Assembly: GCA_017616735.1 (NCBI GenBank)
Contig: JAFZXP010000034.1
Span: 1-48,714, forward strand
Source: Bacteroidales bacterium
GTDB lineage: Bacteria > Bacteroidota > Bacteroidia > Bacteroidales > F082
DNA: 48,714 bases
Reading direction: 5' to 3'
Shown here: piece after piece, positions 1 to 48,714 of the stretch
Layout of the letters: each line of letters begins with the position of its first letter
How positions within the stretch are numbered: the stretch's first letter is position 1
The notes under the pieces: generated by a model
The model's input: the letters and a program-made list of their open reading frames with translations, nothing else
Databases searched by the model: none
What the model was told of the DNA's origin: nothing
Translations under genes and position numbers: made by a program

Positions 1-258
<258 letters not shown>

Positions 259-276
259 CTATATTTTATTATACTT

Positions 277-298
277 TTTTGTCGTTTTTGCGACAAAA
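277..298 (-). promoter_or_regulatory. Inverted repeat in the dnaK leader
   Basis: Perfect 8-bp arms TTTTGTCG (277-284) and CGACAAAA (291-298) surround a 6-base loop, about 30 bases upstream of the dnaK start codon. No T-run follows on either strand, so it is not a terminator. An operator or a leader hairpin controlling the chaperone gene is possible. It does not match CIRCE, which has TTAGCACTC arms. Confidence 0.4.
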
Positions 299-340
299 GC
301 GGAACAAATATTATGCCAAATCAAAAAGACTGACAAAATG

Positions 341-1360
341 TCACTGTGCATCTGGCACAAAGCCGAACTTAGGATAGTCGTTGGCTATTTTCCTCTGGTC
401 GGTGACTATAATCTTGCTGAATATGCTTTTCGAAACTCTTGCGCCGAACAAGCCCACACCGTTATCCACATTGGTGTAGTTTGGAGTGTCCTGGATGGCG
501 CTGCTTGAGTTGTTGACGATGTAGTATTCGTACAACTCCTCGCCGATTGCAGAGACTTTGTATTCAAACTTCTCAAATCGGCGGCCAACACCGTAAGGGC
601 TGTGCTCGTTGAGATACTGGTCTTGTTCCAAAACGTTGAAGAATGTTTTGGGTGAGAAACTGCAGACATAATTATCGTTGGCGGAATTGTAAAAGGCATC
701 GGTTTTGCCCGACTTGATGCTCCATGTGATGGTGCGGCTGACGCTGTCTTGCGCTCCCGGCATCAGTTCTTTGTAATGGAAATAGCATGTAACGTCGAGA
801 TATGAAGCCAGACATTCTCCCGCAAAACTCCATTTGAGAGTAACTTTCTCCTTGTTGAGTATGGCATTTGGAGTGATGCCTGTCATAGGCAATTGGTAAT
901 TGTATTTGTTGATGGTTGTGGCTTTTGATGTCACCAACGTGCTGTCGGCTTTTCTGAACACGTTCAAGGTGTACTCTTTGCCTTCAACAAGCTTCTTTGT
1001 GGTGTAATAATATGTTTGCATGCAGCCGCTGTAAAATGTCGATTCAGGGTTGTACGGAATCCATCGCGAAACAGTGTCCAAAGTCAGTATCTGTGTGCTG
1101 CCGCTGCCTTCAAACACACCCTTGAAGGAGACGTCAATTTCATCGGCGGTGTAGTTGTTGGCTTCGTAGTTAAGCCCCATCTCCTGCACGTTGCCCACGA
1201 AACTTTTGGTGATTTTGAAAAAAGTAGTGTCGGCGTTTACGTCCAAAATCGCATAGACCACGGTGGAGTCGCCGCTATTGTCATAAAGATCCACCTTGTT
1301 GCTGCATGAAGCGAGAGCCAAAGCCGCTATCGCAATAATTGTCACAAAAATCTTTTTCAT
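341..1360 (-). CDS. Lipoprotein of the DUF4249-like type, tandem copy 1
   Basis: This 339-residue protein has a lipoprotein signal peptide ending LALASC (Cys19). The body carries VVYAILDVNADTTFFKITKSF near the N-terminus and a C-terminal NVDNGVGLFGARVS segment. That pairing recalls DUF4249-type Bacteroidetes lipoproteins, which are often encoded near TonB-dependent transporters; none is seen here. It is the most diverged of three adjacent paralogs (341-3434), sharing [32 protein letters not shown] and RKIANDYPKFGF with them. It has its own promoter at 1386-1417. A cell-surface or periplasmic role is likely, but the molecular function is unknown. Confidence 0.8.
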   Translation of the reverse strand: MKKIFVTIIAIAALALASCSNKVDLYDNSGDSTVVYAILDVNADTTFFKITKSFVGNVQEMGLNYEANNYTADEIDVSFKGVFEGSGSTQILTLDTVSRWIPYNPESTFYSGCMQTYYYTTKKLVEGKEYTLNVFRKADSTLVTSKATTINKYNYQLPMTGITPNAILNKEKVTLKWSFAGECLASYLDVTCYFHYKELMPGAQDSVSRTITWSIKSGKTDAFYNSANDNYVCSFSPKTFFNVLEQDQYLNEHSPYGVGRRFEKFEYKVSAIGEELYEYYIVNNSSSAIQDTPNYTNVDNGVGLFGARVSKSIFSKIIVTDQRKIANDYPKFGFVPDAQ

Positions 1361-1385
1361 AAAATTGAAATCTCATTCAAACTTG

Positions 1386-1417
1386 CAAAATTACGAAAAA
1401 ATTCAATTAGTGACAAA
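1386..1417 (-). promoter_or_regulatory. Promoter of lipoprotein copy 1
   Basis: On the minus strand the -7 box TAATTTTG (1386-1393) matches the Bacteroidetes consensus TAnnTTTG. A TTTG -33 box (1414-1417) lies 20 bp upstream. The start codon at 1360 follows about 25 bases downstream. Confidence 0.55.
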
Positions 1418-1424
1418 AATAATT

Positions 1425-2453
1425 TTAATCGGCAGGGTCGTATATGAAGCCGAATGAGTAATCGTTGGCTATTTTTCTTCGCGTTATCTTTTCGATGGTA
1501 TGGAATGATCTCACCGAAGTGCTTGACGACATCAGGCCGATGCCATTCTCGATATTCGAGTAATTCGGAACTTCCATAATGAGGCTGTAGGAATTGTTTA
1601 TGATATGATAATTGTACAATTCCTCGCCTATTGAAGAGATGCAGTATTCAAATTTTCCAATCCAGCGCTGAACACCGTAAGGACTGTTGTTCACCAGATG
1701 TTGATCGCTGGCCAGAATGGTGAAGAAAGATTTTGGAGTGTAATAAGTCAGATAATATCCGTAAGCCGACAGCATGTTTTGCGGCACTCCCGAATTTATG
1801 TTCCATGTCACAACCCGCTCGACGGTGTCGGTGGCGCCTGGCATCAGCTCCTTGTAATGAAAATAACCGTTTATGTCGAAATAAGCCGCGGTGGTGTGGT
1901 AGTTGGTGGACGGATCGTTAACAACCCATACAAGCGAATCCAGTCTTCCGTTGAAACTAATCTTCTTATTTGAAAACGGTTTCAAAATGTTTACCGCATT
2001 GGTCATCCTGATTTTTCCCGACAATACCATGTCGTCGGAATGTCTTAAAATGACAAGCTGGTATTCCTTGCCGAGTTGCAGTTTGCGGTCGGTGAAATAA
2101 TACATCTGCCTAATCCCGCTGTAAAAAGACGCGTTCTCGTCGTACGGAATGAATTTTGATATGGTGTCGAGCATGATGGTGTCGACCATGTTGCTATTGT
2201 CAAAACAACCGATGAATTTCACGCTTATTTCATCATACTTGTAGTTGTTGGCCTCGTAGTCGTATGCCAACTCGTTGGCGTTGCCCAAAAACGATTTTGT
2301 TATTTTGAAGAAATTGGTGTCGGCGTTTGCGTCAAGCACCGTATACACTATGGTGGTGTCGCCGTCGTAGCAGTAGAGGTCGAATTTAGTGGTGCAGGCG
2401 GCCACTGTCAGCAGCAGGATTAGTCCCAACAGATATATTTTGATATCTTTCAT
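1425..2453 (-). CDS. Lipoprotein of the DUF4249-like type, tandem copy 2
   Basis: This is a 342-residue lipoprotein with lipobox TVAAC (Cys20). It shares with copy 3 an almost identical N-terminus, [18 protein letters not shown] then NADTNFF, and the internal blocks [23 protein letters not shown] and a closing NYSNIENGIGLMSS plus RKIANDY motif. The gene begins 9 bases after the stop of copy 3, so the two are probably co-transcribed. The position of the conserved Asn-Gly-hydrophobic-Gly motif near the C-terminus is why I place it near DUF4249. The ligand and function are unknown. The start ATG at 2453 places the signal peptide correctly. Confidence 0.8.
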   Translation of the reverse strand: MKDIKIYLLGLILLLTVAACTTKFDLYCYDGDTTIVYTVLDANADTNFFKITKSFLGNANELAYDYEANNYKYDEISVKFIGCFDNSNMVDTIMLDTISKFIPYDENASFYSGIRQMYYFTDRKLQLGKEYQLVILRHSDDMVLSGKIRMTNAVNILKPFSNKKISFNGRLDSLVWVVNDPSTNYHTTAAYFDINGYFHYKELMPGATDTVERVVTWNINSGVPQNMLSAYGYYLTYYTPKSFFTILASDQHLVNNSPYGVQRWIGKFEYCISSIGEELYNYHIINNSYSLIMEVPNYSNIENGIGLMSSSTSVRSFHTIEKITRRKIANDYSFGFIYDPAD

Positions 2454-2462
2454 ATTTAATCT

Positions 2463-3434
2463 TTACAAATTTGGATCATACACAAAGCCGTAGGGGTAGT
2501 TCTCGGATATCCTCTTTCGGCAAATCTGCTCGATTACGTGGAAGGTGCTCACCGAGGTGCGCGACGACATCATGCCCACTCCATTCACCACATGGGTGTA
2601 GTTGGGCACATCCTGCATGACGCTTGTCGCGGTGTTGACAGCGTGATATTCATACAATTCCTCGCCGTACACAATGACTTTAAACTCAAAGGGCTCAAGC
2701 CAGCGCTGCACCCCATACGGACTGTTGTTGTTCAGATAGTCGTCTTTTTCAAGCAAGGTGAAAAATGTCGAAGGGGTGTAATGGGCTTCGTAATGGTGAT
2801 GAGTGGAGTTGTACATCCTATCGGCCGTTTCAGAGCGCAATTCCCATGTCATGGTCTGCCGCACGGTGTCGGTGGCGCCCGGCATCAGCTCCTTGTAGTG
2901 GAAATAGGCGTACACATCAAAGGCACCGGCGTTGATCAGTGGCGCGTCGTCGTGTTTGGTGCCCACCCACATAACCCTGTTCAGCACATTCGACCTCAGG
3001 TTGATGTATTTACCGATAGGTCTTGTGTAACTGATGTCGCAAATCGTCTTGGTTGTTGTCGATACTACAACGCTGTCGGCCTTTCTGAAGACCAATATCG
3101 AATAATCTTGGTTTTTAACAAGCTTTTTGGTGGTGTAATAAAACGGTTTCAGCTGTCCGTCCACTATTTTTTCGACGGATGCAAGCCGCAGGGTGTCAAT
3201 ATTATTCTCTCCGGCAAAACGCCCGACAAAACTGACTTCTATGTCGTCGGGTTGATAATCATAGTCGTTTTCCAACGACGATTTGGAGATGCGGAAGAAA
3301 TTGGTATCGGCATTCACCTCGAGCACCGAATACACTATGGTGGTGTCGCCGTCGTAGCAGTAGAGGTCGAATTTGGTAGTGCAGGCGGCAAGCAACACCA
3401 TTGCCAACACCATGATTTTTAATAAGTTTTTCAT
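2463..3434 (-). CDS. Lipoprotein of the DUF4249-like type, tandem copy 3
   Basis: Starting at the ATG at 3434 the protein has 323 residues and the signal [18 protein letters not shown] (Cys18). An upstream TTG at 3443 is in frame but would lengthen the signal peptide for no reason. The first 35 mature residues are nearly identical to copy 2, and the rest is clearly homologous ([49 protein letters not shown]). It is probably the first gene of a copy3-copy2 operon and is divergent from panB. A surface lipoprotein of unknown function. Confidence 0.8.
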
Positions 3435-3447
3435 AATGGTCAATTAC

Positions 3448-3480
3448 TTTGCAAAGATATGTTTTTTTTATCTATTTTTG
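3448..3480 (+). promoter_or_regulatory. panB promoter
   Basis: A TTTG box at 3448-3451 and the -7 box TATTTTTG at 3473-3480 are separated by 21 bp, near the Bacteroidetes sigma-ABfr spacing. Transcription would start about 8-10 bases before the panB ATG at 3496, giving a very short leader. Confidence 0.55.
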
Positions 3481-3495
3481 CAAAAAATTTTAAAA

Positions 3496-4311
3496 ATGTA
3501 TTTATCACACAATGCATCTTTGGTCACCACCCACGTGCTTCAGGAGATGAAGAACAAGGGCGAGAAGATAGCGATGCTTACCGCGTACGACTATACAATG
3601 GCCAAGATTCTTGACCAGTCCAATATCGATATAATTCTTGTAGGCGACAGCGCATCCAACGTGATGGCTGGTCATGCCACAACTCTGCCTATCACCCTCA
3701 ACGAGATGATTATGTACGGCTCGTCGGTGGTGCGTGCCGTGTCGCATGCCATGGTGGTGGTTGATATGCCTTTCGGAACATATCAGGGCAACTCGAAGAT
3801 AGCTCTTGAGTCGGCAATCCGCATCATGAAGGAGACTGGTGCCAATGCCGTGAAAATGGAAGGTGGCCGCGAGATTCTTGAGTCGGTTGAGCGTATTCTT
3901 TGCGCCGGCATCCCTGTGATGGGACATCTTGGGCTTACACCTCAGAGCATCAATAAGTTCGGAACATATGTGGTGCGTGCCAAAGACGAGTACGAGGCCA
4001 ACAAACTGCGTGAAGACGCACTTCTGCTTCAGGAAAAAGGCGTTTTCAGCATCGTGTTGGAGAAGATTCCGGCTAAACTGGCGACAGAGGTCTCGCAGTC
4101 GCTCAACATCCCGACCATCGGCATCGGTGCCGGCAGCGGATGCGACGGACAGGTGCTTGTTTTGCAGGACATGCTCGGCTTGAGCAACGACTTCTCGCCA
4201 CGTTTCCTGCGTCGCTACAACAACCTCTACACCAGCATCAAAGATTCAGTGCATGCTTATATTAATGATGTAAAAGAGGTCACATTCCCTAATGACAGCG
4301 AACAATATTAA
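3496..4311 (+). CDS. panB: 3-methyl-2-oxobutanoate hydroxymethyltransferase
   Basis: PanB transfers a hydroxymethyl group from 5,10-methylene-tetrahydrofolate to 2-oxoisovalerate, making ketopantoate, the first committed step of pantothenate and coenzyme A synthesis. From the ATG at 3496 it is 271 residues, the usual family length. Family motifs are present: [31 protein letters not shown] with the metal-binding Asp, [25 protein letters not shown], and [18 protein letters not shown] near the C-terminus. A longer in-frame reading from 3373 would run through the promoter and into the opposing lipoprotein gene, so it is rejected. panC and panD are not adjacent. Confidence 0.96.
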
Positions 4312-4313
4312 CA

Positions 4314-4387
4314 ATAGTTACCAGTTAACAGTTGACAGTTAACAGTTTAACTGACAACTGACAACTGTCAACTGACAACTGTCAACT
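4314..4387. repeat. Heptad repeat array with inverted halves (panB / pseudouridine synthase gap)
   Basis: The whole gap is made of 7-base units of the type CAGTTAA/CAGTTGA in the first half and their complement (TCAACTG, ACAACTG) in the second half. Transcribed, it would fold into a long imperfect hairpin ending at the next start codon (4388). The same family recurs at 29249, 32666, 38242, 40420, 40561 and 48181. Confidence 0.7.
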
Positions 4388-5068
4388 ATGAAAATAAACG
4401 ACCGTATTCTTTTCGAAGACAATCACTTAATAATAGTGAACAAGCTCCCGGGCGAAATCGTCCAGGGTGACAAAACCGGCGACGTTTGCCTGCTTGATGA
4501 TGTTAAATCATACATCAAGGAGACGAAAAACAAGCCCGGTGAGGTGTTTGCAGGCTTGGTGCACCGACTTGACCGCCCAGTCAGCGGTGCTGTCATCTTC
4601 GCCCGCACCAGCAAGGCCTTGAGCCGCATGACAGTGATGGTGAAAGACCGTAATTTTCACAAGACTTACCTTGCCGTGGTGAAAAACCGTCCGCCCAAAG
4701 ACGCCGACGAGCTCAACGACTACATGGTCAAAAACGAGGCGCAAAACAAATCGTTCGTAGTGAAAGATGGGACAAGCGGAGCTAAATTGGCAACGCTTCG
4801 TTATCGTGTGGTTGGAAAATCAGACAATTTTTATCTTCTTGAAATAGAGTTGCTTACAGGTCGTCATCATCAAATCCGCTGCCAGCTGGCGCACATCGGC
4901 TGTCCAATCAAAGGCGACCTGAAATACGGCTACCCGCGTTCCAATCCCGATGCCTCAATCTGCTTGCATTCCTACAAAATCACCTTTGAGCATCCGACCT
5001 TGAAAACCGAGATGACGGTGACGGCCCCGATGCCAAGCGGAATGCCGTGGGAGGCTTTTAGCCATTAG
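4388..5068 (+). CDS. RluA-family RNA pseudouridine synthase
   Basis: This 226-residue enzyme converts a uridine in rRNA or tRNA to pseudouridine. The RluA signature HRLDRPVSG is at residues 59-67, with the catalytic Asp at 62. Other family segments are ILFEDNHLIIVNKLPG at the N-terminus and LLTGRHHQIRCQLAHIGCPIKGDLKYG in the second half. There is no S4 domain and the protein is short, as in the stand-alone Bacteroidetes members usually labelled RluA family. The exact target base cannot be told. It follows panB after a repeat-filled gap. Confidence 0.92.
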   Translation: MKINDRILFEDNHLIIVNKLPGEIVQGDKTGDVCLLDDVKSYIKETKNKPGEVFAGLVHRLDRPVSGAVIFARTSKALSRMTVMVKDRNFHKTYLAVVKNRPPKDADELNDYMVKNEAQNKSFVVKDGTSGAKLATLRYRVVGKSDNFYLLEIELLTGRHHQIRCQLAHIGCPIKGDLKYGYPRSNPDASICLHSYKITFEHPTLKTEMTVTAPMPSGMPWEAFSH

Positions 5069-5149
5069 CTGTTAAAAGATTGTCGATGCTTTTGTTGTGA
5101 AATTCGAGGACGGAGTCAGAAAATAATATCTACAAATCTTCTAGTGCCT

Positions 5150-8100
5150 TTATTTTGTAATAATAGTTCTTCCCGTCTTTTGATAACCTCCACTTCTGAC
5201 TGTATATCCGTAGATTCCAGCCGGTAAATCACGCAAATCAACGGTTATTATACCCTGTGTGCCTGAAAGTTCAACAGTTTTGACTTTCAATCCCAACATA
5301 TTGACTATCGTCATCACGGCATCATAATGTTTTTCCGGCAGTTTATACTCGACATTAACCCATGTCGTGGCCGGACTTGGGATAACATTGACAATGATGG
5401 CATCCGATTCATCTGTCTGATTCAGCGATGACGGTTTGACACCTCTGTCCATCGTCCCAATCGGTAAATCAGGACAGATGTATGACGTCGTGCTCCTGTC
5501 CGATATCTCCATCATGATAGCCTCGGCCATCATTTTGGATGTCCCTTGGCCTCTGTCGGCAAAGTCTGTCACCATCGCCAGTTCGTCAGACGTCAACTCA
5601 TAGACATTGCGACCGGAGTTATACAGAGTACGGTAGAGGTCCAATAGCGCCATGTAGTCGTAGTGGTCCAGCAGGTCGCTGCCTTGCAAGTTATACACTG
5701 TCGGGAAAGTGTTTGCCAATGCCATGGCACTCGAGAAGTCTCCTTCGTGGACATATGTCGACACGGCCATACGGTCTGACGCCAAATCATTCATTCTTCC
5801 AAGCCACAGACGAATCCTCGCCAAGTCAGCCACCGTGTCGTTCAAGTCGCTGCGTATGATGTCGCCGGCAGCCATGGCCCGCTCATGGGCGTAATGTGCC
5901 ATTTGCGACATCAGGGCCGTGCTGTCTCCGGCATTGACGTTGTTATATACGTTCTTAAGAACGGAGCATATGCTGTCTGCCGAATCATAAGCATTCTCCA
6001 AAGCGTCAATCTCCTCGTCAGTCTTCCTCACACCGCCTGGAAAATAATGGGAATAGCAGTCGTTGGAACTTGTCGTGGCATGTGGCGTCACACTGCTGAG
6101 CATTTGCGTGTTCGGTATCTCATCCGATGCGTTGGAATTGTAATAATAGTGCACCTGATGGTCGCCGTCATTGTAAAAATGGAACAGACTTCCGCTGAAA
6201 GTGTTGCCGGCAGGTATGGCTGATGAGCCCTGATAAGTGGCTATGTCGCCGGTTCCGTTGTCCTTAAGGACGCAGAAGTCATACTCGTTGTAGATGTTTT
6301 CATTACAGGTGTAAGTAAGTCCCACGAGATCTTTGTTTTGAGGCTCCTCACTGCTGCTCGTGTTGCGTCCGTAGGCCAGATTGCCGCAGGAAAGATTTTG
6401 GAAAGTGTTCTTATAGATATCGTTGACTCCTGTTGAATTGAATATGCCTATACCGTATGTTGTACAGTTTACGCCATTTACGGGCACAAACGAGTTTTCC
6501 TCAATGCAGAATCCCGAGACGCCTTCGGCATAAACGCCGTAACTGCACACCGAGTCGTTACCGATATTAAAACTGTTGTTCAGTATTGTGGCGTATCCGG
6601 TATTTTGCGCATAAACGCCGCGTCTGTTGTTGGTGAATACAGCGTCTCTCACGGTGAAGGACCGGAAATCGTTACCGTCATTGACGGAAAGCACCCCGTA
6701 GTTGAATCCGGTGAACGTACAGCGATCTATATCGTTCTCTGGACAAGGCAACGAGACACTCTCGCATCTGGAATCGACCATGAATCCCGCGCTGTATGCC
6801 CCTATGCCCATGCATTTTGGTGCGACGCCCGGAATGCCCCGGGTTGCCTGAAAGTCGCATCCTTGGAATCCTATTCCGTTAACGTGTGACAAATCGACGT
6901 GTTTGTAGAATGTCTCAGTCCCAAGATAGTTGGTGTCAATGACAAATTCGCAGTTTCTGAAATAACTGATATATGGCAGTTCAACGTTATTCACTGGATG
7001 ATGGTTGGTGTAATACAGCGCGTGAACCGATTTGGCGTTGTTTCTGAATACTGCATCATCAGCAAATACAATTCCTCCGGTAGTATTCCAATATCCTGGA
7101 CGCCACAGCTCAACCGCACATACAGCGTTCTCTATGACAGCGCCGTTCTTCAACTCCAACACTCCCTGCTTATATGTTCCGTTATAAGGATACTGAGGCT
7201 CATTGCTGTCGCCCCAAACTTCGATACCAGGCCACATGATATTGCCATCGCTCGTCATTCTTCCTCCGTTTAGCACCAGTTTCGTTCCTTCAGGTACAAC
7301 TGTCTTAGCTTTCATTCTACTTCTGACAGTACCCGTAACAGTAACCACAGCATTTGTGTCAAGAATAAAGCCCTCTGACACGGCTGTGCCGGAAATAGTA
7401 GTTGTTGGTATACGAAGATCTATCTCCTTTTTGACTGTATAATGATTGTCGCATCCGTAACCGAAAGTAAACGTAATCGTTGCCTTAGGTGCCAAATACA
7501 CAAAAGGTATAGCAAAACTTAGATTAGCTGTTGTTCCAGTTCCTGTTGATGTCTGAAACATTGCGGCCGGTTCCACACTCCATGTACACGTTATTGGAGC
7601 AACATCGTAGTCAAACGTGTAAACACCAGCTCCTTTGAATATGGAAGGACCAGTGATAGTGTTGTTAATGACACGGCGGTAATAGACATAAACAGAAGAA
7701 CCCATAGCTAAGCCATCAAGCCCAATAACATCATTTTTATGATGCTTAGTCAGTGCTCCTATCCCCCATTTAGATATTAGTGTATCTTGATTGACAACAA
7801 TGGATGAATGTGCCGATTCGAGGGTGTAATTTGTATGTGATGGATTTGTATAATCTCTAACAATGGCAATATCACCTTTCTGAGGCGTTTGAACAGTAGT
7901 AAAACTAACATCACATAACTCTTGCCACCATTTTATGTTACATGTATCACCACCCTGATAAATACTATGACTGTATCCGTGGCAATTATATGATGCTGTA
8001 GCAGGACCCAATATTGTATGTCCTGGATAACCGTCTCTAAAACTTATTTCATAATAAAGACGCTCGCATTCTGATAAATCATCATCGTCATAAATTGTAA

Positions 8101-8266
8101 CCCATTTATCGCTGTACACAGAATCTATTGATTGTTTGGGATGATAACCAGGATTATATCGACTGCTATTTAATGCACAAAAATCAAATGTTGTTCCAAA
8201 ACCAATTTGAGCAACTGAGATATTTGATATAAATACTAATACGATAAAAAACAATTGTCTTTTCAT
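5150..8266 (-). CDS. Large T9SS-sorted secreted protein with a putative Cys/His domain and parallel beta-helix
   Basis: This 1038-residue protein has a signal peptide (residues 1-20, ending SVAQ) and a C-terminal type IX sorting domain (about 965-1038: a VNVEYKLPE strand, then VNMLGLKVKTVEL and LPAGIYGYTV, ending TGRTIITK). Residues 70-200 hold NCHGYS (Cys95), HSSIVV (His153), SKWG (165-168) and His175/176, which resembles a papain/NlpC-like fold with a Cys-His pair. The middle (about 290-700) is rich in short turns such as LVLNGGRM and NNRRGVYAQNTGY, typical of a right-handed beta-helix. It is the last gene of a three-gene operon, 15 bases after the lipoprotein gene. The cargo would be exported by the PorP/GldKLMN machine. 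Substrate unknown; the enzymatic reading is inference. Confidence 0.85.
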   Translation of the reverse strand: MKRQLFFIVLVFISNISVAQIGFGTTFDFCALNSSRYNPGYHPKQSIDSVYSDKWVTIYDDDDLSECERLYYEISFRDGYPGHTILGPATASYNCHGYSHSIYQGGDTCNIKWWQELCDVSFTTVQTPQKGDIAIVRDYTNPSHTNYTLESAHSSIVVNQDTLISKWGIGALTKHHKNDVIGLDGLAMGSSVYVYYRRVINNTITGPSIFKGAGVYTFDYDVAPITCTWSVEPAAMFQTSTGTGTTANLSFAIPFVYLAPKATITFTFGYGCDNHYTVKKEIDLRIPTTTISGTAVSEGFILDTNAVVTVTGTVRSRMKAKTVVPEGTKLVLNGGRMTSDGNIMWPGIEVWGDSNEPQYPYNGTYKQGVLELKNGAVIENAVCAVELWRPGYWNTTGGIVFADDAVFRNNAKSVHALYYTNHHPVNNVELPYISYFRNCEFVIDTNYLGTETFYKHVDLSHVNGIGFQGCDFQATRGIPGVAPKCMGIGAYSAGFMVDSRCESVSLPCPENDIDRCTFTGFNYGVLSVNDGNDFRSFTVRDAVFTNNRRGVYAQNTGYATILNNSFNIGNDSVCSYGVYAEGVSGFCIEENSFVPVNGVNCTTYGIGIFNSTGVNDIYKNTFQNLSCGNLAYGRNTSSSEEPQNKDLVGLTYTCNENIYNEYDFCVLKDNGTGDIATYQGSSAIPAGNTFSGSLFHFYNDGDHQVHYYYNSNASDEIPNTQMLSSVTPHATTSSNDCYSHYFPGGVRKTDEEIDALENAYDSADSICSVLKNVYNNVNAGDSTALMSQMAHYAHERAMAAGDIIRSDLNDTVADLARIRLWLGRMNDLASDRMAVSTYVHEGDFSSAMALANTFPTVYNLQGSDLLDHYDYMALLDLYRTLYNSGRNVYELTSDELAMVTDFADRGQGTSKMMAEAIMMEISDRSTTSYICPDLPIGTMDRGVKPSSLNQTDESDAIIVNVIPSPATTWVNVEYKLPEKHYDAVMTIVNMLGLKVKTVELSGTQGIITVDLRDLPAGIYGYTVRSGGYQKTGRTIITK

Positions 8267-8281
8267 TTCCTTCGTCTTGGT

Positions 8282-9058
8282 TTATTTTAAATATTCATAA
8301 CACCTTTCCGGAATTGTATCTCCTTCAAGTGTAATATGACAGCCCGTTATAACATATCCATCATCATCACTCTCATAATACACCTGTTGGGAATTCTGTG
8401 TGTACATGTTTTTCCATAGAGGTCTCGTTAATACTAAACTATGATAGCAATCACCACTTTCAAGCATATACGGAATCGTATAATATGGGTGATATAAATC
8501 TGTAAATCCGTAATAACTATTAATCACCTCTCCCGACCAACTACATTCTTTGCTAACATTATCACCATCCCATACCATTCGGTAACCATTTCCCTCAACA
8601 CCTGCAGTATGATAATCGTGCCAAACACTTACAAGTTTTTCCGATGAGTCATATCCGTAAGAATCAGTTCTTATTTTTTCATCATTGATATAATAATCAA
8701 TAGTAGAAATTCGTCTAAATTCATCAAAATGACATGTATAACTATCGAAAAGCACCATAGCCCATGAACTATCTGGAGCCGACAATGTAACTTGCATACT
8801 GTCATTACCATAGTATTCGAAGTCAAAATCTAATTGATAATAAGTATTTTGATAAGTTGATATATGGTTAATTTTTGAGTAATCTTCATTCCATTCGATT
8901 ACCTTTATAGGTCTATTCGGATAACCATAATAATACTCTTTCACCAAATACTTTTTCACCACAGTATCCGTCGGCTCAGGAGTCCCTCCGGGAGATTCCG
9001 CTTTGTGACATGCTGTCAAAGACAGAACGATTAAGATTAGTATCAGATAATTTCTCAT
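8282..9058 (-). CDS. Small lipoprotein of unknown function
   Basis: This 258-residue protein has a lipoprotein signal MRNYLILILIVLSLTAC (Cys17), followed by a Pro/Gly/Thr-rich spacer. The body is rich in Tyr, Asp and Trp, with alternating beta-like strands such as LDFDFEYYGNDSMQVTLSA and SYGYDSSEKLVSVWHDY, suggesting a repetitive beta fold of the kind seen in RHS/YD-like or DUF4595-like lipoproteins. I do not recognise the family. It lies 12 bases after the upstream gene and 15 before the T9SS cargo, so the three are one transcription unit. Base composition is more AT-rich than most of the window. Confidence 0.7.
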   Translation of the reverse strand: MRNYLILILIVLSLTACHKAESPGGTPEPTDTVVKKYLVKEYYYGYPNRPIKVIEWNEDYSKINHISTYQNTYYQLDFDFEYYGNDSMQVTLSAPDSSWAMVLFDSYTCHFDEFRRISTIDYYINDEKIRTDSYGYDSSEKLVSVWHDYHTAGVEGNGYRMVWDGDNVSKECSWSGEVINSYYGFTDLYHPYYTIPYMLESGDCYHSLVLTRPLWKNMYTQNSQQVYYESDDDGYVITGCHITLEGDTIPERCYEYLK

Positions 9059-9070
9059 AACATATTGTTT

Positions 9071-9811
9071 TTATTGGTTTTCGATTTTTGAGTAAATATA
9101 ATCCAAATCGCTGACATTTGTCAGTCTCCCACTTTGCAAAAACTCTTGCAGTGTTGTCCCTTGATAATCAGCGTATGCATTGGTGCGTTGCATACAACGT
9201 CCTATTGCAAGGGCTATCGCTAAACGATTGGTACTTCCGTATGCATTATACCGCGTCTTTTGTGTTTTTTTCTCAATCAATATGTGAACAATCTGCTCTG
9301 ATTGGGTAGACGATGCCAAAATTGCCGCATCGGTCAACATATATTCCAGAATATGGTAATCAAATGCATACAAACCTTTATCATGGTCACCATCTATATT
9401 GTTAACGGCTGCTACATCTCTTGTATCATAAAGATTTATAAGTTTTTGTACAAAATCACCTCTTTGGTATAATTCCGCATACCCATTGAACTGCTCCTTA
9501 ACACGTCTGAAACTTTCAATTTTATCATCAAAAGCAAAGATATCAATATTAAATGGATAATAGAGACACGTTTCCAATAATCTTTCCGTTGAGATATCAT
9601 GCAATGTGTCGTTTGGCAATTGAAGCGATGATACTCTCTGCATATGGTCAAGATGCTTCCATGCGTCAGTGCCGGGAACAACCGGGTACATGTAGCCGTG
9701 ATATGTTATAGCATTGCTTTTGTATGGTTGAAATCCTTGAGATGTTGCTGTGTCCATCAAAAAGAATAACATGCAGATTGTGATAGTAATCTTTAATACT
9801 TTATTACTCAT
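9071..9811 (-). CDS. Secreted protein of unknown function, first gene of the T9SS-cargo operon
   Basis: This 246-residue protein has a signal peptide (about 1-24, ending ATSQG). It carries segments such as PGTDAWKHLDHMQRVSSLQLP, STERLLETCLYYPFNIDIFAF, FNGYAELYQRGDFVQKLINLY and LAIALAIGRCMQRT. They read as a helical periplasmic or surface protein. I do not know a function for the family. It heads a compact operon with the lipoprotein at 8282 and the cargo at 5150, so a partner role for the cargo (binding, immunity or processing) is possible but unproven. A good promoter lies at 9847-9876. Confidence 0.7.
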   Translation of the reverse strand: MSNKVLKITITICMLFFLMDTATSQGFQPYKSNAITYHGYMYPVVPGTDAWKHLDHMQRVSSLQLPNDTLHDISTERLLETCLYYPFNIDIFAFDDKIESFRRVKEQFNGYAELYQRGDFVQKLINLYDTRDVAAVNNIDGDHDKGLYAFDYHILEYMLTDAAILASSTQSEQIVHILIEKKTQKTRYNAYGSTNRLAIALAIGRCMQRTNAYADYQGTTLQEFLQSGRLTNVSDLDYIYSKIENQ

Positions 9812-9846
9812 AATGCTGTCTTTTAGAATCTATATGATTATTTGGG

Positions 9847-9876
9847 CAAATTTATAAATATTTTTTTGAATATCAA
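9847..9876 (-). promoter_or_regulatory. Promoter of the T9SS-cargo operon
   Basis: On the minus strand the -7 box TAAATTTG (9847-9854) and a TTG -33 box (9874-9876) are exactly 19 bp apart. The first start codon is at 9811. The flanks are AT-rich. The rest of the 9812-10004 gap shows only a hairpin at 9968-10006 (AATGCGGCAT/ATGCCGCATT) without a T-run. Confidence 0.6.
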
Positions 9877-10004
9877 TGATATTTTAGGATGTATTTTTAG
9901 GGTTTTAGGAAAAAGATTAGTGTTTGACAACAATTTTTACTGTTCCCTTGTCATTTCCATCAGCTTGAATGCGGCATAAATAGACCGTGGTTATTCATGC
10001 CGCA

Positions 10005-11090
10005 TTAAAAAACAATCAACAACCCGTTGCGGGGCTGATTCAGTGAATCCTCCTCCTCTTCGCTCAGTTCGAACATGTTGTTACGGAGTATCAGCATCTG
10101 CATACCGGGCTTTTCGACAAGCTTCCACGGAAAATCCTCTAGCAGATTGCCCTCGCAGTTGAGCTCAATCAGTGCCGGCATTTCCGACATGTCAGGCATG
10201 GAAATCAGTTTGTTGTAGCCCACTCCAAGGCGCTCAAGCGAATCCAGTTCAACAATCCAATCCGGAATTGTCACAATCTTGTTGTGATGCACATAAAAAT
10301 AAGTCAGTTTTTTCAGATTGCGCAGAGTATCCGGAAGCGTTTCAATGTCGTTGTAAGCAAGGTATAAATAATGTAAATTCTCGTAATTCCCAATAAAATC
10401 AGGAATTTCGTTGATTTGGTTCTTATAAAAGTCGAGATGCTGCAAGTTTTCAAAACCTGCAATCTCTTTAGGGATACTCACAAATTCATTTTCATAAAAA
10501 ATGAGATGATGCACCTGTTTCAAATTGGCAAACGAAGCCGGCAGCGAGCTTAAACGGTTTTTACCCATATTCAGGTTGGTACATTGCAAAATGCCAATGT
10601 TTTCGGGCAGTTTCTTGATATTATTGCCTCCAATCGACAGCTTTTTAACCTTTGCAGCGTGCTTGATGTCCGACTCGGTTAGTTTTAATTGGTTATGATT
10701 CAAGTCAAGACTTCGCAGACTGTCGAGTTGCGCTATGAAACGAGGTATATGCTTGATCTGGTTGTGCTCCAAATCAAGATGTTCGAGGTTTTTGCACCGC
10801 TTGATGCTTGGCGGGACACGCTTGAAATTATTGTTAAACAGTTTGATCGATTCAATGTGGTTGCCTCTTGGAAACTTGATTTTTCGCAATCCGCACTGCT
10901 CGATGATGACGGTGCGCAAGCTGTCGGATGCCAGCAGTTTTTTGTCGATTTTCCTGATGTTTTTGTTGGTTATCATCAGCGTACCGTTTTCAATTTCCGC
11001 CGAAAACGGCACACTTGTTGAGCGTTGAGTGCTGCAGGAAAAGAGCAGCAACATCAGCAACAAAAATAATATTTTGATGTAGAGTCTCAT
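10005..11090 (-). CDS. Leucine-rich-repeat lipoprotein
   Basis: From the ATG at 11090 this is a 361-residue lipoprotein with signal ending LLLFSC (Cys19). It contains about eleven leucine-rich repeats of the 23-residue type (LEHLDLEHNQIKHIPRFIAQ, LRSLDLNHNQLKL, LHYLYLAYNDIETLPDTL and so on), giving a curved binding surface. Such proteins usually bind other proteins at the cell surface or in the periplasm. A longer in-frame start at 11153 would translate part of the palindromic repeat at 11100-11212 before the signal peptide, so it is rejected. It lies downstream of the BlaR1-like gene on the same strand. Partner unknown. Confidence 0.85.
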   Translation of the reverse strand: MRLYIKILFLLLMLLLFSCSTQRSTSVPFSAEIENGTLMITNKNIRKIDKKLLASDSLRTVIIEQCGLRKIKFPRGNHIESIKLFNNNFKRVPPSIKRCKNLEHLDLEHNQIKHIPRFIAQLDSLRSLDLNHNQLKLTESDIKHAAKVKKLSIGGNNIKKLPENIGILQCTNLNMGKNRLSSLPASFANLKQVHHLIFYENEFVSIPKEIAGFENLQHLDFYKNQINEIPDFIGNYENLHYLYLAYNDIETLPDTLRNLKKLTYFYVHHNKIVTIPDWIVELDSLERLGVGYNKLISMPDMSEMPALIELNCEGNLLEDFPWKLVEKPGMQMLILRNNMFELSEEEEDSLNQPRNGLLIVF

Positions 11091-11099
11091 AATGGTGGT

Positions 11100-11212
11100 G
11101 TCATTTCGACCGAAGCGTAACGCAGTGAAGCGTAGTGGAGAAATCTCCGACAATTAAGCAATTACTCTGTTTGCAGGAGATTTCTCCACTCCCTTCGGTC
11201 GGTCGAAATGAC
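11100..11212. repeat. REP-like palindromic element, paired inverted copies
   Basis: Two inverted copies face each other: GTCATTTCGACCGAAGCG... with GGAGAAATCTCC, then GGAGATTTCTCC... with CGGTCGGTCGAAATGAC. Together they fill the gap between the M56 gene and the LRR lipoprotein and would fold into a long hairpin in transcripts of either strand. Other copies: 15380-15468 (paired), 23220-23255 (single, inside dnaX), 43710-43759 (two direct), and a minimal remnant at 13197-13215. Confidence 0.8.
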
Positions 11213-11223
11213 GAGCTGAATGA

Positions 11224-13182
11224 TTATTTCTTCTTGAAAGTAATCTTCTCAATTCCGCAGTCATCCTTGAAATCGTAGAAGTTGACGATGATCTTGCCGT
11301 CTTGCATCACAAAGCTGTATGGCTGCTGCTCTTCGCCGCCAAGAGTGCTGCCATCGGTGTTCTTAGGCTGAATTGAGCCTGCCGACTTGCCGTCGAATGA
11401 ATATGTGAAGTCGAGGCCGACGTTTTCGAACACGGTTTGTGGAGTAGTCTTGCCGTCTTGGTCTTGAGCCATAAGTTTCATGACAAACAAGCCGTCGTTG
11501 TTGTTATAGAAGTCCATGGTCATGTCCATGACAAACTTCATGCCTTCGGCGGTATCATTGCCTATGCCTTCTCCACGACCTTCCCATTTTGTTCCCGAAA
11601 GGGCGGTCATGTTGTTTTCATTGCCTGTAAGCTGGAATTTGAAAGGCATGGTGAACTGCACTCTAACAGGCTTTCCGTCCATCATTCCGGGCTTCCATTT
11701 TGGCATCATCTTCAATACTCTAACCGCTTCAGCGTCAATGTCATCTGAAACGCCGCGCAACACTTGGAATGATGACAAACTGCCGTCTTTTTCAACCACA
11801 AACTGTACAAAAACTCTGCCTTCTATGCCTTTTTTCTTTGCCGATTCTGGATATTTCAAGTTCTTCTGGATAAACTCGTACATGGCGTTAATTCCACCAG
11901 GATATTTAGGCTGCACTTCAACGGCTCCGGTATAAACTTCCGAGTCGTCGTCAGTCGCTTCGTTGGAATCATCAAACAACATCCGTGTGATGTAATTAAG
12001 GTCAAATGGCTTGCCGTCAACAGTGACTGTGTAGCTGTGGTGATCGTCATGGTTGTTTTTGGCAACAACTTTGTGGTCGCCGAGTTTGAAAGTCTTTTCA
12101 TTCTTGACACTGTTGATGTCGAGAGTGTAATCCTTTCCATCAAGACTGATTTCCATCGGGTCGGCAAACGAAACGTATGACTCTTCGCCTATTTTAATTG
12201 TAGTCAACTTCTCGTTGTCTGTTGTTGTCTCGGCTATTTCAGCTTTTTCAGCGGAAACCTTATTTTGACCATTTGATTTGCAGTTCGCGAACAATAACAG
12301 GGCGAACAGTGGCAGCGTAAGTAATGCCTTGATTACCACGCCCTTTGCTTTTTTGCTTTGAGTAATCATTTTGATTCTTTTTTTGGTTAATAAAAAACTG
12401 AAGTTATTGCTCATGTTGCTGAAATCGACGGCCGTGCACTGCTGCAAAATCAACATCATGTAGTTCTGTTTGTCAACGCCGGTAGCCACCACATCGCGGT
12501 CGGCCATATACTCGTGGATGCTTTGTAACTCTCTCTTATATAGATAGATAAATGGGTTGAACCACTGTATGATCATCATCAGTTCCACAAAAAGTATATC
12601 GGCTGAATGATGGTGTGCGATGTGGCTCATCTCGTGTCTCACTATATCAGAGTTAACGTTCTCGTTAGGGAAGAAGGCATAGTTGAAGAATGAGTACGAG
12701 CCATGTTCCTTGCCGGTGAAAACCGCAGTGTAGCCGGACATTTTCTTCTTTGGCGAACTGATGATCACTATGGCTATTCTTGCAATCTTTATCAGGAATA
12801 GCAGAGCCATCACGCCGACACCTGTTACATATACAATCCAGATGTAGTGCCAGATATTGAAGCTGCGTGCGGGTGCCGCAATGCTTGCCGCCGTTGTGTC
12901 TTCATTGGCCATATTATTAGGAGTGCTGATTACAACGCCATCGGCAGTAATCACCACCTCATCAAGCATAATGCCCGAGAACAGACTTTGGCGGTAGCTT
13001 ACAATCTGAGGTGAACTTCCGCCAATCATTAAGCCTGCCGCCGGCAGTATCAGTGAGAACCCCAAAGCGGTAATAAGAAACACGCGGTTGAAAACCAGTC
13101 GGTTGCTATTGATAAACAGCACTCTGTACGCTACCCAGAGAATTGCCACCGCTATTGCTATTGAAATAATACTTGTTGCCAT
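11224..13182 (-). CDS. BlaR1-like M56 metallopeptidase with C-terminal TonB domain
   Basis: This is a 652-residue membrane protein. Several N-terminal membrane segments surround a cytoplasmic zinc-protease domain with HEMSH (183-187) and the third ligand region IHEYMADRDV (Glu224). A further membrane segment follows at about 282-300, then a periplasmic part with a TonB C-terminal-like domain (about 425-518, EVQPKYPGGINAMYEFI to PVRVQFTMPFKF) and a last beta-rich domain (about 525-652). In the BlaR/MecR family, signal sensing outside activates the protease, which relieves BlaI repression. BlaI is encoded 40 bases upstream. The TonB domain replaces the penicillin-binding sensor, so the signal is probably not a beta-lactam. 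Function assignment of the pair is sound; the inducer is unknown. Confidence 0.88.
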   Translation of the reverse strand: MATSIISIAIAVAILWVAYRVLFINSNRLVFNRVFLITALGFSLILPAAGLMIGGSSPQIVSYRQSLFSGIMLDEVVITADGVVISTPNNMANEDTTAASIAAPARSFNIWHYIWIVYVTGVGVMALLFLIKIARIAIVIISSPKKKMSGYTAVFTGKEHGSYSFFNYAFFPNENVNSDIVRHEMSHIAHHHSADILFVELMMIIQWFNPFIYLYKRELQSIHEYMADRDVVATGVDKQNYMMLILQQCTAVDFSNMSNNFSFLLTKKRIKMITQSKKAKGVVIKALLTLPLFALLLFANCKSNGQNKVSAEKAEIAETTTDNEKLTTIKIGEESYVSFADPMEISLDGKDYTLDINSVKNEKTFKLGDHKVVAKNNHDDHHSYTVTVDGKPFDLNYITRMLFDDSNEATDDDSEVYTGAVEVQPKYPGGINAMYEFIQKNLKYPESAKKKGIEGRVFVQFVVEKDGSLSSFQVLRGVSDDIDAEAVRVLKMMPKWKPGMMDGKPVRVQFTMPFKFQLTGNENNMTALSGTKWEGRGEGIGNDTAEGMKFVMDMTMDFYNNNDGLFVMKLMAQDQDGKTTPQTVFENVGLDFTYSFDGKSAGSIQPKNTDGSTLGGEEQQPYSFVMQDGKIIVNFYDFKDDCGIEKITFKKK

Positions 13183-13196
13183 AACACTGTGTTTGC

Positions 13197-13215
13197 GTCA
13201 TTTTGACGAAATGAC
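13197..13215. repeat. Minimal REP-like palindrome
   Basis: GTCATTT (13197-13203) and AAATGAC (13209-13215) surround TGACG. These are the terminal arms of the dispersed REP-like element with the interior lost. It sits between the blaI-like gene and the M56 gene. Confidence 0.5.
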
Positions 13216-13222
13216 GGGTTTA

Positions 13223-13582
13223 TCATTTTATATTCTTAATTAATTTCTGCAGTTCTTCAATTTGCTCTATTGAGAAATTTTCTTTCTTCGCGAACGCCGA
13301 CACCAAATCCAAATACGAGTTGTTGAAATAGTTCTCGACAAGTCCTTTCAGCGAGCTCTCGGAATACTCCTCTTTACTTATTAATGGATAGTAACGGTTC
13401 GCCTTGCAGAATGTCTCGTGCGCCACAAAACCTTTCTTTTCCAGAATCCTGACAACCGTCAGCACCGTGTTGTATGCCGGTTTAGGCTCGGGATACGCCG
13501 CCATTATCTCGTTGGCGAAACCGCTGCCAATCTTCCAAATCACCTGCATTACCTGCTCTTCTGCTTTAGTCAACTCTTTCAT
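13223..13582 (-). CDS. BlaI/MecI/CopY-family winged-helix repressor
   Basis: This 119-residue DNA-binding repressor starts MKELTKAEEQVMQVIWKIG, the conserved first helix of BlaI/MecI. It is followed by the recognition region PKPAYNTVLTVVRILEKKGFV and the C-terminal dimerisation helices. It would bind a palindrome in its own promoter and repress itself and the downstream M56 gene until cleaved. A candidate operator TAACTAA-n4-TTAGTTA is at 13640-13657, and the -7 box TATATTTG is at 13612-13619. Family assignment is firm; the resistance phenotype implied by the name blaI is not, since no beta-lactamase lies next to it. Confidence 0.93.
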   Translation of the reverse strand: MKELTKAEEQVMQVIWKIGSGFANEIMAAYPEPKPAYNTVLTVVRILEKKGFVAHETFCKANRYYPLISKEEYSESSLKGLVENYFNNSYLDLVSAFAKKENFSIEQIEELQKLIKNIK

Positions 13583-13611
13583 GTCACGTCTTTTTTGTGT
13601 AATTAACGCTG

Positions 13612-13619
13612 CAAATATA
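13612..13619 (-). promoter_or_regulatory. Promoter (-7 box) of the blaI-M56 operon
   Basis: TATATTTG on the minus strand matches TAnnTTTG. The candidate operator lies 20-38 bp upstream, where the -33 box should be, so a bound repressor would block polymerase. Confidence 0.55.
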
Positions 13620-13639
13620 CAACTTATTTTGTAATGTTG

Positions 13640-13657
13640 TAACTAAAAAATTAGTTA
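13640..13657. promoter_or_regulatory. Candidate BlaI-type operator palindrome
   Basis: TAACTAA (13640-13646) and TTAGTTA (13651-13657) form perfect 7-bp arms around AAAA. The site overlaps the expected -33 region of the blaI promoter, as in other self-repressed BlaI systems. The sequence differs from the TACA/TGTA core of classical operators, so the assignment rests on position and symmetry. Confidence 0.45.
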
Positions 13658-13725
13658 TATTTTGAAAAAAATTATAAGCCACTGATATACAATGGCTTAT
13701 AATCAAAATAATTTTTCTGCTTTTT

Positions 13726-14433
13726 TTAGAATGTTACGGCTGGCAGGGTCAATTCGTAGTTGACTTTTTCGCCGTTGAGTACTGCCGGCTCCCATCTAGG
13801 CATATCGTAAACGGCACGCATTACAGCGTAGTCGCATGCCGGGTCGAGGCTTTGCTCAACTTTCACGTTGACAACCTTGCCGTTGTCTTTGACGATAAGC
13901 GACACTACAACTTGGCCATGTATGCCGTTGGCCTTGGCTGATGCCGGATATTTCACGTTTTTGTCCATATATCTTTGCAAAGCGGCGTCACCTCCAGGGA
14001 ATTTGGCCGGTACGTCGGCCATGCTGAAGACAAAGAACAAATCCTCATCGAGCGGAAAATCGTCCCAGTTGATTTCTTCCTCGATTATCGGTTCGGGCTC
14101 TGGTTCAGGCACCGGTACAGGCTCTGGTTCGGGCTCTGTCACGACTACCGGTTCAGGCTTAGGCTCTGGTTTAGGTGCCGGGGCCGGTTTTGGCTCGGGC
14201 TTGGGTTCCGGTTTTGGTTCGGGTTTTGGTTCCGGCTTCGGCTCGGGTTTAGGCTCAGGCTTCACTTCAGGCTTGGGCTGAGGTGCCGGTTGCTCGATAA
14301 CTTGCTTAACGGGGGCTTCTTTAACCGGGGCCTCTTCTTTCTCAATAAAGATGCAGCTGGTCAGGCCCATGGTCAAGCTCACTGCCAGTGCCGTTAAACT
14401 TTTGAAATAGAATTTGGTAAAAACTTTCTTCAT
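13726..14433 (-). CDS. Lipoprotein with EPKP-repeat spacer and TonB C-terminal domain
   Basis: From the ATG at 14433 this is a 235-residue lipoprotein with signal ending GLTSC (Cys27). A long rigid spacer of EPKPEPKP and EPEPEPVP repeats spans roughly residues 45-120, followed by an acidic stretch. A TonB-like C-terminal domain (about 145-235) contains [39 protein letters not shown] and [21 protein letters not shown]. Classical TonB is anchored by a membrane helix, so lipid anchoring is unusual. The domain closely resembles the one in the neighbouring M56 protein. An ATG at 14457 lies inside the -7 box and is rejected. Energy-transducing function is not proven; a sensor or scaffold role is equally possible. 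Confidence 0.82.
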
Positions 14434-14454
14434 AGCTTTGAGATTTAAAACATG

Positions 14455-14485
14455 CAAATATAGAAAATAAATTTCAAACTACAAA
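14455..14485 (-). promoter_or_regulatory. Promoter of the TonB-domain lipoprotein
   Basis: The minus strand reads a TTTG -33 box (14482-14485), a 19-bp spacer and a -7 box TATATTTG (14455-14462), a full match to the Bacteroidetes promoter. The expected start of transcription is about 15 bases before the ATG at 14433. Confidence 0.65.
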
Positions 14486-14497
14486 AAAAAAGAAAAA

Positions 14498-14522
14498 CCC
14501 CACCTTTACACGAAAGGCGGGG
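14498..14522 (-). terminator. Intrinsic terminator of the DUF177-rpmF operon
   Basis: The arms CCCCACCTTT and AAAGGCGGGG pair around ACACG, with one mismatch. On the minus strand the stem is followed by a T-rich run, 43 bases after the rpmF stop. Confidence 0.75.
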
Positions 14523-14564
14523 AAAAACAATATAAAGATTATGAAAAAAATTTCCCTTGTTTAA

Positions 14565-14753
14565 TTATTTCTTTGCTCCTTCCATGACGAGTTTTCCTTT
14601 GTAGTAAAGGTCACCGTCAACGTAGTATGCTCTGTGATAGACATGGATTGTACCTGTTACTGGGCATGTTGCCAGTGTTGGAGCCTCAGCTTTGTAGTGA
14701 GTTCTTCTCTTTGCGCCTCTTGTATGAGACTGTCTTCGTTTAGGATGTGCCAT
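14565..14753 (-). CDS. rpmF: 50S ribosomal protein L32
   Basis: This 62-residue basic protein begins MAHPKRRQSHTRGAKRRTHYK, the standard L32 start, and continues with a short middle containing CPVTG and HVYHRAYYVDGDLYY. L32 is a component of the large ribosomal subunit near the peptidyl-transferase centre. Only one of the usual zinc-ribbon Cys pairs is present, so this is a form with little or no zinc binding. It is 20 bases downstream of the DUF177 gene, the usual bacterial pairing, and ends in the terminator at 14498-14522. Confidence 0.97.
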   Translation of the reverse strand: MAHPKRRQSHTRGAKRRTHYKAEAPTLATCPVTGTIHVYHRAYYVDGDLYYKGKLVMEGAKK

Positions 14754-14773
14754 TTTATACTATTTTTTAATTA

Positions 14774-15313
14774 TTAATTATCCAATTTATCTTTTAAATC
14801 CTTCATCATTTCTTTCCAAATCGGATTGTCGTTGGCCGCCACGGTGTCGCTCTCGCTCTGCTGGTAGCCTTTCAACTTCTCGAGAGCTTCCTGATTGCAC
14901 TGGCTCTCATCGGCGTGTGTGCGGTGAATCGGCAGCGAGAGTGTGATATACTCGTAAATCAAGTCGCTCAAATCAAACTCGCTGTCGTTCTTGGTGATGA
15001 TAATCACGTCGTCGTCCTCATCTCCCTTTTCGGCACCGTATTTCAGGTAAATATCTGCCGAATCAGCTATCGCCTGCTCATAATCATCACCGCATCTGTC
15101 GCACTGAAGAACCACTTTTCCTTCAAAATTCAACGTCAAAACGAACATTGTTTCCATTTTTTCGACGCCTAAATGAAGCTTCACAACCCCCTTTTTTACT
15201 TCGGAGTAATCTCTTTCAGCAAAGAAATTGTCGTCGATAACATATTGATAATCAGTATGTCCGAATGGCAATCCAGCCAAAGGAATTGTGAATGTGTTCT
15301 CTCCGTTCTTCAT
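14774..15313 (-). CDS. DUF177 (YceD-like) protein
   Basis: From the ATG at 15313 this is a 179-residue acidic protein. It has the DUF177 core VVLQCDRCGDDYEQAI (a CxxC pair in the conserved place), DLIYEYITLSLPIHRTH and a C-terminal NPIWKEMMKDLKDKL motif. Family members such as YceD/Duf177 are needed for normal 23S rRNA accumulation and are almost always next to rpmF, as here. A TTG start at 15334 lies within the promoter and is rejected. The exact biochemical role is not settled in the family. Confidence 0.93.
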   Translation of the reverse strand: MKNGENTFTIPLAGLPFGHTDYQYVIDDNFFAERDYSEVKKGVVKLHLGVEKMETMFVLTLNFEGKVVLQCDRCGDDYEQAIADSADIYLKYGAEKGDEDDDVIIITKNDSEFDLSDLIYEYITLSLPIHRTHADESQCNQEALEKLKGYQQSESDTVAANDNPIWKEMMKDLKDKLDN

Positions 15314-15331
15314 TTTATCCAATTCGGGGTG

Positions 15332-15365
15332 CAAAAATACTATTTTTTTTGTTCGCTTTTACAAA
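15332..15365 (-). promoter_or_regulatory. Promoter of the DUF177-rpmF operon
   Basis: The minus strand has -7 TATTTTTG (15332-15339) and a TTTG box (15362-15365) with a 22-bp spacer, slightly long for the consensus. Confidence 0.45.
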
Positions 15366-15379
15366 AAATTTCAAAAATC

Positions 15380-15468
15380 GTCATTTCGAGCGACCGTAGG
15401 GAGTCGAGAAATCTCATGCAAACTGAGTCGGAGATTTCTCCATTCCGCTTCGCTTCAGTCGAAATGAC
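15380..15468. repeat. REP-like palindromic element overlapping the S41 protease 3' end
   Basis: Inverted copies start GTCATTTCGAGCGACCG and end CAGTCGAAATGAC, with GAGAAATCTC and GGAGATTTCTCC inside. The last 14 bases (15455-15468) are also the final four codons region and stop of the S41 protease. Confidence 0.8.
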
Positions 15469-17047
15469 GTAGAGCTTCTTTCAACATTTCATCCAAAGGC
15501 TCATACAGTTTATAGAATGCTTCGTCGCCGAATATGTCGCGTGCTATGTAGGCTTTGCACAGCTGAGCTGTCAGGGTTTTGGCCACCGCCTTCTGCTCGC
15601 TGGTGCCTGTAATCTGCTTTTTCTTGGCCTCGGCAAGGATTTCGTTCCACATCATGTCGGTGAACGCGAATTGTTTGTCGAAGTTTATTTCGTCGCCATA
15701 CTTCAACAGTTGTTCGCGATGAGCGTCGGCATAGTCGAACGCGTACTGAAACACTATGCTGGCATTGACTATCATGTTGAAGAAATACCTTGTCGAATCT
15801 TGCGGTAGCGGCACATAAACGTCGGGCATTATGCCTCCGCCTCCGTACACCACTTTTCCGCCCGGGGTGGTGTATTTAAGCGAGTCGGCAAAGTGTATGC
15901 TGTCGGCGCTGAACATCTCGCCTGTGGTATAGCGGTCGTACGATTCATAGAGATATTTCTCGCGGTCGCCGTCGTAAGGCTTTTGTATGCATCGGCCAGT
16001 AGGGGTGTAGTAACGTGCCACTGTCAGACGCAGCCCGGCTCCGTTGCCCAGGTCAAACTGTTCCTGCACCAGGCCCTTGCCGAATGAACGTCGTCCGATG
16101 ATGGTGCCTCGGTCGTTGTCCTGAAGCGCGCCGGCCACTATTTCGGAGGCTGACGCCGAACCCTCGTCGATCAGTATCATCACCGGGGTGTCTTCAAGCG
16201 AACCACGCCGGCGCGCGAAGACATACTGCCTATCGCGGTGCTCGCCCTGGGTGTATACTATCAGGCTGCCCTTGGGCAGGAACTCGTCGGCTATGTCGAC
16301 GGCCTCGACCAGATATCCGCCGGTATTGCCTCGAAGGTCGAAAATCAGCTCTTGCATGCCTTGCTTCTGCAGCTTTTTGACGGCCTCAACAAACTCTTTG
16401 TGCGAGGTGGCTGTAAACTTCTGCAGCTTGATATAGCCGGTGGTAGGGTTGAGCATATACGCCACGTCGACGCTGTAGGTGGGTATGACATCGCGGGTGA
16501 TTGTGAAATCCAACAGCTCGCTTACGCCCCGGCGCATTATCCTCACCTTGACTTTGGTGCCACGCTGTCCTTTGAGGGCTTTCATCACCTTGTTGTTGTT
16601 GATGTTCTTGCCCACAAAGAGGCTGTCGTCGACATACACTATCCTGTCGCCGGCTCTGATGCCCACCTTCTCTGACGGCCCGCCTTTGATAGTGCTGATG
16701 ATGGCGACGGTGTCTTTTTCAATCCTGAATGTTACACCTATGCCCTCGAAACTGCCCTGCAAATCTTGGTTCACCTCTTCCAGCACCTCAGGCTCGAAAT
16801 ATTCGCTGTGCGGATCCATTTCGTCGATAACGCTGTTCACGGCATCCACCTGCAGCTGCTGGATGTTGACTGTGTCAACGTATTCGTTTTGAAGCAAATA
16901 AAACACCTTGTCGACCAAATTGGCGTTGCCGCCCATATTAATATAGGTGGCGGTCGCGCCGTTTGAACCGACTATGACTATGCCCAGCAGCACGCCGAAA
17001 GCGACTGCCAGGGCAAGCCAGACAGGTGTCAGATATCTGCGTTTCAT
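15455..17047 (-). CDS. S41-family C-terminal processing protease (CtpA-like)
   Basis: This 530-residue protein has an N-terminal membrane anchor (about 7-28). A PDZ domain follows (about 90-175, with GSFEGIGVTF and GGPSEKVGIRAGDRI), then the S41 catalytic domain. DEGSASASEIVAGALQD places the nucleophile at Ser299, and SFGKG the general base at Lys324, 25 residues apart as in the E. coli enzyme Prc. Such periplasmic proteases trim or degrade proteins from their C-terminus. The start overlaps the fabD stop by four bases, so it ends the porW operon. The last residues RHFD and the stop codon come from the REP-like element. Confidence 0.93.
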   Translation of the reverse strand: MKRRYLTPVWLALAVAFGVLLGIVIVGSNGATATYINMGGNANLVDKVFYLLQNEYVDTVNIQQLQVDAVNSVIDEMDPHSEYFEPEVLEEVNQDLQGSFEGIGVTFRIEKDTVAIISTIKGGPSEKVGIRAGDRIVYVDDSLFVGKNINNNKVMKALKGQRGTKVKVRIMRRGVSELLDFTITRDVIPTYSVDVAYMLNPTTGYIKLQKFTATSHKEFVEAVKKLQKQGMQELIFDLRGNTGGYLVEAVDIADEFLPKGSLIVYTQGEHRDRQYVFARRRGSLEDTPVMILIDEGSASASEIVAGALQDNDRGTIIGRRSFGKGLVQEQFDLGNGAGLRLTVARYYTPTGRCIQKPYDGDREKYLYESYDRYTTGEMFSADSIHFADSLKYTTPGGKVVYGGGGIMPDVYVPLPQDSTRYFFNMIVNASIVFQYAFDYADAHREQLLKYGDEINFDKQFAFTDMMWNEILAEAKKKQITGTSEQKAVAKTLTAQLCKAYIARDIFGDEAFYKLYEPLDEMLKEALRHFD

Positions 17048-17928
17048 TCTATCGCGGCGCTTGACAGTTCAATAGATGTGCTCATTCTCTTGAACAAGCC
17101 CTGAAGCACTGTGCCAGGACCCACTTCAACCACCTGGTTGACGCCGGCGGCTATCATGTTTTCCATGGTCTGTGTCCAGCAGACAGGCGATGTGAGTTGT
17201 GAGATGAGGTTGGCTTTGATGATTTCAGGATCGTTCACGGCCTGGCCTGTCACGTTCTGATACACCGGGCAGATACCCTTCACGAACTTGGTTTTCTGAA
17301 TGGCTTCGGCCAGTTCTTCGCGTGCCGGCTCCATCAACGGGCTGTGGAAAGCACCACCCACCTTCAGCGGCAGTGCGCGCTTGGCACCGGCTTCTTTCAT
17401 CTTCTCGCAAGCTATTTCAACACCTTTCAGGCTACCTGAAATAACCACCTGACCAGGGCTGTTGAAGTTGGCCGGAACCACCACCTCGTCGATTGAGTCG
17501 CAAATCTTTCTGATTTTGTCGTCTTCAAGGTTGATGATGGCTGCCATGGTGCCTGGGTTGGCGTCGCAGGCTTTCTGCATGGCCATGGCACGCTGTGAAA
17601 CGAGTTTCAAACCGTCCTCGAACGAGAGGGTGCGGTTGGCTACAAGGGCCGAAAATTCGCCCAGTGAGTGGCCGGCTACCATATCAGGTTTGAAGCTTTC
17701 ACCCAGCATTGTGGCCAAAATGACCGAATGCAGGAAAATTGAAGGCTGAGTCACCTTGGTTTGGCGCAAGTCCTCGTCGGTGCCCTCAAACATTATATCT
17801 GTGATGTTGAATCTCAGGATGTCGTTGGCTTTGTTAAACATTTCCTTTGCCTTAGGGAATTTGTCGTAAAGATCTTTTCCCATTCCCACAAATTGTGCTC
17901 CTTGTCCAGGAAAAACGTATGCTTTCAT
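17044..17928 (-). CDS. fabD: Malonyl-CoA:ACP transacylase
   Basis: FabD loads malonate from CoA onto acyl carrier protein to start and extend fatty acids. The protein is 294 residues, normal for the family. It opens KAYVFPGQGAQFVGMG, has the nucleophile elbow GHSLGE (Ser88), the catalytic His in GGAFHSPLM (His195), and ends with the conserved VVEVGPGTVLQGL. It sits 4 bases after folE and overlaps the S41 protease start by 4 bases, so the three are translationally coupled. No other fab gene is near. Confidence 0.97.
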   Translation of the reverse strand: MKAYVFPGQGAQFVGMGKDLYDKFPKAKEMFNKANDILRFNITDIMFEGTDEDLRQTKVTQPSIFLHSVILATMLGESFKPDMVAGHSLGEFSALVANRTLSFEDGLKLVSQRAMAMQKACDANPGTMAAIINLEDDKIRKICDSIDEVVVPANFNSPGQVVISGSLKGVEIACEKMKEAGAKRALPLKVGGAFHSPLMEPAREELAEAIQKTKFVKGICPVYQNVTGQAVNDPEIIKANLISQLTSPVCWTQTMENMIAAGVNQVVEVGPGTVLQGLFKRMSTSIELSSAAIE

Positions 17929-17932
17929 ATAG

Positions 17933-18547
17933 TTAATGTAAATTTGTTCCTATTAAATTTAAAAATTCTTGGCGGGTTTCGCTTCTTTCGAATGCTCCCA
18001 CGAAGTCGGATGTGGTGGTCACAGAGTTCTGCTTCTGAACGCCTCGCATGCACATGCAGAGGTGCTTGGCCTCGATAACCACTGCCACTCCGAGCGGATG
18101 CAACGCCTCATTGATGGCTTCCTTGATTTGTGTGGTCAGGCGTTCCTGCACCTGCAGACGGCGGGCGTACACCTCCACCACACGGGCTATCTTGCTCAAG
18201 CCTGTGATGTAACCGTTGGGTATGTAAGCCACATGAGCCTTGCCGATAAACGGTATCATGTGGTGCTCACAAAGTGCGAACAGCTCAATATCCTTCACTA
18301 TCACCATCTGGCGGTAGTCTTCCTTGAATCGGGCCGAGAGCAGTATCTCCATCGGGTCCATATTGTAGCCCTGGGTCAGAAACTGCATCGACTTTGCCAC
18401 ACGCAGAGGGGTTTTCAGCAGACCTTCACGATCGGGGTTCTCACCAAGCAGCGAGAGTATGGCACGGTAGTGCTCGGCCAGCTTTTGTGTGCGTTCCTGG
18501 TTGAAACGCTCAATCTTTTCGTAACCAATGAGTTCGTTATTCTCCAT
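17933..18547 (-). CDS. folE: GTP cyclohydrolase I
   Basis: FolE converts GTP to 7,8-dihydroneopterin triphosphate, the entry step to folate (and, in some bacteria, to queuosine precursors). From the ATG at 18547 it is 204 residues. Zinc ligands are seen in [10 protein letters not shown] (Cys93, His95/96) and in LCMCMRGV (Cys164, Cys166). The block [17 protein letters not shown] is the family N-terminal signature. The start overlaps the upstream membrane-protein gene by 11 bases. An in-frame extension to 18595 would lie wholly within that gene. Confidence 0.97.
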
Positions 18548-18923
18548 TGACGTTATTTTTTTCTTTTTTTGCGAGTTTGAAAGTCTCAAACACACTGTAA
18601 ATCAGATAATAAATCAAGAATGATATCGCAAACCGCTTGCCGTCTTCCTTGAAATTCAGCACATAGATGAAGATGATTGCCAGATAAAGCATCATTTTCA
18701 CCACTGTCGAGGCCATGTAGAAGTTGGCGAATTTCCTCATGTCTTTGCGCTTCTGGTTTTCGCTCAGAAAATACATCACAATGCTCACGATAAGGAAAAA
18801 CAGCACCAGTGCCGGCCACCAAGCCGTCAGTAGCTCGCGCAATGCAATCGAAGCAGCCGTAACCACGGCCGTCAATATGCAAAGTTGCGACAAGAATCTT
18901 GAATCTTTCGCTTCCAGCTTCAT
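18537..18923 (-). CDS. Small four-helix membrane protein
   Basis: This 128-residue protein has four predicted membrane helices (about 12-28, 33-52, 68-87 and 98-113) and a basic C-terminus. It sits 3 bases after the bactofilin gene, a position where Bacteroidetes genomes often carry an ATP-synthase assembly factor (AtpI/AtpZ-like) gene. No atp genes follow here, and I cannot confirm that family from sequence alone. It overlaps folE, so it belongs to the same operon. Function unknown. Confidence 0.75.
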
Positions 18924-18926
18924 GTT

Positions 18927-19292
18927 TTATTTCTTCGGGGCTTCTGCTACCTGCTGCGACATGTCGCACTTACCTGTGAAGATGGCTCCCACCTCGATGA
19001 ACAGCTGCTTGGTGTAAAGCTCGGCTTCGATGCGTGATGTCGATTTCAGCGATGTCAACTCATCCACTCTGATGTTTCCTTTAACATGACCCGACACGTC
19101 GGTGCTCTTGCAAATCATGTCGCCTTCAACAATACCCTGCTGGCCGACGACGATTTTGCCGCTCGATTTGATGGTGCCCACGACTGTTCCGTCGACGCGG
19201 ATGTCGCCCGAGGCTATGATTTCACCTTTAATTGTCGTTCCATTGCCGATAAGATTGTTTCTTACCGATGTTTCCTGTTGATTTGTACTCAT
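18927..19292 (-). CDS. Bactofilin (polymer-forming cytoskeletal protein)
   Basis: From the ATG at 19292 this is a 121-residue protein. Its core GNGTTIKGEIIASGDIRVDG through GTIKSSGKIVVGQQGIVEGD and VKGNIRVDELTSLKSTSRIEAEL is the repeated six-residue beta-helix of bactofilins, which polymerise without nucleotide into membrane-associated filaments that affect cell shape. Upstream codons to 19478 are within porW and lack the family fold. It starts 4 bases after the porW stop, a linkage common in Bacteroidetes. C-terminal GKCDMSQQVAEAPKK is a flexible tail. Confidence 0.94.
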   Translation of the reverse strand: MSTNQQETSVRNNLIGNGTTIKGEIIASGDIRVDGTVVGTIKSSGKIVVGQQGIVEGDMICKSTDVSGHVKGNIRVDELTSLKSTSRIEAELYTKQLFIEVGAIFTGKCDMSQQVAEAPKK

Positions 19293-19296
19293 GTCT

Positions 19297-21981
19297 TTAT
19301 TTGTTATATTGATGCCAGAACTCCAGATATTCCGCCACATTCTTCTGCTGATAGAAAATAGGGTAGTTGGATACCGAGATTTCCAGAACCTGATAATTTT
19401 CTTCCTTGATGCCTCCGAACACATAGTCGGTGAGGAACAGCGACGTGTGATAATCCAAGGCTTTGTTGAGGTTTTCAAACTTTTCGACGGTCAGCAAGGC
19501 ATCGTCTTTGTTGAGCATGATGTTCTTGACCTTGAGCTGATCCATGCGGAAGTTGTTCTTGTTGAAGTCGCCCAAACGCACCTTCAGCGGATTGATGCGC
19601 ACGCTCTTGTTGCACACTATCACCACATAGTACTGATCGTTAGGCTTGAAGGTGTAAGGATATTCCTTTTCCTGAGCCGTTTCGTCTTTCGGGCGGGCGC
19701 TCTCGATGTTGAGCCCCAGATCGTACATGTCGTTGGCAGCCAGCAAGACATCGAGGGCATAAGGCTTGATGCTGCTTTCGGGATAGGTCTGAATCAGACG
19801 CAGCAGTGCGTATGCCATAGAGTCGACCACTTCGACATAACCCAGCGACACGGCGTTGAGAAACTCGAAACGAGGCATGTACAGGGTGTCGTTGGCGTAC
19901 AGGTCGCGGGCACGGCGGGTGTTCATCATCACACGCTGGTATTGTCCGTTCTGATAAGCCTCGAAAGTCTTCGAATACAGCTGCTCGGCTTCGGCTCCTT
20001 TCTCGTGTTGCTTGACAAAATATTCGGGGTCGAGTATGATTTTGGCCTGATTTGACTCGGGATATTTGGTCAGCACGAGGTTTTTGTATGTGTCGGCCTC
20101 GGCCGTTTCCTTGCGCAGATTGTGCATTTTGTAAAGATAATACCATGCCGACACCTCGTTGCTGTTGCCGGGATAGCGTTCGGTCAGTTCGGTGTAGGCG
20201 TCGATTGAGCGCTGGTAATCCTGCAAGTCGCTGTAGTAGATGAATCCGATGTTGTTCAAAGCCTCGGCAATCTGGGCGTTGGCCTCTTGCTTCTGACTTT
20301 GCGAGAACGGTATCTGACGCAGGTAGTAGCCACGGTCCAATTCGGTATACTGGACGGTATCGGCGGCCTTGGCCTGGCTGTTGAGCCTGCTGAAATACTC
20401 TTCGCGCTGCTCGTCGGTGAGCTGTTTGATTTGCTCGTCGGTCAGTTCCTCGACAGGCTCCTGCTCCTGCATCATGTTCTGTTTGTTGGAGATGAACCAG
20501 AAGTCTTCGAGCATGCGGTTGCCCCATTTGCTGCGGAAATCGTTCATGCCGCGGTTGCGTGCCTGGGTGTTGTAAAAATACCAGCTGCCGGTGTTGGTCG
20601 GAACCACCGATTCAGGCTTTTCGTTGCCGCCGTTCATGGCAATCTGGGCAGCTATTTCCTCCTGTTCCTTGATGCGCTTCTGCTCGTTCTGATAGTCTTC
20701 AATCACCTTGTCGATAACCGCATACAGGTGGATGGTGTCCATTTCAGAAAGCCTCAACAGGCTGTCTTGTGTCTCGTAAACAGTCAGATTCGACACCAGA
20801 TCGGTGAGCATTACCGAAAGGTTGAGCAGGCTGTCGTAGTCGGGATATGTGCGGTCCATTGTCATGACAGTGGTGTCGTAGTATGCCTGGCTAAGCACGT
20901 AGTCGCTGTTGCTGAACAGCAGCGTGGCGGCTTCGAGCGACGACTTGATTTTCTGAAGGTTGTTGGTGCGGCTTGCGGCCACCGATTTCCTGAGGTATCC
21001 GATGCCGCCGGGCTGGTTGTTGTTTTCAAGAGCCACGTTGGCCATCGCGTAGTAGATGCGGTCCTTGTAATCGTTGTTCTTGGTGTCTTTGAGCATCTTG
21101 TTGAGCATCCGCATGATAGTGGCTGTGTCGGCGTCGTAGCAGCGGGCCAGGTTCATCTGGGCCTCGAAGGTCATCTCGTACGAAGGATGTTTCTTGATGA
21201 CTTTCTTGTATTGCTCGGTGGCGCGTGTCTTGTCGTTCTGGTGCTGGTAAATCTGACCGAGAATGAACATGGCGCGCGACTTGTTGTACTTGCCCTTGGC
21301 GGTGATCAGGGCGCTGCGCAGGTAACGCACGGCCTCGTCTTCTTTGCCCGACGCTATGTAGTAGTCGGCATAAACCAGGTCGATGTTGGTGCGCACGTAA
21401 CGCGGTATCTTGGTGTCGTCGGCGTCGGTGGCTACCAGAAGTGATTGCAACATGGCCTCGGCCTTTTCAAACTGTTTGGTCTCGATGTAGGTTTTGGCGA
21501 GCCACAGCGTGGCGGTGAAGCGGTCTTTGCTGCCGCGGAACTGTGTGGCGGCGTAGTCGAAAGTGCGGCGGGCCGGCACGTAGTCCTGCTTGTAGAAATG
21601 GGCTCGGCCCATGTCGATGAAAGCGTCGTCAATCCAGCGGACGTATTCGGTATTGTTGAAACGCATGGAGTGTTTTTGCACGCATATGGCGTCTTTTTCG
21701 ATGGCGCGGTCCATGCTTTGGTTGAGCGCCAGGGCGTTCTCCTTTGTGCCGTAGTTGAACACGCGCAAAGTCTTGGTATAATCGTCCTGCACAGCCTCCT
21801 TGAGGGTTTTCTCGCCTGCCTGAATGCTCTGGTTGCCGTTCCACCACACGTTGTAATGGCTGGTCATATTGTGCCACACACGTCGGTTCCATTTGTTCTT
21901 TTTGGTGGAACAAGAACCTAAAGTGATGATAGCCAGTAAAATAGCTATTATTCCAAATATCTTGAATGACTTAATTTTCAT
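19297..21981 (-). CDS. porW: Type IX secretion lipoprotein PorW/SprE
   Basis: This 894-residue lipoprotein has signal ending LGSC (Cys24), immediately followed by STKKNKWNRRVWHNMTSHYNVWWNG, the diagnostic PorW/SprE N-terminus. Many TPR-like helices follow (for example AHFYKQDYVPARRTFDYAA and ARYLRSALITAKGKY-type repeats), then a central stretch and a conserved C-terminal domain ending VAEYLEFWHQY. PorW is a periplasmic outer-membrane lipoprotein that links the PorN/GldN ring to the Sov translocon in the T9SS. It heads the operon porW-bactofilin-membrane protein-folE-fabD-S41. A strong -7 box is at 22017-22024. Confidence 0.93.
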   Translation of the reverse strand: MKIKSFKIFGIIAILLAIITLGSCSTKKNKWNRRVWHNMTSHYNVWWNGNQSIQAGEKTLKEAVQDDYTKTLRVFNYGTKENALALNQSMDRAIEKDAICVQKHSMRFNNTEYVRWIDDAFIDMGRAHFYKQDYVPARRTFDYAATQFRGSKDRFTATLWLAKTYIETKQFEKAEAMLQSLLVATDADDTKIPRYVRTNIDLVYADYYIASGKEDEAVRYLRSALITAKGKYNKSRAMFILGQIYQHQNDKTRATEQYKKVIKKHPSYEMTFEAQMNLARCYDADTATIMRMLNKMLKDTKNNDYKDRIYYAMANVALENNNQPGGIGYLRKSVAASRTNNLQKIKSSLEAATLLFSNSDYVLSQAYYDTTVMTMDRTYPDYDSLLNLSVMLTDLVSNLTVYETQDSLLRLSEMDTIHLYAVIDKVIEDYQNEQKRIKEQEEIAAQIAMNGGNEKPESVVPTNTGSWYFYNTQARNRGMNDFRSKWGNRMLEDFWFISNKQNMMQEQEPVEELTDEQIKQLTDEQREEYFSRLNSQAKAADTVQYTELDRGYYLRQIPFSQSQKQEANAQIAEALNNIGFIYYSDLQDYQRSIDAYTELTERYPGNSNEVSAWYYLYKMHNLRKETAEADTYKNLVLTKYPESNQAKIILDPEYFVKQHEKGAEAEQLYSKTFEAYQNGQYQRVMMNTRRARDLYANDTLYMPRFEFLNAVSLGYVEVVDSMAYALLRLIQTYPESSIKPYALDVLLAANDMYDLGLNIESARPKDETAQEKEYPYTFKPNDQYYVVIVCNKSVRINPLKVRLGDFNKNNFRMDQLKVKNIMLNKDDALLTVEKFENLNKALDYHTSLFLTDYVFGGIKEENYQVLEISVSNYPIFYQQKNVAEYLEFWHQYNK

Positions 21982-22016
21982 CCTTTTCCAATTACTTTAT
22001 TTTTCGTCCGAAACTG

Positions 22017-22024
22017 CAAAAATA
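22017..22024 (-). promoter_or_regulatory. Promoter (-7 box) of the porW operon
   Basis: TATTTTTG on the minus strand matches TAnnTTTG and lies 35 bases before the porW start codon. No convincing -33 box is seen at the usual distance. Confidence 0.45.
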
Positions 22025-22130
22025 CGAAATTCATAGTATTAACGGGCTTTTTTTTAAAAAAATATAAACAAATGGCATGATTTCAGAAAATCTTTGTAAT
22101 TTTACAAGCTGAATAAAAGGCTATATTCTG

Positions 22131-23870
22131 ATGGAAAATTTTATAGTATCGGCACGAAAGTACAGGCCGGCGACTTTTGAGAGCGTCGTTGGTCAGCATG
22201 CCATCACATCGACCTTGCAGAACGCCATACGCAACAACACTTTGGCGCAGGCGTTTCTGTTCTGCGGCCCGCGAGGCGTCGGCAAAACAACATGCGCCCG
22301 AATCATGGCCAAAACCATCAACTGCTTGCATCCTACCGACGACATGGAGGCCTGCAACGAGTGCGAGTCGTGTGTGAGTTTCAACAACAACGCGTCGTTC
22401 AACATTTTCGAACTCGACGCGGCCTCGAACAGCGGCGTCGACGACATCCGCGCCCTCATCGATCAGGTGAGGATACCGCCTCAAATCGGAAAGTACAAGG
22501 TGTACATCATCGACGAGGTTCACATGCTGTCGGGCGCGGCTTTCAACGCCTTCCTCAAGACTCTTGAGGAACCGCCTGCGTACGCCAAGTTCATTCTGGC
22601 CACCACCGAAAAGCATAAAATCCTGCCGACCATCCTGTCGAGATGTCAGATTTTTGATTTCAAACGCATCACGGTCGAGGATATCACCCAACATCTCAAG
22701 AACATAGCCGCCAAAGAAGGCGTTCAAGCCGAAGAAGAAGCTCTCAACATCATAGCCCAGAAGGCCGACGGAGCCTTGCGCGACGCCCTCTCCATCTTCG
22801 ACCAGATGGTGAGTTTCTCGGGCAACAACATCACCTATCAGGATGTAATCACCAACCTCAATGTGCTTGATTATGAGTACTATTTCAGGATGGTCGACAA
22901 TATAATGGCAGGCGACATCAATTCCATGCTGCTGCTGTTGAACGAAGTCATCAACAAGGGTTTCGACGCCCAAAACTTCATTCAGGGCATGGCGAGCCAT
23001 CTGCGCAATCTGTTGCTGGGCAAGGACGAGCGTGTGATTGGGTTGATGGAGGTGAGCAACCAGCTGAAGGATCGTTATATGAAACAAGCCGCGCAGTGCA
23101 GCACCCAGTTTCTGCTGAAATCGCTCGACCTCGCCAACGAATGCGACATCAATTTCCGCAGCGCGAACAACAAGAGGCTACACCTTGAAATCGCATTGAT
23201 GAAAATGGTGGATAGAGTTGAGATTTCTCCGCTCCCTGCGGTCGGTCGAAATGACGGGACGGGAAATGTCGGTGTAAAGCCAGCAGCGGTGCAGCCTGCT
23301 CCACAGCCGGTGGCACAACAGCCTGTCGCGCCGAAGCCTCAACCGGTTCAGCAGCCGCAGCCACAGCAGGTGGCACAACAGCCGCAGCCAGTGGCACCGC
23401 AGCCACAGCCTCAGCCGGTGCAGCGTGTCAGACGTTCGGGCACTGTCTCGATTCTCGACGAGACGCCTAAAGAAAAGAAGGCCGAGGTGCGCGAAGAGGT
23501 CAGAAACAACCCTTTTACGCAGGCGATGCTGGTTGAAGCGTGGACGAAATTCGTGACGAAGCATAAAAACACTTCGCCCAATTTCGTGGCCGGCATCGGC
23601 AAATACACTCCCACGCTCGGAGACAATTTTGAAATCAATTATCAAATAGATAACATATTGGTTGTCAAGGATATGAATTGTATGCAGATGCTCCGCGACC
23701 ATCTGGTCAGGGAGCTCGACAACAACCAGTTCAAACTCGTGCATCACATAGTTGACAAACCCAAAGACGAAGTGGTCTACACCGACCGCAGCCGTTTTGA
23801 GAAGATGGCCGAGATGAACCCCAATGTCCTGACACTGAAAAAAGGCCTTGGCCTGGAGGTTGACGTATGA
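22131..23870 (+). CDS. dnaX: DNA polymerase III subunit gamma/tau, with in-frame repeat insertion
   Basis: DnaX is the ATPase of the clamp loader that places the sliding clamp on DNA. The 579-residue protein has Walker A GPRGVGKTT (46-54), the zinc-binding Cys set C65, C75, C78, C81, the DExx box IIDEVH (126-131) and the arginine-finger motif SRC (170-172). The collar domain ends near LHLEIALMKM (351-360). Residues 364-375 (EISPLPAVGRND) are encoded exactly by a REP-like element (23220-23255), then comes a Pro/Gln-rich linker and the tau-like C-terminal domain. The stop overlaps the next start (ATGA). No clear promoter; a weak TAATTTTA box lies upstream. Confidence 0.95.
   Translation: MENFIVSARKYRPATFESVVGQHAITSTLQNAIRNNTLAQAFLFCGPRGVGKTTCARIMAKTINCLHPTDDMEACNECESCVSFNNNASFNIFELDAASNSGVDDIRALIDQVRIPPQIGKYKVYIIDEVHMLSGAAFNAFLKTLEEPPAYAKFILATTEKHKILPTILSRCQIFDFKRITVEDITQHLKNIAAKEGVQAEEEALNIIAQKADGALRDALSIFDQMVSFSGNNITYQDVITNLNVLDYEYYFRMVDNIMAGDINSMLLLLNEVINKGFDAQNFIQGMASHLRNLLLGKDERVIGLMEVSNQLKDRYMKQAAQCSTQFLLKSLDLANECDINFRSANNKRLHLEIALMKMVDRVEISPLPAVGRNDGTGNVGVKPAAVQPAPQPVAQQPVAPKPQPVQQPQPQQVAQQPQPVAPQPQPQPVQRVRRSGTVSILDETPKEKKAEVREEVRNNPFTQAMLVEAWTKFVTKHKNTSPNFVAGIGKYTPTLGDNFEINYQIDNILVVKDMNCMQMLRDHLVRELDNNQFKLVHHIVDKPKDEVVYTDRSRFEKMAEMNPNVLTLKKGLGLEVDV
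23220..23255 (-). repeat. REP-like element inserted in frame in dnaX
   Basis: GAGATTTCTCCGCTCCCTGC followed by a GGTCGGTCGAAATGAC end is the same sequence as the right half of the element at 11100-11212. It is 36 bases, exactly 12 codons, and carries no stop in the reading frame. It lies at the junction between the clamp-loader collar and the Pro/Gln linker. Confidence 0.8.
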
Positions 23871-24421
23871 GTTTTAGAAAATGGTTTGGACGTAATTATC
23901 TGAAAATGAGAGGTTTCACTATGGTGGGGTCGTTTCCCGAAGGAGTGAAAAAAAGTGTCATCATCTCGGCACCTCACACCGCTATCGAAGACTTCATCAT
24001 CGGGCGCTGCTTCTTCTGGATGGATGGCCGCAAAGTGAAATTTCTCATCAAAAAAGAGTTTTTCGTACCCGTTTTAGGCTGGTTTTTACGAAAGATGGGC
24101 GGCATTCCCGTCGACAGAAGCCGTGCCAACAATGTGGCAGCCCGCACAGCCGCCATTTTCAAGGAGTATGAAAGTTTGTATGTGGTGATCACACCCGAGG
24201 GAACCCGCAAACGCGTGGAGCGCTGGAAAAGAGGTTTCTACTACATAGCCGAGATGGCTCAAGTGCCTGTGGTGCTTGGGTTTATCGACTTCAAAACCAA
24301 GCGCTGCGGCTATGGTCCAAGTTTTGTGCCGTCGGGCGATTTTGATAAGGATTGGCCGATGATGGAAGAGTTTTACAAAGGTATGCAAGGCAAAGTCAAA
24401 GGGCTTTTTAATCTGGAATAA
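23867..24421 (+). CDS. Lysophospholipid acyltransferase-family protein
   Basis: This 184-residue protein has the acyltransferase motif HTAIED (His37 and Asp42, the HxxxxD pair), a second block GGIPVDRSRANNV, and PEGTR (110-114), the three blocks of the PlsC/LpxL-like superfamily. It would transfer an acyl chain to a lipid acceptor at the inner membrane. It is shorter than PlsC, and its substrate is not clear. Its start overlaps dnaX by four bases, and its stop shares a base with the next ATG, so it is translated together with both. Confidence 0.85.
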   Translation: MSFRKWFGRNYLKMRGFTMVGSFPEGVKKSVIISAPHTAIEDFIIGRCFFWMDGRKVKFLIKKEFFVPVLGWFLRKMGGIPVDRSRANNVAARTAAIFKEYESLYVVITPEGTRKRVERWKRGFYYIAEMAQVPVVLGFIDFKTKRCGYGPSFVPSGDFDKDWPMMEEFYKGMQGKVKGLFNLE

Positions 24422-25203
24422 TGGGAAAGATAAGCAATTGGTTCAAGAATCTTAAAAACAAATTCAAAGTCGTCATAATCCATCCGGTGACACTGGAGGA
24501 AAAAGGCGGCTTCAACATGAGCAAGATGAATATCATAACCACCGTGGTCATTTATTCGGTTTTGCTTATAGCTATTACAACGGTGCTGATATTCTTCACC
24601 TCTTTGCGCGAGCTTATTCCGGGTTACACCGACATCACCCTCAACCGCCGAGTCTACAATATCGAAAGCCGCGCCGACTCGTTGGAGGCGGCTCTTCGGC
24701 AGAACGACCTCTACATCCAGAATCTGAAAAAGATACTTTTCGACGAGGATTACGATATCGCAGCCGACAACACCTTAATTAATATAAAGAAGAATAAAAA
24801 CACCACCGAAACTGTCGGTCGTCAGGCCAATGTGTTTTACGTGCCGCTCAACGGTATGATATCGAGTCATTTCAACAGCAAAACCAATCATTACGGTGTA
24901 GATATAGTTGCCAAAACCGACGCTGTCATCAAAGCCGCTGGCGACGGCACTGTCGTGTTCGCCGATTGGACGGCTGAAGGAGGCTATGTTATTGCCATTC
25001 AACATGATAAAAATTTAATATCTATATACAAACACAACGCTTCACTGCTGAAGCATGAGGGCGATACGGTGAAAGCCGGCGACGGCATTGCCATCATCGG
25101 CAACGGCGGCAGCACCTCCACCGGCACACATCTGCACTTTGAGTTATGGCTCAACGGAATAGCCCTCAATCCGGAGGATTTCATTTCTTTTGACGTTAAG
25201 TGA
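24421..25203 (+). CDS. M23-family peptidoglycan endopeptidase, membrane-anchored
   Basis: This 260-residue protein has a short cytoplasmic N-terminus, one membrane helix (about 39-60), a coiled segment (about 80-110) and a LytM/M23 domain (about 138-258). Zinc ligands are complete: HYGVD (His157, Asp161) and THLHFE (His237, His239), with the supporting His205 in IYKHN. It should therefore be an active murein hydrolase rather than a degenerate EnvC/NlpD-type activator. It closes the dnaX-acyltransferase operon. The peptide bond cut is unknown. Confidence 0.92.
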   Translation: MGKISNWFKNLKNKFKVVIIHPVTLEEKGGFNMSKMNIITTVVIYSVLLIAITTVLIFFTSLRELIPGYTDITLNRRVYNIESRADSLEAALRQNDLYIQNLKKILFDEDYDIAADNTLINIKKNKNTTETVGRQANVFYVPLNGMISSHFNSKTNHYGVDIVAKTDAVIKAAGDGTVVFADWTAEGGYVIAIQHDKNLISIYKHNASLLKHEGDTVKAGDGIAIIGNGGSTSTGTHLHFELWLNGIALNPEDFISFDVK

Positions 25204-25224
25204 CAGACCAATCATTTTTTTTAT

Positions 25225-25232
25225 TATTTTTG
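25225..25232 (+). promoter_or_regulatory. Promoter (-7 box) of rseP
   Basis: TATTTTTG matches TAnnTTTG within an AT-rich gap after the M23 gene. Transcription should start near 25240, before both candidate start codons (GTG 25250 and ATG 25259). Confidence 0.5.
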
Positions 25233-25258
25233 CGGTTTAAAAAATCAGAGTGGAAAAA

Positions 25259-26728
25259 ATGGTTGTTTTAATCAAGATAATACAGGTTATACTTGCCCTC
25301 TCAATATTAGTGATTATTCATGAATTCGGGCATTTTATCGCTTCTCGCATATTCGGTGTGAGGGTCGAGAAATTCTATATGTTTTTCGACTGGAAATTCT
25401 CGATTTTCAGATGCAAAAAAGTAAACGGCAAGTGGCGTTTCAAATTTTTCTGCAAAAATGAGCCCGAAAGATACATCACTCATGAGAAAATCGACCCGAT
25501 AACCAAAAAGAAAGACTACACCTACGAAAAGATTGATTTGAACACCCTGCCCGAGGACGATTGGCGTCGCGAAGAGGCCAACACCGAGTTCGGTTTGGGT
25601 TGGGTGCCGCTTGGCGGCTACTGCAAGATTGCCGGTATGATCGACGAATCGATGGACCAGGCTCAGATGGCTCAGGAGCCTCAGCCTTGGGAATTCCGTA
25701 CCAAGCCGGCCTGGCAGCGACTGATTATCATGATTGGCGGAGTGTGCATGAATGTGATACTCGCCTTCCTGATTTACATCGGAATACTTGCCAGTTACGG
25801 TGAAAAATACATTTCAACGGCCGAGGCCAACAAATACGGCATCACAGTCGACAGTCTGGGTTATAGTCTGGGCCTTCGTGACGGCGACAAAATAATGTCG
25901 GTCAACGGCAAGTATATCGAGAATTTCGGCCAGATACCGATGGAGTTGCTGCTCGAGAAGTCGGAATACGTTGAAGTGGAGCGCGAAGGCGAGTTGATGA
26001 AAGTGAGTTTGCCCGAAGACGCCACCAAGCAGATACTCAAGCACCAGTCGCAGTTTATCGGCATTCGCACCCCGTTCTATGTGGGTGAGTTCGCCCCTGA
26101 ATCGCCAGCCGCTAAAGCCGGCGTCCAGAAACACGACCGTATAATCGCGGTCAACGATACGGAAACCTTGTATTTCCACGATTTCAAAAATGTCATCGGC
26201 GACTATAAAGACGAGGATATCGATCTTGTGGTGCTGCGCGGCAGCGACACTTTGACCTTGGCACTGCACGTGACAAGCGACGGCCTCATAGGTGTGATGG
26301 CTGAAAATATGATTGAGGGCTCGACCAAGGAATACACCTTCTGGCAAGCCATTCCGAAAGGATTCAAAAAGACAGGCAAGGAGCTTAAAGACTATTGGAA
26401 ACAGCTCAAGCTCATCTTCACGCCAAGCACGGGCGCTTACGAGAGTTTGGGCGGATTCATCACCATCGGAAGCATATTCCCCGACAGCTTTATCTGGGAG
26501 CAGTTCTGGCGCATGACGGCATTCCTCTCGATTATCCTGGCGGTAATGAACATTCTGCCTATACCGGGTTTGGACGGCGGACACGTGCTCTTCCTGATTT
26601 GGGAGGTGGTGACAGGGCGCAAGCCGAGCGACAAGTTCCTCGAAAAAGCGACTACAATAGGATTCATCTTCCTGCTGATATTAGTCTTATATGCCAACGG
26701 CAACGACATAATACGGCTATTCAGGTGA
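25259..26728 (+). CDS. rseP: RseP site-2 zinc metalloprotease (M50)
   Basis: RseP cuts membrane-spanning substrates such as anti-sigma factors and leftover signal peptides inside the membrane. From the ATG at 25259 it is 489 residues; a GTG nine bases earlier is possible. The first helix carries HEFGH (His21, Glu22, His25), and the C-terminal helix has PIPGLDGGHVL with the third zinc ligand. A PDZ-containing periplasmic region lies between them. Compared with common Bacteroides RseP, residues about 52-100 form an extra charged block (KKVNGKWRFKFFCKNEPERY through YEKIDLNTLPEDDW) before GLGWVPLGGYCKIAGMIDES. dxr, its common neighbour, is absent. Confidence 0.93.
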   Translation: MVVLIKIIQVILALSILVIIHEFGHFIASRIFGVRVEKFYMFFDWKFSIFRCKKVNGKWRFKFFCKNEPERYITHEKIDPITKKKDYTYEKIDLNTLPEDDWRREEANTEFGLGWVPLGGYCKIAGMIDESMDQAQMAQEPQPWEFRTKPAWQRLIIMIGGVCMNVILAFLIYIGILASYGEKYISTAEANKYGITVDSLGYSLGLRDGDKIMSVNGKYIENFGQIPMELLLEKSEYVEVEREGELMKVSLPEDATKQILKHQSQFIGIRTPFYVGEFAPESPAAKAGVQKHDRIIAVNDTETLYFHDFKNVIGDYKDEDIDLVVLRGSDTLTLALHVTSDGLIGVMAENMIEGSTKEYTFWQAIPKGFKKTGKELKDYWKQLKLIFTPSTGAYESLGGFITIGSIFPDSFIWEQFWRMTAFLSIILAVMNILPIPGLDGGHVLFLIWEVVTGRKPSDKFLEKATTIGFIFLLILVLYANGNDIIRLFR

Positions 26729-26796
26729 TGTTGAAAAAATGTTGAAAACTTCAGTTTTTAAACAATAAATAGAACAACAAGGCGTTATAAAACACA

Positions 26797-27756
26797 ATGC
26801 GTAAAATAGGATTCATAATGTTAGTTATAATTAGCGTATTGACAATCAATACGTTAAGGGCTCAACAGGCTCCTATGTTTACCATTTACAGCAACTCATA
26901 CGGCGTGATAAATCCGGGTTATTACGGATTGAGCGAAGGAGTCAACGCCATGGCAACCTACCGCAACCAGTGGACAGGTTTTAAAGACAGCCAGACAGGC
27001 AATGTGGTTTCGCCACGCACATTCTTCGTTTCGGCCGACCTGCCGCTGAAAGTGTTGGGCGGCGGTTTGGGCTTGAGCGTGATGAAAGACCAGCTCGGTT
27101 TTGAAGACAATACCTCGGTCAATTTGGGCTATTCCTATCACTTTGATGTGGGAATGGGCACTTTGGGTCTCGGCGCCGCCATCAGTTTAAACAACCGCAA
27201 AGTCGATTTCTCACAGGCCAATCCGCTGTCGGGCAACGACCCGGCGATACCTTCGGGCGAGCAGAGCGACATGTTGTTCGATTTCAACCTCGGTTTGTTC
27301 TATATGGTTCCCGAAACGTTCTACGTGGCCGCTTCGGTGACCAATCTGATGGAAGCCAAGGGCAAGGCATTGGGCGACCAGTCGACCAGCAGCGCCAGTT
27401 TCGTGGGCGACCGAACCTTCTATCTGGTGGCCGGATACGAGTACCAGTTTGACAATCCGAAGTTTATGCTCAACCCGTCGATTATGGTCATGAGCGATGT
27501 CGCTTCCACACAATTTAACGCCACGGCTCGACTTTGGTACAATAATAAATTCAATTTCGGCGTTAACTACCGGTATCAGGAGTCAATCGACCTGATTGCC
27601 GGCATAACAATCAAGGGTGTCGAGATTGCCTACGCGTACGATATAAACACCAAGGGAATAGGCTTGCCGGGATCGCATGAGGTGTCGGTATGTTACCGAT
27701 TCAAGCTTGATATGGATAAATCACCGCGTATTTATCGTAGTATTAGGTACTTGTAA
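26797..27756 (+). CDS. porP: PorP/SprF-family type IX secretion outer-membrane protein
   Basis: This 319-residue protein has a signal peptide (about 1-22, ending LRAQ), followed by QAPMFTIYSNSYGVINPGYYG and YRNQWTGFKDSQTG, the conserved PorP/SprF opening. Many amphipathic strands follow and end in an outer-membrane barrel C-terminus. PorP family members sit in the outer membrane next to the PorK/PorN ring; some paralogs anchor particular cargo. Its position directly before gldKLMN marks it as the core T9SS member. It has a separate 68-base leader in which I see no clear promoter. Confidence 0.94.
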   Translation: MRKIGFIMLVIISVLTINTLRAQQAPMFTIYSNSYGVINPGYYGLSEGVNAMATYRNQWTGFKDSQTGNVVSPRTFFVSADLPLKVLGGGLGLSVMKDQLGFEDNTSVNLGYSYHFDVGMGTLGLGAAISLNNRKVDFSQANPLSGNDPAIPSGEQSDMLFDFNLGLFYMVPETFYVAASVTNLMEAKGKALGDQSTSSASFVGDRTFYLVAGYEYQFDNPKFMLNPSIMVMSDVASTQFNATARLWYNNKFNFGVNYRYQESIDLIAGITIKGVEIAYAYDINTKGIGLPGSHEVSVCYRFKLDMDKSPRIYRSIRYL

Positions 27757-27792
27757 CAGATGTTGATAAAAAAAAGAGGCCGTTGAAATGTT

Positions 27793-27826
27793 TTTGTCGG
27801 GAATAACGAAAAATAGACTACTTTTG
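27793..27826 (+). promoter_or_regulatory. Possible promoter of gldKLMN
   Basis: A TTTG box (27793-27796) and TACTTTTG (27819-27826) are 22 bp apart in the 118-base gap after porP. The spacing is a little long. If real, gldKLMN can be transcribed separately from porP. Confidence 0.35.
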
Positions 27827-27874
27827 GTGGCTTTTTTAGAAATGATAAAATAGTATTCATATAACAAAATTAAG

Positions 27875-29248
27875 ATGAAAAAGTTTTTGTTAGTTAGTAT
27901 TGTCGCAATGATTCTGATGGGATGCAGCACAAGCAGCGATCAGGGTGAATTGGTTGGAGTCAGAAAGAAATCAAAGCCTTTCTACCAGCCCGATCCATAC
28001 GGAATGGCGTTTGTGCCGATGGGTAGTTACACCATGGGTATCGGAGGCCAGGACATTACCGGAGGAAGCTTGACACAAGGCAAAACCATCTCTGTTTCGG
28101 CATTCTTCATGGATGAAACTGAGATTACCAACAACGAGTACCGTGAGTTTGTTTACTATGTACGCGACTCTTTGGCCCGCACATATCTTGGCGAGGTTGA
28201 CCCCGACAAGTATCTCATAACTCAGAACAAGAAGACCGGCGAGGTTTACGAACCGCCTTATCTCAACTGGAATGAGAAAATTGACTGGCGTAGCGACAAT
28301 CAGGAATACAGAGACGCTCTCGAGCAGCTTTATATCCCTGAAAACGAGCGTTACTATGGCAAGAAGGAAGTGGACGCCAGAAAGCTTTTCTATCATTACA
28401 GCTATATCGACCACAGAGCGGCTGCCAAGAAGGAGATGAGAGAAGACGCCGACTACCGCAACGGTGCTTTCGCCAACCGTCCTGCTGGCATGAACGACCG
28501 TTCAGTGTTCGTCCGCAACGAGGAAATCAACATTTATCCTGACACACTGTCATGGATTTATGACTACTCATATTCATTCAACGACCCGCTGACCGAGAAA
28601 TATTTCTGGCATCCGGCATACGACAACTACCCGGTGGTGGGTGTCAACTGGAGCCAGGCCCGCGCCTTCTGCGTGTGGCGTACAGCCAAGCTCAACAACT
28701 ACCTTTCAAAACACAAAGGTCAGGCTGGTTTGTCGGAGTTCCGTCTGCCAACCGAGGCCGAGTGGGAGTGGGCTGCACGCGGCGGTCATCAGCTCAACCC
28801 ATATCCATGGGGCGGCCCATATGCACGCAACGAGAGAGGTTGCCTGTTGGCCAACTTCAAGCCTTTGCGCGGCAACTACATTGCCGACGGCGGTCTCACC
28901 ACTTTGGTGGTCGGACACTTCCCGGCTAACGACTGGGGTCTGTACGACATGGCAGGAAACGTGTCGGAGTGGACATCAAGCGCATTCGACCCTTCATCGT
29001 ACAACTTCTCATGGGACATGAACCCCGACTATCAGTACAACGCACAGCCTAACGAAGACCCTGTCATGAAGAGAAAAGTCATCCGTGGCGGTTCATGGAA
29101 GGATATCTCATACTACCTGCAGGTGACCACACGCGACTACGAATATCAGGATTCGGCAAAATGCTACATCGGATTCCGTTGCGTGCAGCCTTACCTTGGC
29201 AGAAACAAGGGTGACAACCCGAACAAGGCTTCAAGGGTGTACAACTAA
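27875..29248 (+). CDS. gldK: Type IX secretion lipoprotein GldK/PorK
   Basis: This 457-residue lipoprotein has signal MKKFLLVSIVAMILMGC (Cys17). The body is a formylglycine-generating-enzyme-like (SUMF1) domain: FVPMGSYTMGIGG, SVSAFFMDETEITNNEYREF, VVGVNWSQARAFCVW, RLPTEAEWEWAARGG, YDMAGNVSEWTSSAF and VIRGGSWKD. In GldK/PorK the fold is used for structure, not catalysis. With GldN it forms the large periplasmic ring under the outer membrane. It is followed by a heptad repeat array, then gldL. Confidence 0.96.
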   Translation: MKKFLLVSIVAMILMGCSTSSDQGELVGVRKKSKPFYQPDPYGMAFVPMGSYTMGIGGQDITGGSLTQGKTISVSAFFMDETEITNNEYREFVYYVRDSLARTYLGEVDPDKYLITQNKKTGEVYEPPYLNWNEKIDWRSDNQEYRDALEQLYIPENERYYGKKEVDARKLFYHYSYIDHRAAAKKEMREDADYRNGAFANRPAGMNDRSVFVRNEEINIYPDTLSWIYDYSYSFNDPLTEKYFWHPAYDNYPVVGVNWSQARAFCVWRTAKLNNYLSKHKGQAGLSEFRLPTEAEWEWAARGGHQLNPYPWGGPYARNERGCLLANFKPLRGNYIADGGLTTLVVGHFPANDWGLYDMAGNVSEWTSSAFDPSSYNFSWDMNPDYQYNAQPNEDPVMKRKVIRGGSWKDISYYLQVTTRDYEYQDSAKCYIGFRCVQPYLGRNKGDNPNKASRVYN

Positions 29249-29321
29249 CAGTTGACAGTTGACAGTTAACAGTTGACAGTTAACAGTTGACAGTTAGAAG
29301 TTAAAAGTTAAAAGTTAAAAG
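29249..29321. repeat. Heptad repeat array between gldK and gldL
   Basis: Tandem 7-base units CAGTTGA/CAGTTAA pass into AAGTTAA units. All are in one orientation, so no hairpin forms. It begins at the base after the gldK stop and fills most of the 94-base gap within the T9SS operon. Confidence 0.7.
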
Positions 29322-29342
29322 AAATATTAAAAATTCAAGAAT

Positions 29343-30092
29343 ATGACATTTACAGAGTTAGCAGAAAGCAGAGGCTATAAAAATTTCATGGCTAAGCTTT
29401 ATGGTATTGGTGCATCAGTCGTTATGATTGGCGCTTTGTTTAAACTTACACACATGTCGGTATTCGGATGGTCGGGAGCGGCCAACTTCATGCTGACACT
29501 CGGTCTGGTGGTTGAAGCTATCATCTTCTTCTTCTCAGCATTCGAGCCTATCCACGTCGAACCTGACTGGAGTTTGGTTTATCCGGAGATGTGGGATCTG
29601 TATCACGGCAACGGCACTGCTCCTTCCGAGAAATCAACCAAGCCGGCCAGAACAGCCACAGCCAACAACAACGCTAACCAGGATATCATCACCGAGCGTT
29701 TGGACGAGATGTTTGAGAAAGCCAACATTAACGCCCACACTATGGAGAAACTCAGCCAGGGCTTGACACGCTTGGGTGAGAATGCCAGCAAGATTGCCGA
29801 GGTGAGCGAAGCGGTGGCAGCCACAAGCAACTACGCCAAGGCTATGAATAAAGCTTCAGAGACAGTGATGGAACTCGATATGCAGATGGCCAAATCGGCA
29901 ACAGGTGCCGCCAACTATTCTGAGACCAACAAGAAACTCAACGACACCATGGCTCTCTACATCGAAAAGATCAATGCTTCAACAACATCGACAGAAACAT
30001 TGAACCGCGAGATGGTCGACATGTCGAAACGCATCAGCGCTATGAACAATGTTTATGGCAACATGCTCAACGCAATGAACATCAAAGCCTGA
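29343..30092 (+). CDS. gldL: Type IX secretion motor protein GldL/PorL
   Basis: This 249-residue inner-membrane protein has two helices near the N-terminus (about 18-35 and 46-65), then a long cytoplasmic coiled region. GldL pentamers around a GldM dimer form the proton-driven motor. Charged residues in or near the membrane are kept: Lys34 and His37 (LFKLTH), Glu58 (VVEAI) and Glu68 (FEPIH), with the same K/H and E/E spacing I recall for functional residues of Flavobacterium GldL. The 3' end is 22 bases from gldM. Confidence 0.96.
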   Translation: MTFTELAESRGYKNFMAKLYGIGASVVMIGALFKLTHMSVFGWSGAANFMLTLGLVVEAIIFFFSAFEPIHVEPDWSLVYPEMWDLYHGNGTAPSEKSTKPARTATANNNANQDIITERLDEMFEKANINAHTMEKLSQGLTRLGENASKIAEVSEAVAATSNYAKAMNKASETVMELDMQMAKSATGAANYSETNKKLNDTMALYIEKINASTTSTETLNREMVDMSKRISAMNNVYGNMLNAMNIKA

Positions 30093-30114
30093 CAATCTTA
30101 AAAGCTTTTAGAAA

Positions 30115-31812
30115 ATGGCAGGAGCAAAAGAAACACCAAGACAGAAGATGATCGGTATGATGTACCTGGTCTATACTGCGCTGTTGGCAATGAACGTCTC
30201 GGCCGATATCCTTGATGCTTTCTCTATCGTGAACGACGGTCAGGAGAGAACCAACGCCAGCATCGAGGTAAAGCTTGAAGACACCTACAGAGCTTTCGAG
30301 CAGCAGTATATGAAGGAACAGGACAAGACACAGGTGTATTGGGATTACGCCCAAGCCATCCGTGAGAAGTCTGACGAGATCATCAATTATATTGAAAAAG
30401 ACGTGAAGCTGCCGCTGTTGCTTCAGACAGAAGGCATCACCGAAGAAGAACTTTTCAACCCTAAAGACGCTGAGAAGAAGATTATCAGGAACTTGGATAA
30501 AGCCAACCCTGATAACCGTCGCGTTATATACGAGTTGAATCTGAAAAACGTCGGTTCCAAGGACAACTACGACACTCCAACCACCATTATGATCAACGAA
30601 GGCAAAGCCTCTGAGTTGAAACAGAAGATTCAGGAGTACCGCGAGTTTGTGGTTGGCACTTTGGAGTCGGCCGGTTTGAAAGACTACGGCAAACACGTGG
30701 GTCTGCTCACCGACTATGACCAAAACGGCAATCCTATTGCCTATTACGATGCCGACGGTCAGGAAATCAGCTGGGAGGAAAAGAATTTCAGCCACATTAT
30801 CTTCGTGGCCGAGATGGCAATCCTCAACAAGTTGGTTGGCGAGGTGCAGACAACAGAATACGACGCTGTGTCTGATTTGTCAGACAGAGTGGGCGCCACC
30901 GACTATAAGTTCAACAAGGTCGAGGCCAGAGTGATCGCCAAGAGCGACTACATCATCCAAGGTCAGGACTTCGAGGCTGAGGTTATCCTGCTTCCGTCCG
31001 ACACCATGAGCAACTTCTCGGCCAAATACGGCATGGGCATCAGAAACTTCAAGGACTACAAAGGCACCCCGATTGTGACTAAGAGCTCAGAAGGCGTGGT
31101 CAGACTGAAGATTCCGGGCAAGACCGCTGGTGAACAGAAACTTGCCGGTGTTATCGAGATAACCAACCCTGAGACAGGCGAGATAGAATATCATCCATTC
31201 GACGCCAGCTACATGGTGGCTCCGCCGTCAGTGACAGTGTCTCCAACCAAGATGATGGTTATGTATCAAGAGCTCCAGAACCCTATTTCAGTGGCTGCTC
31301 CGGGCTACACAGGCAACGACATCATCGTCAACGTTGAAGGCGGCAAGCTGACCAAAGACAACTCAGGCGCAGGCAACTACTTTGTGGAAGTCGACAAGAA
31401 CGCCCGCAAGGTGAATGTGAAGATTTCGGCAAAGGGCGCCGACGGCAAAACCATCGACCTCGGTACACAGGAATTCCGCGTGAAGCCGGTTCCTGACCCG
31501 GTGGTCAGAATAGGTGACGTTACAGGCGGTAAAGTCGAGAAGGAAGTGCTTTTGGTGGCCGACAAGATCATCGCCGTGATGAAAGACTTCGACTTCGATG
31601 GTTTCAACTACACCGTCGAGTCGTACACAGTATCGACATACAGAGGAACATTCATAGATAAAAACAACAGAGGACCTAAGTTTTCTGAAGAGGTGAGAGA
31701 ACTCATCAGAAACGCGCAGACCGGACAGAGAATTCAGTTCCAGGACATCTGCGTCAAGAGCCCTAAGGGCGATATCAGAAACGTCGGTTCGATAAACGTT
31801 CAAATCAAGTAA
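30115..31812 (+). CDS. gldM: Type IX secretion motor protein GldM/PorM
   Basis: This 565-residue protein has a short N-terminus PRQKMIGMMYLVYTALLAMN that is the single membrane helix in the motor core. A long periplasmic arm follows, made of helical then beta-sandwich domains (for example YKFNKVEARVIAKSDYI and PTKMMVMYQELQNPISVAAPG). GldM dimers run from the inner-membrane motor to the GldK/GldN ring and pass rotation to it. The length and end (FQDICVKSPKGD, SINVQIK) match the family. One base separates it from gldN. Confidence 0.96.
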   Translation: MAGAKETPRQKMIGMMYLVYTALLAMNVSADILDAFSIVNDGQERTNASIEVKLEDTYRAFEQQYMKEQDKTQVYWDYAQAIREKSDEIINYIEKDVKLPLLLQTEGITEEELFNPKDAEKKIIRNLDKANPDNRRVIYELNLKNVGSKDNYDTPTTIMINEGKASELKQKIQEYREFVVGTLESAGLKDYGKHVGLLTDYDQNGNPIAYYDADGQEISWEEKNFSHIIFVAEMAILNKLVGEVQTTEYDAVSDLSDRVGATDYKFNKVEARVIAKSDYIIQGQDFEAEVILLPSDTMSNFSAKYGMGIRNFKDYKGTPIVTKSSEGVVRLKIPGKTAGEQKLAGVIEITNPETGEIEYHPFDASYMVAPPSVTVSPTKMMVMYQELQNPISVAAPGYTGNDIIVNVEGGKLTKDNSGAGNYFVEVDKNARKVNVKISAKGADGKTIDLGTQEFRVKPVPDPVVRIGDVTGGKVEKEVLLVADKIIAVMKDFDFDGFNYTVESYTVSTYRGTFIDKNNRGPKFSEEVRELIRNAQTGQRIQFQDICVKSPKGDIRNVGSINVQIK

Positions 31813-31813
31813 T

Positions 31814-32665
31814 ATGAAAAAGGTAGTTTCAATAATTGCAGCTTCATTGTTCTGCTTCTTGCTCGACACCAACGTGTCGGCACAGATAACCAGCGACACA
31901 TACAACGACGGTCTGTACGTTGAAAACGGCACAGGCGTGAAGAAGATTGTCGCTTATCCTGAAGTACGTGAAGCCGATATCTTGTGGAAAAAGAGAGTAT
32001 GGCGTGAGATCGACTTCCGTCAGAAGATGAACCTCCCGTTCTACTATCCACGCGACAGCCATCAGAACTGGCGCCGTTTCATGGACGTCATAATGGACGC
32101 TTTGAAGGAAGGCAGATGCCAGGCTTACGAGGTGAACGTGACAGGCGAACTCAACAAACCTGTGCCTTACACCAAGTTGATGAACGGCTTGAACAGCACA
32201 CGTTATCAGTCGATGTACGATGACTACGGCAACAAGATTGGCGACACAGCCATCAGCATCGCTTTCAACCCCGAGTCGGTGACACGTTTGCGCGTGATGG
32301 AAGACTGGTACTTTGACGCACACCGCAGCCAGTTGATGGTGCGCATCGAGGCTATATGCCCGGTGACCATGCGCGATGTGAACGACAGCGTGCAGATGCC
32401 TAACGAGTTGTTCTGGATTCCGTTTGACGAGAACACCCGCTCGGTGCTGGCAGAGGCTCCGGTCTACAACCGTCAGAATTCGGCAGCCCGCATGTCGTAC
32501 GACGACTTGTTCTGGAAACGTCAGTTTGACAGCTATATCTACAAAGAAGAAAACGTCTACGACCGCAGCATTCAGGACTACGCCACCGGCGTGGAAGCCA
32601 TGCGTGAGTCGGAACGCATCAAACACGAAATCATAGATTTTGAACAGAGTGTTTGGGAGTACTAG
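31814..32665 (+). CDS. gldN: Type IX secretion ring protein GldN/PorN
   Basis: This 283-residue periplasmic protein has a signal peptide (about 1-22, ending VSAQ). The body has the GldN features WRRFMDVIMDALKEG, PYTKLMNGLN, YDDYGNK, VTRLRVMEDWYFD and a C-terminal ESERIKHEIIDFEQSVWEY. It forms the T9SS periplasmic ring with GldK and contacts GldM. It is the last gene of the operon and is followed by heptad repeats and a strong terminator. Confidence 0.96.
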   Translation: MKKVVSIIAASLFCFLLDTNVSAQITSDTYNDGLYVENGTGVKKIVAYPEVREADILWKKRVWREIDFRQKMNLPFYYPRDSHQNWRRFMDVIMDALKEGRCQAYEVNVTGELNKPVPYTKLMNGLNSTRYQSMYDDYGNKIGDTAISIAFNPESVTRLRVMEDWYFDAHRSQLMVRIEAICPVTMRDVNDSVQMPNELFWIPFDENTRSVLAEAPVYNRQNSAARMSYDDLFWKRQFDSYIYKEENVYDRSIQDYATGVEAMRESERIKHEIIDFEQSVWEY

Positions 32666-32709
32666 TTTAGAGTTAATAGTTTAGAGTTAATAGTTGAAAG
32701 TTAAAAGTT
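32666..32709. repeat. Heptad repeat array after gldN
   Basis: Units TAGTTTA, GAGTTAA, TAGTTGA and AAGTTAA follow each other in one orientation and run straight into the terminator stem. Confidence 0.65.
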
Positions 32710-32735
32710 AAGGCCGCCTGGTGGCGGCCTTTTCT
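32710..32735 (+). terminator. Terminator of the T9SS operon
   Basis: Perfect 9-bp stem AAGGCCGCC / GGCGGCCTT with loop TGGT, followed by TTTCT. It is shared by the converging gldN and helicase genes, but the T-run favours the plus strand. Confidence 0.85.
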
Positions 32736-32736
32736 A

Positions 32737-34536
32737 TTAGTATTTTACTCTTTTTCCGTATTTTTTCTCGGGGCGGTAGTTTTCCTTTGATTTCTTCTTT
32801 TTGGAATCTTTTTTTCCTTTCTTTGAATCTTTGGAGCTTGAATCTTTGGAGCTTGAATCCTTGGAGCGGCTTTCTTTGCGGCTGCGGCGAGAGTGCTGAT
32901 CACGGTCGTGCGACTCCTGTTTCGGTTCGCCGGTGGTGATTTCCACGCGTATACCTTCCTTGTTCTTACGCTGGTCGGCGAAGCAGTCGACAATAAACTG
33001 GGCTCTGGCGCCGTCGACAGCCACAAACGAGAAGTTGTCCTTCAAGTCGATGTGACCGATTTCAATGTCCTTGGTGCCTGTCACATCGTTGATACGGCCA
33101 ATGAGGGTGGTGGGCTTGATGCGGTCGCGCTTGCCAAGTCCGAAGAACAGACGCACCATGTGCGAGTCGTCGTGCACCTTCTTCTCTTTTTTCTCCTTGG
33201 GCTCTTTCTTGCTCTCGTCGACATTCAAGTCGGGAGCGTCTTTGTAATAATCCAAGAACCTGTTGAAGTTTAATGCCACCACGCGGGTGATGAGCTCCTC
33301 GCGTGTGAGCCAGCTGAGTTTCTTGAACACCACCGGCAGATAGTCGTCGATGTCGTCGCGCATGATGTCGACCTTTTCGAGGTTGTCGATGTGGCGGAAC
33401 AGCTGTTTCTCGCATACCTGCTGGGCTGTCGGGATGAGCTCTTTCTCCATGGGCTGCCCTAGCTGTTTCTCGATGGCTTTTATTTTATGTTTCTCCTTGA
33501 CATGCACCAGGCTGATGCAGATGCCCGTCTTGTCGGCGCGTCCGGTACGGCCGCTGCGGTGCACGTAGGTGTCGATGTCGTCGGGAAGGTTGTAGTTGAT
33601 GATATGTGTCAGATTGTTGACGTCAAGACCGCGCGCTGCCACGTCGGTGGCCACCAGAATCTGTGTGAATCCCTGACGGAAATGGTTCATCACCAGGTCG
33701 CGCTGCTGCTGCGACAAGTCGCCGTGCAGCGAGGCGGCGTTGTAGCCGTCGTGGATAAGGTTGTCGGCCACGTCTTGAGTCTCAAGCTTGGTGCGGCAGA
33801 ACACTATTCCGTAGATTGACGGATAATAGTCGATAAGTCGTTTCAAGGCCAAGTAACGGTCGCTGGCCTTGATGAGATAATAGTTGTGTCGCACATTGGC
33901 TGTGCCTGAGTTTTTCTGCCCTATGCTGATGCGGACAGGATCCTTCATGTATTTGTTGAGAATCTGTTCCACCTCGGCCGGCATGGTGGCCGAAAAGAGC
34001 AGGGTGTTCTTGCTTTCAGGCATATATTCCAAGATTGCGTCGACATCTTCCTGAAATCCCATGTCCAGCATCTCGTCGGCCTCGTCGAGCACCATCCACT
34101 GCACATTGCTGAAGTCGATGCGGTTGCGACGTATCATATCCTGCAGACGGCCAGGTGTTGCCACAATGATTTGAGGCTTTTTGGCCAGGCTTTTAAACTG
34201 CACCTCTATGCTTGCGCCGCCGTAAACCGGCACTACCAGCAATTCCGGAATATACTTGGCATAGCTGAGCAAATCTTTGGTAATCTGCATGCAGAGCTCG
34301 CGGGTAGGGCAAAGCACCAATGCCTGAACACTGCGGTTTTTAGGGTCGATATTCTGCAGAAGCGGCAATCCGAAAGCGGCGGTTTTGCCGGTGCCGGTCT
34401 GAGCCAGACCGACCAAATCGGTGCGTTGCGACAATAAGACTGGAAGCACCTCGGCCTGTATCGGCATAGGCTCCTTAAATCCTAATTCATCTATTGCTTT
34501 TAGGATTGCAGGGTTTAAATTGAAATCTTGAAACAT
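32737..34536 (-). CDS. DEAD-box RNA helicase (DbpA/CsdA type)
   Basis: From the ATG at 34536 this is a 599-residue helicase. Motifs: the GFKEPMPIQ Q-motif, AQTGTGKT (45-52), PTRE, TPGR, DEAD (151-154), SAT, VATDVAARGLDV and HRSGRTGR. A DbpA-type RNA-binding domain (about 450-530, VRLFFGLGKRDRIKPTTLIG) follows, then a low-complexity basic tail with SKDSSSKDS repeats. It unwinds structured RNA in ribosome assembly or cold-induced translation. A TTG start at 34557 lies in the promoter and is rejected. Confidence 0.94.
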   Translation of the reverse strand: MFQDFNLNPAILKAIDELGFKEPMPIQAEVLPVLLSQRTDLVGLAQTGTGKTAAFGLPLLQNIDPKNRSVQALVLCPTRELCMQITKDLLSYAKYIPELLVVPVYGGASIEVQFKSLAKKPQIIVATPGRLQDMIRRNRIDFSNVQWMVLDEADEMLDMGFQEDVDAILEYMPESKNTLLFSATMPAEVEQILNKYMKDPVRISIGQKNSGTANVRHNYYLIKASDRYLALKRLIDYYPSIYGIVFCRTKLETQDVADNLIHDGYNAASLHGDLSQQQRDLVMNHFRQGFTQILVATDVAARGLDVNNLTHIINYNLPDDIDTYVHRSGRTGRADKTGICISLVHVKEKHKIKAIEKQLGQPMEKELIPTAQQVCEKQLFRHIDNLEKVDIMRDDIDDYLPVVFKKLSWLTREELITRVVALNFNRFLDYYKDAPDLNVDESKKEPKEKKEKKVHDDSHMVRLFFGLGKRDRIKPTTLIGRINDVTGTKDIEIGHIDLKDNFSFVAVDGARAQFIVDCFADQRKNKEGIRVEITTGEPKQESHDRDQHSRRSRKESRSKDSSSKDSSSKDSKKGKKDSKKKKSKENYRPEKKYGKRVKY

Positions 34537-34554
34537 ATATTGAATTTGAGAGTG

Positions 34555-34562
34555 CAAAATTA
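34555..34562 (-). promoter_or_regulatory. Promoter (-7 box) of the DEAD-box helicase
   Basis: TAATTTTG on the minus strand matches TAnnTTTG, 19 bases before the start codon. A divergent -7 box for the serine hydrolase lies 12 bases away on the other strand. Confidence 0.5.
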
Positions 34563-34573
34563 CAAAAAATTAG

Positions 34574-34581
34574 TATATTTG
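34574..34581 (+). promoter_or_regulatory. Promoter (-7 box) of the serine hydrolase
   Basis: TATATTTG matches TAnnTTTG, 20 bases before the ATG at 34601. It is almost back to back with the helicase promoter, so the two may compete. Confidence 0.5.
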
Positions 34582-34600
34582 CGTGGTTTTTTTAAACAAG

Positions 34601-35857
34601 ATGAAAACGAGACACCTTATATTACTTCTGTTTGTATTTTTAATTTCTTGCTCTTCGCGAAAAGAAAAAGCATTCACCCCCGAGGAAGTCAGGCAATGGC
34701 CTGTTGTTAATGCCGACTCTATCTTCAAAGACCTGGATGCGCCCGTCATCAGCCAGAGGGCGGCTAAGATAGACAAAACTTGCACCAACCTGAAGAAAAA
34801 GACCACTTTCAACGGCACGGTGCTGTTTGCCGAGAAGGGCAGGGTGGTCTTGGTGAAGTCGTATGGAGTGAAAAATCTGCGCACACGCAAGGGCGAGCTG
34901 CACAACGACGATATCTATCAGCTCAGTTCGGTGTCAAAAATGTTCACCGCCGAGGCGATAATGATTCTCAAGTCGCGCGGTCTGATCGACTACGATGCTG
35001 ATATCCGTAAGTACATTCCCGAGTTCCCGTACGAAGGCATCACCACTCGCATGCTGCTCACGCACCGCTCGGGGCTGTCGCGTTACGAAACCTTGGCCGA
35101 CAACAACTGGCCAAACAAAAAGACTCCTTTCACCAACGACGACATGATAGATTATTATGTCAAGTACAAGCCCGATCCATATTTCAAGCCTGACAACGGT
35201 TTCCATTACTGCAACGTCAACTACGCCATGCTGGCAAGCATTGTGAAGCGGGTATCAGGCAAGCCGTTTGTCGACTTCATGCGTGAAGATTTGTTCGACG
35301 CTATAGGCATGCACCGCTCTTATATCTACGACATGCCCACCGACACAATGGTGTCGCTCTATTTGCCCGATTGCGTGCAGGGATACTATCTTGGACGTCG
35401 CCGGCCGCGTCAGGCTCAGAACGAATATCTGAACGGAGTCAAGGGCGATAAAATCATGTTTTCCAATGTCGAGGACATGTACCGTTTCAAGGTGGCCATC
35501 GACTATGGATTGCTGATGCCCGACAGCATACAGGCAGAGGCTTTTGTGCCCGGAAGCCCCAAGTATTCCAAACGAAAAGACAACTACGGATTCGGCTGGC
35601 GCATCTCACGCAAGCACCCCGGCTGTTACTACCATTACGGCTGGTGGAAGGGCTATCGTTCGTTCTTCCTCATCGATAAAGTCAACGACCGCACTTTGAT
35701 AGTGCTCACCAACACCGACAAGGGGCCTAATTCGGATGTTTTTTGGAACATCCTGACAGACAACACCATGCCTCTGGCACCCGCCTCAATCAACATACCT
35801 GTTGTGGAATTGGCCGAAGGCACCAGATTCCCTTGCAGCTCGTACAAAGACAGATAG
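34601..35857 (+). CDS. Serine hydrolase lipoprotein (class C beta-lactamase family)
   Basis: From the ATG at 34601 this is a 418-residue lipoprotein with signal ending LISC (Cys17). Active-site motifs of the beta-lactamase/penicillin-binding superfamily are complete: SVSK (Ser110, Lys113), YCN (Tyr203, Asn205) and HYG near the C-terminus. Such proteins can be esterases, D-amino-acid peptidases or beta-lactamases; the sequence alone does not say which. GTG at 34583 overlaps the promoter and is rejected. Its stop is 2 bases from the convergent response regulator. Confidence 0.88.
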   Translation: MKTRHLILLLFVFLISCSSRKEKAFTPEEVRQWPVVNADSIFKDLDAPVISQRAAKIDKTCTNLKKKTTFNGTVLFAEKGRVVLVKSYGVKNLRTRKGELHNDDIYQLSSVSKMFTAEAIMILKSRGLIDYDADIRKYIPEFPYEGITTRMLLTHRSGLSRYETLADNNWPNKKTPFTNDDMIDYYVKYKPDPYFKPDNGFHYCNVNYAMLASIVKRVSGKPFVDFMREDLFDAIGMHRSYIYDMPTDTMVSLYLPDCVQGYYLGRRRPRQAQNEYLNGVKGDKIMFSNVEDMYRFKVAIDYGLLMPDSIQAEAFVPGSPKYSKRKDNYGFGWRISRKHPGCYYHYGWWKGYRSFFLIDKVNDRTLIVLTNTDKGPNSDVFWNILTDNTMPLAPASINIPVVELAEGTRFPCSSYKDR

Positions 35858-35859
35858 TT

Positions 35860-36555
35860 TTAGCCGATGTTGTAAACTATCAGTTTGTAACCCAGTCCGT
35901 GCACGTTTTCCAACCTGACGTTTGGGTCGTCGCATAGCATGTCGCGCAACTTCTTGATGTAGACGTCCATGTTGCGCGCGTTGAAGTAGTTTTCCTGATT
36001 CCAAATTCTTTTCAGAGCCACCTGACGTTCAACCACACGGCCGAGGTATTCGTAGAAAAGCATAAGCAAATCCATCTCCTTGTTGGTCAGCTTGTGTGTG
36101 TTGCCGTTGATGTTCAGAGTGTGTCGCATGGTGTCGATGGTGTATCTTCCCAACGGCAGCAGATGCTGCGATTGCAGGTACATCTTGACTCTTCGCATAA
36201 TCGCCTGTATGCGCAGGCGCAGCTCTTCCATGCTGAATGGTTGGGCCAGGAAGTCGTCGACATCAACCTGAAAGCATTTGGCAATGTCGCTTTGCGGCAC
36301 ATTGCGGCCGAACATGATAATCGGAATGTCCTTGTTGGATTTGCGCACCTCCCGGGCCACTTCTATGCCGTCGATATAGGCAAGCGACACGTTGATGATC
36401 AGAAAGTTTAACTTTTCGCTTCTAAAGCAGCGCAGAGCTTCTCTGCCGTTCTCGCAGATGATGGTGGGATAACCGTTTGAAGCGAGATAATTCTTGGTTA
36501 TCATTGCCGTTTCACCATCGCCCTCTGCCAAAAGAATGTAATAGGGTCCTATCAT
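35860..36555 (-). CDS. RprY-like OmpR-family response regulator with degenerate receiver
   Basis: This 231-residue protein has an N-terminal receiver domain (1-118) and a C-terminal winged-helix DNA-binding domain (about 128-228, HKLTNKEMDLLMLFYEYLGR, FNARNMDVYIKKLRDML and VHGLGYKL). The DNA-binding part looks normal and close to Bacteroides RprY. The receiver is not: the phospho-acceptor Asp is Asn55 (IINVSL), the acidic pair is Glu11-Gly12 (AEGD), the switch Thr is Gly83 (IMFGRN), and the invariant Lys is Gln105 (AQPFSMEEL). It is unlikely to be phosphorylated and probably works by expression level or ligand. No kinase is adjacent. The -7 box TAACTTTG is at 36576-36583. Confidence 0.92.
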   Translation of the reverse strand: MIGPYYILLAEGDGETAMITKNYLASNGYPTIICENGREALRCFRSEKLNFLIINVSLAYIDGIEVAREVRKSNKDIPIIMFGRNVPQSDIAKCFQVDVDDFLAQPFSMEELRLRIQAIMRRVKMYLQSQHLLPLGRYTIDTMRHTLNINGNTHKLTNKEMDLLMLFYEYLGRVVERQVALKRIWNQENYFNARNMDVYIKKLRDMLCDDPNVRLENVHGLGYKLIVYNIG

Positions 36556-36575
36556 AATAGTGTGAATTGACCCGA

Positions 36576-36583
36576 CAAAGTTA
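36576..36583 (-). promoter_or_regulatory. Promoter (-7 box) of the atypical response regulator
   Basis: TAACTTTG on the minus strand matches TAnnTTTG and lies 21 bases before the start codon at 36555. Confidence 0.45.
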
Positions 36584-36710
36584 AATCACGAAAATTTGTT
36601 TAATATTTTTTGTGTTCGTAACACATTAAGTATCAATTATTTTTAACTTAATATGCGTTTTTTCGCACATATTGTTAAAAAATTTTTTCACCCAATCGAA
36701 AAAATAGTTG

Positions 36711-36718
36711 TATATTTG
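36711..36718 (+). promoter_or_regulatory. Promoter (-7 box) of the candidate small RNA
   Basis: TATATTTG matches TAnnTTTG exactly. The expected start of transcription is near 36725. A weak TTTTCA -33 element lies about 20 bp upstream. Confidence 0.55.
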
Positions 36719-36724
36719 CACCGT

Positions 36725-36840
36725 GAATGGCGTACATCCATAGTTCTCTATCCGAGAATTTGCGCTGTTCATAAAAGGTTTCATAAATTTTGGTTTTTGG
36801 TTCTGGAAACCGTCTCCGCTCAAGAGACGGTTTCTTTTTT
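36725..36840 (+). ncRNA. Candidate small RNA upstream of pgi
   Basis: This unit of about 115 bases has its own promoter (36711-36718) and its own intrinsic terminator (36806-36840), and no convincing reading frame. Two further hairpins are visible: GAATGG/CCAT..TTC (36725-36746, ATGG with CCAT) and TTCTC-TATCC-GAGAA (36744-36758). The pgi promoter lies downstream of the terminator, so this is not a pgi leader. It does not show the long central-bubble stem of 6S RNA, and I do not recognise it as a known family. The region 36556-36903 holds nothing else apart from the flanking promoters. Confidence 0.6.
36806..36840 (+). terminator. Intrinsic terminator of the candidate small RNA
   Basis: Perfect 11-bp stem GAAACCGTCTC (36806-36816) / GAGACGGTTTC (36824-36834), loop CGCTCAA, followed by a run of T bases. 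Confidence 0.9.
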
Positions 36841-36846
36841 TTGTAT

Positions 36847-36879
36847 TTTGCTGTAATTCAATAAAATTTTGTATATTCG
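36847..36879 (+). promoter_or_regulatory. Promoter of pgi
   Basis: A TTTG box (36847-36850) and TATATTCG (36872-36879) are 21 bp apart, starting just after the small-RNA terminator. The ATG follows at 36904. Confidence 0.5.
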
Positions 36880-36903
36880 CAAAAAATTAAAATCCTTTGT
36901 ATC

Positions 36904-38238
36904 ATGACTGACATAAAAGTAGATTTACGACAAGTAAAAGGTTTTCTGACTGACAATCAATTAGATACGTATAATAAAAAAGTGGCCGACACTTTCAAGA
37001 CCATTTATTCACGCACCGGAGCGGGCAACGATTTCCTTGGTTGGGTGAACCTGCCCTCGTCCATAACCCCTGATTTCATTAAAGATGTCAAGGCCAAGGC
37101 CGATGAACTCCGCAAGAAATCGGAGGTGTTTGTGGTTGTCGGCATTGGCGGTTCATATCTTGGTGCCCGCGCTGTCATCGAGGCGTTGAGCAATCATTTC
37201 GCATCAATGGTGGCATCAGGCAACCCGACTATAGTTTATGCCGGTCACAACATGAGCGAGGATTACATGCACGACCTCCTGAAGCTTCTTGATGAAAAGG
37301 AATATTCGATGACGGTGATTTCCAAATCGGGAACCACCACCGAGCCGGCCGTGGCATTCAGAATCTTGAAAAACCATATCGAAAAGAAATACGGCAAGGC
37401 CGAAGCCCGCACCCGTATCGTGGCCATCACCGACAAGGCTAAGGGTGCCCTGAAGGTTTTATCCGACAGCGAGGGTTACAAAACATATGTGGTGCCTGAC
37501 GATGTCGGCGGACGTTATTCGGTGCTGACTCCTGTCGGTTTATTGCCTATTGCAGTGGCTGGCATCGACATCGAGCAGCTGGTTGCAGGCGCTCGTCTGA
37601 TGGAAAAATATTGTCTCGACAATCAAAACGAGAACAACGAGACTGCAAAGTATGCTGTGGCGCGCCAGGCACTTCATCACAATGGCAAGGCTACCGAGAT
37701 TCTTGTCAATTACGAGCCTCGTCTGTGTTACTTCAGCGAATGGTGGAAGCAGCTTTATGGCGAAAGCGAAGGCAAGGACGGCAAGGGCATCTTCCCGGCC
37801 AGTGTCACCTTCACCACCGACTTGCACTCGATGGGACAGTACATACAGGAAGGCGTGCGCAACCTTATGGAAACAGTTATCAGCGTTGAGAATCCTAACA
37901 GCGAGATGCGTATTCCAAGCGACGACGCCAACCTCGACCAGATGAATTATATAGCCGGACGCCGTCTCAACGAGGTGAATCAAACCGCCGAGAAGGCTAC
38001 AATCTTGGCCCATGTTGACGGAGGCGTGCCAAATATCCGCATTGCAGTGCCAGCCATCAATGCCAACGTGCTCGGACAGCTGATATACTTCTTCGAGATA
38101 GGATGCGCGCTGAGCGGCTATATGCTGGAGGTGAACCCGTTCAACCAACCGGGCGTGGAGGCTTACAAAAAGAATATGTTCGCATTGCTCGGCAAACCGG
38201 GATATGAAGAACTGAGAAGTAAACTTGAGAAAAGATAA
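36904..38238 (+). CDS. pgi: Glucose-6-phosphate isomerase
   Basis: Pgi interconverts glucose-6-phosphate and fructose-6-phosphate in glycolysis and gluconeogenesis. The 444-residue length is that of the short bacterial form. Family motifs: VVVGIGGSYLGARAVIEAL, VISKSGTTTEPAVAFRIL (sugar-phosphate binding), DDVGGRYSVLTPVGLLPIAVAG (PGI signature 1 region), the catalytic Glu region SDDANLDQMNYIAGR and the C-terminal FNQPGVEAYKKNMFALLG with the catalytic Lys. It has its own promoter and is followed by a repeat-filled gap. Confidence 0.97.
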   Translation: MTDIKVDLRQVKGFLTDNQLDTYNKKVADTFKTIYSRTGAGNDFLGWVNLPSSITPDFIKDVKAKADELRKKSEVFVVVGIGGSYLGARAVIEALSNHFASMVASGNPTIVYAGHNMSEDYMHDLLKLLDEKEYSMTVISKSGTTTEPAVAFRILKNHIEKKYGKAEARTRIVAITDKAKGALKVLSDSEGYKTYVVPDDVGGRYSVLTPVGLLPIAVAGIDIEQLVAGARLMEKYCLDNQNENNETAKYAVARQALHHNGKATEILVNYEPRLCYFSEWWKQLYGESEGKDGKGIFPASVTFTTDLHSMGQYIQEGVRNLMETVISVENPNSEMRIPSDDANLDQMNYIAGRRLNEVNQTAEKATILAHVDGGVPNIRIAVPAINANVLGQLIYFFEIGCALSGYMLEVNPFNQPGVEAYKKNMFALLGKPGYEELRSKLEKR

Positions 38239-38241
38239 TTA

Positions 38242-38336
38242 ATAGTTAAAAGTTGAGAGTTGAGAGTTGACAATTAACTGTCAACTGTCAACTGATAACT
38301 GTCAACTGATAACTGTCAACTGATAACTGATAACTA
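38242..38336. repeat. Heptad repeat array with inverted halves (pgi / U32 gap)
   Basis: Units AGTTAAA and AGTTGAG give way, after a short turn, to the complementary units TCAACTG and TAACTGA, repeated to the start codon at 38337. As RNA it would form a long imperfect hairpin directly in front of the U32 gene, exactly as at 4314-4387. Confidence 0.7.
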
Positions 38337-39590
38337 ATGTTTGACATTGAAATAATGGCCCCTGTGGGCTCGTACGAGGCTCTGGCAGCAGCTATTCAGG
38401 CTGGGGCCGGCAGTGTGTATTTCGGCATAGGCAAACTCAACATGCGATCGAAGTCGACCAAGAATTTCACCCTCGACGACCTGCATACTATATCCGAGAC
38501 CTGCCGCGAGCACGGGGTGAAGAGCTATGTGACAGTCAACACGGTGGTGTTCGACGAGGAGATTGACGAGATGCATGCTCTTTTGGATGCCATCAAAGCC
38601 AACGAAATTTCAGCCATCATCGCCTCCGACCATAGTGTGATACAATATGCCCGCCAGATTGGCGTGGAGGTGCACATGTCGACTCAGTGCAATATCACAA
38701 ACATTGAGGCTGTGAAGTATTATTCACAGTTTGCCGATGTGATGGTGACCGCCCGCGAGCTCAATATCAACCAGGTGAGGCACATCACCGACGAGATTGA
38801 GCGTCGTCATATTACAGGCCCCCAAGGCGATTTGGTCAGGATAGAGGTGTTCTGTCACGGAGCGCTGTGCATGGCGGTGTCGGGCAAGTGCTATCTGAGC
38901 CTTGACAATTTCGGCACCAGTGCCAACCGTGGCGCCTGTGTGCAACCTTGCCGCCGTGGCTACGAGGTGACCGACCGCGACAAAGAAATCACCCTGGCCA
39001 TTGAAAACGAATATATTATGTCGCCCAAAGACCTCTGCACCCTGCCTTTTCTCGACAAAGTGCTGGCAGCGGGGGTGAAGGTGCTGAAAATCGAAGGCCG
39101 AGGCCGCTCGCCTGAGTATACCAAGGTGACGGTAGGCGTTTATCGCGAGGCTGTCGACGCCATAAATGCAGGCACATTTACCGAAGAAAAGGTGGCCGCA
39201 TGGACCGAGCGTCTGCGCAGTGTTTACAACCGCGACTTTTGGGACGGTTATTATCTGGGCCGCAAAATGGGCGAGTGGACTAAGAAATACGGCTCGCAAG
39301 CCACCAAAACCAAACTTTTTATCGGCACAATCACCAATTTCTTCGCTAAAATAAATGTTGCCGAAATCAGGATGGAGACCCACGATTTGAATGTAGGCGA
39401 CGAAATCATGATAATAGGGCCGACAACAGGCGTTTACGAGGACAAGGTGAAAGAGATTCGTGTCGACTTGTTGCCTGTCAATCAGACGGTTAAGGGCGAG
39501 TTGTGCTCAATTCCGGCACACGATGTGGTGCGCCGTGGCGACAAGGTTTATAAAGTTATCGAAGCTACAGAAGACGATGCAACACTTTAA
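38337..39590 (+). CDS. U32-family protein (TrhP/RlhA-like)
   Basis: This 417-residue protein begins with the family opening EIMAPVGSYEALAAAIQAGA and has the U32 signature EVFCHGALCMAVSGKC, with the Cys cluster that binds an iron-sulfur centre in studied members, and a partner Cys pair GACVQPCRRGYEV. Although named peptidases, well-studied U32 proteins hydroxylate tRNA (TrhP/YegQ) or 23S rRNA (RlhA). The length and C-terminal beta-barrel (TIGTITNFFAKINVAEIRME) fit the tRNA-type group. Its end overlaps the next gene by 14 bases. Confidence 0.9.
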   Translation: MFDIEIMAPVGSYEALAAAIQAGAGSVYFGIGKLNMRSKSTKNFTLDDLHTISETCREHGVKSYVTVNTVVFDEEIDEMHALLDAIKANEISAIIASDHSVIQYARQIGVEVHMSTQCNITNIEAVKYYSQFADVMVTARELNINQVRHITDEIERRHITGPQGDLVRIEVFCHGALCMAVSGKCYLSLDNFGTSANRGACVQPCRRGYEVTDRDKEITLAIENEYIMSPKDLCTLPFLDKVLAAGVKVLKIEGRGRSPEYTKVTVGVYREAVDAINAGTFTEEKVAAWTERLRSVYNRDFWDGYYLGRKMGEWTKKYGSQATKTKLFIGTITNFFAKINVAEIRMETHDLNVGDEIMIIGPTTGVYEDKVKEIRVDLLPVNQTVKGELCSIPAHDVVRRGDKVYKVIEATEDDATL

Positions 39591-40419
39591 TTTACATACA
39601 CATAGCATATATTCCGACGGAAAGTCGCCTATGGAGGATACCATAACCGAAGCGATAGCGCAAGGCATGCACACCCTTGGGTTTTCCGACCATTCCAGCG
39701 TGCCGTTCGAGAGCCGTGTATCCATCCCGATGGATAAAAACGAAGAATATGTCAATCATATCAAGGAGTTGAAAAACAAATATTCAGGACAGATTGACAT
39801 ACTGGCGTCGATGGAGATGGAGTTCATACCCGGAATAGTGGTCGATTTTCAGAAGACAAAGAAAGATTACGGCTTGGATTACCTTATCGGTTCGGTCCAT
39901 CTGGTGGGCAGCAACCCTGATACTCTGTGGTTTATCGACGGTAAAAGCATCGAGCCTTACGACCAGGGCCTGAAAGACTACTTCGGCGGCGACATCCGCA
40001 AAGGCGTCCGCGCTTATTTCGATCAGGAAAACGAGATGATTGAAACCGAAAAGTTCGACATTATCGGGCATTTCGACAAGGTGAAGATGAATGCGCGCGG
40101 CCGTTATTTCCAAGAGGATGAAAAATGGTATCGCGATATGGTTCTCGAGACATTAGACCTGATAAAACAGCACGATTTAATAGTTGAAATCAACACCCGC
40201 GGGCTTTACAAGCAACGCTACAACGGCTTTTACCCATCAGAGTGGCTGCTGCCGCGCATGAAAGAAATGAATATTCCGGTTGTCATCAGTTCTGATGCCC
40301 ACCAATACTGGGAGTTGACGTATTTCTTTAAAGAGGCTGAAGAGGCGCTGAAAGCTGTCGGGTATACTGAAACGTGGTGCTATCGCAACGGGGTCTGGAA
40401 CGGGGAGCCGTTGTTTTAA
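39577..40419 (+). CDS. PHP-domain phosphatase, histidinol-phosphatase-like (HisK type)
   Basis: From the ATG at 39577 this is a 280-residue PHP-domain protein. Metal ligands are seen in FNLHTHSIYSDG (His7, His9), GFSDHS, EMEFIPG, GSVHLVG, GHFDKVK and VISSDAHQ. This set is that of the HisK/HisJ-type histidinol phosphatases, which release phosphate from histidinol phosphate in histidine synthesis. No his genes are nearby, so another phosphate ester is possible. Translation is coupled to the U32 gene by overlap. A longer frame from 39460 would lie inside the U32 gene. Confidence 0.85.
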   Translation: MQHFNLHTHSIYSDGKSPMEDTITEAIAQGMHTLGFSDHSSVPFESRVSIPMDKNEEYVNHIKELKNKYSGQIDILASMEMEFIPGIVVDFQKTKKDYGLDYLIGSVHLVGSNPDTLWFIDGKSIEPYDQGLKDYFGGDIRKGVRAYFDQENEMIETEKFDIIGHFDKVKMNARGRYFQEDEKWYRDMVLETLDLIKQHDLIVEINTRGLYKQRYNGFYPSEWLLPRMKEMNIPVVISSDAHQYWELTYFFKEAEEALKAVGYTETWCYRNGVWNGEPLF

Positions 40420-40453
40420 TAGTTTAGAGTTGAAAGTTGATAGTTGAAAGTTA
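40420..40453. repeat. Heptad repeat array after the PHP phosphatase
   Basis: Units TAGTTTA, GAGTTGA, AAGTTGA and TAGTTGA, AAGTT in one orientation, directly after the stop codon. Confidence 0.6.
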
Positions 40454-40473
40454 TAAAGTATTGATGATTTAAA

Positions 40474-40554
40474 GACGGAAAACTATGCGAAAGCATCACG
40501 AATGTAAGACCTCAAGGGCTTACCCTGAAGTGAGGCTTCGCATAGTTTGGAGTC
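40474..40554 (+). repeat. Tandem hairpin element, copy 1
   Basis: The outer stem pairs GAC..AAACTATGCGAA with TTCGCATAGTTT..GTC, with a 3x3 internal loop GGA/GGA. Inside, TCAC pairs with GTGA and GTAAG with CTTAC. The 5' border (AAAGACGGAAAACTATGC) and the 20 bases before it recur at copy 2, 205 bases downstream. See findings. Confidence 0.75.
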
Positions 40555-40560
40555 GATTAT

Positions 40561-40600
40561 GAAAGTGTAAAGTTTAGAGTGTAGAGTTTAGAGTAGTTGA
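40561..40600. repeat. Degenerate heptad repeats between the hairpin elements
   Basis: Units such as AAGTTTAGAG and TAGAGTTTAGAGTAGTTGA recall the dispersed heptad family, in degraded form. Confidence 0.4.
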
Positions 40601-40608
40601 AAAAGTAG

Positions 40609-40628
40609 AGACGGTCGGTCGACCGTCT
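40609..40628. repeat. Short GC-rich palindrome
   Basis: AGACGGTCG (40609-40617) and CGACCGTCT (40620-40628) pair perfectly around GT. No T-run follows, so it is not a standard terminator. It lies midway between the two hairpin elements. Confidence 0.5.
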
Positions 40629-40678
40629 AAAGTTGAAGAGTTTAATAGTGTAAATGTTATAAGTATTGAAGTATAAAA

Positions 40679-40758
40679 GACGGAAAACTATGCAAAAAAT
40701 AGCAGGCATTGCGTTAGCTGAAAAAATTAGCCTGCGGCTTTTTGCATAGTTTGAAGTC
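40679..40758 (+). repeat. Tandem hairpin element, copy 2
   Basis: The same outer stem as copy 1 (AAAGACGGAAAACTATGC with GCATAGTTTGAAGTC) is extended by AAAAA/TTTTT. The inner stem is different: GCAGGC pairs with GCCTGC. It ends 28 bases before the prsW start, so it would be in the prsW leader RNA. The remaining bases of the 367-base gap (40420-40786) show no reading frame or clear promoter. Confidence 0.75.
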
Positions 40759-40786
40759 AAACTGTATGATGTAAAATATTGAAGAT

Positions 40787-41554
40787 ATGATAGATTTATT
40801 AGTTTTGATATTGGCAGTAGCGCCTGTGGCATGGTTACTCCGCTACATCTACCGTAAAGACAAATACGAGAAAGAACCTTTGCGGATGCTGATAAAAGCC
40901 TTTTTACTCGGCATACTTGCAATCCCGCTCGACTTCGTACTCATCGCCATCATCAATTCGCTTTGGGTAGGCGAGATGGTGTTCTACAGCGCGTTTTGGG
41001 AGGCCGGCATACCCGAAGAGCTGAGCAAATGGCTGCTTTTTATGATATTTATCTGGCGTAACGAGAACTTCAACGAGTTTTTCGACGGCATAGTTTACGC
41101 CACTTTCATCAGTTTGGGCTTCGCATGCGTTGAAAATATAATGTATGTGTTTGATAATGAGACATATTTTGGCGCCATAGGAGTGGGTGTGATGAGAGCT
41201 CTGCTGTCGGTGCCCGGGCATTTCCTCTTTGCCGTGCTGATGGGCTACTACCTCGGATTGGCAAAGTTTAAACCCGAGAATCGTCGTAAATACTTGATTT
41301 TGAGTTTGGCAGCCCCTATGCTTGCTCACGGCTTGTTCGATTATATCTTGATGTTGTCGGAAGGCCTTGAGGAATATGCTCCGATATTGGGCTCGCTGTT
41401 GTTTGTCGCATTCATTTATTTCGATCTTCGCCTGTGGAAGATGGGCATGAACCGAATCAACGATTTGCAGGATCAGTCAAAGCGGCAGCATGACGAGGAA
41501 ACCATTGCCGACATTAAGAAATTGGAAGATATTTTCAAACCCGATAATAAATAA
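40787..41554 (+). CDS. PrsW-family intramembrane metalloprotease
   Basis: This 255-residue protein has about seven membrane helices. The PrsW motifs are present: PEELSKW (Glu77, Glu78), FDGIVYATFISLGFACVENI (Glu116) and PGHFLFAVLMGY (His145). In Bacillus, PrsW starts the cleavage of an anti-sigma factor; elsewhere members are protease/CPBP-related with unknown targets. It ends in a charged cytoplasmic tail. The S46 peptidase starts 13 bases downstream. The gene is preceded by the tandem hairpin elements. Confidence 0.9.
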   Translation: MIDLLVLILAVAPVAWLLRYIYRKDKYEKEPLRMLIKAFLLGILAIPLDFVLIAIINSLWVGEMVFYSAFWEAGIPEELSKWLLFMIFIWRNENFNEFFDGIVYATFISLGFACVENIMYVFDNETYFGAIGVGVMRALLSVPGHFLFAVLMGYYLGLAKFKPENRRKYLILSLAAPMLAHGLFDYILMLSEGLEEYAPILGSLLFVAFIYFDLRLWKMGMNRINDLQDQSKRQHDEETIADIKKLEDIFKPDNK

Positions 41555-41567
41555 AAATTGTAATAAT

Positions 41568-43700
41568 ATGAAAAAAGTATTTTTAGCTATCGCATTGATT
41601 GTCAGCACACTGTGTGTTAAAGCTGACGAGGGTATGTGGCTCCCTTACAGCCTCAGCAACAAGAGCCTTTACGAGATGCAGCAACTTGGCTGCAAGCTCA
41701 CTGCCGAACAGATTTTCAACCTCAACCAGCCAAGCTTGAAGGATGCCATTGTGCAATTTGGCGGCGGCTGCACAGGCGAACTCATCTCGCCCGAAGGACT
41801 TCTGCTTACCAACCATCACTGCGGCTTGAGTTATGTGCAAAAACACGCGACCGTTGAGCACGACTACCTTACCGACGGATTCTGGGCAATGAGCAAGGAG
41901 GAGGAATTGCCTAACCAAGGCCTCACAGTATCGTTCCTGACAATGGTTGACGATGTGACCGAAGCAGTGCTTGACGGTGTGACCGACGAGGAGACACGCA
42001 GCGATATCATTGCTGAAAATATCAAGAAAATAACCAAAGAACTCAAGGGCGAGCGCGATGTTGAAATCGAAATCGTGCCGTTCTATTCGGGCAACCAGTA
42101 CATTTTGTTTGAATACGACGTGTACCGTGATGTGCGTCTGGTGTGCTGCCCGCCATGGGGCATCGGCAAATACGGCGCCGACACCGACAACTGGACATGG
42201 CCACGCCACAAAGGCGACTTCAACATTTTCCGTGTTTACACCGACCGCGACGGCAAACCGGCAAAATACAGTCCCGACAATATCCCGATGAAGTCGAAAC
42301 ATTATCTGCCAATCAACATCAAAGGTGTGAAACCAGGCGATTACGCTATGATTCTTGGTTATCCGGGCTCAACCGACAGATACTCGACATCATACACCGT
42401 TAAAAACCTCATCGAGTCGGATTGCCCGGCTATCATCAACTGCCGCACAACCAAACTCAACGAGTACCGCAAACACATGGATGCCGATCAGGAAGTGTTC
42501 ATAAAATACGCTTCGAAGCAGGCCAGCGTGTCTAACTATTGGAAATATGCCATCGGTCAGCGTAAACAGTTGGTGCGCAACCATGTGTACGACAGAAGAT
42601 TGGCCCAGGAGCAGGCATTTATGGAATGGGTCAACGACGACCCAGTGCGCCTAATCGAGTATGGTGACATTTTCCAAGGCATAGAGGAAAAATGGGCTAT
42701 CTTGGACGATGTTGTGATGCCTATGACCTATTTGCGCGAAGCCGGTTGGAACGGCGGCGAGGCTGTTGCATTCTCACGCAGATTCATCAGAATCAACAGG
42801 TTAATCAACGAAAAAGCATCTAAAGAAGATATTGCCAAAGCAGTTGAAGGCATGAAGCCTATGGTTGCCTCGTTCTTCAAAGACTACGACAAAGACCTCG
42901 ATAAGGATGTGACCATCGCTTTGCTCAACCTTTTCTACAAAGACATCGACCGTTATGTGCCATCGATGATTGAGGAAATAGGCGCAAAGAGTGGCGGCGA
43001 CTTCACTGCGTGGGTCACGAAAGCATTCGATAAATCAATCTTTGTTGATCAGGCCAAACTCGAGAAATGGCTTGAAAAACCTAAGAAACTCGACAAAGAC
43101 CCGATTTTCGCCCTCACTTTGAACATCGTCAATGAATATGCCGACGTGGTGTATCCGATGTACGAGGCGGCCGGATTGCAAGGCAACAGAGGCGAGCGCC
43201 TTTACATCAAAGGACTGATGGAGATGCAGACCGAGCGCAACTTCTACCCGGATGCCAACTTCACCATGCGTCTGACTTACGGCACAGTTGAGCCTTACAA
43301 GGGTGCCGACGCTGTCAACTACAACTACTACACCACCATGGACGGCGTGATGGCCAAATACATCCCCGGCAACTGGGAGTTCGACATCCCTCAGGATGTG
43401 CGCGACCTTTATGAAGCCCGCGACTACGGCCGCTATGCCGACGAAAACGGACAGCTTATAGTGAACTTCATCACCACCAACGATATCACCGGCGGTAACT
43501 CAGGAAGCCCGGTCATCAACGGCGAAGGCGAGCTTATCGGACTGGCTTTCGACGGCAACTGGGAAGCCATGAGCGGCGACATCATGTTCGAACAGAAGGT
43601 ACAGCGTACCATCTGCATGGATGCCCGCTACCTGCTCTGGTGCCTCGAAAAGGTCGGTAAAGTGAATAACATTATTAACGAATTGACAATTATCGAATAG
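41568..43700 (+). CDS. S46-family dipeptidyl-peptidase, DPP7 type
   Basis: From the ATG at 41568 this is a 710-residue exported peptidase with a signal peptide (1-19, ending VKA). The S46 N-terminus ADEGMWLPYSLSN is followed by TNHHCG (catalytic His84) and, near the end, ITGGNSGSPVI (nucleophile Ser645). These periplasmic enzymes release dipeptides from the N-terminus of peptides, feeding amino-acid fermenting Bacteroidales. Gly663 (AFDGNWEAMSGD), 18 residues after Ser645, lies where DPP11 has the Arg that selects acidic P1 residues. Gly there points to DPP7-like hydrophobic preference. Upstream in-frame codons to 41490 are inside prsW. Confidence 0.93.
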   Translation: MKKVFLAIALIVSTLCVKADEGMWLPYSLSNKSLYEMQQLGCKLTAEQIFNLNQPSLKDAIVQFGGGCTGELISPEGLLLTNHHCGLSYVQKHATVEHDYLTDGFWAMSKEEELPNQGLTVSFLTMVDDVTEAVLDGVTDEETRSDIIAENIKKITKELKGERDVEIEIVPFYSGNQYILFEYDVYRDVRLVCCPPWGIGKYGADTDNWTWPRHKGDFNIFRVYTDRDGKPAKYSPDNIPMKSKHYLPINIKGVKPGDYAMILGYPGSTDRYSTSYTVKNLIESDCPAIINCRTTKLNEYRKHMDADQEVFIKYASKQASVSNYWKYAIGQRKQLVRNHVYDRRLAQEQAFMEWVNDDPVRLIEYGDIFQGIEEKWAILDDVVMPMTYLREAGWNGGEAVAFSRRFIRINRLINEKASKEDIAKAVEGMKPMVASFFKDYDKDLDKDVTIALLNLFYKDIDRYVPSMIEEIGAKSGGDFTAWVTKAFDKSIFVDQAKLEKWLEKPKKLDKDPIFALTLNIVNEYADVVYPMYEAAGLQGNRGERLYIKGLMEMQTERNFYPDANFTMRLTYGTVEPYKGADAVNYNYYTTMDGVMAKYIPGNWEFDIPQDVRDLYEARDYGRYADENGQLIVNFITTNDITGGNSGSPVINGEGELIGLAFDGNWEAMSGDIMFEQKVQRTICMDARYLLWCLEKVGKVNNIINELTIIE

Positions 43701-43709
43701 ACGTCAAAC

Positions 43710-43759
43710 GTCATTTCGACCGACCAAACGTCATTTCGACCGAAGCGGAGAAATCTCAT
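43710..43759. repeat. REP-like elements, two direct copies
   Basis: CGTCATTTCGACCGA occurs twice, 20 bases apart. The second copy continues AGCGGAGAAATCTCATT, the interior motif of the family. They fill the gap between the S46 peptidase and the outer-membrane protein, whose ATG follows at 43764. Confidence 0.75.
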
Positions 43760-43763
43760 TATT

Positions 43764-45137
43764 ATGAAGAAAATATTTTTAATTCTAACAGCATTGTTGC
43801 TTTGCGTCTCTTTGCAGGCTCAGAAGCCTAAGGAAGAGGCGCCGACCGACTCGCTGGGCAATCCCACCAAGACCGGCTGGAACTTCGGTGCGATACCCGG
43901 ACTGACGTACGACAACGACAAGGGCTTGACTTACGGCATTACAGCCAACATTTTCGACTACGGCGACGGCACATACTATCCCAACTACCGTCATTTCATC
44001 TACGCCGAAGGCTCTTATTCCACCAAACAGGTGGGCACGATACGTCTGTTCTACGAGTCGGACTATGTCATCAAACGCCATAAGCTGCTGGTCGATTTCT
44101 CGTATCTGCCTGATGCGATGAACGATTTCTACGGTTTCAACGGCAATTACAGCGTTTTCAACCATGACTTCGAGGACAAAACCTCGGCCAACTATCTGAA
44201 TCACGCCTTTTATCGCCATAAATCCAACCTTTTCCGCACCTCCGTTGATATCAGAGGTATCATCAACGGCAATTTCTATTACTATGCCGGAATGGGTTTG
44301 CTCAATTATGCTGAAGGCAGAGCGACTGTCGACAAGGGTGACTGGACTGAGAATCAGATGGAGTTGTTCGAGCTGTATCGCCGTTGGGGTTTGATAAGCG
44401 AGGCCGAGAAAAACGGCGGCTGGCATCCGTATGTCCGTGGCGGCATTTCGTATGACACTCGTAATCAGAGAGTTAACACTGTTCATGGCTGGTATTTCGA
44501 CCTGTTCCTGACATACAACGCGGCTTTTGGCCCGCTGAAAGACTATAACAACCTGAAAATCAACTTCGACTTCATGCATTTTGTCCCGATAATCGGCAAC
44601 AGACTTGTGTTCGCATATCGTGTGGCCACGCAGAACACCATTGCCGGACGCTCGCCATATTATCTGGATACTTACAAGAACGAGCTTTACATCGACCACA
44701 ACCGTTATTATTCGCTTGGCGGAGCCACCTCAATCAGAGGTATTATGCGCGACCGTATTTGGGTGCCCGGCTATGCCTATGCCACGGCCGAGTTGCGCTC
44801 GAGAATATGGAATTTCGATTTGTTCAACCAGCATTTCTATCTGGGAGCCAATATGTTTCTGGATGGCGGCATTGTGACGCAGAAGTATGAAATCGACGAG
44901 GCCTCGTTGCGCGAGAAAGTGTTGGCCGACCCCTGGGTGGCCGCCAACAATCTGGAGTTTGACGATTTCTTCGATGTCAACGCCAACATACACGAACCGC
45001 ATTTCGGCGTAGGCGCCGGCTTGAAGATTGCGATGAACGAGAATTTCGTGCTGTCGTGCGAATGGGGAATGCCGTTCAGCAAGCAGGACAACTACACCAA
45101 TTCCAATTTCTACATCGGAATGGGTTATATGTTCTGA
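43764..45137 (+). CDS. Outer-membrane barrel of the BamA/D15 superfamily, without POTRA domains
   Basis: This 457-residue protein has a signal peptide (about 1-19, ending LQAQ). No POTRA repeats follow; the sequence goes straight to strands of a 16-strand-type barrel (FGAIPGLTYDNDKGLTYGITANIFDYG, VRGGISYDTRNQRVNTVHGWYFDLFLTY, LGGATSIRGIMRDR, and a closing NSNFYIGMGYMF with terminal Phe). LGGATSIRG matches the RGF/RGY-like loop-6 motif of the Omp85 superfamily. Such short members are common in Bacteroidetes and of unknown function. It converges with the LytTR regulator across a 14-base gap. Confidence 0.85.
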   Translation: MKKIFLILTALLLCVSLQAQKPKEEAPTDSLGNPTKTGWNFGAIPGLTYDNDKGLTYGITANIFDYGDGTYYPNYRHFIYAEGSYSTKQVGTIRLFYESDYVIKRHKLLVDFSYLPDAMNDFYGFNGNYSVFNHDFEDKTSANYLNHAFYRHKSNLFRTSVDIRGIINGNFYYYAGMGLLNYAEGRATVDKGDWTENQMELFELYRRWGLISEAEKNGGWHPYVRGGISYDTRNQRVNTVHGWYFDLFLTYNAAFGPLKDYNNLKINFDFMHFVPIIGNRLVFAYRVATQNTIAGRSPYYLDTYKNELYIDHNRYYSLGGATSIRGIMRDRIWVPGYAYATAELRSRIWNFDLFNQHFYLGANMFLDGGIVTQKYEIDEASLREKVLADPWVAANNLEFDDFFDVNANIHEPHFGVGAGLKIAMNENFVLSCEWGMPFSKQDNYTNSNFYIGMGYMF

Positions 45138-45151
45138 TTGGCGGTGAGGCT

Positions 45152-45910
45152 TTATTCGGAGAACCAGTTCTTGAACTCGCTCACCTTAGCCTTGCTGATA
45201 ATTATCTTTTCAGGAATATCGACTGTCAGATTTATTGACAACTTGTTGCCAAACCAAACGGTCATGTCTTGTATCGCTTTGCGCGAGATGATGAATTGAC
45301 GGTTGGCGCGGAAGAAGTCTTGCGGATTGAGCTGCTCCATGATGTCGTCGAGAGTCTGGCTCATGTAGTGGGTTTGCCCTTCCAAGGTGACAACTTTCAC
45401 CATTTTGGTGTCAATATAGAAATAGGCTATGCTGGCGGTTGGCAGCGGCACCAGCTTGTCGCGCATCGGAACCAAAAAACACGATTTGTATTTCTTTGTA
45501 GTGCCAAGATGTTGAAGCAAATTTGTCAGAGCCTGATTGTCAACCGAGTTGTTGGCTACCAGACTTTTATATTTATTCATGGCTCGAGTCAAATCGTTGC
45601 GGTTGATAGGCTTCAGAAGATAGTCTATGCTGCTGACTTCAAAGGCTTTAAGTGCATATTCGTCGTAAGCCGTGGTGAAGATGATAGGGCAGGTTATCTC
45701 AACCTGCTCGAAGATGGCAAACGACGAGCCGTCGGCCAGGTGAATGTCCATGAAAACCAAGTCGGGCATGGCATTCTCGTTGAACCACACCACGCTTTCC
45801 TCTATCGACTGCAATGTCGCGATGATTTCGGTGTCGGGCGCCACTTCTGTTATCAGTTTCTGCAGCGACTGTGCCGCCAAAACTTCGTCTTCTATGATTA
45901 AAGCCTTCAT
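45152..45910 (-). CDS. LytTR-family response regulator
   Basis: From the ATG at 45910 this is a 252-residue regulator. The receiver is complete: ALIIEDE, phospho-acceptor Asp55 (LVFMDIHL), Thr79/80 (IFTTAYDEYA) and Lys100 (LLKPI). The C-terminal LytTR domain (about 145-250, FLVPMRDKLVPLPTASIAYFY and FFRANRQFIISRKAI) binds DNA through beta strands. It pairs with the histidine kinase that ends 2 bases upstream of its start. This is a standard two-component pair; it is not PorX, which carries a different output domain. Target genes are unknown. Confidence 0.95.
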   Translation of the reverse strand: MKALIIEDEVLAAQSLQKLITEVAPDTEIIATLQSIEESVVWFNENAMPDLVFMDIHLADGSSFAIFEQVEITCPIIFTTAYDEYALKAFEVSSIDYLLKPINRNDLTRAMNKYKSLVANNSVDNQALTNLLQHLGTTKKYKSCFLVPMRDKLVPLPTASIAYFYIDTKMVKVVTLEGQTHYMSQTLDDIMEQLNPQDFFRANRQFIISRKAIQDMTVWFGNKLSINLTVDIPEKIIISKAKVSEFKNWFSE

Positions 45911-45912
45911 AA

Positions 45913-46983
45913 TCAATTATTTTTTATCAACGGCAACTTCACGCAGAATGTGCTTCCGTTGTTGGTGATTTCAACATTTTTGTTCCATTTCAGACGATAA
46001 CGCTCAGTGAGGTTGGCCAGTCCTATGCCGTTGCTTTCCTCGGGTGTTGTCTTGGCTTGGATGGGGTTGGACACCGAAACACTGTCGCGGTCGGTTGCCA
46101 CAGTCACCACCAGTGGTTGCTTTGACGAAATGATATTGTGCTTGACCGAGTTCTCGATGAGCGACTGCAACGACAACGGCAAAACGCTGTAATCGTTGTA
46201 CTTTTCGTCAATCTGGAATTCAAACTTCAGGTTGTCGCCGTAACGTATCTGCAACATGTCGCAATAGGCGTGCACGCATTTCAACTCTTCATATAAGCTT
46301 AAAACCTCTTTGTTTTGCAGGGTGTAACGCAGCACCGACGACAGTTGCTGCAGGTAATTCCCGGCTTTTTCGGCATCTAAAGTGATGAGCGACTGCAAGG
46401 TGTTGAGCGAGTTGAACAGAAAATGCGGGTCGAGCTGGCTTTTAAGCGCCTCGAAACGTGTCAGGATGTTCTCGCTGCGCAACGCTTCGTTTTCAACGGC
46501 TATGGTTTTCTGATAATATTGCGACCTGAGCAATTGAACCACAAGCAAAACCATGGCTGTCATAGTTAAATCCCTGACCAAACTGTCCCTCATCACGTTA
46601 TACAAAAACTCTGCGCTTGGATGTTGAGGCGACAGAGCCGCTCTTGTATAAACGAAGCCAATGCTGAAAACAGCTCCAATTGCTATTGATCCTAAAACCG
46701 TGAGTGAAAGCTCGGTCCATCTGCTTTTGAATGAAAAACTTAAAATGTAACGGTTGTACAAGAGTATCAGAAATACTATGATAAAACTTGTGGTGAAGAA
46801 ATACAGAAATCTTCCAAAATGAAAGTGATGTGGATGGACGGCATTTACTATCTCGCTTGAAAACAACGAGTTGCCGAAGAAAAACGACATCATCATAATC
46901 ACATGAAAGCCAAGGCTGATGATAATAGCCACCAGGGCTATCGTTTTAATGGAAAGATATTCAGGTGCTGTATGTTTATTCAT
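45913..46983 (-). CDS. Sensor histidine kinase of the LytS/YehU (HisKA_6) type
   Basis: This 356-residue kinase has four membrane helices (about 13-35, 60-78, 91-112 and 138-152) with short loops and no large periplasmic sensor. The phosphorylation motif is QLDPHFLFNSLN with His187. The ATPase region has LIENSVKHNI (N box) and NGIGLANLTERY (G box). It would phosphorylate the LytTR regulator encoded directly downstream. Its promoter (47003-47010) lies within the trxB terminator hairpin. The signal is unknown; the lack of a sensor domain suggests a membrane-embedded signal. Confidence 0.94.
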   Translation of the reverse strand: MNKHTAPEYLSIKTIALVAIIISLGFHVIMMMSFFFGNSLFSSEIVNAVHPHHFHFGRFLYFFTTSFIIVFLILLYNRYILSFSFKSRWTELSLTVLGSIAIGAVFSIGFVYTRAALSPQHPSAEFLYNVMRDSLVRDLTMTAMVLLVVQLLRSQYYQKTIAVENEALRSENILTRFEALKSQLDPHFLFNSLNTLQSLITLDAEKAGNYLQQLSSVLRYTLQNKEVLSLYEELKCVHAYCDMLQIRYGDNLKFEFQIDEKYNDYSVLPLSLQSLIENSVKHNIISSKQPLVVTVATDRDSVSVSNPIQAKTTPEESNGIGLANLTERYRLKWNKNVEITNNGSTFCVKLPLIKNN

Positions 46984-46993
46984 AATTATAAAA

Positions 46994-47027
46994 TATCGGG
47001 CGCAAAATTAAGATTTTATGCCCGATA
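46994..47027 (-). terminator. trxB terminator hairpin
   Basis: TATCGGGC (46994-47001) and GCCCGATA (47020-47027) pair perfectly, with AAAAT/ATTTT pairing inside. On the minus strand the stem is followed by TTTTAT. It lies 49 bases after the trxB stop and contains the promoter of the next gene. Confidence 0.7.
47003..47010 (-). promoter_or_regulatory. Promoter (-7 box) of the histidine kinase, inside the trxB terminator
   Basis: TAATTTTG on the minus strand matches TAnnTTTG and lies in the 3' half of the terminator hairpin. The start codon at 46983 is 20 bases downstream. Confidence 0.5.
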
Positions 47028-47075
47028 AAACATTATTTTTCTTGCTGAAATAACAATTTTCGATGTTGAAACGCC

Positions 47076-48017
47076 CTAGCGGTTTTCCATCAGGAAGCGT
47101 TCCACTTCGATTCCAGCCATTGCGCCTGTGCCTGCTGCAACGATAGCTTGGCGATAGGTCTTGTCTTGGCAGTCGCCGGCAGCGAATATGCCTTCGACGC
47201 TGGTCGCTGTCGACTTCGGCTTGGTGATGATGTAGCCTGTTTCGTCCATTTCGAGTATGCCTTTGAACACGTCGGTGTTAGGCACATGGCCGATGGCTTC
47301 GAAAAATCCGTCAACTTTCAGGGTGCGCTCTTCGCTGGTTTTGTTGTTGACCACCACGGCTCCTTGCAATGTGCTCATAAAACCGTTGACTTCGCCGAAC
47401 AGTTCTTTGGTGTTGGTGTTCCAAAGCACCTCGATGTTAGGTGTGTTCATCACGCGATGCTGCATGGCTTTTGAGGCGCGCAACACGTCGCGGCGCACTA
47501 TCATGTAAACTTTGTTGCAAAGATGTGCCAGATAGGTGGCGTCTTCACATGCGGTGTCGCCGCCTCCAACCACTGCCACGTCTTTGCCGCGGTAGAAGTA
47601 GCCGTCGCAGGTGGCGCAAGCCGACACGCCGCCGCCTTTAAACTGTTCTTCGGTTTCCAGACCGAGATAGCGGGCCGAGGCACCGGTGGCTACTACAATG
47701 ACATCGGCCAAAAGCTCGTCGCCGAAGTCGGATTTGCAGTGGAATGGACGTTTCGAGGCATTGACTTCGATGATAGAGCCCATACGAAACTCGGTGCCGA
47801 AGCGTTCAGCCTGACGGCGCAGGTCGTCCATCATCTGGTTGCCTTGTACTCCTTCGGGATATCCGGGGAAGTTTTCAATTTCAGTGGTTTGTGTCAGCTG
47901 TCCGCCAGTAAGCGGGCCTTCATAAATGACGGTTTTTATATCGGCGCGGCCGGTGTAGATGGCTGTGGTATAACCTGCAGGGCCTGAACCGAGTATCAAA
48001 CATTGAATGTGTTCCAT
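47076..48017 (-). CDS. trxB: Thioredoxin reductase
   Basis: TrxB uses NADPH and FAD to reduce thioredoxin. The 313-residue protein has the FAD-binding loop GSGPAG (10-15), the redox pair CATC (Cys134, Cys137), the NADPH loop VVGGGDTACEDA and the C-terminal FAD block GIFAAGDCQD. All are in normal order and length. The gene is transcribed away from tRNA-Pro out of a symmetric palindromic promoter (48042-48094) and ends in the hairpin at 46994-47027. No thioredoxin gene is adjacent. Confidence 0.97.
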   Translation of the reverse strand: MEHIQCLILGSGPAGYTTAIYTGRADIKTVIYEGPLTGGQLTQTTEIENFPGYPEGVQGNQMMDDLRRQAERFGTEFRMGSIIEVNASKRPFHCKSDFGDELLADVIVVATGASARYLGLETEEQFKGGGVSACATCDGYFYRGKDVAVVGGGDTACEDATYLAHLCNKVYMIVRRDVLRASKAMQHRVMNTPNIEVLWNTNTKELFGEVNGFMSTLQGAVVVNNKTSEERTLKVDGFFEAIGHVPNTDVFKGILEMDETGYIITKPKSTATSVEGIFAAGDCQDKTYRQAIVAAGTGAMAGIEVERFLMENR

Positions 48018-48041
48018 ATATTAATAAGGTGTTATTTTTTT

Positions 48042-48094
48042 TGCAAAGATAGGGAATTTTTTGTTTTCAAAACAAAAAATTCCCTATCTTTGCA
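48042..48094. promoter_or_regulatory. Perfect palindrome forming divergent promoters of trxB and tRNA-Pro
   Basis: Arms of 26 bp (48042-48067 and 48069-48094) are exact reverse complements around a single C at 48068. Each outer end carries a -7 box TATCTTTG (minus 48044-48051, plus 48085-48092), and each centre half a TTTTTTG -33-like element about 21 bp away. The two promoters are therefore identical and share their centre. Confidence 0.75.
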
Positions 48095-48103
48095 CCCTGA
48101 AAT

Positions 48104-48177
48104 CGGGGTGTGGTGCAGTTGGCTAGCATTCTTGCATGGGGTGCAAGCGGTCGCCCGTTCGAGTCGGGCCACTCCGA
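48104..48177 (+). tRNA. tRNA-Pro (anticodon GGG)
   Basis: A full cloverleaf folds. The acceptor CGGGGTG pairs with CACTCCG with the C1-G72 pair typical of bacterial tRNA-Pro. The D stem is GTGC/GCAT, the anticodon stem CTTGC/GCAAG with loop ATGGGGT (anticodon GGG, G37), the variable loop CGGTC, and the T stem GCCCG/CGGGC with loop TTCGAGT. The discriminator is A at 48177. CCA is not encoded, so it must be added after transcription. It reads proline codons CCC and CCU. Confidence 0.95.
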
Positions 48178-48180
48178 CTA

Positions 48181-48206
48181 AAAAGTTGAGAGTTGAGAGT
48201 TGAAAG
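48181..48206. repeat. Heptad repeat array after tRNA-Pro
   Basis: AAGTTGAG, AGTTGAG and AGTTGAAAG units follow the tRNA directly. The last unit is the left arm of the terminator at 48196-48231, so the repeat appears to have been used as part of it. Confidence 0.6.
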
Positions 48207-48231
48207 TTTAGAGTCTTTCAACTCTTTTTTT
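48196..48231 (+). terminator. tRNA-Pro terminator built from a heptad repeat
   Basis: GAGTTGAAAG (48197-48206) and CTTTCAACTC (48215-48224) pair perfectly, extended by one A-T pair, with an 8-base loop and a following run of seven T. Confidence 0.85.
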
Positions 48232-48325
48232 ATGTCATTTTCGGAATAGGGGCCTATATATTAATAAGGTATATGAAAAAATGTTGTTAAAATGGTTGCC
48301 CGAAGATGGGGTGGATTGTCTGGAA

Positions 48326-48345
48326 AAATTAATCAAAATTAATCA
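48326..48345 (+). repeat. Direct 10-bp repeat upstream of the rRNA operon
   Basis: AAATTAATCA occurs twice in direct tandem. The 10-bp step puts both on the same face of the helix. It lies upstream of the GGCGTAA repeats. Confidence 0.5.
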
Positions 48346-48359
48346 CTTTTTGCCTTTTC

Positions 48360-48411
48360 GGCGTAATTCTGGCGTAAAAATATGGGTTGATGGGGCGTAA
48401 AAATGGCGTAA
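48360..48411 (+). promoter_or_regulatory. Four phased GGCGTAA repeats upstream of the rRNA promoter
   Basis: GGCGTAA starts at 48360, 48371, 48394 and 48405: steps of 11, 23 and 11 bp, that is one, two and one helical turns. They lie 110-160 bp upstream of the rRNA promoter, with an AT-rich tract between. This looks like binding sites for a regulator on one DNA face. No protein is known to me that binds it. Confidence 0.5.
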
Positions 48412-48519
48412 AAAAGGGTTTTTTACCCACTATTTTCGATAAAAATTAAAAAATATTTCGATGCAAAACATTGATAGTCAGTAACTAAAAAATATTTTAA
48501 ATTTTTTTTCAAAAAAGTG

Positions 48520-48549
48520 TTGCGCGGAATAAAAAAGTGTGTACTTTTG
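48520..48549 (+). promoter_or_regulatory. rRNA operon promoter
   Basis: A TTG -33 box (48520-48522), a 19-bp spacer and a TACTTTTG -7 box (48542-48549) match the Bacteroidetes consensus fully. The long AT-rich stretch upstream (48440-48510) may act like an UP element. Transcription should start near 48556. Confidence 0.75.
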
Positions 48550-48554
48550 CATCC

Positions 48555-48707
48555 GCAATCGAAACCAAACGGGAGATTGCGAAAGTTCTTTGAAAGCAAT
48601 GAGCCAAACAGTAGTCTGAAAGGTAAGGAACCTTTCAATTCCAAGAGACTAAATAAAGCAGGTGAATCCGCCAGGTAGAACAGAAAATTTATTAAGTACA
48701 ACAATAT
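48555..48707 (+). other. rRNA operon leader (pre-16S)
   Basis: No reading frame is credible here. The leader has a hairpin GCAATC/GATTGC (48555-48580), a boxA-like antitermination motif GTTCTTTGA (48585-48593), and a second, longer hairpin with AGTCT + GAAAGGT pairing ACCTTTC + AGACT (48613-48650). The bases from about 48232 to 48520 hold only the repeats described separately and AT-rich DNA. Confidence 0.65.
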
Positions 48708-48714
48708 ACAATGA
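48708..48714 (+). rRNA. rrs: 5' end of 16S rRNA (partial)
   Basis: The window ends with ACAATGA, which in Bacteroidales directly precedes AGAGTTTGATCCTGG at the start of 16S rRNA and aligns with the first bases of the mature E. coli 16S. The rest lies outside the window. The call rests on this short match together with the promoter and leader upstream. Confidence 0.6.

Follow-up and report, generated by a model that had tools for sequence, protein, structure and literature searches.

An RprY-lineage regulator with a degraded receiver pocket beside a divergent candidate small RNA in gut Bacteroidales

Some two-component systems drive small RNAs (OmpR with OmrA/OmrB, CpxR with CpxQ), and HP1043 of Helicobacter is an orphan homologous to CosR of Campylobacter. 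In the CosR/CosS system itself, the kinase is present in some species only, those without it carry Asn or Ser in place of the phospho-acceptor Asp, and phosphorylation independence has been proposed for CosR (available excerpts of PMC3938529). D55 is the putative phosphorylation site of RprY in Porphyromonas gingivalis, where rprY is co-transcribed with pat (excerpts of PMC6032018). More generally, pseudo-receivers make up ~6% of bacterial receivers and the characterised ones are mostly orphans, according to the consulted parts of a review (PMC12632262) in whose text no word beginning with Bacteroid occurs. Kinase loss with Asp-to-Asn/Ser replacement (CosR) and RprY without RprX (P. gingivalis) are thus already known, at least from these partial sources.

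The locus described here lies in a stretch of 48,714 nucleotides of Bacteroidales DNA (the window). It resembles CosR/CosS in its OmpR-type regulator, its patchy kinase and the change of Asp to Asn or Ser without the kinase, but it involves a different gene and lineage, its clade has also lost Asp12, Thr83 and Lys105, a divergent small RNA (sRNA) is linked to it, and one genus, Candidatus Limimorpha, retains short-kinase, kinase-less intact and partly broken forms (comparison with the excerpts of PMC3938529). As in P. gingivalis, this is an RprY ortholog whose partner RprX was lost; unlike there, its pocket is broken and pat is not among its neighbours (PMC6032018, in part). With ChxR, GlnR, FrzS and RamR it shares a receiver fold recognised by PF00072 without the active-site residues (PMC12632262, in part). 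The Limimorpha case differs from these in that a single ortholog has undergone parallel losses inside one genus. Its likeness to OmpR-OmrA/OmrB and CpxR-CpxQ, a circuit of regulator and sRNA, is suggested by divergent linkage; unlike OmrA/OmrB and CpxQ, the window sRNA has no Rfam match, and its control by the regulator is a prediction from sequence. Within the titles and abstract openings of the open-licence literature, no report on a pseudo-receiver RprY or an RprXY-linked sRNA is apparent. The sRNA neighbour is a less expected part of the locus than the loss of the kinase and Asp.

The gene and its flanks are arranged as follows.

34583..35857, plus strand: serine hydrolase (Beta-lactamase family PF00144), flanking, convergent with rprY
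35860..36555, minus strand: rprY-lineage OmpR/PhoB-type regulator with a pseudo-receiver, 231 aa (intact ORF, domain and family models)
35881..36102, minus strand: winged-helix DNA-binding domain, residues 152-225 (Pfam)
36208..36537, minus strand: receiver domain with degraded phosphorylation pocket (G12, N55, G83, Q105; Pfam match and codons)
36391..36393, minus strand: Asn55 codon AAC at the phospho-acceptor position (alignment and codon read)
36523-36525 (E11), 36520-36522 (G12, GGC), 36307-36309 (G83, GGC) and 36241-36243 (Q105, CAA), minus strand: other pocket codons
36904..38238, plus strand: pgi (phosphoglucose isomerase), flanking

The protein has the OmpR/PhoB architecture, with an N-terminal receiver (Response_reg, PF00072, 63.7 bits, residues 7-116) and a C-terminal winged helix (Trans_reg_C, PF00486, 60.1 bits, residues 152-225), both above the Pfam cut-offs. 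The codons bear out the four pocket replacements (G12, N55, G83, Q105) named in a first-pass annotation of this DNA, and the 231-aa ORF with its Trans_reg_C match agrees with the intact frame and DNA-binding domain described there. Four of the five residues of a phosphorylatable receiver (acidic pair, phospho-acceptor Asp, Thr/Ser and Lys) are lost, Glu11 being the sole survivor, while F102 and G63 are retained. The K+2 position is Phe107, and Phe at K+2 has been tied to inactive CheY conformations (PMC12632262, in part). Among 78 NCBIfam models the top match is RprY (NF051850, 220.2 bits), followed by PhoB of Bacteroidetes (122.8); at 220 bits the protein does not reach the curated equivalog cut-off of NF051850 (370) and is therefore RprY-like but under the curated threshold, which is passed in just 46 of the 149 genomes of our order sample. 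Its status as an RprY ortholog is backed by a locus in common (pgi, sRNA, (rprX), rprY, serine hydrolase) and by a gene tree with the RprXY of relatives. The 2.08-Mb window assembly, 80.5% complete, has five receiver matches in total; a canonical RprY paralog, raised in the first-pass annotation, was sought in it and not found (no second match to window RprY at 1e-10). As the first-pass annotation stated, no histidine kinase adjoins rprY, and no match to an RprX profile was found at 1e-25 in this 80.5% complete genome. The window holds a separate two-component pair at 45152-46983 on the minus strand, a LytTR response regulator with an adjoining His_kinase-family sensor, and what we take to be gldL/gldM/gldN-like genes of the type IX secretion system at 29343-32665 on the plus strand.

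The window RprY clade belongs to Candidatus Limimorpha, a livestock-gut Bacteroidales genus. The close named relatives of the window genome are metagenome assemblies, many of them labelled with a host (water buffalo, yak, goat, deer, cattle, horse) and a gut site (omasum, abomasum, reticulum, cecum, colon, rectum, feces). RprY is matched at 1e-10 in 93 of 99 genus genomes, including that of the window, the other six being without a match. The alignment comprises 87 distinct rows from 86 genomes (two from G028), after setting aside L064, L076, L079, L086 and L103 (residues 11-150 duplicate another row), duplicate retrievals of a gene, G061 (which has just a distant paralog) and G091 (fragmentary). 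With an intact pocket defined as acidic residues at 12 and 13, Asp55, Thr/Ser83 and Lys105, the pocket is intact in 60 rows and broken in 27. Nineteen broken rows, the window among them, form one RprY clade (SH-aLRT 99; 100/99 in another tree), in which Gly83 is universal and neither Lys105 nor Asp12 occurs in any row, residue 105 being Arg, Ser, Cys, Leu or Gln. The first-pass annotation had asked whether the four changes are kept in relatives: the losses of Asp12, Thr83 and Lys105 hold throughout (19/19), but 16 of these rows still have Asp55, Asn recurring in G006 and G094 (codons AAC and AAT). The refuting condition set there, canonical residues in orthologs of the clade, thus does not apply to Lys and Thr but does apply to Asp55. 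A grouping of window, G006 and G094 is rejected (AU p 0.019), with the window pairing instead with L008 (97/93); two origins of Asn55 are implied, though the branches are long. The remaining eight broken rows keep Thr/Ser83 and Lys105 and have lost Asp12, and six of them have also replaced Asp55, by Ser (G029, G035, G041), Cys (G034) or Glu (G022, G023). Parsimony at position 55 gives six letter changes, of which four are between Asp and not-Asp. The Glu at the phospho-acceptor of G022 and G023 (L028, L030), with Thr and Lys kept and a receiver omega of 0.008, is a possible built-in phosphomimic.

The distribution of the kinase was traced with an RprX profile built from 14 of the 30 best-scoring loci of the order sample, in all 30 of which RprY is directly preceded by a histidine kinase. 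RprX stands directly beside rprY in 21 of 99 genus genomes (168-316 bits), not counting a match in G011:C17 (199 bits) that adjoins a different regulator; other matches do not exceed 123 bits. The pocket is intact in all 21 RprX-bearing rows, whereas the 66 RprX-less rows divide into 39 intact and 27 broken; no RprX adjoins any of the 27 pocket-broken rows, including all those with Ser, Cys or Glu at position 55. The 39 intact RprX-less rows weigh against any simple rule relating kinase and pocket. Independent pairs are two concordant, none discordant and two undecided in most pairings, events so few that the association cannot reach significance and that an order of kinase first, pocket later is consistent with them but unproven. 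All eight RprX found in the 38-row clade to which the window belongs are short, with open frames of 233-323 aa versus 332-583 in the other 13, and an intact RprY stands beside each (L046, L048, L032, L035, L034, L063, L120, L031). Two aligned short RprX begin near the histidine box, that is, without the sensor part, and stop codons interrupt the matched RprX stretch in G049, G045 and G001.

Between rprY and the divergent pgi lies a block, the sRNA with its -7 box, that is much better conserved than the proteins; the features of the intergenic region are the following.

36576..36583, minus strand: candidate rprY -7 box, TAACTTTG
36618..36647, minus strand: candidate operator between the two promoters, clade consensus GTTAAAA-N4-TTMATAATGAAYGATTTA, window copy diverged
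36711..36718, plus strand: candidate sRNA -7 box, TATATTTG
36723..36841, plus strand: sRNA gene, ~119 nt (covarying 5' hairpin, 30-nt core, intrinsic terminator; 5' end estimated from the -7 box)
36775-36804, plus strand: sRNA 30-nt core
36805-36841, plus strand: sRNA intrinsic terminator

The sRNA -7 box follows the Bacteroidota consensus TAnnTTTG in 18 of 18 clade members read (G005, its locus at a contig edge, being omitted). RNAalifold on 18 sequences gives 42 pairs, 17 with compensatory changes, and across 46 distinct sRNA rows pairing holds in 98.3% of cells. Both sides have changed in 298 cells, against 71.7 in shuffled and 22-44 in slid controls, though fitting the alignment to the model favours it. 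The core's helix 3 is nearly invariant and has no covariation support; the window copy folds with z = -5.0. Compensatory changes beyond controls, a candidate promoter and a terminator, the marks of a structured sRNA, are thus all present. The model matches 90 of 99 genus genomes, with one copy in 89 and two in G003. Rfam 15 gave no match at gathering score over the whole window. With E relaxed to 5, the interval 36500-36960 drew 12 matches, every one well short of its gathering score and none of them 6S, so a known Rfam family is rejected; the sRNA is a candidate new family outside Rfam 15. A search of 21 genomes for complements of part of the core (at most two mismatches) yielded scattered extra sites and no recurrent target; of ten such loci inspected, some lie in A-rich stretches just 5' of a possible start codon, and three have a similar context that is not leader-like.

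Linkage of the sRNA to rpr(X)Y is widespread in the genus. It was found at 48 of 91 rprY-locus sources which, with G031, gives 49 Limimorpha genomes in which it is divergent from rpr(X)Y. Outside one 34-row clade, the divergent arrangement holds in 49 of 53 rows: 20 of 21 with RprX (exception G085), 18 of 19 in the window clade (exception G005, contig edge), 9 of 10 in the L023-L047 group (exception G011) and both of G064 and G090; in G041 the sRNA was neither at rprY (contig edge) nor matched elsewhere in the genome. Within the 34-row clade no fetched locus has the sRNA beside rprY. Four viewed loci of that clade (L050, L058, L072, L096) represent an RprX-less Limimorpha lineage with an intact receiver pocket, in which rprY is directly beside pgi with no RprX or sRNA between. 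The outer neighbour of the sRNA-rpr(X)Y unit varies among pgi, groEL and a primase-like gene (presumably groEL in G010 and the primase-like gene in G022), and since the sRNA accompanies rpr(X)Y through these changes, the sRNA as a part of pgi is rejected as the main reading.

Outside the genus, the layout pgi-sRNA-rprX-rprY recurs in G199 and G171. Among 26 fetched loci with a 22-nt core, RprX is adjacent in nine genomes of four families (L303, L304, L306, L307, L320, L322-L325; f74, f102, f107, f84), a tenth with a weaker kinase match (L330) being uncounted and the other 16 having no such match; RprY itself was checked in G199, G171 and, by coordinates, G181. The sRNA model R1 matches 6 of the 149 genomes of the order sample, namely two Limimorpha, G199 and G171 beside rprXY, and weakly G239 and G207, where no RprX adjoins the site, and model R2 has no match at 14 order RprXY loci (L279-L292). 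The 30-nt core at up to three mismatches occurs in 4 of 393 order genomes, all Limimorpha, and the 22-nt core at up to two mismatches in 40 of 384; since its reversed control gave 14, many core matches without an adjoining RprX are probably chance.

Tandem repeats are the usual site layout of OmpR/PhoB regulators, and in each of the eight non-genus loci tested the stretch from sRNA to rprX contains GTTAA repeats 10 bp apart (13 pairs versus 0.01 expected). These direct repeats with a 10-bp period (L303, L304, L306, L307, L320, L322, L323, L325) constitute a candidate RprY box. They occur upstream of RprX in only 6 of 18 order loci and are therefore not general, in 2 of 16 other Limimorpha loci (missing in 14) and in none of seven tested loci of the window clade. 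The window clade instead shares the operator-like element GTTAAAA-N4-TTMATAATGAAYGATTTA. A search allowing up to three mismatches recovers it between the two genes in 16 of 19 clade genomes, missing the copies in the window genome, G005 and G078, and at two other sites in all; since the pattern was drawn from this position, what is informative is its scarcity elsewhere.

The best-supported reading, as the first-pass annotation had proposed in part, is that window RprY is an orphan, phosphorylation-independent regulator, and we consider it rather probable that it would act on the shared rprY/sRNA promoter region. RprX would have been lost in the lineage, presumably before the pocket, with rprY persisting as an orphan whose pseudo-receiver would still fold and whose protein would bind DNA without phosphorylation, probably as a dimer. 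The binding site would most likely be in the ~130 bp between the rprY -7 box and the divergent sRNA -7 box, and RprY abundance, or a non-phospho input to the receiver, would set sRNA output; the promoters under control and its sign, the sRNA targets and the regulation of RprY itself are likewise predicted. This reading draws on the observed pocket loss, the absence of a detectable RprX, the intact pocket of all RprX rows, low omega from purifying selection in relatives, conservation of the DNA-binding domain and of the putative dimer residues, the sRNA with its linkage, the GTTAA repeats of the non-genus loci and the operator-like element. Its simplest form is opposed by Phe107 at K+2, the missing GTTAA repeats and the diverged operator copy of the window. 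Also against the reading are the few independent events behind the kinase/pocket association, the 39 intact RprX-less rows, the lack of the sRNA beside rprY in all fetched loci of the 34-row clade and its non-detection by the model at 14 order RprXY loci.

Some of these same observations would suit a functional pseudo-receiver whose regulon lies elsewhere, the sRNA being an old neighbour under independent control, a reading that we regard as unlikely. The 34-row clade, where the sRNA lies away from rprY when the model finds one and in some genomes is not found, would be so explained, as would the many order RprXY loci that show no such sRNA and the lack of GTTAA repeats in most Limimorpha loci tested. 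Against it, the Limimorpha pairing of sRNA and rpr(X)Y persists through changes of the outer neighbour, their linkage recurs in four other families, and the operator-like element is almost confined to the space between them.

Window RprY might still be controlled by a ligand or a covalent modification away from Asp55, a small molecule or acetylation being examples, which seems doubtful as a separate account and is compatible with the orphan-regulator reading as its input. The conserved receiver needs some purpose, and the kinase-less RprY of P. gingivalis is acetylated, with DNA binding reduced (PMC6032018, in part). The window neighbours are pgi, the serine hydrolase and a DEAD-box helicase, however, and no acetyltransferase gene is adjacent.

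Selection bears on a further alternative, a decaying receiver relic in which the DNA-binding domain alone still matters. Branches in the clade are long (window 0.38, L008 0.55, L012 0.65, L073 0.68) and five different residues replace Lys105, yet Nei-Gojobori omega for pocket-broken receivers of close pairs in the window clade is 0.035, 0.041, 0.038, 0.101, 0.064 and 0.083, similar to the 0.028-0.162 of ten intact receiver pairs. The Asp55-to-Ser pair gives 0.012 and the Asp55-to-Glu pair 0.008, one more broken pair yields no value because its dS is saturated, and several dS values in this whole set exceed 1. Such low values (0.008-0.101) indicate that the receiver is maintained rather than decaying, and the first-pass annotation had likewise held that the gene is not decaying; Gly83 and Phe102 are invariant in the clade and no stop is reported within any RprY clade match. 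The relic reading is accordingly very improbable, and a decaying gene is ruled out by the receiver omega of close relatives. Window and nearest row give omega 0.20 for the receiver (dS 1.9) and 0.14 for the DNA-binding domain (dS 1.7). Across 51 orthologs, R177, W185, A193, R194, D197, V198, Y199, R204, H219 and G222 of the DNA-binding domain are invariant, and conservation is 90% or more at D101, E111, R115 and R122, which we take to be residues of the OmpR/PhoB alpha4-beta5-alpha5 dimer. That Asn55 is an assembly or sequencing error in a single genome is scarcely credible: the species is represented by one genome and residue 55 is Asp in 16 of 19 clade rows, but the other three changes are clade-wide and Asn55 recurs with codons AAC and AAT, so a lone error is ruled out.

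The window regulator, kept by selection despite loss of kinase and phosphorylation site, would thus probably work by a different route. Tentatively, and with a little less than even confidence, the phosphorylation-independent reading may extend further: rprXY in several Bacteroidales families may be a two-component system built around one dedicated, undescribed divergent sRNA. In Limimorpha the kinase may first have become sensorless and later disappeared from several lineages, while receiver chemistry decayed in parallel (Asn, Ser, Cys, Glu) and the regulator-sRNA unit survived as a circuit independent of phosphorylation; the genus would then display, as a natural series, the stages by which a two-component system is converted.

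Activation and inactivation of bacterial pseudo-receivers are described as a major unknown in the consulted parts of a 2025 review (PMC12632262). Limimorpha, a single genus, seems to hold a kinase with an intact pocket, a short sensorless kinase, an intact pocket without kinase, a partly broken pocket, the loss of four of five residues and parallel endpoints, stages that open the way to testing ordered comparisons in gut commensals. For RprXY in these families, the linked sRNA would be a concrete candidate output.
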